Part shown: positions 1 to 39,692 of the stretch, piece by piece
How positions within the stretch are numbered: position 1 is the first letter of the stretch
Layout of the letters: each line of letters starts with the position of its first letter
From: a virus
Virus record (IMG/VR): IMGVR_UViG_3300025009_000239
Coordinates: 1-39,692 of that record
Direction: 5' to 3' (one strand)
Length of the DNA stretch: 39,692 nucleotides
Translations under genes and position numbers: made by a program
The notes under the pieces: model-generated
The model's input: the letters and a program-made list of their open reading frames with translations, nothing else
Told to the model about the DNA's origin: nothing
The model's database searches: none

Positions 1-13
1 TCAGGCCACCTGA

Positions 14-56
14 TGACAGGAGGTGAGATAAAGGAAAGGGGAGAGGCGCGATAAAT
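14..56. other. Left phage end with two transposase-site candidates
   Basis: The proposed left terminus begins TGA at 14. Two copies of an 11-bp site follow: a diverged outer copy GTGAGATAAAG at 23-33 and a perfect inner copy GCGCGATAAAT at 46-56. The outer copy starts 9 bp from the end and the inner one 32 bp from it. The right end shows the same sites at the same two distances on the other strand. Mu-type transposases bind several such end sites, so these are probably the transposase-binding sites. No 5-bp target duplication is visible between base 13 and base 39663, so the exact terminal base is an inference. Confidence 0.6.
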
Positions 57-98
57 CGGGATTTTGGGGGACTGACCGGTCCGAAGTGGGACGGGGCC

Positions 99-144
99 GG
101 AAAAGTGGCTTTTCCAATGCAAAAGCGACAGTGGTGGCGCTTTT
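99..144 (-). terminator. Tandem hairpins downstream of the left late operon
   Basis: Two hairpins lie between the last left-arm gene and the phage end. The first is a perfect 7-bp stem GGAAAAG/CTTTTCC (99-105 with 109-115) closed by a 3-nt loop. The second is AAAAGCG/CGCTTTT (121-127 with 138-144) with a 10-nt loop. Read on the minus strand, each has a short T run in its descending arm. They could end the leftward late transcript before it leaves the phage. The rest of 1-153 shows only the end sites and no gene. Confidence 0.45.
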
Positions 145-153
145 GAGATCCCG

Positions 154-348
154 TCAACGTCCGCCCTTGCCCTTGGGCGGATGGCCGAAATGATAGCCGC
201 CGCAGAACTGGCAGCGGTATGGCGTCATGTAGCCCTGGTAGCCCTTGCGGCGATGCAGGGCGTTCATTGAGGCCTGTGCATCACCATGGCTTGTGAAGCG
301 CAGCTTGCCGAGGCAGCTGTTGCGGCGGATCCGACGCTTGCTGCTCAT
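154..348 (-). CDS. Small conserved phage protein with Cys/His cluster
   Basis: A basic 64-residue protein and the last gene of the leftward late operon. The N-terminus is MSSKRRIRRNSC. The C-terminal half contains Y-x-C-x-x-C-x-x-Y-H-x-G-H, which could form a small zinc knuckle. Small proteins of this kind occur near head genes of many proteobacterial phages, but I know of no established function. The start at 348 is chosen because its ATG overlaps the stop of the preceding gene (ATGA); a longer reading frame back to 510 would run through that gene. Late expression and position suggest a packaging or head-related role, which is inference. Confidence 0.7.
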   Translation of the reverse strand: MSSKRRIRRNSCLGKLRFTSHGDAQASMNALHRRKGYQGYMTPYRCQFCGGYHFGHPPKGKGGR

Positions 349-584
349 TCGACTTCCAGCGCCACGGGTGGCATGGTTGAGCCGATCAGCGACAGGGCGA
401 TCAGACCTCCAGCGTTCAGGGTCGCCAGTTCCTGCGCTGTCGGCCGCCAGTAGGACTTCACCACCGGCAGGCCGTCGGCCTCCGTGACTGTGATCGCGAT
501 CGCGTTGCACGGCAGCTGCTGTTGATCCCAGCCCGATGGGGCGCCGAGAACGCGGTTGTTCGATGGGTGCTGAGTCGGTCGCAT
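345..584 (-). CDS. Conserved phage protein, unknown function
   Basis: A 79-residue protein starting MRPTQHPSNNRVLGAP. It lies 4 nt after the gpG-like gene and overlaps the next gene by 4 nt. The middle part has the pattern LPVVKSYWRPT followed by ELATLNAGG and a TMPPVALEV tail. I recognise this as a recurrent small protein of Mu-like and other phages, but no function can be given. No signal peptide, membrane segment or cysteine motif is visible apart from a single Cys near residue 26. The tight packing shows that it is translated with the head genes. Confidence 0.7.
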   Translation of the reverse strand: MRPTQHPSNNRVLGAPSGWDQQQLPCNAIAITVTEADGLPVVKSYWRPTAQELATLNAGGLIALSLIGSTMPPVALEVE

Positions 585-588
585 CGGA

Positions 589-1098
589 TCACTCCCCCAG
601 CATGTACGACCCGACCAGGTCGGCGATGTTGATCTTGTCGGCCTCTGAGGCTCCCAGGAAGGGGCGGGCCGGGATGTTGCCCCATAGGTGGGGGAAGTCG
701 CTTTTCTTGCCGCCGAACTGCTGCATGGCGGCGTAGACCATGGGGCTGCCGATGCCGACTTCGTTGTCGCTCAGCAACTGGTAGTTGATCGTAGTGGCCA
801 GTGCCATGGTTTCGCCTGTGAGCGGCTTCTTGCCTGCGATCTTGGCTTCGGTTTTCTTCGAGCGCGTGCCGTCCTTCTTGCGCGCGAACAGGTCGCCGTA
901 GCGGGCGATGGTGGTCGCGCTGTTCTGTGCCCAGGGCGTGCCGTCCGGTGCTTTCGCGGTGGAAAAGCGCCTTTTCGTGGACTTGGTCTGGTCTTCGCCG
1001 ATCTCGGCGAGCACTGGGCGGAAGTTTTTCGCTCGGTCGAGCATGCCCTGCAGGTAGTCGAGCCCGCTGCGGTTGGTCAGTTCGATGAGTTGCGCCAT
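589..1098 (-). CDS. Virion morphogenesis protein, Mu gpG-like
   Basis: A 169-residue protein matching the phage virion morphogenesis family (Mu gpG type), thought to act in head completion or head-tail joining. The family pattern is visible: a helical N-terminus, then RRF followed by a DGTPWA loop, then a KPLTGETMALATTINYQ region and a late GIGSPMVYAAMQQFGG segment, followed by an IPARPFLG motif. In Mu the gene follows gp30, as it does here. The start ATG at 1098 is preceded by GGGAG, which lies in the stop region of the 29-residue frame upstream. Confidence 0.85.
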   Translation of the reverse strand: MAQLIELTNRSGLDYLQGMLDRAKNFRPVLAEIGEDQTKSTKRRFSTAKAPDGTPWAQNSATTIARYGDLFARKKDGTRSKKTEAKIAGKKPLTGETMALATTINYQLLSDNEVGIGSPMVYAAMQQFGGKKSDFPHLWGNIPARPFLGASEADKINIADLVGSYMLGE

Positions 1099-1101
1099 GC
1101 C

Positions 1102-1191
1102 TTACTCCCGCCTAAAATCAAGGCTCCCCGTGAACATCGGCCCCCGGCAGTCAACGCCGGATTCGTCTTGGACGTCTTGGTCGAGGTGCAT
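1102..1191 (-). CDS. Possible 29-residue peptide between gp30 and gpG
   Basis: A short frame, MHLDQDVQDESGVDC..., exactly fills the gap between the gp30-like stop and the gpG start. Its ATG at 1191 is preceded by GAGGA, which overlaps the TGA of the gp30-like gene, a usual arrangement for translational coupling. Its stop lies 3 nt before the gpG start codon. There is no recognisable domain. It could be a real micro-protein or only a coupling leader that carries ribosomes into gpG. Confidence 0.4.
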   Translation of the reverse strand: MHLDQDVQDESGVDCRGPMFTGSLDFRRE

Positions 1192-1199
1192 GGGGTTCC

Positions 1200-2405
1200 T
1201 CATTTCTGGGCCTTGGTTTTGATCACCAGGCTCTCCAGCTGCAGGGAGCGGTTCCGCTTCCCAGACAGCACCTCCCACACCGCACGGAACACCTCGCCGT
1301 TGATGGCCTTCGTGGACACGACCGTGGGGTTTCCATGGCGTGACGCCTTGCCAGCGCGCAGGGCATCGGCGTCGTTGAGCGCCTGCAGCAGCAGTGCGAA
1401 GTCGGCAGGCCTGGCTGGGCGCTGACCGGCACCGTCGAATTTGTGGGAGCCGTCCACATGGCGCGGCGCTTCGGCCGGCAGCATGACGGTGAAGCCTTCC
1501 ACGGGTGTACCCGCCACGGCACCGAGCTTGCCCGGCTGCTCGACAAAGCCCATCCACAGCGGATCGCGGCGCTGCCTGTCGGCCAGCACGTCGCGCACGA
1601 AGTCCTGCACCAGGTCCTGCGCGTTGATGGTCCGGTTCACATCGGCCGACAGGGCCTTGCTGATCGCTGGCGGGTATTCGATCAGCTTGTCCTGCACGAA
1701 CGTGCGCAGATCGTCGTCGGCGCGGGCGCCTGGTGCGTAGTCCCAGCCTTCGTCGATGCCGGCCGGTGCGCCGGTCTTCGGGTCGGCGGCCAGCCAGCCT
1801 TCTGGTGGCTCGGTGGCGTCGCCATCGGCCGGCGCTTTGACCGCGACGACGCGGCATTTGCAGCCCCAGCCGTTGGGCGGGAAATGGGTGCTCCAGAACG
1901 GGTGGTCGTGGCGCAGCGTGAGGCCTGCATCGCCCCAGGCCTTGTGGTGCGGCCGGGGCGTGGTCACGCTGTCGTCGTGCACGTAGCGCCAGAACGGGCG
2001 GCGCGAGAGCAGCGCCGGGTCCAGCAGCTGCTTGCGGCGCCCGGCTGCGTAGGAGGTGGCCAGGTTGGTCTGGTAGATCACCCGCGTGCGCCAGGCTTCG
2101 CCGGCCTTGGTGCCTTCACCGGTCCAGCCGGTCCAGCCGTTCTTTTGCACGATGGCCTTGAACTGCTTGCGGAACTCGCCGATGCTGCCGCCCTGCACCG
2201 CGTTATCCACCGCACCGCGCAGGTCGTGCAGCAGGTCGGCCTTCATGGCGCCGGCCACCATGAACGCGCGGTCGTGCGCGCCGCGCTGGATGTCGCGCCA
2301 GGTCTCGCTGGGCAGGTTGAGCTTCTTGCGGAAAAACTCGATCTGCTCGGTGAACTGCTGCCGAGCGCCGTCCAGCGTTTCCTTGGGCGTCAGACCGTCA
2401 GGCAC
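1200..2405 (-). CDS. MuF-type minor head protein, Mu gp30-like, with extra C-terminal domain
   Basis: A 401-residue minor head protein that probably joins the portal inside the procapsid. The MuF (SPP1 gp7 / Mu F) domain covers roughly residues 60-200. It shows TNLATSYAAGRR, then WRYVHDDSVTTPRPHHKAW, then FPPNGWGCKCRV, which carries the family's Cys pair. The C-terminal part, about 280-401, looks separate: a histidine near the middle (APRHVDGSHKFD), helices, and an ending INGEVFRAVWEV...LQLESLVIKT. That layout resembles the barnase/EndoU/RelE-like nuclease domains often fused to phage MuF proteins. This second assignment is tentative. The start overlaps the portal stop by 8 nt. Confidence 0.85.
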   Translation of the reverse strand: MPDGLTPKETLDGARQQFTEQIEFFRKKLNLPSETWRDIQRGAHDRAFMVAGAMKADLLHDLRGAVDNAVQGGSIGEFRKQFKAIVQKNGWTGWTGEGTKAGEAWRTRVIYQTNLATSYAAGRRKQLLDPALLSRRPFWRYVHDDSVTTPRPHHKAWGDAGLTLRHDHPFWSTHFPPNGWGCKCRVVAVKAPADGDATEPPEGWLAADPKTGAPAGIDEGWDYAPGARADDDLRTFVQDKLIEYPPAISKALSADVNRTINAQDLVQDFVRDVLADRQRRDPLWMGFVEQPGKLGAVAGTPVEGFTVMLPAEAPRHVDGSHKFDGAGQRPARPADFALLLQALNDADALRAGKASRHGNPTVVSTKAINGEVFRAVWEVLSGKRNRSLQLESLVIKTKAQK

Positions 2406-3993
2406 CGGCGCTCTCCTGTGCCGCGGCGTCCATGCCTTGCAGCTGGGCCAGCGTGAAGGCCAGCTGCATCAGCTCCTGCAGGTGCTCGGTGGGCAGATTG
2501 CCATAGGCGCCCAGCAGCGCCTCCTGCAGGGCGTCTGGCTTGTCATAGGCCGGGTTGCTGACCAGTTCCTGCAGGCGGTCGATCCAGTTGCCCACCAGGT
2601 GGGCCGAACCGTCGCCCAGGCGGCGCGTAAGTGCGGCCGTGGCCGAGGTGGTGGCGGCTGCTGCGGATTCGGCAAAGCTGGCCGGTTTGTCGTCAACAGT
2701 TGAGGAGCTACCCGGCTTGTTCTCCAGATCGGGTTTCTTGTTGTTCACAACAGGCAAGCCGGGTGCTGGCAACGTGGGCAGAGGTGGCGGCGCCTTCTTC
2801 TTCGTCCAGCCCTCGCCGTACTTCGCGCGCAGCGTGTCCTCGTCGAGCTCGTAGCCCATGGCGTGGATGAGCGTGTCGGTCTCGGCGACCGACTTGGTGT
2901 CTTCCTCTTCCTTCACCTGGCGGTACACGGCGCAGGGCTCCAGGCCGTTGAGTTCGCAGATCCACGCGATCAGCGTTTCGTTGAGCGTTTCGCTCAATAG
3001 GTCGCTGTCGGCCTGGGTCAGGTCTTGCCGGACGTTCTGCCGCTCTTTTGAAGCAGCTGCGAGCGCGCCGCCACCGGAGCCTGAGGGCTCCTGACCGGTG
3101 AGCACCTCGGCGATCCACTCGTCCATGTAGCGCACCAGCTGCTCTTGCGTGGTCACGTTGCCGGCCAGCTTGCTCTCCAGCAATGCGATCTCCATGCCCT
3201 CGGGCGTGGCCAGGTAGCCATCATTGCTCATGGCGCGCAGCGCGCTCACCAGCGTGGCCTTTTCCTTCGGGCTGGCGTTGCGCGGGTATTTGCCGTGCGG
3301 CGTGGGCGAGCCGAAGCGGTCGTTGAGCTTGTTCCAGGCGACGATGCCCTTGCGCTTGAAGAACACCGGCCAATACAGCTGCAGGCCCAGACCGGTGCCA
3401 TAGGGGTTGTCGTCTTCCGGGTTGACGCGGTGCACGATGAATTTGCGCTCCGGTACCGGGATGCCTTTTTGCATTGCCTCGCGCGTGAGCATCTGCAGCT
3501 GGGCCGGGCTGTTCTCGTCGTCCTGCACATAGACGAAACGCTTCTGCGCGCGCTTGGGCACGCGGGCCGGCACCACCAGGTTGTCGCGCACGGTCCAGAT
3601 GATCTCGGCGATCGCGTGGCCGGCCAGCAGCGCCTCCTGCATGTCGGAGCAAAGCCGGTCGAACGCGAAACCCTTGAGGATCTCGGTCAGCGTGAGCACG
3701 TCGGCGCTGGCCTTGGCCGAGTTCTTCTCGCGCGGCTCCACTTGCCACGCCTTGCCCACCAGGGCCAGCTGGCGCTTCTGCAGACCGCTGAACACCTTGC
3801 CGTCGCGCCGCAGGTCGCGGTACAGCTCCACACCACCGTTGCCGCGCTCGATGAGCAACGGGTCGTTGGTGCGCAGGATGCCCATGTAGGGCGCTTCGAA
3901 GGGATCGCGCAGGCGATTGGCGAACTCGGCGGTGAGTTCGGGTGTGATGCCCGACTTGCTGGCCTCGGCCGGTGGGGTCTTGGGCTTAGCCAT
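2398..3993 (-). CDS. Portal protein, Mu gp29-like (DUF935)
   Basis: A 531-residue portal protein that forms the ring through which DNA enters the head and to which the tail attaches. The sequence follows the DUF935 (Mu gp29) type: an N-terminal stretch with DPFEAPYMGILRTNDPLL, then GLQKRQLALVGKAWQVEP, then a central region with NPYGTGLGLQLYWPVFFKRKG and DRFGSPTPHGKYP, all typical of the family. The C-terminal 100 residues are rich in Ala, Pro and Lys. ATG 3993 is preferred to TTG 4008 because it has a GGAG-like site upstream and gives the MAKPKT start. The gene overlaps the terminase by 8 nt. Confidence 0.9.
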   Translation of the reverse strand: MAKPKTPPAEASKSGITPELTAEFANRLRDPFEAPYMGILRTNDPLLIERGNGGVELYRDLRRDGKVFSGLQKRQLALVGKAWQVEPREKNSAKASADVLTLTEILKGFAFDRLCSDMQEALLAGHAIAEIIWTVRDNLVVPARVPKRAQKRFVYVQDDENSPAQLQMLTREAMQKGIPVPERKFIVHRVNPEDDNPYGTGLGLQLYWPVFFKRKGIVAWNKLNDRFGSPTPHGKYPRNASPKEKATLVSALRAMSNDGYLATPEGMEIALLESKLAGNVTTQEQLVRYMDEWIAEVLTGQEPSGSGGGALAAASKERQNVRQDLTQADSDLLSETLNETLIAWICELNGLEPCAVYRQVKEEEDTKSVAETDTLIHAMGYELDEDTLRAKYGEGWTKKKAPPPLPTLPAPGLPVVNNKKPDLENKPGSSSTVDDKPASFAESAAAATTSATAALTRRLGDGSAHLVGNWIDRLQELVSNPAYDKPDALQEALLGAYGNLPTEHLQELMQLAFTLAQLQGMDAAAQESAGA

Positions 3994-5398
3994 GGACGAA
4001 ATCTCCAAAATTTGAGCTGCTCTCGCGCGGGCCGCCGCTCATGAATTCGATGGGTGCCGATGGGTTCGACGCGGCGTGCCGCGCCAGGGCCAGCGCCCAA
4101 AAACGGTCGGCGTGGCCGATGCTGTCGCTCTCGGCCTGGAAGCGGATGTTCCCGGCGAGCGTGGTGACCTTCTGCAGCTTGCGAAAGTCGGCCCGAATGA
4201 GCGGGTCTTCGGGGATGCGGACCTTGCGGTCCTCCATGTCGCCCTTGATGGCGTAGGCCAGCGCTTCCTTGATCGGTGCGGTGAACGTGACACCTTCGAC
4301 GCGGCTTTCTCCGTACTTGTCCTGGGCGTCGTCCACCCAGCCGATGCCCAGGCCCGTGGCGTCGATGCAGGTGCGATCGCAGATCTCGATCCACGGCCAG
4401 ATCACCTTCTCCTGCTCGGACTTGCGCATCTTCTCCAGGCATTCGACGTGGCGCGTGTAGAACACGTCGCCGAGCTGCTCAAGCACCCACAGCACCGTCA
4501 AGTCCTTCTTGCGGCCGATGTCCACGCCGAGATACAGCGGGCCATGGAACGGCCCCACCAGCTCGCGCCGCCAGTCTGTGCCACCGGAGTACTCGCAGGC
4601 GGTGATCAGGCCGTATTCAAGGAACTTGGCATCGTCGTCGGCCGGGATGCACATGTATTCCTGGTCGAAGCTCTCCGCGTCGGCGGCGCCGTTCTTGATG
4701 AAGTCGAAGTACTCGGCTTCATCCATAGCAAGCCGTTCATCGTCGGCCGGCAGGGCTTGCTGGAGCTTGAAAAGGAAACCCTGTTCCAGAGCGTCTTGCA
4801 GCGTGACGCGGTGCAGGCTGATTTTCTTGGGGTTGCCCCCATAACGAGCCTCCCGAACAAGGTGATTGAAGAACGTGTGTGAGCCGCGATGCGTGCTGAA
4901 TGCTTCCAGCACGCCGCCCCAGGTGATGCCTGGGTAGGCAATGGCCCACATCTTTCGTTGGTCGGGGTGAAGGGCATATTCGTCCAGAACGCGCGAGCCG
5001 CGCTTGCCGGCCTGGGCGTCCGGATTGCTCGACATGCTGTTGATGCGCCTTCCGCTGGCGAAGCCAAGGGACTGCGCTGTCGCGCGTGTCTTGGCGTCAA
5101 TCAGTACCTCGCCGAGGTCTTTCGCGGCGAGGTTTTGAATGTTTGCCCAGAACTTGCAATCCACGATGAAGAGGCGAGCCGCTTCCTCGTCGCGACTGCT
5201 GATCCATTCGTCGTATCGCGCGCCCTGCAGGGATGCCCGTTCATTGACCGCATAGGCCGTGCACCATGTGAACCCGATCTGTCGCGACTTTTCCCCCAGC
5301 TTGAGGCGCGACTCGTCCATGATCCAGCGGGATTGGTACTTCAGAAAGATCGCTTCGAGATCTTCCGGGAGGCACTTGGCGCGGCCTTTGAGGATCAT
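3986..5398 (-). CDS. Terminase large subunit, Mu gp28-like
   Basis: A 470-residue DNA-packaging motor. The ATPase part has a deviant Walker A loop EKSRQIGFT at residues 36-44 and a Walker B RVLDEY at 136-141 (catalytic pair D139/E140). The nuclease part has the expected acidic residues: D293 in LGVDIGRKKDLT, D346 in TCIDATGLGIGW and D431 in GHADRFWALALA. This is the Mu gp28 type of large terminase, which cuts and packages integrated phage DNA by headful. It is a little shorter than Mu gp28. A 62-residue membrane protein and another small gene separate it from the small subunit. Confidence 0.9.
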   Translation of the reverse strand: MILKGRAKCLPEDLEAIFLKYQSRWIMDESRLKLGEKSRQIGFTWCTAYAVNERASLQGARYDEWISSRDEEAARLFIVDCKFWANIQNLAAKDLGEVLIDAKTRATAQSLGFASGRRINSMSSNPDAQAGKRGSRVLDEYALHPDQRKMWAIAYPGITWGGVLEAFSTHRGSHTFFNHLVREARYGGNPKKISLHRVTLQDALEQGFLFKLQQALPADDERLAMDEAEYFDFIKNGAADAESFDQEYMCIPADDDAKFLEYGLITACEYSGGTDWRRELVGPFHGPLYLGVDIGRKKDLTVLWVLEQLGDVFYTRHVECLEKMRKSEQEKVIWPWIEICDRTCIDATGLGIGWVDDAQDKYGESRVEGVTFTAPIKEALAYAIKGDMEDRKVRIPEDPLIRADFRKLQKVTTLAGNIRFQAESDSIGHADRFWALALARHAASNPSAPIEFMSGGPRESSSNFGDFVHG

Positions 5399-5403
5399 GG
5401 CTG

Positions 5404-5592
5404 CTACTTAAAAATGGCCGCGACGATCCAGGCGATGGCAATCACAACCATCGCTGGAAACAGCATTAAGAGGCGTGTGATTCCTCCCATGAATCCGCCA
5501 TCATCGGCAGGCCAGAAGATCGCCCACAGCAACGCCAGTACGCTGATGGCGGTTGGTATTGCCCACCAGCCGATGGTCAAGGTGACTTGCAT
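5404..5592 (-). CDS. Small two-segment membrane protein
   Basis: A 62-residue protein made almost wholly of two hydrophobic segments, about residues 7-27 (IGWWAIPTAISVLALLWAI) and 38-60 (ITRLLMLFPAMVVIAIAW). A short DDGG turn joins them. It lies between the small and large terminase genes and ends 5 nt before the terminase start. The size and topology could fit a second holin or antiholin-like protein, or a membrane protein with another role. No family was recognised. Confidence 0.6.
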   Translation of the reverse strand: MQVTLTIGWWAIPTAISVLALLWAIFWPADDGGFMGGITRLLMLFPAMVVIAIAWIVAAIFK

Positions 5593-5605
5593 GGCGGGTT
5601 CTCTC

Positions 5606-5932
5606 TCAGACGGCTGCTTGAGCCTGCTGATACGGCATCCACTCGACGTAGCGGCCGATCACATCACCGGCGGCGTCTCGCTTGGGCTCTTCGCCTGGCT
5701 GCAGCAGATCACACGAGAGTACGGGGAACTGGTGGCCAGCGGAGTCGGTGACCAGCACATTGACCATGCGGGGACCCCACACGGCGATGATGGTGGCGTC
5801 CAGTGGTTGGCGGCGCAGCTCGGCATCGGATTGGTGAAGGGCAACCTGCATTGAGCCGGGCCCGAGAAGATCATTCTTCGACGGGCGATACCAGACCTTG
5901 CGGCCGATGGTTGGGGTGATGATTTTGCTCAT
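5606..5932 (-). CDS. Hypothetical late protein
   Basis: A 108-residue soluble protein between the gp27-like gene and the small membrane gene. It begins MSKIITPTIGRKVWYRP and has a mainly beta pattern (VWGPRMVNVLVTDSAGHQFPV), suggesting a small barrel. The start is set at ATG 5932, which has AGAGGA six bases upstream. A TTG at 5956 is the only earlier choice and overlaps the previous stop. No function is known to me. The IGRKVWYRP opening recurs in small phage proteins found near replication or packaging genes, but I cannot name the family. Confidence 0.65.
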   Translation of the reverse strand: MSKIITPTIGRKVWYRPSKNDLLGPGSMQVALHQSDAELRRQPLDATIIAVWGPRMVNVLVTDSAGHQFPVLSCDLLQPGEEPKRDAAGDVIGRYVEWMPYQQAQAAV

Positions 5933-5952
5933 GAAATTCCTCTTGGTGGTGG

Positions 5953-6495
5953 TCAAACAATGCCCAAGGCCTCGCGGATCGCGGCCTTGGTGTCGGCGGT
6001 CACGCCGCCCTTGTTGGGCATGGATTCGAGCTTCGCGCGCTGTTCTTCCAGCAGCTTGCGGCGCGCAGCCGCCTCTATCGCCTCGCGCTCTTTGATGCTC
6101 ATGGTTCGCGCCTGCATGGCGGCGCGCGCTGCGCGGGCCAGCTCGGACACTTCCTTGATAGAAATCTTGTCGTCGCTGTGCGCGTTCAACGCCGCGTTGG
6201 TGGCCAACGTGGTCACGGCCTGGGCCAGCAGCGCGCCGGCCTTGTCGCCCATGCCTTCGCCGAGTTCGTCGACCAGGGCGCTGGCCGCCGTCTCGATCTC
6301 GCGCATGCGCCCCACCATCTCGCCGAAACCCGCCTTGTAGCGGTGGATGCCCGAACGGCTCACCTCTTCTTCGGGGTACTTCTCGCGCACCTTGGCGAGC
6401 AGCTCGTCCAGCGTGTGGCGGTCTTCGCGCAGCAGCTTTTCAAGAAACCGGCGCGCGGCCGGGTCCATGCGGGAGACGGCAGACTTGCGGCCCAT
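5953..6495 (-). CDS. Small terminase subunit candidate, Mu gp27-like (DUF3486)
   Basis: A 180-residue mostly helical protein of the DUF3486 (Mu gp27) family. Mu gp27 precedes the large terminase gene and is regarded as the small terminase subunit, which would recognise the DNA to be packaged. The N-terminal part (MGRKSAVSRMDPAARRFLEKLL) leads into a putative helix-turn-helix. The central helical stretch around residues 75-150 is Ala-rich and could form a coiled coil for ring assembly. ATG 6495 follows the upstream stop closely; a longer frame to 6576 would overlap the gp26-like gene. Confidence 0.8.
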   Translation of the reverse strand: MGRKSAVSRMDPAARRFLEKLLREDRHTLDELLAKVREKYPEEEVSRSGIHRYKAGFGEMVGRMREIETAASALVDELGEGMGDKAGALLAQAVTTLATNAALNAHSDDKISIKEVSELARAARAAMQARTMSIKEREAIEAAARRKLLEEQRAKLESMPNKGGVTADTKAAIREALGIV

Positions 6496-6496
6496 G

Positions 6497-6787
6497 TCAG
6501 GCTCCCGGGCGCTTGACGCCAGGCACCACCGCGCGGCCAGCGGCCACATCGGCGCCGCGGGTGGTGAGCGTGGCAATGTGCACGCTCTCGACGGGCTCCA
6601 CCGTCACAAGGCCTTGCTCCTGCAGCCAGGCCAGATCGCCCTTGATCTGGTCGGCGCTGGGCTCGTGGCCGAATCGCGACAGCAAGGTGTGCAGCAGAAA
6701 CGAGTTCGTGCGGTAGGCGGGCAGATCGGACAGCACGCGCAGGATCACCAGGCGGCGGTCTTCGGTGAGGAAGGTGGCGAAGCTCAT
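6497..6787 (-). CDS. Winged-helix protein, Mu gp26-like
   Basis: A 96-residue protein beginning MSFATFLTEDRRLVILRVL, the hallmark of the Mu gp26 group of phage proteins. The sequence reads as a winged helix: helix 1 in RRLVILRVLSDL, a recognition helix around ADQIKGDLAWLQEQGLV, and a wing ending TLTTRGADVAAGR. It probably binds DNA or helps packaging; the exact role is unknown. Its start overlaps the stop of the DUF2730 gene (ATGA). The order gp25-gp26-gp27-gp28 is that of Mu. Confidence 0.8.
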   Translation of the reverse strand: MSFATFLTEDRRLVILRVLSDLPAYRTNSFLLHTLLSRFGHEPSADQIKGDLAWLQEQGLVTVEPVESVHIATLTTRGADVAAGRAVVPGVKRPGA

Positions 6788-7086
6788 TTTTGGTTCAGAA
6801 GAAAGTTTTCGACGCGCTCAACGCTGCGCGTCAGCGGTTCGATGCGGGCCGACACCGCCCCCATGGCGCCGGCCAGGCGTTCAACGGTGGCCACCAGGTT
6901 GTGCAGTTCCTTCTGGCTCGGCACCTGATCCATCTGCGCCTCCAGCGTCGTGATGCGCACGCGCAGCTCCATCATTTCTTGCGCGCTCGCCGACTGGCGG
7001 CCGATGATCCAGGCGTAGATGCCGATCGCGGTGACCACGAGCCATTGCACGGCCTGGAAAGAAAAGTTCATCTCTGTGACGTTCAT
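6784..7086 (-). CDS. Membrane-anchored coiled-coil protein, Mu gp25-like (DUF2730)
   Basis: A 100-residue protein with an N-terminal membrane segment at about residues 10-28 (VQWLVVTAIGIYAWIIG). It is followed by a long coiled coil with regular heptads (MMELRVRITTLEAQMDQV to VERVENFLLNQ). This is the DUF2730 layout of Mu gp25. The family lies between the lysis and packaging genes in Mu-like phages; its function is not established. ATG 7086 overlaps the stop of the zinc-finger gene, which supports this start over the earlier in-frame codon at 7140. Confidence 0.8.
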   Translation of the reverse strand: MNVTEMNFSFQAVQWLVVTAIGIYAWIIGRQSASAQEMMELRVRITTLEAQMDQVPSQKELHNLVATVERLAGAMGAVSARIEPLTRSVERVENFLLNQK

Positions 7087-7328
7087 CGGGTCCTCACTCC
7101 CATGGTGGTTTTCTCCTGGCGCTCCTGGCACGCCACGCAATACAGACAGCCCGGCACGGCCACGCGCCGAGCCTTGGGGATGCGCACACCGCAGCCGCTC
7201 GCTTCGCAGTACTCGGCCGAGTCGGCCACCGTCTTGCCCTGCAGCCCGGCGCGGCGCGCCTGTTCAAACAATGCGTCTGCGCGCATCTCGGCTTCGCGCT
7301 CGCTGGCGCGGTCGATGTCATCGGTCAA
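7083..7328 (-). CDS. TraR/DksA-type zinc-finger protein
   Basis: An 81-residue protein with a C-terminal C4 zinc finger, CEASGC then GCLYCVAC, after a helical N-terminal half (DDIDRASEREAEMRADALFEQAR). This is the short TraR type of the DksA family, whose members bind the secondary channel of RNA polymerase and alter promoter choice, including at rRNA and stress promoters. A late-operon copy might help shift host transcription, but that is inference. The likely start is TTG 7328, which overlaps the Rz stop and has GGAG about 8 nt upstream; no ATG lies in frame before residue 15. Confidence 0.8.
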   Translation of the reverse strand: MTDDIDRASEREAEMRADALFEQARRAGLQGKTVADSAEYCEASGCGVRIPKARRVAVPGCLYCVACQERQEKTTMGVRTR

Positions 7329-7867
7329 TCGGCTTGCTCCGCTGGTGTCTGCTGGGCGTGCCAGTCGATCAGGGCGTTGAGGCGCTCGCGGCAGGTTTCG
7401 TGCTGCTGGCCGACGGCGATGGCCCAGGTGCCGACGTCGGTATCGGTGGCAGTGGGCCCACCTTCTGCAGCAGCTCCGGGCCCGGCCGCGGGCACGCCGC
7501 CAGGGGCGGAGACGCTGAGACCCGGGGAGGTGTTGAGCACGCGCAAAGCGCGGTCAGACAGGCAAGCGCGACCAGCGGTCGCAGTTTTGAGCGCATGGGT
7601 TTTCTCCTGAGCGAGGGTGGCGTTTTTGGCAACCTGCTGCAGCAGCTGGGCGCCGAGGGCCTGGCTGCGGTCGGTGGCGGCCTGCAGGCGGGCGGCGGCG
7701 GCGATGGATGCCTTGCGCAGCGTCTCTGCGTTGTCTTCGCGCAGGCCTGCGTTTTCCATACGCAGATCGGCGATGTCGCCCTGCAGTGGGGCGCGCGCCA
7801 TCGGCCAGGTGGCACCCGCCGCGATGGCCGCGGCCACCAGGTAGGGGATGAGGCTGAGCCATCTCAT
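7325..7867 (-). CDS. Rz: Inner-membrane spanin, Rz-like
   Basis: A 180-residue protein with one N-terminal membrane anchor (residues 5-22, SLIPYLVAAAIAAGATW) followed by a periplasmic helical region with coiled-coil character (about 30-100). This is the i-spanin layout. With its outer-membrane partner Rz1, nested in another frame of the same gene, it would fuse the inner and outer membranes at the last step of lysis. It overlaps the holin gene by 4 nt and the zinc-finger gene by 4 nt. The region 105-150 is rich in Gly, Ala and Pro, where the DNA also encodes the proline-rich Rz1. Confidence 0.8.
   Translation of the reverse strand: MRWLSLIPYLVAAAIAAGATWPMARAPLQGDIADLRMENAGLREDNAETLRKASIAAAARLQAATDRSQALGAQLLQQVAKNATLAQEKTHALKTATAGRACLSDRALRVLNTSPGLSVSAPGGVPAAGPGAAAEGGPTATDTDVGTWAIAVGQQHETCRERLNALIDWHAQQTPAEQAD
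7369..7596 (-). CDS. Rz1: Outer-membrane spanin lipoprotein Rz1, nested in Rz
   Basis: A 75-residue frame lying wholly inside the Rz gene, shifted against it. It begins MRSKLRPLVALACLTALCAC, a lipoprotein signal. The acylated cysteine is either C18 or C20, with C20 favoured by the Ala before it. The mature part is very proline-rich, as in known Rz1 proteins. ATG 7596 has a strong AGGAG six bases upstream, which proves little alone but is unlikely inside a coding region by chance. Nested Rz/Rz1 pairs are classic in lambda-like phages. The match of lipobox, proline content and position makes the call firm. Confidence 0.8.
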   Translation of the reverse strand: MRSKLRPLVALACLTALCACSTPPRVSASPPLAACPRPGPELLQKVGPLPPIPTSAPGPSPSASSTKPAASASTP

Positions 7868-8298
7868 GCCGATGGCCCCCGCAGCGCGAGCCAGACCACG
7901 GCGACCAGGCTGAGAACAGCCAGCACGATCACGAGCAGCAGCACGGCACCCAGGTAGCGCTCCAGCCGGCCGCGGGGCATGGTGGGTCCGTGTGACGCCA
8001 CAGCGGCCGGTCCAGGCAGGGGCAGCTCCACGTCCAGCCGGGCCGTGCCCATGCGGGCCTCCAGGGCGTCCAGCTCCAGCTGCCAGCGTGCATCGTCCAG
8101 ACTGACCTGGTCAACGATGCGCAGCACCACGATCAACAGTGCCAGCGTGCCCGAAATCCAGGGCCATTTGTCGGGCGGAAACAGCGGTTCGACCAGGGGC
8201 AACACCTCGCCCTGGATGCCAGAGAGCAGCGCCAGCACCATGGCCGCTTGCACGCTCAAGAAACGCCAGGCCAGGCGCCAGTCTGGAATGAGCTTCAT
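7864..8298 (-). CDS. Holin-like membrane protein
   Basis: A 144-residue membrane protein between endolysin and spanins, where the holin is expected. Three hydrophobic segments are visible: about 14-35 (LSVQAAMVLALLSGIQGEVLPLV), 46-62 (WPWISGTLALLIVVLRI) and 116-139 (LGAVLLLVIVLAVLSLVAVVW). The first two resemble a compact holin hairpin. The third sits after a charged helix (SLDDARWQLELDALEARM) and a Pro/Gly linker and may be an added domain, as if a holin and a second small membrane protein were fused. ATG 8298 overlaps the endolysin stop (ATGA). Confidence 0.7.
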   Translation of the reverse strand: MKLIPDWRLAWRFLSVQAAMVLALLSGIQGEVLPLVEPLFPPDKWPWISGTLALLIVVLRIVDQVSLDDARWQLELDALEARMGTARLDVELPLPGPAAVASHGPTMPRGRLERYLGAVLLLVIVLAVLSLVAVVWLALRGPSA

Positions 8299-8912
8299 GC
8301 GTCCACCGTGAAAACGTGGACCGGCAGCGGGCGCAGTCCGTTGGCGAGCCAGGCCTCGACGTCGAACCCGGGGCAGGTCTTGGTCCATTCAAACGGCTCG
8401 GTCATGCCGTTGCCGTTCTTGTCGGGCGAGAGATCGCGGTGGCCACACACGCCGTCCAGCACGTCGTAGCCCGGCGACGTGGCCTTGCTGACCCGGACGG
8501 CGGGGTTCAGCGGGATACGCAGCCGCGCGGTGAGCTTGTGCACCAGCTGCTCCAGCGCCACCCATTGCGCGCGGGTGTAGCGGCCACTGCGCTCGGCGCC
8601 GCCCACCAGGCAGATGCCGAGGGAGTGCGCGTTGAACATCACGGCGTGCGCGCCGATTTCGTCCGGGTGGCGGCCGGTGAGGACCGTGCCGTCCAGGTCA
8701 ATGACGAAGTGGTAGCCGATGCTGGGCAGATCGGCGTTGAACGCCTGGCGGGCCGCGTTGCTGCGTTTGAATCCGCGAACAGCGTGCCAGCTGTTGATGA
8801 CCTGGCCGGCGTTCAGGTAGCCGGGCTTGCCCGGCGTGCCGCGGTCGATGCGTTTACCGCTCGCAGTTGCCGAGCAGTGGATGACGACGAGGTTGGTGAT
8901 GCGAGCAGACAT
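8295..8912 (-). CDS. Endolysin, N-acetylmuramoyl-L-alanine amidase
   Basis: A 205-residue cell-wall amidase of the Amidase_2 (T7 lysozyme-like) family, which cuts the bond between muramic acid and the peptide stem. Zinc ligands fit H12 in VVIHCSAT, H158 in CGHRDLSPD and C180 in KTCPGFDV, with K178 in the place of the T7 catalytic lysine. GYHFVIDLDG at 66-75 is the usual core strand. No signal peptide is present, so release needs the holin encoded next. It is the first gene of the leftward late operon. The start ATG lies exactly 50 nt from the conserved late element and has no clear Shine-Dalgarno sequence. Confidence 0.9.
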   Translation of the reverse strand: MSARITNLVVIHCSATASGKRIDRGTPGKPGYLNAGQVINSWHAVRGFKRSNAARQAFNADLPSIGYHFVIDLDGTVLTGRHPDEIGAHAVMFNAHSLGICLVGGAERSGRYTRAQWVALEQLVHKLTARLRIPLNPAVRVSKATSPGYDVLDGVCGHRDLSPDKNGNGMTEPFEWTKTCPGFDVEAWLANGLRPLPVHVFTVDA

Positions 8913-8967
8913 GCACGGCAGGATGCCGCGCGCGCGCGATGGGCGTTAAATGGAGCGCGTCATTGTT
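8913..8967 (-). promoter_or_regulatory. Late promoter candidate A (lysis-packaging operon)
   Basis: On the minus strand this region carries ATGACGCGCTCCATTTAACG, then a GC repeat, then the small hairpin CGGCA-TCC-TGCCG two bases before the endolysin ATG. The TGACG of the element starts at 8962, 50 nt upstream of the ATG at 8912. The same element at the same distance precedes the protease gene and the first tail-tip gene. The last 30 bases up to the start codon are identical to copy C. It is the probable activator-dependent late promoter; the -10 position cannot be fixed by eye. Confidence 0.65.
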
Positions 8968-8986
8968 TGAGGGGCGGGCAGCAGAG

Positions 8987-9355
8987 CTACGCTGCCAACT
9001 GCAATAGCTTGGTCACGTAGGCTTTTCCCAGCTCGGTCGAAACGCCCAGCAACCAGCCGCTGACAAAGCTGCCCACAGCAATGAGCCCTTTTGTCAAACG
9101 ATATCGCCAGCTCTGTCGATACAGCTGTTGCGCCAGATCGTCAGCGAACAGGCGCCCCTGCAGGGTGGGAGCAAACGTCAGCAGATCACACACCTCGCCA
9201 TAGGAGTCTCGCGCCATGCTTCGTCGAAAAACCCCGTCCGCATGCTTGTTGTCGATCAACTCGCCCGCGGCCCACCAGTCAGCCCTATCCGGCAAACCGC
9301 TGCCCGTCAACAACCGCAGGTAAGTCGCCTTGAAATCCCCGCCCGACTGGCTCAT
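8987..9355 (-). CDS. Hypothetical protein with C-terminal hydrophobic segment
   Basis: A 122-residue protein that I do not recognise. The N-terminal two thirds look soluble and helical (FKATYLRLLTGSGLP, EVCDLLTFAP). Near the end a hydrophobic stretch (GLIAVGSFVSGWLLGVS, about 90-106) could insert in or lie on the membrane. ATG 9355 has AGGG-TAGG just upstream. It lies on the strand of the repressor operon and ends just before late element A, so it may be expressed in the lysogen. The stop codon lies in the loop of a 6-bp GGCAGC/GCTGCC hairpin (8977-8996). A superinfection-exclusion role is possible but unproven. Confidence 0.6.
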   Translation of the reverse strand: MSQSGGDFKATYLRLLTGSGLPDRADWWAAGELIDNKHADGVFRRSMARDSYGEVCDLLTFAPTLQGRLFADDLAQQLYRQSWRYRLTKGLIAVGSFVSGWLLGVSTELGKAYVTKLLQLAA

Positions 9356-9446
9356 GCGCCTACCCTTTCGTGTCTTGGTTGCCGTGCTCTTCGTGGCCGG
9401 TATTGTGCTGGGCCGCGCCTGCGCGTGGAACCACCTGGTTGGATGA
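9354..9446 (+). CDS. Possible 30-residue membrane peptide
   Basis: A short plus-strand frame MRLPFRVLVAVLFVAG...: a basic start and one hydrophobic segment, ending in an ATGA overlap with the next plus-strand gene. It looks like a single-pass micro-protein or leader peptide. Against it, no Shine-Dalgarno sequence is visible and its ATG overlaps the start codon of the well-supported minus-strand gene. Confidence 0.25.
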   Translation: MRLPFRVLVAVLFVAGIVLGRACAWNHLVG

Positions 9447-9736
9447 GTATGGCCATCGAACTCGAATCACTCGCCTGGGGCCTGCTGGGCGTGCTCGCTA
9501 TCTGGGCTATCGCAAAGATCTGCATCGCAGCTTTCGGGAGCGCCACCCAGCAAGAACGACTGCGGCTTCGCCACCTTGAAACCCTGGCGTTGGCGCGGGA
9601 AGAAACCATCCGGTTTCAGACCTTTGTACGCCCCGGCGGGCTGCAAGCCGGCGACACCAAGGTGTACCCAAAAACCAGCCACCCAGCGCCGCCTCCCACG
9701 CCAGACAGGCACGCGCATCCAGGAGAGCGACCATGA
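9443..9736 (+). CDS. Small membrane protein, unknown function
   Basis: A 97-residue protein on the opposite strand to its neighbours. It has one N-terminal membrane segment at about residues 10-31 (AWGLLGVLAIWAIAKICIAAF), then a charged helix (ATQQERLRLRHLETLALAREETIRF) and a Pro-rich tail. The composition reads like a real protein. ATG 9443 has only a weak site (GGTTGG) upstream but overlaps the stop of a 30-residue frame, and its own stop overlaps an ATG preceded by AGGAG. If real, it would be expressed separately from both the lysogeny and lysis operons; no promoter could be fixed. Confidence 0.5.
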   Translation: MSMAIELESLAWGLLGVLAIWAIAKICIAAFGSATQQERLRLRHLETLALAREETIRFQTFVRPGGLQAGDTKVYPKTSHPAPPPTPDRHAHPGERP

Positions 9737-9873
9737 CCGCTCACAAGCGCGCGCCGTCGGGTTCGCCGAAGTCGTCAGATCAATCGCCTCTACCGCGACT
9801 TCTGAATCGATGTGACGACACCATTTCGGGTGTAAATGTAGGAATCAACCAGGCGAAACACATACTGCTTTGA
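9733..9873 (+). CDS. Doubtful 46-residue frame, convergent with DUF4124 gene
   Basis: A short plus-strand frame MTAHKRAPSGSPK... with a good AGGAG site 9 nt before its ATG and a 4-nt overlap with the gene before. It overlaps the 3' end of the minus-strand DUF4124 gene by 84 nt, and no domain is visible. It may be a remnant of a longer gene cut short when the DUF4124 gene arrived, or simply not a gene. Confidence 0.25.
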   Translation: MTAHKRAPSGSPKSSDQSPLPRLLNRCDDTISGVNVGINQAKHILL

Positions 9874-10215
9874 GATGCCGCCATCGTTCTCAGTGATGTT
9901 CACCTTGCTGGCCCCCACGACGCCGATCCGTGTGCAGCGCAGAAATTTCTCTTCTGTCCAACCGATTTCGGGGTAATAAGGTATTTCGTCGGTTTTGCAG
10001 TAGACCCGCGCTTTTGCCATCGCCTCTCTAACCATTGATTCCCACTTGTTTGGTGGCGGGCCAGACGGAACCTTCATTGCCTCTGACTTGGCTGAGCTGC
10101 CGCAGGCAGCCTCTTGGTAGGTCACAGAACCATCGGCCCCGGTGCATTTGTTGATCGCCCAGGCAGGTGACACCGCCAGGCAGGTGAGCGCGAGCAGCGC
10201 TGTTTTGATGTTCAT
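9790..10215 (-). CDS. Secreted DUF4124 protein
   Basis: A 141-residue exported protein. Residues 1-20 are a clear signal peptide (MNIKTALLALTCLAVSPAWA, cut after AWA). The DUF4124 pattern follows at once: NKCTGADGSVTYQEAACG, with two cysteines that probably form a disulfide. The remaining part contains two further cysteines (VYCKTDE, LRCTRIG). DUF4124 proteins are periplasmic and common in proteobacteria; their role is unknown. The start has an excellent AAGGAGGA site and overlaps the previous stop. As the third gene of the repressor operon it should be made in the lysogen, which suggests lysogenic conversion. Confidence 0.75.
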   Translation of the reverse strand: MNIKTALLALTCLAVSPAWAINKCTGADGSVTYQEAACGSSAKSEAMKVPSGPPPNKWESMVREAMAKARVYCKTDEIPYYPEIGWTEEKFLRCTRIGVVGASKVNITENDGGISKQYVFRLVDSYIYTRNGVVTSIQKSR

Positions 10216-10553
10216 GACTTCCTCCTTGAATCGGATTTCTTCTGCACCACTTCGACATAGCGCCGCACCCGCAGCACCTGGCTCGGGCTCAGGTCCATCA
10301 CCATGCGTGAGCCGAACTCGCGCTGCATGAAGTTGAACACGGCCTCGGCGCTGGGGGAGCGGCGAATCAGGGCCAACAGCTCGCGCTGGGCGGGCGTGGT
10401 CAGCCCGGTCTGCGGCGTTGGCGCATGGTGGTGGTTGATCACCGTGAAGTTCCCGCCCACCTGACCCACCTGCACGTTCGACTTCCCTGTGACTTCTTGT
10501 TTTGGCAGCAGCCGGCTTAGCCAGGCCAGCAGCTGTTTGGGTAGCTCTTGCAA
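10212..10553 (-). CDS. Repressor-operon partner protein with NVQVG motif
   Basis: A 113-residue protein encoded just after the repressor. The middle holds KSNVQVGQVGGNFTV, then HHH; the C-terminal half is helical (AQRELLALIRRSPSAEAVFNFMQREF, SQVLRVRRYVEVVQKK). The repressor ends with a closely similar motif, GNIQIGSAGGGVRI. The likely start is TTG 10553, 8 nt after the repressor stop, with GAGGT overlapping that stop; an upstream ATG at 10643 would run through the repressor gene. A role as co-repressor, anti-repressor or assembly partner is an inference. No family was recognised. Confidence 0.6.
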   Translation of the reverse strand: MQELPKQLLAWLSRLLPKQEVTGKSNVQVGQVGGNFTVINHHHAPTPQTGLTTPAQRELLALIRRSPSAEAVFNFMQREFGSRMVMDLSPSQVLRVRRYVEVVQKKSDSRRKS

Positions 10554-10563
10554 AACCGAAACC

Positions 10564-11019
10564 TCACTTTTTCTTGATGCGGACGCCACCGCCCGCGCTG
10601 CCGATCTGGATGTTGCCGTCACCCACAGCACTCTGCGAGCCACCAGCCCCGCTCAATGCGGGCGCGGCACTGAGGCGCTTGATCAGGCCAAAGATCAACA
10701 ACTGATCTGACTGCGAACACTGGTGCCAGCGTGCGAGCAGCGCCCGGTCTTCCTGGCTGACCTTCGTAAAGGGCTTGCCTTCGCGTGCCGCCGCGATCAT
10801 TTCCCGCGCGGCCTGTGCAAGACCGGTGACCACGTAGTCCGAGTCAAAGCCCAACTGCGCCCCGAGCGCACGAACCCGGTCTTCCGGGAATGCGTCGCGC
10901 TTTTTTCGGTCATTCAGGGCGGTGGGCGACATGCCCAACCTAGCCGCCACTTCCTTGTCCGTCTGCACCTGCAACACGCCCTTCAGCCGCAGCAGGGCCG
11001 CTTCAAAACTTGTGGCCAC
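10564..11019 (-). CDS. CI-type phage repressor without peptidase domain
   Basis: A 151-residue repressor. The N-terminal domain matches the Phage_CI_repr helix-turn-helix: KEVAARLGMSPTALNDRKKRDAFP, followed by DSDYVVTGL, the usual end of that domain. The C-terminal half is short and ends in GNIQIGSAGGGVRIKKK. There is no LexA/S24 serine-lysine peptidase, so classic RecA-driven self-cleavage is not expected. GTG 11019 is chosen because AAGGAG lies 6 nt before it; an in-frame ATG at 11082 would lie inside the divergent early promoter region. It faces the Ner-like gene, as repressor and ner do in Mu. Confidence 0.8.
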   Translation of the reverse strand: MATSFEAALLRLKGVLQVQTDKEVAARLGMSPTALNDRKKRDAFPEDRVRALGAQLGFDSDYVVTGLAQAAREMIAAAREGKPFTKVSQEDRALLARWHQCSQSDQLLIFGLIKRLSAAPALSGAGGSQSAVGDGNIQIGSAGGGVRIKKK

Positions 11020-11028
11020 AAAAACTCC

Positions 11029-11058
11029 TTGCACAACATCCAGAAAACAGGATATAGT
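11029..11058 (+). promoter_or_regulatory. Early promoter
   Basis: TTGCAC at 11029-11034 and TATAGT at 11053-11058 are separated by 18 bp and resemble a good sigma-70 promoter reading into the Ner-like gene. Transcription should begin near 11065. The -35 hexamer lies only about 10 bp from the repressor start codon, so repressor bound here could block early transcription. AT-rich sequence at 11064-11090 may hold operators and the opposing repressor promoter, which I could not place. Confidence 0.6.
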
Positions 11059-11108
11059 CCGCATCAATGAATCAATTTTCAATCCCCATTTTGAGTAAGG
11101 GCGAAAAC

Positions 11109-11354
11109 ATGAAACCTGAGGATATCAAAGCGGCCATTTCGCGAGCTGGAACCAGCCAGAACGCGATTGCTGATCACTTGGGCGTCACCGCGAACAGCGT
11201 CAGCCGAGTCGTTCATGGACTCATGCGCTCGGCGCGTATCGAAGCCGAGCTGCAGAAGATCACCGGCCAGCCGCTGCATGCGACCAAAGCGGTGCGTGGT
11301 CGCAAGAAGACGGTGTGGACCGGTCGCGGTGTGTCGCGGGGAGCTGCAGCATGA
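11109..11354 (+). CDS. Ner-like DNA-binding regulator
   Basis: An 81-residue protein with a lambda-repressor-like helix-turn-helix: PEDIKAAISRAGTSQNAIADHLGVTANSVSRVVHG, as in Ner/Nlp proteins. In Mu, Ner is the first early gene and lowers transcription of both the early and repressor promoters. Position, size and fold all fit that role here. The C-terminal tail is basic (VRGRKKTVWTGRG). ATG 11109 is chosen over 11067 because TAAGG lies about 8 nt upstream and the fold begins with this Met; 11067 lies almost on the expected transcription start. Confidence 0.8.
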   Translation: MKPEDIKAAISRAGTSQNAIADHLGVTANSVSRVVHGLMRSARIEAELQKITGQPLHATKAVRGRKKTVWTGRGVSRGAAA

Positions 11355-11722
11355 GCTCGCAAAATTTCGCAGCGATCTCCCAGCGCTGCAAGAACTCCAT
11401 CAGCCCAACGGCAATGAGTGACCGTGTGCTGGCACTCGTCCTGGGGTGGTCTCCAGAAAACTTCGCCATTGCGAAAGCCAACGGCTGCTTTCCGGTGAAA
11501 GACCTCAAGGACGTGGCGCGCAGCTTTCCCTCGCTGGAGCTCGATGTGGACTGGATCCTGCAGGATGGCGCCAACCCAGACGAATGCCCGCCTGCGTTCC
11601 TCCCTGCGTTCAAAGAGATAGGGCTGTTTGAACCCCCTTCGTCGGAAGAGATGGCCGCCTACATGGACGCCGAGATGCAGCGCCTGGGCGTCGGTCCCTT
11701 CGCACCGGGAGCCGCAGCATGA
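11351..11722 (+). CDS. Hypothetical early protein
   Basis: A 123-residue protein overlapping the Ner-like stop (ATGA). It begins MSSQNFAAISQRCKNS. The region around VLALVLGWSPENFAIAKANGCFPVKDLKDVARSF could be a small DNA-binding helical domain, and LELDVDWILQDG resembles the end of repressor-type domains. The C-terminus is acidic and Pro-rich (PSSEEMAAYMDAEMQRLG). No family was recognised. The position directly behind ner suggests a regulator or an early host-takeover protein. Confidence 0.65.
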   Translation: MSSQNFAAISQRCKNSISPTAMSDRVLALVLGWSPENFAIAKANGCFPVKDLKDVARSFPSLELDVDWILQDGANPDECPPAFLPAFKEIGLFEPPSSEEMAAYMDAEMQRLGVGPFAPGAAA

Positions 11723-12087
11723 GCCCCCGCAGCTTCAACGACCTGGTGCGCCAGATTCGCTCTGGCACTTGTGCGCAAAACCGTGAAAGCCTGGTTGCCC
11801 AGTTCGCCGAGGTGGCGCGGGTCAGCGTGCACACCGTCGAGAGCTGGCTGAAGGACCATGCCACGGACCCCGTGCAGTCGGTTGGCGCGAGCACCGGCAT
11901 CAACCTCACCGCCCGCATCGACCGCGACCGCCACGGCCAGCCGCTGGTGACCCTGCCCGACCGGCCGTTCAACGGCCTGGACATCCACCCGGCTGACCTG
12001 GAGCGCCTGGGCGAGCGGCTGATCGCCATCGCCCGCCTGGCCAAGCAACACAAGGGCAAGCACCCGAGCACGGTGGTGATGGGATGA
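11719..12087 (+). CDS. Hypothetical early protein with possible helix-turn-helix
   Basis: A 122-residue protein overlapping both neighbours by 4 nt. FAEVARVSVHTVESWLKDHA at about residues 29-48 looks like a helix-turn-helix recognition region. The middle is a short beta stretch (INLTARIDRDRHGQPLVTLP) and the end a helix with basic residues (ERLIAIARLAKQHKGKH). It may bind DNA during early regulation or transposition. No named family could be assigned. Confidence 0.65.
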   Translation: MSPRSFNDLVRQIRSGTCAQNRESLVAQFAEVARVSVHTVESWLKDHATDPVQSVGASTGINLTARIDRDRHGQPLVTLPDRPFNGLDIHPADLERLGERLIAIARLAKQHKGKHPSTVVMG

Positions 12088-12311
12088 GCCGCGCCACCGA
12101 CTACACCGCTGCCAAAGCCGCTGTCCTTCGGTTCTCCAGCGTTCTGGAGAAGGCCGAAAGTGTCGCCGAACTGCGGGCTGCGCTGATGGCCGATCTCGGT
12201 TCACCATTTCACTCGTTCGACCCTGTAGTCATCAGCGCCAAGACCGGGAACATGGGCAGCGAACTGGCTCGCCTTTTGGATGAAGACCTTGATGGTGAGG
12301 TGACCGCATGA
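12084..12311 (+). CDS. Hypothetical early protein
   Basis: A 75-residue protein with 4-nt overlaps at both ends. It is mostly helical, starting MSRATDYTAAKAAVLRFSSVLEKAESVAELRAALM, followed by a FDPVVISAKTGNMGSELARLL segment and an acidic end (DEDLDGEV). No motif, cysteine cluster or membrane segment is visible. Only its place in the tightly packed early operon supports it. Confidence 0.6.
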   Translation: MSRATDYTAAKAAVLRFSSVLEKAESVAELRAALMADLGSPFHSFDPVVISAKTGNMGSELARLLDEDLDGEVTA

Positions 12312-12682
12312 GCGAGCCCAAGAACATCCGGCCCCTACCGGAAAACCTGCGAAAGACATGCGACCTGCTGCGCCTGTTGGCCGGGCATGAAGTGCTGGGC
12401 CTGGCGCCCGGCGAGATCGCCAAAGGTCTCGATGTGTCGGCCTCCTGGGTGTCCATCAACCTGCCCGCGCTGGAGGCCGAGACCGGATTTGTCGAGCGCG
12501 TGCCGGGCACCAACCGCTGGCGCCTGGGCGTGCCGTTTGTGCGCATCGCCATGACCGTTAGCACAAACCTCAACGCCGCCAAGCGCCAGCTCGACGAATT
12601 GAGCGCTCGCTACGCCGTGCCTGCGGGCACCTCTCCAAATACCTCGACGTCGAGGAATTTTGAAGACGGCAGCAACCTGTAA
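12308..12682 (+). CDS. Winged-helix protein, IclR/MarR-like
   Basis: A 124-residue protein whose first 80 residues read as a winged helix: LRKTCDLLRLLAGHEVLGLAPGEIAKGLDVSASWVSINLPALEAETGFVERVPGTNRWRLG. The recognition helix lies at about 42-58 and the wing at RVPGTNRWRLG. This is the IclR N-terminal pattern, without the ligand-binding domain. Winged-helix proteins before the transposase are common in transposable phages of beta- and gammaproteobacteria. The C-terminal tail is Ser/Thr-rich and probably disordered. Confidence 0.7.
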   Translation: MSEPKNIRPLPENLRKTCDLLRLLAGHEVLGLAPGEIAKGLDVSASWVSINLPALEAETGFVERVPGTNRWRLGVPFVRIAMTVSTNLNAAKRQLDELSARYAVPAGTSPNTSTSRNFEDGSNL

Positions 12683-12714
12683 ATCAACCTCAACAAACCC
12701 GGAGAACCTGAACC

Positions 12715-13614
12715 ATGGCAAGACACAAAAGCGCAGCGCCCGAAAACAAGGAAACCCCAGTGAACCTGGAGGTGGTCGACGCGGAGCGAAGCGCAGCCAA
12801 CGAACTGGCGCTGATTCACACCGAGCAAAACGAGCGCGTCGTCGCGCTGGCCAAGAAGTTGGATTACAAGGGCTCCACCGATCCGGCTGTGCTGGAGAAC
12901 TCTGCGCAAGACGCAATGCGCCGACTCGGGGCCACCATCTTTGAGTTGGGTGCGTACCTGCTGCTGATGAAGGAGGCCTGTCCACACGGAAAGTTCTTGC
13001 CCGCCTTGGAGCGTTTGGACTTGGGTGTTGACACCGCGCAACGCTACATGCAGGTGACGCGGCGTTTCGCAAATACCGCCTCGGGGCGGTATTTGGAGAC
13101 GGCAGGCATCAAAAAGATGGTGGAGCTTCTGCCCCTCGACAACGAACAGCTTGACGCGCTGGAGAGCCTTGGACAAACCGGCGAGCTGGCCCTGGATGAC
13201 GTGGCTCGCATGTCGGTCAAGGAGCTGCGCCAAGCTGTCCGTAAGGTCCGCCAGGAAAAAGACCGCCTCAAGAAGGTGGCGGAAGAGACGCACGCCGAGG
13301 TGATCCAGCTCAAGCTGGAGCGCAAGGTGGTGGCGCACACCGACTGGCCCGACGCGCTGGTGCCGCTGACCGACCAGGTGGCCGCTGCGGGCCGCAAGAT
13401 CGCGCAGGGCGTGAGCGAGCTGGAGGCGTGCCGCCTGGCGCTGTTTGCTGCCGGTGTGGATCTGCCCGAAGAAGACCGCGTGCGCTTTGAGGCGGCCATC
13501 GGGCACGTGGCCGACGTGTACCAGGAGGCCTTGGCCCGCGCCGAGCGCGGTATCGAAAAAGAGCGCTTGACCTTCGATCAGACCCTGGGCGGCCTGGCAG
13601 GGGGTGCCGCATGA
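12715..13614 (+). CDS. DUF3102-like early protein with coiled coil
   Basis: A 299-residue protein. Residues 65-120 (RRLGATIFELGAYLLLMKEACPHGKFLPALERLDLGVDTAQRYMQVTRRF) match the DUF3102 pattern, seen in phage and plasmid proteins that probably bind DNA. A long charged helix follows at 160-205 (ELRQAVRKVRQEKDRLKKVAEETHAEVIQLKLE), very likely a coiled coil. The start has GGAG 14 nt upstream. It is the first gene after a 32-nt break in the operon and lies two genes before the transposase; its role may be in replication or transposition control. Confidence 0.7.
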   Translation: MARHKSAAPENKETPVNLEVVDAERSAANELALIHTEQNERVVALAKKLDYKGSTDPAVLENSAQDAMRRLGATIFELGAYLLLMKEACPHGKFLPALERLDLGVDTAQRYMQVTRRFANTASGRYLETAGIKKMVELLPLDNEQLDALESLGQTGELALDDVARMSVKELRQAVRKVRQEKDRLKKVAEETHAEVIQLKLERKVVAHTDWPDALVPLTDQVAAAGRKIAQGVSELEACRLALFAAGVDLPEEDRVRFEAAIGHVADVYQEALARAERGIEKERLTFDQTLGGLAGGAA

Positions 13615-14045
13615 GCGCCGCCGAGATGCCTACCGAGATGGAGGCGATTTGCTTCAACTTGCACGACGTGGCGTGTGCCCATTCGGCGGAGATCGCCTCG
13701 CTACCAGCCCAGATCGCGGCTATCTTTGGTTGGACATTCAGCGCAGAGCAGACTGAGGCTGTGCGTCAGTTGGCTTGGCACCTCGGGCACCAGGCCCGGC
13801 TGCTGGAGTTCAGTCTGGAAACTCTCTCGGTGGTCTTGGCTGGGCGGGCCTACGATGACCGAGCGCTGTTCTCAAAGACCACCGCGGTCGTTGATATGTG
13901 CCGCTTTGCCCGCGCGGTTCCCGACGTTGGTCCACCACCGAACCCGAGCACCACGGCGCTGGCCGATGCCGTCGAAGATGCCATTGCTGACATGCAGGGC
14001 GATCTGCGCCTGCGGTTCCCTGGCGAAGAACACCCGGGGAGCTGA
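13611..14045 (+). CDS. Hypothetical early protein
   Basis: A 144-residue protein, helical and mildly acidic, that overlaps the previous gene by 4 nt and ends 4 nt before the transposase ATG. HLGHQARLLEFSLETLSVVLAGRAYDD is the longest ordered-looking part. The N-terminus contains one Cys near residue 15 and another at about 22. I do not recognise a family. The DNA between 13675 and 14045 is also open in the transposase frame, but protein composition favours this reading. Confidence 0.6.
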   Translation: MSAAEMPTEMEAICFNLHDVACAHSAEIASLPAQIAAIFGWTFSAEQTEAVRQLAWHLGHQARLLEFSLETLSVVLAGRAYDDRALFSKTTAVVDMCRFARAVPDVGPPPNPSTTALADAVEDAIADMQGDLRLRFPGEEHPGS

Positions 14046-14049
14046 ACAC

Positions 14050-15864
14050 ATGCCGCCCGCCATGCCCTTTGACCAGCTCCAGGAGCTGGTGGCCTTGCGC
14101 GATGCGCTGCTGGCCGCCCCGCCCAAGGGCGGCGAGCGCACGCGGCTGATCAAGGCCTTTGCACAAGAAAAACACCAGTCCACCAGCACGGTGTACCGCT
14201 GGCTCAAGGACCACGCTGGCTTTGAAACCGGCCGCAAGCGCCGCGCTGACTCGGGCACCTCGCGCCTGCCGGTGCAGTCGCTGGAGTTCATTGCGGGCTC
14301 TATCCAGCAAAGCGTGCGCCGCAACGGCATCAGCACCAAGCCCATTTGTGTGGCCATGAACATTGCGCATCAAAACGGCCTGGTCATCAATGTGTCTGAG
14401 AGCCGCATCGCTTCGCTGCTGCGCTCGAACCGGATGGACGTGAAGACCCAGGCCACGGCGCGCAACCACCAGCGCCTGCGCAGCGAGCACCCGAACCACG
14501 TGCACCAGATCGACCCGTCGCTGTGCCTGGTGTACTACCTGGGCGGGCGCCAGCAGATCATGACCGAGGAGCAGTTCAACAAGAACAAGCCCACCTCGCT
14601 GGAGAAGGTGAAGCTCAAGGTGTGGCGTTACGTGCGCTACGACCACGCCTCGCGAAGCATTGATGCGCGCTACTTCGAGGCCGCCGGTGAAAACCAGCGC
14701 AGCCTGTTTGACTTCCTGCTGTACACCTGGGGCCGATCGCAGCTGCGCCTGAGCTATGGCGTGCCACGCATGTTGCTGTGGGACAAGGGCAGCGAGTTCA
14801 CCAGCCCCGGTGTTCGCCGCTTGCTGGACGCCCTGGGCGTGGCCTATGAAGCGCACGCCACGCACCACGCCTGGGTCAAGGGCGGTGTGGAAAACGCCAA
14901 CTGGATTGTTGAGCGCCACTTCGAGAGCCGCTTGCGCGATGAGCCGGTGGAAACGGTTGAGCAGCTTAACGCCAGCTCAGAGGCCTGGTCACGCGACTTC
15001 AACGCCAACAACATCACCCACGTGGACTCGCGCACCCAGTGCGATGACGGCGTGATGCGGGTGCGTGATGACCTGTGGAACCTGATCGCCCACTACCCCG
15101 GCGCGCTGGTGGAAATGCCAGACCGGGAGACCTGCGCCTACTTCATGCGCGGCAAGGAAGAGACGCGGGTGATCAAGGATTCGCGCATCACCTTCGTGCA
15201 CCCGCAGACGAAGAAGAGCGAGCTGTACGTCTTGGAGCCGTGGGCCGGATCGTTTGTCAACAACCAGAAGGTGGTGGTCAGCCCGCTGCTGCTGGGCGAC
15301 GGCATGGTGCGCGTGACGCTGGAGCACTACGGTAAGGATGCGGAGCATGTGGACGTTGCGCCCCAGCGCGAGTTCGACGCCTTTGGCCGCCCGATGTCGG
15401 CCACGCTGATCGGCACCGAGCGGCGCACAGCGCCCCACAGTGCCGCTCAAGAGGCGGGCAAGCGCATCGCTGCGGCCACCTACGGCCCAGGCACCTCGCT
15501 GGACGAAGCTGAGAAGCTCAAGACCAAGAACGCGCGCCCATTCATGCACATGAACGATGGCAAGGGCGTGGTGGCTCACACGCACCTGGGCAAAGGCGAT
15601 CTGCCTGCCCGCCTGCTGCCCGAGGCGTTGCCGATCAAGACGGCCGAGCTGCTGGCGCTGCGCACGCAGCATGCCGACGCGATGCTGCCGCACTTCAAGG
15701 CCGCCCAGGAGCTTGTCAAGCGGGGTGTGGCCATGTCGCCCGAGCTGGTGGCCACGCTCAAGCACTTGCATCCCGAAGCGGTGCCAGAGAGTGCGCTGGA
15801 TGACCTGGTGGCACGCCTCACGGTGCGCTCCGGCCTGCGCGTTGTTGCCGGTGGTGGCTCATGA
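14050..15864 (+). CDS. DDE transposase, MuA-type
   Basis: A 604-residue transposase that would integrate the phage and replicate it by transposition. An N-terminal helical, DNA-binding part (1-145) includes a helix-turn-helix near STSTVYRWLKDHAGF. The integrase-fold core carries the triad D155 (HQIDPS), D245 (LLWDKGSEF) and E281 (KGGVENANWIVE), the last two separated by 35 residues as in retroviral-type integrases. A beta-barrel and C-terminal region follow, where the ATPase should make contact. Start ATG 14050 has GGGGAG 8-9 nt upstream; the frame is open further back but overlaps two genes. The stop overlaps a possible ATG of the ATPase gene. Confidence 0.92.
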   Translation: MPPAMPFDQLQELVALRDALLAAPPKGGERTRLIKAFAQEKHQSTSTVYRWLKDHAGFETGRKRRADSGTSRLPVQSLEFIAGSIQQSVRRNGISTKPICVAMNIAHQNGLVINVSESRIASLLRSNRMDVKTQATARNHQRLRSEHPNHVHQIDPSLCLVYYLGGRQQIMTEEQFNKNKPTSLEKVKLKVWRYVRYDHASRSIDARYFEAAGENQRSLFDFLLYTWGRSQLRLSYGVPRMLLWDKGSEFTSPGVRRLLDALGVAYEAHATHHAWVKGGVENANWIVERHFESRLRDEPVETVEQLNASSEAWSRDFNANNITHVDSRTQCDDGVMRVRDDLWNLIAHYPGALVEMPDRETCAYFMRGKEETRVIKDSRITFVHPQTKKSELYVLEPWAGSFVNNQKVVVSPLLLGDGMVRVTLEHYGKDAEHVDVAPQREFDAFGRPMSATLIGTERRTAPHSAAQEAGKRIAAATYGPGTSLDEAEKLKTKNARPFMHMNDGKGVVAHTHLGKGDLPARLLPEALPIKTAELLALRTQHADAMLPHFKAAQELVKRGVAMSPELVATLKHLHPEAVPESALDDLVARLTVRSGLRVVAGGGS

Positions 15865-15962
15865 AGGCCGCTCCCAAAGAAGTTGGCCCCGGTGTGCGTC
15901 AACACACCGAGGCCGTTCCCGCCCATCGGGCAAATGCAGAAACCCCTGAACAGGAGGTACCC

Positions 15963-16862
15963 ATGTTATTGCAAAACGCCGCGCTCACCCTTGAAGCGCG
16001 CCAACACTTCGGCTTGCCGCGAAACCCGTTTGTGGACGACGTTCAGTCGTCTGCGGATGTGTATCAGACCCCGAGCGTGCGCTACGTGCGCGCCAGCCTG
16101 CTCGACTGCGCCCAGCACCACGGCTTCATTGCCATCGTGGGTGAGTCGGGTGCTGGCAAGAGCACCCTGGCCGAAGACCTCGAGGAGCGCATCCGAACCG
16201 AAGGGCGCGAGGTGGTGGTGATCCGCCCCTATGTGCTGGCCATGGAAGAAAGCGAAGCCCGCGGAAAGCCGCTCAAGAGCGGGCAGATTGCAGAGGCCGT
16301 GATCCGCACGCTGGACCCGCAGGCCAGCGTGAAGAGCAGCCCGGACGCGCGCTTTGCCCAGGTGCACCAGCTGCTCAAGGCCAGCGCCCGCGCCGGGCGC
16401 CACAACCTGATCTTGATTGAAGAGGCGCACACCATGCCCGCGGCCACGCTCAAGCACCTGAAGCGCTGGCTGGAGATCAAGGACGGTCTGCGCCGCCTGG
16501 TGGGCGTGGCGCTGGTGGGTCAGCCGGAGCTGCGCACGCGGCTGGAGAACGGCGGCGCCGAGCTGCGCGAGGTGGCCCAGCGCTGCGAGCTGGTGGAGTT
16601 GGGGCCGCTGGACGCCGACCTGGAGGGTTACCTGCGCCACAAGTTCGCCCGCTTCGATCTGAAGTTTGAACAGGTGTTTGAGCCCGATGCGGCCGACGCC
16701 ATTCGTGCACGCCTGATCCACCTTCCGCGCGGCGCGCGACCACAAGACGCCCGCAGCATCTGCTACCCGCTTGTGGTCAACAACCTGGTGTGCCGCGCGC
16801 TCAACGCCGCCGCGGCCGTGGGCTACCCGAAGGTGGATGCTCAAGTGATTGCGGGGTGCTGA
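15963..16862 (+). CDS. MuB-like AAA ATPase, transposition target selector
   Basis: A 299-residue ATPase of the TniB/ExeA/MuB kind, which would choose target DNA and activate the transposase. Walker A is GESGAGKST at residues 60-68 and Walker B LILIEEAH at 149-156. Sensor-like GVALVGQPELRTRL follows near 180. The N-terminus (LTLEARQHFGLPRNPF) is typical of the family. ATG 15963 has a near-perfect AGGAGG 5 nt upstream. An in-frame ATG at 15861, overlapping the transposase stop, would add 34 low-complexity residues; both starts could be used, but the inner one is better supported. Confidence 0.88.
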   Translation: MLLQNAALTLEARQHFGLPRNPFVDDVQSSADVYQTPSVRYVRASLLDCAQHHGFIAIVGESGAGKSTLAEDLEERIRTEGREVVVIRPYVLAMEESEARGKPLKSGQIAEAVIRTLDPQASVKSSPDARFAQVHQLLKASARAGRHNLILIEEAHTMPAATLKHLKRWLEIKDGLRRLVGVALVGQPELRTRLENGGAELREVAQRCELVELGPLDADLEGYLRHKFARFDLKFEQVFEPDAADAIRARLIHLPRGARPQDARSICYPLVVNNLVCRALNAAAAVGYPKVDAQVIAGC

Positions 16863-16864
16863 TC

Positions 16865-17026
16865 ATGATCGGACTTTTCCGCCTCACGATGACCCTGCAG
16901 GACGGCACCAAGCACCGAGGCTTCGGCTTCTTCTTGGGCCGAGACGAAGCGCTCGAACAGACCTGGTCGGACTACCCCGAAGCCGCCGCCGTCAACGCGG
17001 TGCGCTTGACAGGAGGTGCCGCATGA
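16865..17026 (+). CDS. Small hypothetical early protein
   Basis: A 53-residue protein starting 2 nt after the ATPase stop and overlapping the next start by 4 nt. It has a beta-rich front (GLFRLTMTLQDGTKHRGFGFFLG) and a helical end (DYPEAAAVNAVRLTGG), as in a small one-domain protein. No family was recognised. The ribosome site is poor (GGGGTG), so translation probably depends on coupling to the ATPase gene. Confidence 0.6.
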   Translation: MIGLFRLTMTLQDGTKHRGFGFFLGRDEALEQTWSDYPEAAAVNAVRLTGGAA

Positions 17027-17358
17027 ACTGCTGCGACGACAACGGCAAATGCACCAGCGGCCCGGACTGCGCCGCGCGCACCGAGCGCAGCTGCGACGAG
17101 CTGGGCATCTGCCAGGAGCGCTACCCGCGCTGCGGCGGCTGCCTGGCGCGCCACGACACGGCCGATATGGACGGCGCGGCCTTTGCCCACGGCCCCACTC
17201 TCGCCCCGGGCGTGGTGGAGGGCTACCGCGTGCCCCTGTTCGGCAACCGGGCGCAGCGCCGCGAGCTGGTGCGCTTTGCCAAGGCCGCGGCCTGGTGGCT
17301 CACCTGGTGCTTCCTGGCCGGCCTGGCGGCGGTGTTGATCTCGGGAGCGTACCCATGA
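17023..17358 (+). CDS. Cysteine-rich membrane protein
   Basis: A 111-residue protein with ten cysteines in its first 48 residues (MNCCDDNGKCTSGPDC, SCDELGIC, RCGGCLARHD). The pattern could hold one or two zinc ions or disulfides. It ends with a membrane segment at about 88-107 (AWWLTWCFLAGLAAVLIS). This suggests a soluble Cys domain tethered to the inner membrane by its C-terminus. The start has an excellent AGGAGG seven bases upstream. The role in the early operon is unknown; blocking other phages at the membrane is one possibility. Confidence 0.65.
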   Translation: MNCCDDNGKCTSGPDCAARTERSCDELGICQERYPRCGGCLARHDTADMDGAAFAHGPTLAPGVVEGYRVPLFGNRAQRRELVRFAKAAAWWLTWCFLAGLAAVLISGAYP

Positions 17359-17651
17359 GGATCCGCGCCAAAGATCCTTTGTCGGTCGGTGCGCTGACCG
17401 TCTGGCGGCGGCTGCGCGATGAGGGCGGCTACTGGACGGCGGGCGAGGTGGCCGAGCTGCTGCTGCCCGGCGCGCCGCGGCAGAAGGGCGCGATCACCTG
17501 CGCGCGCTGGCTGATGGCGTTGAGCCTGCGCAAGCACGTGGCGCACAGCACCACGCAGCGGCGCGTTCCTGCTTACGGCGTGACGGCGCGCTGCGTTGTC
17601 CCGGAGGGCGAGAGCCTGACGGCGGACGCCACCGAGGGAGCTGCTGCATGA
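17355..17651 (+). CDS. Small winged-helix-like early protein
   Basis: A 98-residue protein overlapping both neighbours by 4 nt. LTVWRRLRDEGGYWTAGEVAELLLPGAPRQKGAITCARWLMAL looks like a helix-turn-helix or winged helix, with a basic wing (AHSTTQRRVPAYGV). It may regulate early genes or assist replication. No family name can be given. GGAG lies 9 nt upstream of the ATG. Confidence 0.6.
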   Translation: MRIRAKDPLSVGALTVWRRLRDEGGYWTAGEVAELLLPGAPRQKGAITCARWLMALSLRKHVAHSTTQRRVPAYGVTARCVVPEGESLTADATEGAAA

Positions 17652-18265
17652 GCGCAAAAGGAAAACCATCCGAAGTGATCGCCTGCCCGGCCTGCGGCAC
17701 CGAGCTGAGCCTGGAGCACCTGGTGGGCCACCTGGACGACGAGCAGGCGTTCAACCGCCTGGTGGCGCTCAGCGTGCCCATGGCCCACCTGGTGGTGCTC
17801 TACATCGGGCTGTTCGCACCCGAGAAGCAACGCCTGACGCTGCGCAAGAAGGTGCGGCTGATCGCCCAGCTGCTGCCCGATCTGCGGCGCCTGGCGATCA
17901 CTCACAAGGGCCGCGACTGGCCTGCGCCGCTGGAGACCTGGGCGCGCGCCATCGAGCAGATGCTGCTGGCCCGCGCCGCCGGGCGGCTGGACTTGCCGAT
18001 GTCGGGCCACGGCTACCTGTACGCGATCCTGGCCGGCATGGCCGACAAGGCCGAAGCCGTGGCCGAGCGCGAGACGGAAGCCGAGCGCCGCACCGGTCCG
18101 CGCGCCGCCACGGTGCAGGTGAACGGCCAGGCGTTGCCGATCGGCGCGGTGCTGGACAAAGACCCGGCGCTCGTCCACATCGAAGCCCAGAGCAGACAGG
18201 CCACCCCCGTGCCGGCCCAAGCCCGCGAAATGCTCGCGAAACTGAAACAAGGGAAATTGCCATGA
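17648..18265 (+). CDS. Hypothetical early protein with N-terminal CxxC
   Basis: A 205-residue protein. CPACG at residues 13-17 suggests half of a zinc site, followed by a helical body (FNRLVALSVPMAHLVVLYIGLF; LTLRKKVRLIAQLLPDLRRLAI). GHGYLYAILAGMADKAEAVAERETEAERR forms a long helix near 120-150. The tail is Ala/Gln-rich. It could be a replication accessory protein, judging from helical layout and early position, but this is a guess. Both ends overlap neighbours by 4 nt. Confidence 0.6.
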   Translation: MSAKGKPSEVIACPACGTELSLEHLVGHLDDEQAFNRLVALSVPMAHLVVLYIGLFAPEKQRLTLRKKVRLIAQLLPDLRRLAITHKGRDWPAPLETWARAIEQMLLARAAGRLDLPMSGHGYLYAILAGMADKAEAVAERETEAERRTGPRAATVQVNGQALPIGAVLDKDPALVHIEAQSRQATPVPAQAREMLAKLKQGKLP

Positions 18266-18549
18266 ACGCCGCCAACACTCTCACTCAGGGCCTGGCCCTG
18301 ACCGATGCGCAGATGGCACAGCAGGTGGACCTCTCGCGTCGTTTGCTGCACATGGCCGCCCTGGGGACACCACGCATCGAGAGCCGCGAACCATGCGCTC
18401 CGCAGCTGCTGGTGCTGGCCGCGTTGATCACCGCCTACCAGGCGCTGGCCACGGCAACGCCCGGCATTTCCCGCATCGCCTCTTCCATGGCATTCGACAT
18501 CAGCCATGAGCTGACCGTTGTGGCCGAGCGCCACGCCAAAGCCCACTGA
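18262..18549 (+). CDS. Hypothetical early protein
   Basis: A 95-residue helical protein overlapping the previous gene by 4 nt. It contains AQMAQQVDLSRRLLHMAALG and a hydrophobic helix (APQLLVLAALITAYQALATA, about 46-65) that is long enough to span a membrane but may be buried in a helical bundle. No family was recognised. Confidence 0.55.
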   Translation: MNAANTLTQGLALTDAQMAQQVDLSRRLLHMAALGTPRIESREPCAPQLLVLAALITAYQALATATPGISRIASSMAFDISHELTVVAERHAKAH

Positions 18550-18563
18550 CCACAGGACCCACC

Positions 18564-19085
18564 ATGACAAAACTCACCGACATCGAACCCAGCGCCAAGG
18601 CCTTCGCCGAGGCCCGCAGCAAAGTGGCCGAGATCGTCACCCAGCTCAACGACGGCATCGACGCCCTCAAGCGCGACCACATGCCCGCCCTCAAGCGCGC
18701 CATCTGCCGCGCGGCCGAGCGGCACGACCAGCTCAAGCAGATCATCGAAGCCAACCCCGACCTGTTCAAGAAGCCGCGCACCGTGATCTACCACGGCGTG
18801 AAGATCGGCTTCCAGAAGGGCAAGGGGGGCATCACGTTTGACGACGCCGACCAGGTGGTGCGCCTGATCAAGCGGCACTTCCCTGACCAGGCAGACGTGC
18901 TGGTCACCACGGTGGAGAAGCCCGCCAAGGACGCCCTGGCCCAGCTCACCGTGGCCGAGCTGAAAAAGGTGGGCTGCGCCGTGGTGGACGCGGGCGACGC
19001 CATCGTGATCAAGCCCACCGACAGCGAGGTGGACAAGCTGGTGGACACGCTGCTGAAGGGTGCGACTGAGGAGCAGGCAGCATGA
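18564..19085 (+). CDS. Gam-like host-nuclease inhibitor candidate
   Basis: A 173-residue protein. The first 60 residues form a likely coiled coil (EARSKVAEIVTQLNDGIDALKRDH, RAICRAAERHDQLKQIIEA). A beta part follows (PRTVIYHGVKIGFQKGKGG), then VVRLIKRHFPD and helices. A coiled coil followed by a K-x-R-T-V...GVKIGF strand pair is the layout of Mu Gam, which binds DNA ends and shields them from host exonucleases. Mu also has gam early after the B gene. The resemblance is by pattern only; residues 120-173 (TVAELKKVGCAVVDAGDAIVIKP) look different from Mu Gam. ACAGGA precedes the ATG. Confidence 0.5.
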   Translation: MTKLTDIEPSAKAFAEARSKVAEIVTQLNDGIDALKRDHMPALKRAICRAAERHDQLKQIIEANPDLFKKPRTVIYHGVKIGFQKGKGGITFDDADQVVRLIKRHFPDQADVLVTTVEKPAKDALAQLTVAELKKVGCAVVDAGDAIVIKPTDSEVDKLVDTLLKGATEEQAA

Positions 19086-19624
19086 TCAATACCTCCAAGC
19101 CCCGAGAAGACACGCTGCCCGCCCGCGTGGTGGCCTATTTCAAGCGCCTGCCCGACGAGGAACTGTCCAATGCCGACATTGCCATCAAGTGGCATGCCGA
19201 CCCGAAGAACGTGGGCGTTCAGCTGGCCAAGGCGGTGGAGGCCGATCTGCTGTGCAAAAACGGCACGGTCTACTACGCCGGCCCGAACATCGGCCAAATT
19301 GATCTGTCGCCGTCGGCCATCACCAATGGCTCAGCCCCGGCCCAGCGGAAACCGCGCGTGACGCCCGACCTGGACATCGAAGCGATCCAGTTCGATGAGC
19401 ATGTTCCCATCACCACCGTGGCCGTGCGCCTGACAGACCGCTGGTCCGCCAAACTGCGCACGATGCGCAAGGGCCAGAGCTTCTTGGTGGACGAGGCACA
19501 TCGCCACGGCGTGAACTCCGCGGCCACGGCACTGCGCAAGGGCGGGATGCAGATCACGATCCGCCGTGAAGGCGAGGCCCGGTTCCGCGTGTTCTGCCTG
19601 AAGGGGTTGGAGGTGGTGTCATGA
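19082..19624 (+). CDS. Hypothetical DNA-binding-like early protein
   Basis: A 180-residue protein. The N-terminal 70 residues read as a winged helix (LPARVVAYFKRLPDEELSNADIAIKWHADPKNVGVQLAKAVEADLLCKNGTVYYAG). The C-terminal part pairs a conserved-looking segment (SAKLRTMRKGQSFLVDEAHRHGVNSAATALRKGGMQITIRREG) that could be a second DNA-contacting domain. It overlaps its neighbours by 4 nt at both ends. No named family was recognised. Confidence 0.6.
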   Translation: MINTSKPREDTLPARVVAYFKRLPDEELSNADIAIKWHADPKNVGVQLAKAVEADLLCKNGTVYYAGPNIGQIDLSPSAITNGSAPAQRKPRVTPDLDIEAIQFDEHVPITTVAVRLTDRWSAKLRTMRKGQSFLVDEAHRHGVNSAATALRKGGMQITIRREGEARFRVFCLKGLEVVS

Positions 19625-19947
19625 GCGCACTAACCATGAAACAACTGGCGATGCAGTGCGCCATGCTCACTGCCGCCGAAAAGGAAATCGCTCGCAGCGG
19701 TGCAGCCACGGTGACATTCGAGGACCACGGCCAGGACTTCTTGACCTGGCACATCAAGGACCGCCACGTGGTGGGCTGTGAGCCTTTTCAGGCTGACCTC
19801 TGGGTGGGTCTGGAGATCACCACGCTGCCGATGGTCGGCCTTCGAATGGGCGTGCGCCTGAGCAATGGCGTTGAGTCGTTCATCAAGTACCCGATCAAGA
19901 AGGTTGAGCCGTTTGGTGGTGATGTGGTGATGGGGAGCCCGGCATGA
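19621..19947 (+). CDS. Hypothetical early protein
   Basis: A 108-residue protein with a helical start (TMKQLAMQCAMLTAAEKEIARSG) and a long beta-rich region (ATVTFEDHGQDFLTWHIKDRHVVGCEPF, then GLRMGVRLSNGVESFIKYP). It looks like a small mixed fold. It overlaps both neighbours by 4 nt. I have no functional assignment. Confidence 0.55.
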   Translation: MSALTMKQLAMQCAMLTAAEKEIARSGAATVTFEDHGQDFLTWHIKDRHVVGCEPFQADLWVGLEITTLPMVGLRMGVRLSNGVESFIKYPIKKVEPFGGDVVMGSPA

Positions 19948-20186
19948 CCCGTCCAGTCCAACTCCAGATCAACCAGTCCGGCGCTTGGCGCGGTGGCCTG
20001 GACTTCGATGCCACCGACCTGCCCGACGAGTTCTTCGACCACCTCGACCAGGCGCTGCGCCTGGCCTACGGAGACAAGACGACAGCTCGCGTGGTGATGG
20101 CGCGTGAAGGCGCCAATGGTCGCCCGGTGGGCACGCACAACGTGCTCAAGCGCTGGTCGCGCCCGGAAGGCTGGGTGAACACATGA
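19944..20186 (+). CDS. Hypothetical early protein
   Basis: An 80-residue protein with 4-nt overlaps at both ends. It opens with a beta stretch (VQLQINQSGAWRGGLDFD), then an acidic helix (LPDEFFDHLDQALRLAY) and a basic end. No recognised motif. Its support comes from operon packing and codon pattern. Confidence 0.5.
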   Translation: MTRPVQLQINQSGAWRGGLDFDATDLPDEFFDHLDQALRLAYGDKTTARVVMAREGANGRPVGTHNVLKRWSRPEGWVNT

Positions 20187-20392
20187 GCACCAGCCCGATC
20201 ATCGCGGCCAAAAACGCCCAGGGCTTTGTGCCGGCCACGCTGCGCAAGCGCTGCGCCAGCTGCAACCACGTGCAAAAGACCGGCGCCGACAGCTTGCAAT
20301 GCCGCCAGGGCGGCTACCTGGTCACGCTGTACGCCGTGTGCGACCGCTGGGCCATCAAGCAGCCGCCCGGTTTCAAGCCGGCCACCACCTGA
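20183..20392 (+). CDS. Small zinc-ribbon-like protein
   Basis: A 69-residue basic protein with four cysteines arranged CASC...LQC...VC at about residues 24, 27, 40 and 53. That spacing could bind one zinc ion. The rest is LRKR and K/R-rich, which suits nucleic-acid binding. It overlaps the previous gene by 4 nt. The family is not identified. Confidence 0.55.
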   Translation: MSTSPIIAAKNAQGFVPATLRKRCASCNHVQKTGADSLQCRQGGYLVTLYAVCDRWAIKQPPGFKPATT

Positions 20393-20410
20393 CTCCAGAC
20401 GCCTGAAATC

Positions 20411-20935
20411 ATGAAAACCGACAGCGACATGAACATTGAAGAGCCGGTGACGGGTGCGAATGCCGAAGGAAACGATTTGCACAGGGGTAGAAGCCGCGAA
20501 GGACGTCGGGCTGGTGCGTTGGCGTTGCCTCAGGCCGGTAAACGCTCCTACGGACCAGAATCGGCACCCGCCGAATTGCTGGCATTTCTGGCCGCTCGAT
20601 CGGTGAGCGAGGCCGCGGACGTGCTCGGGCTCAGTCGCAAGCAGGTGCACCGGGTGCGCGCTGGGTATTGGCCCGCTGACCCGCGCAAGATCATCACCGC
20701 TTGGGAAACGCACAAGAGCCGGGGTGCGTGCCTGGCATCGAACTGGTTTCTGCGGCGCGTTCAGGTTGGGGCGCTGGTGCACCATGGCCGCCATAGCTAC
20801 ACCGGTCTGCGCCTGCAGGAGCATGTGGGCAGCCTGGTGGCGCTGGCGCGCACGGCCGATGGTGGCCTGCTGGCGCAGACGCTGGGCGGTCAGCCGCGGC
20901 TGATCGTTCTGCAACCGGTGGGAGGCTGCGCATGA
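20411..20935 (+). CDS. Hypothetical helix-turn-helix protein
   Basis: A 174-residue protein. ELLAFLAARSVSEAADVLGLSRKQVHRVRAGYWP at about 54-87 is a clear helix-turn-helix, and the next 80 residues are helical and basic. The first 45 residues are low-complexity and Arg/Gly-rich, and there is no ribosome site at 20411 or at the second Met. The true start may therefore lie further in, or the front may be altered: another frame from 20460 (MPKETICTGVEAAKDVG) looks more protein-like up to about 20600. It overlaps gemA by 4 nt. Confidence 0.55.
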   Translation: MKTDSDMNIEEPVTGANAEGNDLHRGRSREGRRAGALALPQAGKRSYGPESAPAELLAFLAARSVSEAADVLGLSRKQVHRVRAGYWPADPRKIITAWETHKSRGACLASNWFLRRVQVGALVHHGRHSYTGLRLQEHVGSLVALARTADGGLLAQTLGGQPRLIVLQPVGGCA

Positions 20936-21375
20936 GCAACCACCTCGCCGCCATCCACGTGCTCAAGAGCAAGCTGCAGCTCTCCGACGACGATTACCGC
21001 GCGCTCCTGGTGCAGCTGACCGGCCAGAACAGCAGCAAGCTGCTGGCCGAGCGCGAGCGCGGGGCGGTGCGCGACCACCTGCAGAAGCAGGCCGAGCGCA
21101 TGGGCGTGGCGAAGCCTTCACGCGGCCGGCCCATGTCGGGAAAGCAGTTTGCCGAGAAGAAAGCGGCCACGCCGCCGAAGGAACGCAAGGTGTGGGCGCT
21201 GTGGCACCAGCTGCACCGCGACGGCAAGATCCAGGACAACAGCGCCGCGGCGCTGAATGCCTGGGTGGCGCGCACGGTGCAGGTGAATGCGATGGTGTGG
21301 TGCACCGACGCGCAGCTGGTGACGCTGATCGAGGCGCTGAAACGATGGATTGAAAGGGGGGGGAACCATGTTTGA
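20932..21375 (+). CDS. GemA-like regulator, Mu gp16 family (DUF1018)
   Basis: A 147-residue protein of the GemA/DUF1018 family. The N-terminal signature is clear: HVLKSKLQLSDDDYRALLVQLTGQNSSKLL. The second half has KVWALWHQLHRDGKIQDNSAAALNAWVARTV, also typical. Mu GemA is an early protein that changes expression of host genes for DNA gyrase and topology; its exact action is unclear. In transposable phages it often stands just before the Mor-like gene, as it does here. Its stop overlaps the activator start by 8 nt. Confidence 0.85.
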   Translation: MSNHLAAIHVLKSKLQLSDDDYRALLVQLTGQNSSKLLAERERGAVRDHLQKQAERMGVAKPSRGRPMSGKQFAEKKAATPPKERKVWALWHQLHRDGKIQDNSAAALNAWVARTVQVNAMVWCTDAQLVTLIEALKRWIERGGNHV

Positions 21376-21793
21376 GATGTTCGAGCGGCGTGAGCTGGCC
21401 GAGCTGGCGGCGGCGGATCTGGAGCCGTTGAGCCGGCGCATGCCGCCGAGCTGGCCAGAGACCTGGCGCGAGTTCGCCACCAGCCATTTCGTGACGCTGA
21501 TCTCGGCGCCTGGCGGTGAAGGTGTGGGTGTCGATGCGCTGGCGCAGCTGGCGATGGCGTTGACGCTGGGTCTGGCTCAAGACCAGGGCGGCACGCAGCC
21601 GTACATTCCGGTGGGCGCTATGCTGGCGGCCAGTGCGCGGGCCAAGCGGGCGATCGAGATGCTGAACCGCGGCGCCTCATACCGTGATGCGGCCGACGCC
21701 ACCGGGCTGACCGAGGCACGGATCCGGAAAATCGAAGTAGAGTGGCGGCGCGAGCAGATCGCGCTGCGCCAGGGACGCCTGGCGCTGGACTGA
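21368..21793 (+). CDS. Mor/C-type late transcription activator
   Basis: A 141-residue protein of the Mor family (Mu Mor 129 and C 140 residues). The N-terminal half, which in Mor forms the dimer domain, contains MPPSWPETWREFATSHFV. The C-terminal helix-turn-helix is SARAKRAIEMLNRGASYRDAADATGLTEARIRKIEVEWRRE, close to the Mor/C pattern. It is the last early gene, followed by a terminator, and only one such activator is present. It probably turns on the three late operons through the shared element found at 8962, 21893 and 29332. Start ATG 21368 has a GGGGGG run about 4-9 nt upstream. Confidence 0.82.
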   Translation: MFEMFERRELAELAAADLEPLSRRMPPSWPETWREFATSHFVTLISAPGGEGVGVDALAQLAMALTLGLAQDQGGTQPYIPVGAMLAASARAKRAIEMLNRGASYRDAADATGLTEARIRKIEVEWRREQIALRQGRLALD

Positions 21794-21842
21794 CCAGCCC
21801 GCAGACATCACCCCGCTCCCGCCACGGGAGAGGAGGAAATAC

Positions 21843-21879
21843 AGGCCCTGCCGCCTCGCGCGCGCGGGGCCTTTGTTTT
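21843..21879 (+). terminator. Terminator of the early operon
   Basis: AGGCCC (21843-21848) pairs with GGGCCT (21867-21872), with a GC-rich interior that can extend the stem, followed by TTTGTTTT. It lies 50 bp after the activator stop and ends just before late element B, so early transcripts would stop here and the head operon would depend on its own promoter. Confidence 0.75.
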
Positions 21880-21885
21880 GGGCGA

Positions 21886-21942
21886 GAAGAATTGACGCGC
21901 TCCATTTAGCGCAGGGTGGCAGGCCGCGCGACAGTGCGGTCC
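21886..21942 (+). promoter_or_regulatory. Late promoter candidate B (head operon)
   Basis: Contains ATTGACGCGCTCCATTTAGC; TGACG starts at 21893, again exactly 50 nt before the protease ATG at 21943. The 20-bp core differs from copy A at one position. The leader after the core is not the one shared by A and C, but it also forms a small stem (CCGC...GCGG) right before the ATG. TTGACG resembles a -35 hexamer but no matching -10 lies 16-18 bp on. Confidence 0.65.
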
Positions 21943-23019
21943 ATGCCTTCAACCGCCACCACCCACAAGCCCGTTGCACCAGGCCAGTCTGCATGGAAGT
22001 TCCCGCAGATCGGCTTGCCTTCGAACATTGAGGTGTTCCGGCCTGGTCGTCACATTGACGATGCCGGCGTCGTGCACTCATTCAGTGAGTCAGACGTGGA
22101 CGGCATGGTGGCCGGCTACGACCCAGCGCTTCGTGAGGCGCCGCTGACGGTGGGTCACCCCAAAGACAACCTCCCGGCCTACGGCTGGGTCAAGTCGCTT
22201 TCGCGCACGGACAGCGGCGCACTGGCGATCACGCCGCACCAGGTGGAGCCGCAGTTTGCCGAGATGGTGACCACGGGCCGCTTCAAGAAGCGCAGCGCTT
22301 CGTTCTACCCGCCCCAGGCACCCAACAACCCGACACCCGGCAAGTGGTACTTGCGGCACGTCGCCTTCCTGGGCGCGCAGCCGCCGGCCATTGCGGGCCT
22401 GAAGGACATCCAGTTTTCCGAAGGCGACGCCGAGGGCGCCGTCTGTTTTTCTGAACCCGTTTCAACCGTCACACCACAGGAGCCCGACGACATGAGCAAG
22501 GAACTTGAAGAGAAGCTGGCCAAGGCCCAGAAGGATCTGGAAGCGGCCAACGCTGTTGCCGCCACGGCCACCGCTGCAGCTGCTGCAGCGACCAAGAAGG
22601 CCACCGATGCCGAGGCCACGGCCGCGAGCTTCGCCGAGAAGGCCCGCGCCGACCGCAAGGCCGGTTTCGTGTCGTTCGCCGAAGCCCAGGTGAAGGCCGG
22701 CACGCTGCTGCCGAAAGACAAGGACATGGCCGTGGCCACGCTGGACGCCCTGGCCGACGCGCAGCCGGTGGAGTTCGCCGAGGGCGACACCACGCGCAAG
22801 GTGAGCCCGGCGCAGTGGCTGCAGGACCTGATTGGCAACGCCAAGCCGGTCGTGAGCTTCGGCGAGTTCGCTGGCGGCCGCATGCCCCAGGGCGCGGGCG
22901 GCGCCAAGGGCAAGACCGACGCCGAGATCGACCAGGCGGCCAAGGCCTGGATGGCCTCGAACAAGGGCGTGAGCTACGCCGAAGCGCTGAACGCTGTGAC
23001 CACTTCGTTCACCAGCTGA
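21943..23019 (+). CDS. Prohead protease and scaffold, Mu I-like
   Basis: A 358-residue protein of the Mu gpI type: a protease of about 175 residues joined to a scaffold. The protease part has VFRPGRHIDDAGVVHSFSESDVDGMVAGYDP and then LTVGHPKDNLPAYGWV, where the His in the second motif is the likely catalytic one. FKKRSASFYPP follows near 117 and precedes the serine part. The C-terminal half is an Ala-rich coiled coil and doubles as the scaffold made from an internal start. The protein would be cleaved and removed as the head matures. ATG 21943 is used because it sits 50 nt from the late element; GTG 21916 is in frame but within the leader. Confidence 0.85.
   Translation: MPSTATTHKPVAPGQSAWKFPQIGLPSNIEVFRPGRHIDDAGVVHSFSESDVDGMVAGYDPALREAPLTVGHPKDNLPAYGWVKSLSRTDSGALAITPHQVEPQFAEMVTTGRFKKRSASFYPPQAPNNPTPGKWYLRHVAFLGAQPPAIAGLKDIQFSEGDAEGAVCFSEPVSTVTPQEPDDMSKELEEKLAKAQKDLEAANAVAATATAAAAAATKKATDAEATAASFAEKARADRKAGFVSFAEAQVKAGTLLPKDKDMAVATLDALADAQPVEFAEGDTTRKVSPAQWLQDLIGNAKPVVSFGEFAGGRMPQGAGGAKGKTDAEIDQAAKAWMASNKGVSYAEALNAVTTSFTS
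22492..23019 (+). CDS. Scaffold protein from internal start, Mu Z-like
   Basis: An in-frame ATG at 22492 with AGGAG about 11 nt upstream would give a 175-residue protein made of the scaffold half alone. It is strongly helical and Ala-rich (SKELEEKLAKAQKDLEAANA, then repeated AATA/AAAA), with a C-terminal part (DAEIDQAAKAWMASNKGVSYAEALNAV) that may contact the capsid protein. Mu makes its scaffold gpZ from such an internal start in gene I. The same arrangement here is inferred from the ribosome site and the domain border. Confidence 0.6.
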   Translation: MSKELEEKLAKAQKDLEAANAVAATATAAAAAATKKATDAEATAASFAEKARADRKAGFVSFAEAQVKAGTLLPKDKDMAVATLDALADAQPVEFAEGDTTRKVSPAQWLQDLIGNAKPVVSFGEFAGGRMPQGAGGAKGKTDAEIDQAAKAWMASNKGVSYAEALNAVTTSFTS

Positions 23020-23059
23020 TCACCCGCCAAACACCTCAACCCCCGAAGGACTCACCACC

Positions 23060-24025
23060 ATGAGCATGACCCTTGCCGAAATCCGGCTGAAACAAAACCC
23101 GATCCTGTCCAGCCTGCTGCTGGGCATGGGACAGGGCACGATGGTTGCCGAGAAGCTGTTCCCGCGCCTGCCGCAGACGCTCTCCAGCGTCAACCTGGCC
23201 AAGCTGGGCGACGAACGCCTGCGCCGCTACAACCTGCGCCGCGCACCGGGCTCGCCCACCAAGCGGGTGAACATCAAGTTCGAGGGTGTGACCTACTCGG
23301 TGGACCAGTACGCAGTGGAAGTGCCGATGCCGCGCGAGCTGCTGCGCGAGGCCGATGAGAGCCGCAAGCTGAACGTGGGCAACTACCTCGACGTCAGCAA
23401 GATCGCGATGACCACGGCCAACGACATCCTGAGCCTGGACTACGAGCTGGAAGTGGCGGGCCTGGCCACCACAGTGGGAACCTACGCTTCGGGCCATGTG
23501 CTGGCGCTGGCCGGTGTCACCAAGTGGAGCGCGGCCACCGGCACGCCGGTGACCGACATCCTCGCGGCCTCGGACATCATCCGCAAGAAGATCGGTAAGC
23601 GCCCGAACCGGCTGACGCTGTCGGCCGACGCCGAGTCCGCGCTGGTCAACAACGCCGAGGTGCGCTCCTACCTGCCCGACTCGCAGATGGGACCGGCCAC
23701 GCACGAGCAGCTCAAGACGATCCTGAAGGTGAAGGAGATCGTGGTGGGCGATGCGGTGTGGGTGGACGAGACCGACACCGGCCGCGATGTGTGGGGCAAC
23801 AACGCCATCCTGGCTTATGTGCCGAACATCGGCGCAGGTGGCACGGCGGACATCAGCCTGGCTGAGCCTGCCTTCGGCTTCACCAACGTGATCGAAGGCC
23901 ACCCCTTCGCCGAGACCCCGTACTACGAGCCCGGATCCAAGAGCTGGATCTACGGCGCCACCTACGAGCGCCGCCCGAACGTGGCCTACAACACCGCAGG
24001 CTTCCTGTTCACCAACCCCAAGTAA
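23060..24025 (+). CDS. Major capsid protein
   Basis: A 321-residue protein and the most likely main shell subunit. It follows the protease-scaffold gene by 40 nt, precedes a stem-loop, and has the size and mixed fold expected of an HK97-type subunit. Visible parts are an N-terminal arm (MTLAEIRLKQNPILSSLLLGMGQGTMVAEKLFPRLP), a spine-like central helix (VSKIAMTTANDILSLDYELEVAGL), then DIIRKKIGKRPNRLTLSADAESAL and a closing beta stretch. It is unlike Mu gpT in sequence, and closer in style to capsid proteins of siphovirus-like transposable phages. AAGGA precedes the ATG. Confidence 0.82.
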   Translation: MSMTLAEIRLKQNPILSSLLLGMGQGTMVAEKLFPRLPQTLSSVNLAKLGDERLRRYNLRRAPGSPTKRVNIKFEGVTYSVDQYAVEVPMPRELLREADESRKLNVGNYLDVSKIAMTTANDILSLDYELEVAGLATTVGTYASGHVLALAGVTKWSAATGTPVTDILAASDIIRKKIGKRPNRLTLSADAESALVNNAEVRSYLPDSQMGPATHEQLKTILKVKEIVVGDAVWVDETDTGRDVWGNNAILAYVPNIGAGGTADISLAEPAFGFTNVIEGHPFAETPYYEPGSKSWIYGATYERRPNVAYNTAGFLFTNPK

Positions 24026-24063
24026 CACCCCCCAAGGCGATGGCCGGCAACGGCCTGTGAGAC

Positions 24064-24089
24064 CCCCGCAGGACTTGGTTCCTGCGGGG
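24064..24089 (+). other. Strong stem-loop after the capsid gene
   Basis: CCCCGCAGGA (24064-24073) and TCCTGCGGGG (24080-24089) form a perfect 10-bp stem with a 6-nt loop, 38 nt after the capsid stop. No T run follows, so it is unlikely to be a full terminator. It may protect the 3' end of capsid mRNA or slow transcription into the next genes. Confidence 0.7.
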
Positions 24090-24117
24090 TATCCGAAACA
24101 GAAAAGGAACTTTCCCA

Positions 24118-24405
24118 ATGAGCAAACTGATTGCGATGGTGGCCACGGCGGTGATGGTGGACGGTGTGCGCACCGTGATCCAGCCCGGCGAGGAACTGCC
24201 CGAGTTGAGCAAGCACGACGCTGCCGCGCTGGTGGCCTCTGGCGCCGCCGAAGACACCGCCGAGACCGCTGCGGCCAAGAAGCAGGAGGCCAAGGATGCG
24301 GCCGAAGCTGCAGCCGAGATCGAGGCGGCGCGCCAGCGCGTGCGGGCCGAACAGGCCAGCACCAAGCCGGCCGCGGCCCCTGCCGCCAAGCCGGCCAAGA
24401 AGTAA
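24118..24405 (+). CDS. Head-associated hypothetical protein
   Basis: A 95-residue protein between the capsid and decoration genes. It begins with a small beta part (IAMVATAVMVDGVRTVIQPGEELP) followed by an Ala-rich helix (DTAETAAAKKQEAKDAAEAAAEIEAARQRVRAEQ) and a Lys/Pro/Ala tail. Small proteins of this layout are common at this place in Mu-like and siphovirus head operons. It may be a minor head or connector-related protein; the role is unknown. AAGGA lies 10 nt upstream of the ATG. Confidence 0.6.
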   Translation: MSKLIAMVATAVMVDGVRTVIQPGEELPELSKHDAAALVASGAAEDTAETAAAKKQEAKDAAEAAAEIEAARQRVRAEQASTKPAAAPAAKPAKK

Positions 24406-24436
24406 CCCACCCCACACCTGACCAGGAGAGACCCCC

Positions 24437-24811
24437 ATGGCATCGCAGAACAACACCGGCCGCCAGTTCGACAAACAGCACGCCGTGACCCTCGTGGCCA
24501 TTGCCGCGCTGGCCGCCCACCGCTTCGTGGCCTACGACGGCGGCTACCCCTCCGTTGCCGGTGGCGTCAAGGACTGCCAGGGCGTGACCGAGACCGCCGC
24601 CGAGATCGGCGACGCTGTGACTGCGGTCACCGGCTACAGCTACCTGGTGGAGGCCGAGGCCGCGATCGCGTTCGGCGTCCTGGTGAAGGTGGGCACAGAC
24701 GGCATGGCGATCACCGGCACGGCGGCCGACCACTGCGGGCGCGCCCTGGGCGCGGCCACGCAGGCCGGCCAGCTGATCGAAGTGCAGCTCTACAAGCACG
24801 TGCACGCCTGA
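24437..24811 (+). CDS. Head decoration protein candidate (DUF2190)
   Basis: A 124-residue protein of DUF2190 type, which in several phages is a capsid decoration or stabilising protein. The pattern is GRQFDKQHAVTLVAIAALAAHRFVAYDGGYPSVAGGVKDCQGVTETAAEIGDAVTAVTGYSYLVEA, then AIAFGVLVKVGTDGMAI, a barrel-like beta fold. It follows the capsid gene, as is usual. AGGAG lies 7 nt upstream of the ATG. Confidence 0.75.
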   Translation: MASQNNTGRQFDKQHAVTLVAIAALAAHRFVAYDGGYPSVAGGVKDCQGVTETAAEIGDAVTAVTGYSYLVEAEAAIAFGVLVKVGTDGMAITGTAADHCGRALGAATQAGQLIEVQLYKHVHA

Positions 24812-24841
24812 CCAGGCAGCGCCTGAAAGATTACCCGGCCC

Positions 24842-25336
24842 ATGAACTACGCCATTGCCCAGGACCTGATCGACCGCTTCGGCGAGCGCGAGCTGATCGA
24901 GCTGACGGACCCCGACCTGGTGGCCGTTCAGACCGAGAAGGTGGAGCGCGCCATTGCGGACGCCCAGGCCTACATGGACAGCTTCATCGGCCGGGTGTAC
25001 ACGCTGCCACTGACCGGCTGCGTGAAGCCCGCGCCGGTGGTGGGCAACCCGCAGGCCACCGAACTGGTGGCGCCGCCCCAGCTCACGCGCATTGCGGTCG
25101 ACGTGGCGCGCTACTACCTCTACAAGGACTTTGCGCCCGAGAACGAGGTGTACCTGCGCTACAAGGCCGCCGAAAAAGAGCTGCTGGCCATTGGCGACGG
25201 CAAGGCCGTGGTGAGTTGCCCCTGGGGCGGTGCACCGGGTGCGCTGGTGGCAGGCAGTCAGCCGGGCGAGGCCGAGGTGTACAGCGGTTTCAGCCCGCGC
25301 AGCATCACCGACGACAACCTGCGGGGCTTTGCATGA
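24842..25336 (+). CDS. Head-tail connector protein, Mu gp36-like (DUF1320)
   Basis: A 164-residue protein of the DUF1320 (Mu gp36) family. The N-terminus (MNYAIAQDLIDRFGERELIELTDPD) and the helical core (VERAIADAQAYMDSFIGRVYTLPL, LTRIAVDVARYYLYKD) are characteristic. Members are thought to form the adaptor ring below the portal. It overlaps the next gene by 4 nt. The tail (VYSGFSPRSITDDNLRGF) is probably flexible. Confidence 0.85.
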   Translation: MNYAIAQDLIDRFGERELIELTDPDLVAVQTEKVERAIADAQAYMDSFIGRVYTLPLTGCVKPAPVVGNPQATELVAPPQLTRIAVDVARYYLYKDFAPENEVYLRYKAAEKELLAIGDGKAVVSCPWGGAPGALVAGSQPGEAEVYSGFSPRSITDDNLRGFA

Positions 25337-25806
25337 GCACGGCCGGCATGACGCTCGACCAGGCCAACGCCTTCATGGCGCTTGAACCGCGCCTGGTAAC
25401 GCTGCTCAAGCAAGCGCTGGCGGGCGCGAGCCCGGCGGTGCATGTGCTGACAGCGGCCGAGCTGGCCGACGTGCAAGAGAGCAAGCAGCTCACGCCGGCC
25501 GTGCATCTGGTGTACGGCGGCTACCGCATCGACCAGGACATTGGCAGCGCCTGGCGCCTGGAGCACACCTGGTACGCCGTCACGGCGGTGCGCAACGTGG
25601 CCACGGCGAAGAGCGGCGCGGCGGGCCGGCAAGACGCGGGCGTGATCGCCACCGCGGTGGCGCTGGCCCTGGCCGATGCGCGGGTGGACGGCGCGGCCGA
25701 ACCCTTGACCCTGATCACCCCTCCCGGCCCGAGCCACTCGGCGCCCTACAGCTACCTGCCCACGGCCGTGCGCGCCGTGACCCATTTCCAAAAACCCCCA
25801 CTCTGA
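25333..25806 (+). CDS. Tail terminator candidate, Mu gp37-like position
   Basis: A 157-residue protein between the DUF1320 adaptor and the tail tube, the usual place of the tail completion or terminator protein. It has an alpha/beta pattern: LEPRLVTLLKQALAG, VHVLTAAELADV, PAVHLVYGGYRI, WRLEHTWYAVTAVRNVA, AGVIATAVALALADARV. Such a fold suits the ring that caps the tail tube. The family (Gp37/DUF1834-like) is assigned from context more than from motif. ATG 25333 overlaps the previous stop. Confidence 0.6.
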   Translation: MSTAGMTLDQANAFMALEPRLVTLLKQALAGASPAVHVLTAAELADVQESKQLTPAVHLVYGGYRIDQDIGSAWRLEHTWYAVTAVRNVATAKSGAAGRQDAGVIATAVALALADARVDGAAEPLTLITPPGPSHSAPYSYLPTAVRAVTHFQKPPL

Positions 25807-25818
25807 GGACCGAGCACC

Positions 25819-26580
25819 ATGGCCGCCATTGAAATCGTCAAGAAGATCTACCGCCCGACCGCCCGCGTGGGCAAGTTCTACGCCGCCGTATACGGCTCCG
25901 AGGCGCTGGTGCCGATCGGCAACGTGCTGGAGGCCAGCACCGAGCAGGCCGAGAGCGTGGAGAAGCAAGACGACATGACGGCGCTGGGCGGTGGCACCCA
26001 TGCCGAGCTGCGCCGCATCACGGGCGTGACGTTCAAGGCCAAGCTGGCCGACCTGAACATCGTGAACCTCTCCCGCGCCATGCGCGCCACGGTGACTCCG
26101 GAAGACGCAGGCACCGTGGTGGACGCGCCGTACACCGCCGCGCTCGGCTCGCTGATCCCGTTGCCGCACTCGGGCGTGTCGGCTCTGGTGGTGAAGGTGG
26201 GCGCCACGGTTGGCGCCGCTGTGGCGGTGGACGCTGGCGGCTACGAGCTGCGCCCGGAGGGCGTCTGGCTCAATGAAGATGCGGCTGGCGTGGTGAACGC
26301 GGACAAGCTGTGGCTGTCGTACAGCTTCGCAGACCAGGTGGTGGTTGAGGCGTTGACCGCGGCCACGCCCGAGCTCTACATCCGCTTTGCCGGCATGAAC
26401 GAGGTGGACTCGGGCAAACCCAGCATCGTGGACATGTGGCGCGTGAGCCAGGGCGTGACCAAGCAGTTGGCGCTGATCCAGAAGGGCTTCACCACCCTGG
26501 ACATCGATGGCGAGGTCTTGATGGACCCGACCAAGGAAGGCGTGGGCATCAGCAAATACATGCGCACCATCGAACGCTGA
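25819..26580 (+). CDS. Major tail tube protein
   Basis: A 253-residue beta-rich protein, the likely main subunit of the tail tube. It lies between the terminator-like gene and the tape measure gene and is followed by a strong transcription terminator, as expected for a highly expressed structural gene. TGVTFKAKLADLNIVNLSRAMRA and ELYIRFAGMNEVDSGKPSIVDMWRVS are the kind of segments seen in siphovirus tube proteins. No sheath gene is present in the window, so the tail is probably non-contractile. Confidence 0.75.
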   Translation: MAAIEIVKKIYRPTARVGKFYAAVYGSEALVPIGNVLEASTEQAESVEKQDDMTALGGGTHAELRRITGVTFKAKLADLNIVNLSRAMRATVTPEDAGTVVDAPYTAALGSLIPLPHSGVSALVVKVGATVGAAVAVDAGGYELRPEGVWLNEDAAGVVNADKLWLSYSFADQVVVEALTAATPELYIRFAGMNEVDSGKPSIVDMWRVSQGVTKQLALIQKGFTTLDIDGEVLMDPTKEGVGISKYMRTIER

Positions 26581-26612
26581 CCAGACCAGACCGCCGCGCG
26601 CGGCCTGACACG

Positions 26613-26638
26613 AAGGGTGGCCGCGAGCCACCCTTTTT
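26613..26638 (+). terminator. Strong terminator after the tail tube gene
   Basis: AAGGGTGGC (26613-26621) and GCCACCCTT (26627-26635) form a perfect 9-bp stem with a 5-nt loop, followed directly by TTT. It lies 32 nt after the tube stop and 34 nt before the tape measure start. It would lower expression of the tape measure relative to the tube. Confidence 0.85.
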
Positions 26639-26671
26639 CATTCCTGAATCTGAACCAACGACCACACCGCC

Positions 26672-29308
26672 ATGGCCACAGAAAACCGCATTGATTTCAA
26701 GGTACGCGTCACAGATGAAGGCCTGGCTCCGCTGGCCGGCAACCTGGACAAGGTGGAGTCGAAGACTGAAGAGCTGGGCAAGAGCGCCACCACGACCGGC
26801 CAGCGTATCGACGGCATGGGCGACGCGGCGAGCACAGCGGGAAAACAGACCGACGATCTGGGCGATCGCGCGGGCAACGCGAGCCGGTTGCTTGGAGACA
26901 TGGCGAAGAACCTGGCGGCAGCGTTCACCTTCCGCGAGATGGTTGCCGCGGCGGCTCAGATGGAACAGATCCAGGCCGGGTTGCAGGCGGTCGCTGGCGA
27001 CTCGACGCTGGCCGGTGAGCAGATGGAGTTCGTGCGCCGCATGGCCACGGCCGCGGGCGTTGATGTCACCGCCGCAGGGCAGGCGTTTCTGGGTCTGGCT
27101 GCGGCCACCAAGGGCACGGCCGTCGAGGGCGAGCCGGCGCGCCAGGTCTTCGAGTCCGTCACACTGGCCATGGCCAAGGCGGGGAAGAGCAGCGCCGAGA
27201 CACAAAACGCGTTGCTGGCGCTCTCGCAGATCGCGAGCAAGGGAACGGTGAGCATGGAGGAGCTGCGTGGGCAGCTCGGCGAGGCCTTGCCGGGTGCGCT
27301 GCAGGCGGCTTCGAGCGGGCTGGGAATTACGACTCAGGATTTGATCAAGCTGGTGGAGAACGGGCAGCTTGCGGCTGAAGACCTGTTCCCAGCCCTGGCC
27401 AAAGGTCTGGACGAGCTGTATGGCGGTGCACCAGCTGCGCAGACCTTGAGCCAGGAGATCACCAACATCAAGAACGCTTTCGTCGAGATGTCGGCCAACC
27501 TGGGTGAATCGGGTGGGCTGGACGCGCTGAAAGTGGGCGCCGAGCTGGCTCAGATGTCGATCACCCTGCTGGGCGATACGTTGATCCAGACCGGGCAGTA
27601 CATCGGCACGCTGGCGGGCGCGGTGGCCACGCTGGACTTCTCTGGCCTGTCTGAGTCGTTCGCCCAGATCGAGAAGGACAGCCGGGACCGTCTGCTCAAG
27701 GCGGCCGAGCACAACGACACGTTGCGCGCCGCCCTGGTGTTGAGTTCCGATGCGGCCATTCAGGCCGCGCTGGCTGCGCGAGAACAGGGCAAGGCAGCGG
27801 CCGATGCCGGTGGCCAGAATGCCGCGGCAGCGCCTGGCGTGGCTGCGTTGGGTGTGGCCTACGCCAAGGTACGCGAAGAAATCCAGACGCACATAACCCT
27901 GGCCGAGAAGGAGATCGAAGCCGTCAAGGCCCGCGGGCAGGCCGCTATCGCCCAGGCGGCTGGTCTGGGCGACGAGGAGGCCAAGCGCAAGGCGATCGCT
28001 GTGGCTGCCGCGCAGGAAGCCGCAGCGATGGAGACGCTGGCCAGCATCAAGCGCACCGAGCTGGAGGTGCTCCAGGCTGAGCTGGGGGCGCGCCAGGCGC
28101 TGCTGGGTCAGTCGGGGCAAGACAGCGAGCAGCGCAAGAAGGAAGTGGCCGAGCTGGAAAAGCTGATCGCGCAAAAGCAGATCGACGTGGACAAGACTAC
28201 GGCGCAGGCGTCAGCGTCCAGGGAGAAGGCCAGGGCCAACTCCGAAGAGGTGCAAGCCGCGCAGGCCGCCATCTCGGCAGCACAAGCCCTTTCTGTGGCG
28301 CGCAGCGCAGACGCCAAGGTGGCATTGAGCGGTCTGCAGACCCAGAAAGAGCTGGCGCGCCAGGCCGAGGAGATGGCGCGCCTGATGGGCGATGAGGTGG
28401 GGGTCCGCCAGGCGCGCATCCAGCAGATCGAGATCGAGATCCAGATCGTGAAGGCCCGGGCCAACGTGGCCAAGGTGGAGGCGGAGGGAAGCATCGCCGT
28501 GGCGCAGGCGAAGATGGCGGAACTCAAGGCAAGCGGGCAGCTCACTCCGCTGAAGGAGGCTGAGATCAACGCCGCCATCAAACTGGCCCAGGCAAAGATC
28601 GCCGAGGCCAACGCGAACGGGAAAAGCACTGAGATCCTGGAGAAGCATCTGGAGGCGATGCGAAACGGTGTCGATCTGACGAACGCCGGAGCCGATGCGG
28701 CCAACAGGATGGCCGGCGCGCAGGGCAACATGGCCGGCGCCATCGACCAGGCCACGTCGGCCATGCAGCGGCAAAACGCCGAGCGTGAGGCGGCCATTTC
28801 CGCGCAGGAAAAGGAGCTTGAGCTCAAGCAAAGGGAGATCGACCTGGAGAACAAGCGCCGTGGGGTGGACCGAGAAGGGTTCTCAACGGACAAATCAGGC
28901 AACCGCCTGGCCATGGGCGGCGATCTGACCACGCTGACGGGCATCAAGAACTTCTTGCAGCAGGCCGGCCTGGATGAAGATCAAGCCAAGAGCCTGGCGC
29001 GCGAGTTTGCTGACAGCAAAGGCGATATCCCGTACTTCAGCAACCCGGGGCAGCTCAAGTACGGCGGGCAGGGCAGCACCATGAGCCAGGCGCTGCTGAA
29101 AGCGGCTGAGCGCACCACGTTCGGCGTGGGCAACGGTGGCGCGGCTGCGCTGGGCGGCAAGGGTACCGAGTCCATCTCCACGCCAGGACGCCCCGTCAAC
29201 ATGACAGTGAACGTTGACGGCAAGCGTCACAAGGCGAACATGAACAGCCAGCGCGATGCTGAATCCATGGTGCGAGCGCTGGAAGACACGGCGAAACGCT
29301 CCCGCTGA
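26672..29308 (+). CDS. Tape measure protein
   Basis: An 878-residue protein that sets tail length. The tape-measure domain lies at about 90-250: MEQIQAGLQAVAGDSTLAGEQMEFVRRMATAAGVDVTAAGQAFLGLAAATKGTAVEG, then GTVSMEELRGQLGEALPGALQAA. Hydrophobic segments near 295-325 are followed by a very long helical, Ala/Gln/Glu-rich part (400-780) that must be coiled coil. At about 1.5 Å per residue the length suggests a tail of around 130 nm. No chaperone gene lies between the tube and this gene. There is no good ribosome site before ATG 26672. Confidence 0.9.
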   Translation: MATENRIDFKVRVTDEGLAPLAGNLDKVESKTEELGKSATTTGQRIDGMGDAASTAGKQTDDLGDRAGNASRLLGDMAKNLAAAFTFREMVAAAAQMEQIQAGLQAVAGDSTLAGEQMEFVRRMATAAGVDVTAAGQAFLGLAAATKGTAVEGEPARQVFESVTLAMAKAGKSSAETQNALLALSQIASKGTVSMEELRGQLGEALPGALQAASSGLGITTQDLIKLVENGQLAAEDLFPALAKGLDELYGGAPAAQTLSQEITNIKNAFVEMSANLGESGGLDALKVGAELAQMSITLLGDTLIQTGQYIGTLAGAVATLDFSGLSESFAQIEKDSRDRLLKAAEHNDTLRAALVLSSDAAIQAALAAREQGKAAADAGGQNAAAAPGVAALGVAYAKVREEIQTHITLAEKEIEAVKARGQAAIAQAAGLGDEEAKRKAIAVAAAQEAAAMETLASIKRTELEVLQAELGARQALLGQSGQDSEQRKKEVAELEKLIAQKQIDVDKTTAQASASREKARANSEEVQAAQAAISAAQALSVARSADAKVALSGLQTQKELARQAEEMARLMGDEVGVRQARIQQIEIEIQIVKARANVAKVEAEGSIAVAQAKMAELKASGQLTPLKEAEINAAIKLAQAKIAEANANGKSTEILEKHLEAMRNGVDLTNAGADAANRMAGAQGNMAGAIDQATSAMQRQNAEREAAISAQEKELELKQREIDLENKRRGVDREGFSTDKSGNRLAMGGDLTTLTGIKNFLQQAGLDEDQAKSLAREFADSKGDIPYFSNPGQLKYGGQGSTMSQALLKAAERTTFGVGNGGAAALGGKGTESISTPGRPVNMTVNVDGKRHKANMNSQRDAESMVRALEDTAKRSR

Positions 29309-29317
29309 CCCCTGCGC

Positions 29318-29381
29318 GCGTCATCAAGAAATGACGCACGCCATTTAGCGCCCCTCGCGCGCGCGCGGCATCCTGCCGTGC
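29318..29381 (+). promoter_or_regulatory. Late promoter candidate C (tail-tip operon)
   Basis: Contains ATGACGCACGCCATTTAGCG; TGACG starts at 29332, exactly 50 nt before the ATG at 29382. The 30 bases ending with the start codon are identical to those at copy A, including the CGGCA-TCC-TGCCG hairpin. Only here the element is also the right arm of a perfect 7-bp inverted repeat, GCGTCAT (29318-29324) with ATGACGC (29331-29337), which could be an activator dyad or a small terminator for the tape measure gene. Confidence 0.65.
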
Positions 29382-29792
29382 ATGTCCATCACGCTCACCT
29401 ACCTAGGCACCACCGCCCACCTCGGTGAGCGCCTGCTGTGGACCGATGAGTTCACCTGGTCTCCGGTGAGGCAAGTCACCGGGCCGAGCACCACGGGCGC
29501 GTTGCTGGTGCACGTGGGTGTGCTCCAAGCGGGCCGGCCGATCTCGCTGGACGGCGTGGAGTCGAAGGCGTGGATCACGCGCGCGCTGTGCGAGTCGCTA
29601 GAGCTGTGGGCGGCACTGCCGGGCATCGTGCTCACGCTGGTGCTGCGCGGCGTTTCGCGCCAGGTGATCTTTGACCACGAGCAGGGCGGCTTCGAAGCCG
29701 TGCCGGTCTGGCGCATCGCCGACGGCCACCAGACACCTGAGCAGGTGTTTCTGCCCACGTTCCGATTCCTTACCTACAGCGGAGTGACCTGA
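29382..29792 (+). CDS. Tail protein, first gene of the tail-tip operon
   Basis: A 136-residue beta-rich protein (MSITLTYLGTTAHLGERLLWTDEFTWSPVRQ; LLVHVGVLQAGRPISLDG; TPEQVFLPTFRFLTYSG). It lies straight after the tape measure and behind its own late promoter element, so it is probably a tail-tip or distal tail component. I recognise no family. It has no clear Shine-Dalgarno sequence, as is true for the other two genes behind the late element. Confidence 0.6.
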   Translation: MSITLTYLGTTAHLGERLLWTDEFTWSPVRQVTGPSTTGALLVHVGVLQAGRPISLDGVESKAWITRALCESLELWAALPGIVLTLVLRGVSRQVIFDHEQGGFEAVPVWRIADGHQTPEQVFLPTFRFLTYSGVT

Positions 29793-29794
29793 CC

Positions 29795-30292
29795 ATGACC
29801 GATCCATCTGTTCAACCTGTGGCGGCGTTGTCCGCCTTTGCCCGCGCTCGCGCTGCGCTGACCACGGCGCGCGATGGTGTCACCACCTGGTGGGCCGAAG
29901 CCAACCGCAAGTGGCCTGTGGCGTGGATCGTGTGCGTGGCCGTGCTGCTGATCGGCACCGTGCTGCTCGCCACCTGCAGCGACTCGCCTGGCCTGGAACA
30001 AAAGCCGATCGCCGAGCAGCCTGTCGCGGAGCAGATCAACCCGCTCTCACCGCTGATCGCCCGCATCGACACCCTGGATGACCAGGTCGCCGAGTTGCAA
30101 TACCAGGTGGCCAAGCTGCAAGAGCCGCAATCAACGGCCGCACCACTGTCTGGCGCGCGCCGCGCGTCCGGGGCCAACCAGAACCGCCTACCCAGCCAGG
30201 CACAAGAGAGCAAGCGCTGGGGCACCACCGACCTTGATCGCGAGATCGAGGCCTTCACCCGTTCCCTCAATCAGCCGGAGCAAGCCAAATGA
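29795..30292 (+). CDS. Membrane-anchored coiled-coil protein
   Basis: A 165-residue protein with about 40 cytoplasmic residues, one membrane segment at 42-60 (VAWIVCVAVLLIGTVLLAT) and then a region with a coiled coil (IARIDTLDDQVAELQYQVAKLQE, about 88-110). The tail is Gln/Ser/Arg-rich. A membrane protein of this kind is unexpected inside a tail operon. The next gene overlaps it by 4 nt and encodes a lipoprotein, so the two may act as a pair across the periplasm. Confidence 0.65.
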   Translation: MTDPSVQPVAALSAFARARAALTTARDGVTTWWAEANRKWPVAWIVCVAVLLIGTVLLATCSDSPGLEQKPIAEQPVAEQINPLSPLIARIDTLDDQVAELQYQVAKLQEPQSTAAPLSGARRASGANQNRLPSQAQESKRWGTTDLDREIEAFTRSLNQPEQAK

Positions 30293-30924
30293 AACGCACC
30301 CTCTTGAAACTGTCGCTCCTCGCCCTGTCGGCCTTTGCGCTGGCCGCCTGCGAAACCAACCCGAGCAAGCCGGAACCCGTGGCCGCGAAGCCCGTCCCCG
30401 TGGCGCCTGCGCCCACCAAGACTTTGGTGGAGATGCAGTACGAGCTGGACAAAGCCGCCATGGAGCTGGAGACCACGAAGACCATGGCGCTGATCAAGTT
30501 CGCCGACCAGTCGGGCAGCGACTACGCCAAGGGCCTTGTATCCGGGATCATCAACGGAGGCGGCAGCGGCGCCCAGGCGCCCACAGCAGCTGCGCGCCCA
30601 TCGTTCGTCCAGGTGGCCCAGCAACAGCAGCAGCACGCCGCCGAAGTTGATCTGCGCCGCGACGAGCTGGCCGAGCGCAACAGCTGGTTTAACAAGGGCC
30701 TGCAGGTGACCGACCGGGTGCTGGGCTTCAAGATGTTCGGCAAGAACCTGGACCAAGAGCGCTACCGCATCGACCAGTCCAACAGCCAGCAACGCTTCCT
30801 GTTCGGCACGCTGCGCGGCACCCAGCAAGACGCATATGGCTTCTCGGGCACGGTGCTGGAACACGGTCCGTATGTGCTGCCAGCCGGCGCCACGCCAGCC
30901 GCGACCACGCCCGCTGTGGAGTAA
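30289..30924 (+). CDS. Lipoprotein in the tail operon
   Basis: A 211-residue protein with a clear lipoprotein signal: MKRTLLKLSLLALSAFALAAC, lipobox LAAC, acylated Cys at 21. The residue after it is Glu, so transport to the outer membrane is likely. A Pro/Ala/Lys linker follows, then helices (LVEMQYELDKAAMELETTKTMALIKFA) and a Gln-rich part. It overlaps the membrane-protein gene before it. Possible roles are superinfection exclusion by blocking incoming phages, or a lysis or virion-release function. None is proven. Confidence 0.7.
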   Translation: MKRTLLKLSLLALSAFALAACETNPSKPEPVAAKPVPVAPAPTKTLVEMQYELDKAAMELETTKTMALIKFADQSGSDYAKGLVSGIINGGGSGAQAPTAAARPSFVQVAQQQQQHAAEVDLRRDELAERNSWFNKGLQVTDRVLGFKMFGKNLDQERYRIDQSNSQQRFLFGTLRGTQQDAYGFSGTVLEHGPYVLPAGATPAATTPAVE

Positions 30925-30930
30925 GCCGTC

Positions 30931-31023
30931 ATGACCTACGACACCTGGTTCTACATCTACCTGCCGTTCGAAAAATTGCCGGAGCCGGTGTGGATGGCTG
31001 CGGTCGAGACTGCCCGGGAGTAA
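30931..31023 (+). CDS. Possible 30-residue tail-operon peptide
   Basis: A short frame MTYDTWFYIYLPFEKLPEPV... that fills the gap between the lipoprotein stop and the next start, with its own stop 3 nt before that ATG. GGAG lies 11 nt upstream. It is rich in aromatic residues. The neat fit on both sides favours a real micro-gene. Confidence 0.5.
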   Translation: MTYDTWFYIYLPFEKLPEPVWMAAVETARE

Positions 31024-31026
31024 TCG

Positions 31027-32946
31027 ATGCCCCTGCTCAACGGTGACATTCGATTCGCCCGATCGGCCGTGATGGCCGACACGGAGAACGGTGGCGGGCC
31101 GCCGACCAATCAGCTCATCCCGGACGGTGCGTCCAACCCGATGTTCCCGGACCTCTCCGAGGACGCGTGGACAGGTGGGCTGGTCGAGGTGCGCCAAGTG
31201 CATGCTGTGCTGCGCAACACGGACACCGCGCCCTTGCTGGGCGCGAACATCATCGTGGCCCAACCGCCGGATGATCCCAATGTGTCGATCACCATGATCA
31301 AGTCGCCGGGCACGTTCGCGCGCAGGGCCGACTTGGTCAAGATCATTGAGGCCTCCTCGACGCCTGGCAGTGAGTTCAACGGCTTCTTGCTGGGCAACCT
31401 GGTGGTCGGGCACCGTGGTCTAAAAATCGGGCAGCGGCCCGGCCAGACAACGCCCTCCGTCAACACCGGCCTCGTGCTGGTGCTGGACGAAGGCCTGGTC
31501 ACCGAGCAGGTGCAGTACGTGCGCATCCGCCGCGTGACGGTGGCAACGGAGTACTTCACGGTAGAGGTCGGGGGCCAGTTCGTGGACATGCCGATCCAGG
31601 TGGCCGACTGCGAGCTGTATTCCGAGATCCAGTACGACTTTCCCGGCAGCGAGGCCAACCGCTTCTACGCGCGCCAAGCCGGCAAGACCTTGACCCGCCG
31701 CGTCAACGTGACGGATGCAGGCACTTTCTACAGCGCGTCGCGCTTGACCGAGGCCTGTGTCCCAACAGACCTGGATATCAAGATCGCCAGCGTGTACACG
31801 CAGATCGTGCCCAACACGCGCACCGAAACGCCGCTGCTCAACCAGTTCCCCGGCGGCACGCGCCTGGTGGACTTGGTGGACAGCATGGGCACGCTGCAGG
31901 TGTCGGCCGCAATGCACACCGGGCGCCAGCTCATCACGGAAGCCAACCAAGGCTACGCGCAGACGTTCAAGATGGTGCCGCCGCCAGCGCCCAACAGCGT
32001 GGCCATGAGCTACATGGCCCTGGCCCAGTGGCAGACCATCATCGACGATGGCGAGGGCAACATGGGCGACGGCCCTGGCGGCGGCACGGTGCTGTACCCG
32101 ACCGGCGACGCCTCGGTGACCACCGATTCGCTGTCCGACTACAACACGTTCCAGATCTGGACCTGGGCCGACACCTCGCCGTACATCAACCAGGTGGAGG
32201 CCGGGCCGGTGGTGATCACGACGCGCCCGCCCGAGTTCGCGCTCGACATCACGCCTGGCTCGGTGGTCGATGGGTCCACGATCGCGTGGGAATCTGGCGG
32301 CGTCGCCAAGCTCGCCACGGCAAACGCTGCTGGCGTTCTCAGCGGAGACGCCAGTGGGCTCATGGTCAGCGCGCTGGGCAAGGCGTACATCCGCCCGGCC
32401 GCGATGCCGGACGCCGGCACCAACTTCGTCATCACGCACGCCAGCAAGCCCACCGTGACGCAGTCGTTCACCGGTGTGGGCGTGGACAGTGGTGGATACG
32501 CCGCGCTGGCGCTGGACGATGAGCCGCTGCCTGGCTCGGTGTCGGTGCGCTGGATCACCGCGCGCAATGTGAGCAAGACCAGCGGCGCGGACCTCTCGGG
32601 CACCTCGTCCACCCAAAGCTCCTCGGTCGTTGGATCGGCCGGCTGGTCGCACACCGGTGGCGGGATCGCTGGTGGCGCGCGGGCCACAAGCCGCACGTCG
32701 ATCAACAACACCCAGTACGCGCAGACCACCGAAAGCTCCAGCACCAGCCGCCTGGTCGTGGCGCACTCCATCACCGACGACGGCGCCGGTGGCTTCGGAG
32801 ACCCCTTGCTCGGCTCCGTCAACTACGCCGGACAGGCCGTCAACCTGCGCATGGTGAGCCAGGGCGCGAGCGTCACGAGCTACCGGCAAGACCACGAAAA
32901 CGCTGCCAGCTTCGCCGCCAGCAGCCCCAGCGTATCAATGGGATAA
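31027..32946 (+). CDS. Large tail-tip protein
   Basis: A 639-residue protein beginning MPLLNGDIRFARSAVM. This opening, and the following LIPDGASNPMFPDLSEDAWTGG and VEVRQVHAVLRNTDTAPLLGANIIVAQPPDDPNVSI, recur in tail genes of proteobacterial transposable and related siphophages as far as I know. The body is beta-rich and the C-terminal 130 residues are Ser/Thr/Gly-rich (SGTSSTQSSSVVGSAGWSHTGGG), which suits an extended, exposed part. It probably belongs to the tail tip or baseplate. I cannot give a specific function. Confidence 0.7.
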   Translation: MPLLNGDIRFARSAVMADTENGGGPPTNQLIPDGASNPMFPDLSEDAWTGGLVEVRQVHAVLRNTDTAPLLGANIIVAQPPDDPNVSITMIKSPGTFARRADLVKIIEASSTPGSEFNGFLLGNLVVGHRGLKIGQRPGQTTPSVNTGLVLVLDEGLVTEQVQYVRIRRVTVATEYFTVEVGGQFVDMPIQVADCELYSEIQYDFPGSEANRFYARQAGKTLTRRVNVTDAGTFYSASRLTEACVPTDLDIKIASVYTQIVPNTRTETPLLNQFPGGTRLVDLVDSMGTLQVSAAMHTGRQLITEANQGYAQTFKMVPPPAPNSVAMSYMALAQWQTIIDDGEGNMGDGPGGGTVLYPTGDASVTTDSLSDYNTFQIWTWADTSPYINQVEAGPVVITTRPPEFALDITPGSVVDGSTIAWESGGVAKLATANAAGVLSGDASGLMVSALGKAYIRPAAMPDAGTNFVITHASKPTVTQSFTGVGVDSGGYAALALDDEPLPGSVSVRWITARNVSKTSGADLSGTSSTQSSSVVGSAGWSHTGGGIAGGARATSRTSINNTQYAQTTESSSTSRLVVAHSITDDGAGGFGDPLLGSVNYAGQAVNLRMVSQGASVTSYRQDHENAASFAASSPSVSMG

Positions 32947-32949
32947 GAC

Positions 32950-34584
32950 ATGGCTACCAGTTCCAACAAAGGCGGCACCTACGGCAGCACGGCGATCAGC
33001 GAAGAAGTGCTGGCCGGCTCCACCGTCACGGTCGAATACGTGCCCGTGGGCGCTGCCAGCTCGCCGCTTTCCGAGTCGCGCCCGGCCCAGTCCGTGGCCA
33101 TCTCGCTCACACCCAACGGGCATTTGCCCGCCGTGCCCGGCAGCGTGGTGTTTGCGTGGATGGGCCACGACTATTCCGACAACGGGCAGGGCCTGATTTT
33201 TCGGGACGCGACGGGCAGCGACCCGGGCATCCAGTCCGGCACCATGGACTACGCCACCGTCACCGCACTGCTTGACGACTGGGCCGTGGGCGCGAACCCG
33301 GGCACGATCACGCTCAAGCGTTTGTGGGTGCGCCGCCAGAGATGGACCACCGGCATGATCTTCGGCCGCACGTCCAGCGCCCCGATCCGCCCGGGCGGCA
33401 TGACGCTCACCGCAACCGCCATGGACGGCGGCGCGGTCACGGCCACGGTGGACAACACCGGGCTGATCGGCGGAGACGAAGCCTGGGGCGCACTGGACTT
33501 CGCCTCGGGCGCGTATCAGATCCTGTTCGGCTCTCTGGTCACCGATGCATCGCTCACCGCCGCCGAAAAAGCGGAATGGTGGTACGACGCCGGTGAAGTG
33601 GGCGAGATCGAGGCCGGCAAGATCTGGCGCCCGATCGCGGTGGACCCCACCTCACTGCGCTACAACGCCGTGACCTACGTGTACCTGCCCATCGACGCGG
33701 AGTTGATGGGCATCACGCCCGAGCGCCTGCCACCCGACGGCCGCATGCCCTTCGTTCGGCCCGGCATGTACTGCGTGATCGGGCTCACAGTCACCGGCAG
33801 CGCGTTCGCGCCCATGGTCGGGCAGACCTACGACGTGGGCCATACGTTGCTCTCCAGCATCGACATCCTGGACGCGGATGGCGGCACCGGCCAGGTGCCC
33901 GGCGGCTACACGCAGGATCTTGACGCCGGCACCTTGGTGATCAATGACATCACCGGCTGGCCGGCGATGGTGATCGTGCGCGGCCGGGCCGAGGTGTACC
34001 GCCGCGTTGCCAATGCCCGCATTGACGGCACCGTCACGCTCACGATGCCAGTTGGCCGGGCGTTCCCGGTCGGATCGGTGTTCTCGACGGCCTTGCGTTT
34101 TGGCAACAAGCAGGCCTACGTTGAGCGGCTGTTCGATCAGTACACCTGGAACAAGACCACCTGGTCGAACACGTTGTCTGGAGACGCTGCACCGGGCAGC
34201 TACGACGACACGGGCCACCCGATCGAGTTGAACAACCTGGGCTCGATCACGCAGCGCCTGGCCTTCCAGTTCCGAACCGACGGCATCACGTTCGACTGCT
34301 ACAGCGAACACCTGGGTCTGCTGGGCTCGGGAAGCGTGAACGAAGACTTCATCTTGCCGAACCCGAATGCGGGCGGCGCGCCGTACATCATCGTGCGAGC
34401 ACTCGGCTGGAGCGGTGGCTGGCTCCCGGGCAACGCGCTGTTTGTGCACATCGTGGGCGCCGAGATGACGCACGGCGTGATCCGCAGCACCAACCCAGGG
34501 TCGCCGATCGGCATCGAATACGAGGCGCTTTTTGAGATCAGGGGCGGCACCGACCGCCCGCCCTCCAACCCCTTTCCGAACTGA
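32950..34584 (+). CDS. Tail-tip protein
   Basis: A 544-residue beta-rich protein directly after the 639-residue tail gene (3 nt apart). It has repeated short beta segments (VFAWMGHDYSDNGQGLIFRD; GTVTLTMPVGRAFPVGSVFSTALRFGNKQ). No enzyme motif, signal or membrane segment is visible. It is part of the continuous tail module and probably forms the tip or receptor-contact structure together with its neighbours. No family was recognised. Confidence 0.65.
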   Translation: MATSSNKGGTYGSTAISEEVLAGSTVTVEYVPVGAASSPLSESRPAQSVAISLTPNGHLPAVPGSVVFAWMGHDYSDNGQGLIFRDATGSDPGIQSGTMDYATVTALLDDWAVGANPGTITLKRLWVRRQRWTTGMIFGRTSSAPIRPGGMTLTATAMDGGAVTATVDNTGLIGGDEAWGALDFASGAYQILFGSLVTDASLTAAEKAEWWYDAGEVGEIEAGKIWRPIAVDPTSLRYNAVTYVYLPIDAELMGITPERLPPDGRMPFVRPGMYCVIGLTVTGSAFAPMVGQTYDVGHTLLSSIDILDADGGTGQVPGGYTQDLDAGTLVINDITGWPAMVIVRGRAEVYRRVANARIDGTVTLTMPVGRAFPVGSVFSTALRFGNKQAYVERLFDQYTWNKTTWSNTLSGDAAPGSYDDTGHPIELNNLGSITQRLAFQFRTDGITFDCYSEHLGLLGSGSVNEDFILPNPNAGGAPYIIVRALGWSGGWLPGNALFVHIVGAEMTHGVIRSTNPGSPIGIEYEALFEIRGGTDRPPSNPFPN

Positions 34585-34592
34585 GCTGAACC

Positions 34593-35765
34593 ATGAGCAC
34601 ATCCGTCAAATTCATCACCAGCGCACAGCGCGGTGCGCCCGTGGTCAACGGCGTGGCCGGCACTCAGATCAGCGCGATCGACGCATTCATCAACGGCTGG
34701 GGCGTGACAACCGCTCTGTCGGTCACCGTGGCCGATGGCATCGCCACTGCATCGTTGACCCCGGGAGAAACCTTCGACCGCACCGCGGTGATCCTAGTGG
34801 CTGGCGCCACGCCGGGCGAGATCAACGGCGAGTCGCGCGTGCTCACATCGAGCAACACCAGCATCACCTGGCCGACCACTGCCGCTGACGGCGTGGCCAC
34901 CGGCACGATCACCATCAAATACGCACCGCAGTCCAGCTGGGTCAAGGCCTTCGGTGCCACCAACAAAGCCGCCTATAAAAGCACTCATGTGCAGGCCAGC
35001 GGGCACCACCTGCGGGTGCTCGACGCCGGAACCACCAGTGCGCGTGTGGTCGGCTACGAGACCATGACCGACGTCGACACCGGCACCGGCCCGTTTCCGA
35101 CCGAGGCGCAGATGGCCGGTGGTGGCTACTGGTTCAAGAGCTCGGTGGCCAGCGCGGCGGCTATAAAGTGGCGCATCTTCGCTGACGAGCGGTTCATGCT
35201 GATCTGCAACGCCAGCGCGAGCAACAGCGGCGCGCTGTACACCGCTGCGCAAGCGCGAGGATTCGGCGACATGATCCCGGTGGCCGCGGGTGGCGACGTG
35301 TGGTCCACCGCGCTGTCTTGCGCTGGTGCGGGTGGGCAGCACCTGGGTTCCTTTGACACGGGGAGTGAGCCCGGCGCGAACAATGGTGGCATCTTCTGCC
35401 CGAGGGCCTTCTCCGCGCTCGGCGGCTCCAAGATGATGGCCATGCGGTCGTTCACCGGCACGGCGGGCGCGCAGTCGGGCTCTGACACGGCGCTTGGCCC
35501 CGCGCCGTCAGAGATTGACGGCTCCATCCGCATGTCGCCCGTGTTCCTGACCGAGGGTGCGGCCACGAAGCCACCGCGGGCGATCGTCCCCGGGATCTAC
35601 TACATCCCCCAGAGCAGCACGACCAGCGTGCTCGCGGACGGCGACATCCTGGAGGGCTCTGGCGCTCTGGCCGGGCGAAAGCTGATGGTGGTGCACACCG
35701 CGACCAACTGGTCAACGCAGGCGTCTGGCGCGTACCTGGTGGACCTCACCGGACCGTGGCGCTGA
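34593..35765 (+). CDS. Tail protein
   Basis: A 390-residue protein starting MSTSVKFITSAQRGAP. The first 110 residues look like an Ig-like or other beta domain (IDAFINGWGVTTALSVTVADGIATASLTPGETFDRTAVILVAGATPGEINGESRV). The later part has long beta stretches with GGYWFKSS and IFADERFMLIC. Genes of this type are found in tail regions of Mu-like and related phages, but their role in the tip is not defined. No catalytic motif is visible. Confidence 0.65.
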   Translation: MSTSVKFITSAQRGAPVVNGVAGTQISAIDAFINGWGVTTALSVTVADGIATASLTPGETFDRTAVILVAGATPGEINGESRVLTSSNTSITWPTTAADGVATGTITIKYAPQSSWVKAFGATNKAAYKSTHVQASGHHLRVLDAGTTSARVVGYETMTDVDTGTGPFPTEAQMAGGGYWFKSSVASAAAIKWRIFADERFMLICNASASNSGALYTAAQARGFGDMIPVAAGGDVWSTALSCAGAGGQHLGSFDTGSEPGANNGGIFCPRAFSALGGSKMMAMRSFTGTAGAQSGSDTALGPAPSEIDGSIRMSPVFLTEGAATKPPRAIVPGIYYIPQSSTTSVLADGDILEGSGALAGRKLMVVHTATNWSTQASGAYLVDLTGPWR

Positions 35766-35766
35766 C

Positions 35767-36147
35767 ATGGCCGATCTGGCTTACCCCACGCTGCTGGTGC
35801 CATCGGCGCCGCCCGTGCTCGGGCGCGGGCGGGCGGTGTTCTCCGGCACGGCCCTTGCGCCGGCCGTGCTCAAGTCGCTCGGCGACCGGCGCATCGCAAA
35901 CCCCACGACCGGCACGATCACCGACCGGGTAGTTGTCAAGAGTGGTGCCGCCGAGGTGCCCTACGTCGACGGCCGTGTGTGGCTGCTGCGCCTGAGTGAT
36001 GGGTTCAAGGCGTGGGAGGGATGGAGCGACGCGGCAGGCTACTACACCGCCACAGGGTTGGAGATCGGCGTTGAGTACGTGATGCTGGCCATTGACCCGA
36101 CCCGGACTCACAAGACCACCGGCGCTGGCCCGGTAATGGCCACATGA
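35767..36147 (+). CDS. Small tail protein
   Basis: A 126-residue protein that starts 1 nt after the previous stop and overlaps the next start by 4 nt. TGTITDRVVVKSGAAEVPYVDGRVWLLRLSDGFKAWEGWSDAAGYYTATGLEIGVEYVMLAIDP reads as a carboxypeptidase-regulatory-like or Ig-like beta domain. Such domains in tail tips often serve weak carbohydrate binding. That use is inference. Confidence 0.6.
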   Translation: MADLAYPTLLVPSAPPVLGRGRAVFSGTALAPAVLKSLGDRRIANPTTGTITDRVVVKSGAAEVPYVDGRVWLLRLSDGFKAWEGWSDAAGYYTATGLEIGVEYVMLAIDPTRTHKTTGAGPVMAT

Positions 36148-36581
36148 GCGGTTTGATCAACACCCAGGCGCACCGCGCGGCTCGCAATGCGGCCAGCATC
36201 GCCCTGGCAGACGCCGGGCCCGGCAACGCCAGCATCAGGGCCTACACGGCCCTGGGCGGCACGCTGCTGGCCGTGCGCAGCCTTGAGCGCCCTTGCGGTA
36301 CCGTGCGCCCCAGCGACGGCCGCATCGTGCTGACGCCGCTGGAGTCAACCGAGGTGGCGTTGGCTACTGGCGCAGCGACCTGGGCCGAGTGGTGCAATGC
36401 ATCGGGTGTAGCGATCAGCGCTGGCCGGGTCACCGATCCAGCTGGCAACGTCACCGACGGCACGGGCGCTGTGGTCGCCGACCCGCTGGGTGTCGGCCCT
36501 TTTGTGCTGGGCGGCGGTGCGGCCGGCACCATGGTGTACGCGGGCGGTCTGGTGCTGCTGTTCGCGGCCCTGATCGGGTGA
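36144..36581 (+). CDS. Small tail protein with C-terminal hydrophobic segment
   Basis: A 145-residue protein. The N-terminal part is helical (LINTQAHRAARNAASIALADAGPGNASIRAY), the middle is a beta stretch (TLLAVRSLERPCGTVRP), and the end is hydrophobic (GTMVYAGGLVLLFAALIG, about 128-145). It overlaps the previous gene by 4 nt and ends 4 nt before the next. No family was recognised. Confidence 0.6.
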   Translation: MSGLINTQAHRAARNAASIALADAGPGNASIRAYTALGGTLLAVRSLERPCGTVRPSDGRIVLTPLESTEVALATGAATWAEWCNASGVAISAGRVTDPAGNVTDGTGAVVADPLGVGPFVLGGGAAGTMVYAGGLVLLFAALIG

Positions 36582-36585
36582 GCAT

Positions 36586-38400
36586 GTGGCCGACGAAGGA
36601 AAACTTGTCTTCCTGCGGCCGCATGACGGCACGGGCCGGCTGGTCTTTGGTGATGAATCCGAGGTCTCGGCCCCAGCGACCGAGATCACCATCGACGCCG
36701 ACTTCGACAACGACATGGCCGCGACCGTGCAGCTGCTCTGGGACGCCAACGTGTCCCGCGAAGAAATGGCCTTCTGCCGGGTGCTCTGGCAGGGGGCGGA
36801 ACCGATGTCATCGCGCACCGCTATGCGCTGGCACGAAGGCATCGCCATCGGGGCGCGCGCCGGTGTGCGCTGGCAGGTGGCTGGGCCGGCATCCTCTCGC
36901 ACGGCCGTGCGCTGGCAATACGGTGAGCGAATCACCGCGCGCACAGGCGCCCGGTGGCAGAACGCCGAGGAGCTGCGCCACTCGGTCAGCGTCGCATGGC
37001 AAGAGGCCAATCGACTGCGCGCCCTTGCAAGCACCCGGTGGCAGAACGCCGAGGAGCTGCGCCACTCAGTCAGCGTCGCGTGGCAGGAGGGGTTCCGTCT
37101 GCGCGCTCTCGCGTCGACCCGGTGGCAAACAGCTGTTGGGGCGTCGTATCGGATTACCCAGCGCAGTGGTGCGGCCCAGCAGGTCCGCCATGTGCTGGCC
37201 ACCCGGTGGCAAGAGGCCCGGCGCCCGCTGGCAGGCCAGAGCACGCTCACGCAGCCCGAGCCGCCGGTGGATGAACCCTGCTACGACCCGGCGACCTTGG
37301 GTCAGCTGGAGTTCTGGCAGCCCTGGGCGAACGATGGCCGGCTGGTGTTTGTTTGCAAAACGGCGCCGCTGCCCCCCGCCGGCATCGTCATCCCCACCCG
37401 GAGCACCTACGTGGTCCAAAACAGCGTAACCCTCTACCGCCTGCCGGCAGGCATCGAGTTCAAAGCGGAAAGCTTCGTCCTGGACATCGACAAAGATTCC
37501 TGGACCTTCGGCTGGTCCGCGTCGCTGCACAGCAGCGCCCGGGCGCACCTGGTGCGTTCGGCGCCCGACGAACGCGTCGAGGTGGAATGTGTCGTCAACG
37601 GCGTGTCCTATCGTCTGGCGATCGACAGCATGGGTCGCGACAGATCGTTTCCTGAGTCGCGCATCGCTGTGCGAGGTCGGGGCCGGGCGGCCGAGCTGGA
37701 CGACGTGGATCTGCCGTTTGGCAGCACGGCGCCGCGCACGGCCCAGCAGCTCATGGCCGACGTGCTCACAGTCAACGGTGTGAGCCTGGGCTGGACGCTC
37801 GACTGGCAGATCGATGACTGGCTGGTGCCGGCCGACACGTTTCTGTTCGGTGGCTCGTACATCGGTGCGCTGCGTTACATCGCCGATGCGGCCAAGGCCT
37901 ACATCCAGCCGCACCCGACCGACAAGGTGCTGCGCGTGCTGCCCCTGTACCGGCATGCGCCATGGGACTGGGCGACCCTGTTGACGCCCGACATCGAGCT
38001 GCCCGCCGCAGTGACCTCGGTGGTGAACATCGAAGAGGTGATGCTGCCTCGCTACAACCAGGTGTTCGTCGGCGGGGTCAACAAGGGCGTCTTTGGCCCG
38101 GTGATCCGGAGCGGGACGGTCGGTGGCCAGGTGGCGCCACAGGTGCTCCACCCGCTGATCACCGCCGCAGCGGCCCACATCCAGTGCGGGCGTGGAGTGC
38201 TGTCTGACACCGGTCTCCAAGAGCACTATTCACTGCAGACGATGGTGCTGCCGGAGACGGGGATCATCTTGCCCGACAAGGCACTGCGCTTCGTCGACGA
38301 AGACGGGCCACACCTGGGCGTCGTGCGCAAGACACGGGTGCACATGGACACCTGGCCCGAGCTGTATCAAACCCTGGGGGTTGAGACCCATGTTGAGTAA
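36586..38400 (+). CDS. Tail hub/baseplate-like protein with 14-residue Trp repeats
   Basis: A 604-residue protein with a GTG start at 36586, 4 nt after the previous stop. Residues 5-22 (KLVFLRPHDGTGRLVFG) and about 240-258 (QLEFWQPWANDGRLVF) share a motif and bracket a tandem repeat of 14 residues, with Trp at 68, 82, 96, 110, 124, 138, 152, 166, 180 and 208. The C-terminal 330 residues are a hub-like domain (LQEHYSLQTMVLPETGIILPDKALRFVDEDG). It is probably part of the tail tip that meets the host. The repeat is partly identical at DNA level, so copy number may change by recombination. Confidence 0.7.
   Translation: MADEGKLVFLRPHDGTGRLVFGDESEVSAPATEITIDADFDNDMAATVQLLWDANVSREEMAFCRVLWQGAEPMSSRTAMRWHEGIAIGARAGVRWQVAGPASSRTAVRWQYGERITARTGARWQNAEELRHSVSVAWQEANRLRALASTRWQNAEELRHSVSVAWQEGFRLRALASTRWQTAVGASYRITQRSGAAQQVRHVLATRWQEARRPLAGQSTLTQPEPPVDEPCYDPATLGQLEFWQPWANDGRLVFVCKTAPLPPAGIVIPTRSTYVVQNSVTLYRLPAGIEFKAESFVLDIDKDSWTFGWSASLHSSARAHLVRSAPDERVEVECVVNGVSYRLAIDSMGRDRSFPESRIAVRGRGRAAELDDVDLPFGSTAPRTAQQLMADVLTVNGVSLGWTLDWQIDDWLVPADTFLFGGSYIGALRYIADAAKAYIQPHPTDKVLRVLPLYRHAPWDWATLLTPDIELPAAVTSVVNIEEVMLPRYNQVFVGGVNKGVFGPVIRSGTVGGQVAPQVLHPLITAAAAHIQCGRGVLSDTGLQEHYSLQTMVLPETGIILPDKALRFVDEDGPHLGVVRKTRVHMDTWPELYQTLGVETHVE
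36784..37215 (+). repeat. 42-bp tandem coding repeats with near-identical 84-bp pair
   Basis: About ten units of 42 bp encode the 14-residue repeat. The best pair spans 36952-37035 and 37036-37119 (84 bp each). Their proteins differ only at two residues (EAN versus EGF), and the first 42 bp of each are almost the same. Confidence 0.85.
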
Positions 38401-38614
38401 CCCGCACGCCCGATTTCTGGCCCTGCTGCCGCCGAAGCCACGGCAGGTGGGCACTGTGATCGCCGTCGACGGCGAGGTGGCCACCGTGGAGCTGCCCGGA
38501 GGCGGCCAGCTGCAGGCACTTGGTGCTGCTGTGGTGAATGACCGAGTTTTCGTCCGCGATGGAGTGATCGAGGGCGAGGCGCCGAACCTGACCTACATCT
38601 CGGCCGAGGTGTAG
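38390..38614 (+). CDS. Small OB-fold-like tail protein
   Basis: A 74-residue protein overlapping the previous stop by 11 nt. RQVGTVIAVDGEVATVELPGGGQLQALGAAVVNDRVFVRDGVIEGEAPNL reads as a five-strand OB barrel like those in phage spike and baseplate hub proteins. It is the last gene of the tail module and could sit at the tip of the hub. The start ATG 38390 is the only good one. Confidence 0.65.
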   Translation: MLSNPHARFLALLPPKPRQVGTVIAVDGEVATVELPGGGQLQALGAAVVNDRVFVRDGVIEGEAPNLTYISAEV

Positions 38615-38772
38615 CGGGGGCGGAAAAAAGACGGGCGACCTGACCCGGTGCGCTAACACCTGGTCAAGCCCCCGAACCTGCAGGATGAGCTGCAAGCCAG
38701 GCGAAGACCCGCCACTCTCGCGAGAGCAGGTCAAGCCTATCAGAGTTTTTCTGACGGAAAAGAAGCTTGCAA
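38615..38772 (+). other. Intergenic region before the methylase
   Basis: No gene is visible. It contains a perfect 12-bp palindrome CTCTCGCGAGAG (38715-38726) and the 12-mer TTTTCTGACGGA (38747-38758), which recurs after the methylase gene. A promoter for the methylase could lie here, but no clear -35/-10 pair stands out. The late element is absent. Confidence 0.4.
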
Positions 38773-39546
38773 ATGGAAAACATCAAAGCGGCACCGCTAG
38801 TGCCATGGATCGGTGGCAAACGGCGCCTGGTCAAACACATCTTGCCGATGTTCCCGGCGCACACCTGCTACGTGGAGCCCTTCTGTGGGGCCGCAGCCTT
38901 GTATTTCGCCAAGACGCCGGCCAAGGCCGAGGTGCTGAACGACATCAACGGCGAGGTGGTCAACCTCTACAGGGTGGTGCGCCACCATGTAGAGGAGTTC
39001 AACAGGCAGTTCAAGTGGGGCCTGACCAGCCGCCAGATCTTCAAGTGGCTGCAGATCACGCCGGCTGAGACGCTGACGGACATTCAGCGAGCGGCGAGGT
39101 TCTTCTACCTTCAAAAGCAGGCGTTCGGGGGCAAGGTGCAGGGTCAGACCTTCGGCACGGCCGCCACCACACCACCGAGGCTGAATCTGCTGCGGCTGGA
39201 GGAAGATCTGTCGGCGGCACACCTACGGCTGGCCAGCACGTACATCGAACACCTGGACTGGTCAACGTGTGTGACCAAGTACGACCGCCCAGGGACGCTG
39301 TTCTACTGCGACCCGCCCTATTGGGGGACCGAGGGATATGGCGTGGGGTTCGGCCTGGAGCAGTACGACCACCTGGCAGCCCTGGCCAGGTCAATCAAGG
39401 GGCGGATGATCATCTCGGTCAACGACATCCCCGAGATGCGCCGGGCATTCAAGGGCCTGACAATGAACCGGGTGGACATCTCGTACTCGGTTGGCAAGGC
39501 TGCAGACCGAAAGAAGACCGGTGAGCTGGTGATCCAGAACTGGTAG
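38773..39546 (+). CDS. DNA adenine methylase, Dam type
   Basis: A 257-residue class D12 (Dam-like) N6-adenine methyltransferase. The S-adenosylmethionine side has VPWIGGKRRLV at 10-20 and EPFCGAAALYF near 35; the catalytic motif is DPPYWG at 180-185. The target sequence cannot be read from the gene. In Mu the right end carries mom, which modifies phage DNA against restriction; a methylase here may do the same job. ATG 38773 is chosen because the TTG 6 nt earlier has no better site. Its position outside the tail module and the flanking 12-bp repeats suggest separate acquisition. Confidence 0.9.
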   Translation: MENIKAAPLVPWIGGKRRLVKHILPMFPAHTCYVEPFCGAAALYFAKTPAKAEVLNDINGEVVNLYRVVRHHVEEFNRQFKWGLTSRQIFKWLQITPAETLTDIQRAARFFYLQKQAFGGKVQGQTFGTAATTPPRLNLLRLEEDLSAAHLRLASTYIEHLDWSTCVTKYDRPGTLFYCDPPYWGTEGYGVGFGLEQYDHLAALARSIKGRMIISVNDIPEMRRAFKGLTMNRVDISYSVGKAADRKKTGELVIQNW

Positions 39547-39550
39547 CCGC

Positions 39551-39574
39551 CCACCGATGTAGGGTGGTGTTTTC
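39551..39574 (+). terminator. Weak terminator after the methylase
   Basis: CCACC (39551-39555) pairs with GGTGG (39563-39567), followed by TGTTTTCT, a few bases after the methylase stop. The stem is short, so this is only a candidate. The rest of 39547-39619 shows no gene. Confidence 0.45.
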
Positions 39575-39581
39575 TGACGGA
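39570..39581 (+). repeat. 12-bp repeat flanking the methylase (second copy)
   Basis: TTTTCTGACGGA here repeats 38747-38758 in the same direction, 823 bp apart, one copy on each side of the methylase gene. It could mark insertion of the gene by recombination between short repeats. Confidence 0.6.
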
Positions 39582-39619
39582 GAATTATCTTTCCCAACGC
39601 GAAAGCATCACCCTCATCC

Positions 39620-39662
39620 ATTTATCGCGCTTACGAAGGCGCATTTATCGCGCCGCGCTTCA
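39620..39662. other. Right phage end with two transposase-site candidates
   Basis: Two perfect copies of ATTTATCGCGC lie at 39620-39630 and 39643-39653, 23 bp apart and inverted relative to those at the left end. The outer copy ends 9 bp and the inner copy 32 bp before the terminal TCA at 39660-39662, matching the left end exactly. Bases 39663-39692 are then flanking DNA. The symmetrical spacing strongly supports these as phage ends. Confidence 0.65.
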
Positions 39663-39692
39663 TTCGCGGTCGGGTCGTCTTCGAAGGCCAGG

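Follow-up and report, generated by a model that had tools for sequence, protein, structure and literature searches.

The closest described relatives of the protein studied here are the baseplate hubs Mu gp44 (gpP) and T4 gp27. The protein has the same predicted fold over residues 268-604 and, as in these systems, its gene lies after that of the tape measure protein. It differs from them in carrying approximately 267 extra N-terminal residues with a 14-residue repeat array. A common core is also shared with the siphophage hub T5 pb3 (7zqp_b), at Z 12.9 over model residues 273-604. Whereas JBD30 gp53 and T5 pb3 have additional domains within and following the core, the present protein is elaborated by an N-terminal repeat arm. 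In the accessible text on phage JBD30, the hub is described as the platform where fibres and receptor-binding proteins attach (PMC11445458). Members of the matching protein family, PHROG 6079, include gp21 of Stenotrophomonas phage S1 and p48 of Shewanella phage MuM16-1, as found by tblastn; the family's entry in the profile library describes neither repeats nor a hub fold. The protein is a known hub type with an added arm, not a new system.

The window, meaning the whole stretch of DNA analyzed, is an entire virus record of 39,692 bases. It encodes a Mu-like transposase and transposition protein (13675-15864 and 15861-16862), in addition to a head maturation protease, a major head protein, a major tail protein (25819-26580), and a tape measure protein (26672-29308). 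The hub gene (36586..38400, plus strand) sits in the tail operon downstream of the tape measure gene. It starts with GTG and encodes a 604-residue tail protein comprising an N-terminal arm and a C-terminal hub. The match to the PHROG 6079 profile, annotated as ‘tail protein’, is strong (E 1.9e-121; residues 9-603 against 8-604 of 605) and takes in the arm as well, such that most of the length is covered. Upstream on the same strand are tail genes encoding proteins of 639, 544, 390, 126, and 145 residues (31027..36581), with matches to PHROG 6128, 9998/9600, and 3758. On the 3′ side is a small plus-strand gene (38396..38614), assigned to PHROG 5076 through residues 69-140 of the open reading frame 38192-38614. 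DNA similarity to relatives runs on through this gene, which forms a conserved block with the hub.

Two further features of this operon were observed. The adjacent genes for the 639- and 544-residue proteins (31027-34584) match the two ends of the 1,200-residue PHROG 6128 (1-284 and 678-1200), and this gene, single elsewhere, appears to be split in the window. Between the tape measure and tail genes, there is a protein with a lipoprotein-like start (30289-30924) and one with a hydrophobic stretch (29795-30292).

The C-terminal 330 or so residues are confidently predicted to form a baseplate hub of the Mu gp44 / T4 gp27 fold (residues 268-604; 37387..38397, plus strand). An AlphaFold model of the monomer, based on 104 sequences, reaches block-mean pLDDT values of 80-98 across residues 271-604. 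This model matches the Mu baseplate hub (9ki1_G; Foldseek E 4.6e-17, VIA-align Z 21.8), T4 gp27 (1k28_D; VIA-align Z 18.1), and VgrG-type hubs, with many known hubs scoring Z 18-23. In the top VIA-align row, that of Milano (8fqc_C1, Z 23.0), residue 1 is paired with model residue 277. As known hubs start around this position, the first 267 or so residues, array included, are best viewed as an N-terminal addition. The first-pass annotation had placed the product in the tail tip, and the predicted fold bears this out. Searches from sequence were less informative: a structure search with a 14-sequence profile returned Mu gp44 at E 0.018 next to an unrelated-looking chain at 0.019, which is weak on its own, and a single-protein sequence search of solved structures gave no match.

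The arm contains a regular repeat array bracketed by conserved motifs, all encoded on the plus strand. Tryptophan is found at residues 68, 82, 96, 110, 124, 138, 152, 166, 180, and 208, with serine at residue 194; the spacing and the typical units that had been reported for the span 36784-37215 (residues 67-210) are therefore confirmed. Ten of the 11 tryptophans in residues 51-225 fall in one register; when 11 tryptophans were placed at random 20,001 times, this level was never reached at periods between 5 and 30. The array comprises eleven 14-residue units (residues 68-221; 36787..37248), which have tryptophan or another aromatic at position 1, Q at position 2, A/G at position 4, R/P at position 6, and L at position 7. 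Serine replaces tryptophan in unit 10 (37165..37206), the unit that also departs most often from an aromatic in relatives, where position 1 is aromatic or His in 0.51 of arms. Preceding the array is a degenerate 16-residue leading unit with W52 (36739..36786), as defined by tryptophan spacing and an alignment of first units; we read it as the probable counterpart of a ‘YDNxxxRP’ stretch in relatives. The bracketing by a repeated LVF motif, also reported earlier, is real and takes the form of an LxF pair on each side. The first pair (residues 7-21; 36604..36648) consists of LVF at 7-9 and at 19-21, and the second, together with a conserved cysteine (residues 241-257; 37306..37356), of LEF at 241-243 and LVF at 253-255. 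Residues L7, F9, L19, F21, L241, F243, L253, F255, and C257 are each conserved in at least 90% of the 104 aligned sequences.

Within the array, units 5-6 and 7-8 form two 28-residue blocks (36955..37122), which are detected by Tandem Repeats Finder as a DNA repeat with 84% matches at period 84. The blocks (36955-37038 and 37039-37122) are identical at 26 of 28 residues. They had been described as almost identical in DNA, which applies to their first halves (40/42) and fails for their second (29/42), where the mismatches are mostly synonymous.

To place the arm in context, relatives were drawn from IMG/VR, GTDB genomes, and named phages. The resulting set contains 140 distinct proteins and 138 arms, of which 96 are non-redundant and at least 150 residues long; the largest list contributed its best 80 of 118 matches. 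Pooled distances between tryptophans in the 96 arms peak at 28, 14, 42, and 56 residues. A 14-position unit profile scored 95 of the 96 above the best shuffled arm. This profile was trained on the very arms in which units were counted, with step penalties in favour of 14, whereas the tryptophan autocorrelation is free of both influences. The one arm below threshold, that of MuM16-1 p48 (L025, score 4.0), nevertheless has tryptophan at residues 76, 89, 103, 117, 131, and 145. Steps between units are 14 residues in 809 cases, 15 in 126, and 16 in 7.

Unit number is nearly fixed in this family: 80 of the 95 non-redundant scorable arms have 11 or 12 units (45 and 35, respectively), one has 13, eight have 9 or 10, and six have 4-8. 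By eye, most of the difference between 11 and 12 comes down to including or omitting the degenerate leading unit. The pattern is conserved across arms, while sequence conservation is slight. Array length is 140-187 residues in the 84 arms for which it was determined, and 82 of these 84 arrays carry positive net charge (mean +10.4). Their composition is basic and low-complexity-like, with approximately 11 W/Y/F per array. None of 94 arrays matched Pfam at E ≤ 0.01, and the open-licence PMC literature, so far as its text was available, yielded no paper describing this array.

Resemblance is greater between units separated by an even number of steps, giving a family-wide super-period of 28 residues: similarity is 0.253 for units two apart, compared with 0.190 for one apart and 0.184 for three apart. 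Likewise, near-identical DNA unit pairs occur in three arms, and in all of them the pair is two units apart. On the basis of these two observations, 28 residues is the step of exchange and probably also the structural step.

The original proposal was that the array is an elongated rod or solenoid, with unequal recombination adjusting its length. The underlying array is real, and the arm is indeed the fast-changing, recombining part of the protein; variable length is what did not hold. In the window, the near-identical 42-nucleotide copies (40/42) that lie two units apart show that copies have been exchanged or duplicated, and the segment before the array ranges from 46 to 422 residues, although these values are upper bounds from first-in-frame start guesses (L130 is probably over-extended). 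However, copy exchange inside the array keeps to a 28-residue register with no accompanying change in count: the three arms with a near-identical unit pair still have 11 or 12 units, the number seen in 80 of 95 arms overall. Among 157 arm pairs of 65-99.5% identity, unit counts are equal in 88, differ by one in 22, and differ by more in 47. We read these 47 as probable artefacts, since all involve either L144, whose arm has a disrupted reading frame, or members of the Pseudomonas-type group, in which the profile reads arrays only partly (2-5 units) and more tryptophans are in register by eye. These Pseudomonas-type sequences are distant relatives with a different order and apparently fewer units, and only distant relatives look rearranged or shorter. 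Given this near-constancy, the data do not support unequal recombination as a way of tuning length, and length variation was rejected as the main explanation; with neither AlphaFold model showing a solenoid, we regard a length-tuned rod as very improbable.

While the number of units is stable, the arm that they form is hypervariable on a conserved hub, as judged from sequence comparison. Between the window protein and L050, the closest relative among the matches listed, identity is 25% for the arm and 86% for the hub; for L051, the corresponding values are 32% and 72%. At the DNA level, blastn similarity of the window starts at a recombination joint (37361..37376, plus strand), at 37361 for L051 and L052 and at 37376 for L001, and continues through the hub. 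A more distant relative, L053, also matches the window upstream of the gene. In total, 19 pairs were discordant (hub at least 80%, arm at most 45% identical), and in 16 of these the hub-spanning DNA match starts between -65 and +5 residues from the hub; the other three start at -216, -108, and +10. The 19 pairs share loci (28 distinct) and hence are not independent. Among control pairs with similar arms (40 sampled from 145), none starts at the joint and 38 extend past the gene start. Many discordant pairs retain separate, weaker upstream matches of 65-73%.

Locus L128 is a clear arm-hub chimera by the same kind of comparison. Up to residue ~291, upstream flank included, its DNA is 84-90% identical to L143/L142; from residue ~279 through the hub and downstream, it is 90% identical to L080. 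The two matches overlap at residues ~279-291, which correspond to the second LxF/Cys stretch. At the protein level, L128 is 96% identical in the arm and 31% in the hub on one side of the comparison, and 96% in the hub and 40% in the arm on the other. In 14 of 8,911 pairs, seven of them involving L128, arm identity exceeds hub identity by more than 8 points. These patterns indicate that arms and hubs have different histories, and that recombination swaps whole arms at the arm-hub joint.

The upstream tail genes (31027..36581) may exchange together with the arm, and their linkage is suggested by patterns of divergence. In 69 discordant pairs, mean identity is 34 upstream, 28 for the arm, 67 for the hub, and 61 downstream. 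Partial rank correlations (1,802 pairs from 72 loci) are 0.52 for hub and downstream, 0.19 for arm and upstream, and 0.08 for arm and hub. The arm seems to travel with the upstream tail genes, though the case is weaker here than for arm exchange; the correlation of 0.19 is weak. In the text available for MuM16-1, p48 was detected in virions by mass spectrometry, and the authors proposed that genes p45-p49 serve host-surface recognition (PMC8541194). A fast-changing, recombining arm fits the host-recognition side of the tail.

The explanation that we favour, and to which we give an even chance, is that the arm is a fixed-size adaptor that travels with the upstream tail genes and fits them to the conserved hub. 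A canonical gp27/gp44-type hub bears an added N-terminal arm, arranged as an LxF pair, a degenerate leading unit plus eleven 14-residue aromatic units, and a second LxF pair. With the degenerate unit counted, this gives twelve units, or six pairs of 28 residues. The basic, aromatic arm would dock exchangeable, upstream-encoded host-recognition proteins on the hub, and recombination at the conserved LxF/Cys joint would let phages trade the recognition cassette. Geometry would fix the length of the arm, while the arm surface would change along with its partners. Sequence or prediction shows arm exchange, the fixed count, and the hub fold; we infer both partner docking and host contact, and arm exchange may help phages to change hosts. 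A more specific version is unlikely in its entirety: that twelve units (six 28-residue pairs) per hub subunit, in constant number, make up a standardized coupling by which interchangeable recognition cassettes of many Burkholderiales phages plug onto one conserved hub, that the LxF/Cys joint is an inbuilt site of recombination, and that near-identical copies spread in 28-residue steps that leave the count unchanged. If the adaptor explanation is correct, it would show where, and in what way, a large group of Mu-like phages and other siphophages exchange host-recognition parts: within a single gene, at the joint between a conserved hub and a fixed-size repeat arm. It would also provide a sequence marker for host-range modules in Burkholderiales prophages, and pose the structural puzzle of a fixed number combined with free sequence.

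Two other roles for the arm were weighed against docking. Hypervariability relative to the conserved hub, the positive charge of nearly all arrays (82/84), and their 11 or so aromatic residues would also be expected if the arm itself contacts the receptor, with its basic aromatic surface binding the cell envelope (e.g. phosphate-rich LPS) and no partner involved. However, near-constant unit number and co-divergence with the upstream genes fit docking as well or better, and we consider direct contact unlikely. For Curvibacter phage PCA1, the accessible text proposes candidate receptors only (PMC9763317). Alternatively, the arm could lie inside the particle or serve in assembly, for instance by packing on the tape measure or tail tube, with its sequence drifting because only the pattern matters. 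The conserved pattern with little sequence conservation, the basic low-complexity-like composition, and the location of hubs at the tube end in the matched known baseplates are all in keeping with this. Drift, however, leaves unexplained the abrupt DNA joints, the L128 chimera, and the occurrence of 96%-identity arms on 31%-identity hubs; an internal role is the more doubtful of the two.

The two AlphaFold runs disagree on the fold of the arm, and the proposed rod or solenoid geometry was obtained in neither. The full-length model has one short strand per unit at pLDDT ~50 (residues 103-108, 116-122, 131-136, 144-150, 159-164, and 173-178), whereas the array-only model is one long helix (residues 107-190; pLDDT 84-91 at 126-175, pTM 0.30). 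Foldseek matched no PDB chain to the array-only model, a poor model that makes this result of little weight. Position 6 is proline in 26% of units, and there are 0.71 prolines per unit, which argues against a continuous helix across the family. Harmonic 4, the heptad test, shows no enrichment in the unit profile, with values as high in 0.27-0.64 of permutations. Strand-type alternation has permutation fractions of 0.004 (Fauchere-Pliska) and 0.047 (Kyte-Doolittle) for the window, and 0.023 and 0.11, respectively, for the pooled profile. When arms are taken singly, harmonic 5 or 4 dominates in most of them, and harmonic 7 in only 18/84 or 5/84. Alternation hence leans to strands for the window and pooled profile, but not for individual arms. 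Triple beta-spiral fibre shafts, such as that of the adenovirus fibre, are built from a 15-residue repeat. The arm may resemble them in its short repeat, Gly/Pro at turn-like positions, and probably trimeric protein. It differs in its 14-residue repeat; this candidate was rejected on the predominance of 14-residue over 15-residue steps (809 against 126, with 7 of 16).

Some minor features surround the array. Two cysteines near the joint, C230 and C257 (37273-37356), form a possible disulphide or metal site; cysteine is present in both matching stretches in 105 of 138 arms. Many relatives (e.g. L084:1772-3904, L076:2036-4192) have a second repeat of ~25 residues before the array, with an LPPLTV-like core and variable number by eye. 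Also by eye, the array looks permuted in the Pseudomonas-type L152, L024, L154, L156, and L163, with an FDF-type stretch inside and more tryptophan units before the hub. Finally, the hub block of the window is followed by a gene for a D12-class adenine methyltransferase (38767-39546; Pfam E 2.7e-25), through which DNA similarity to L051 extends.
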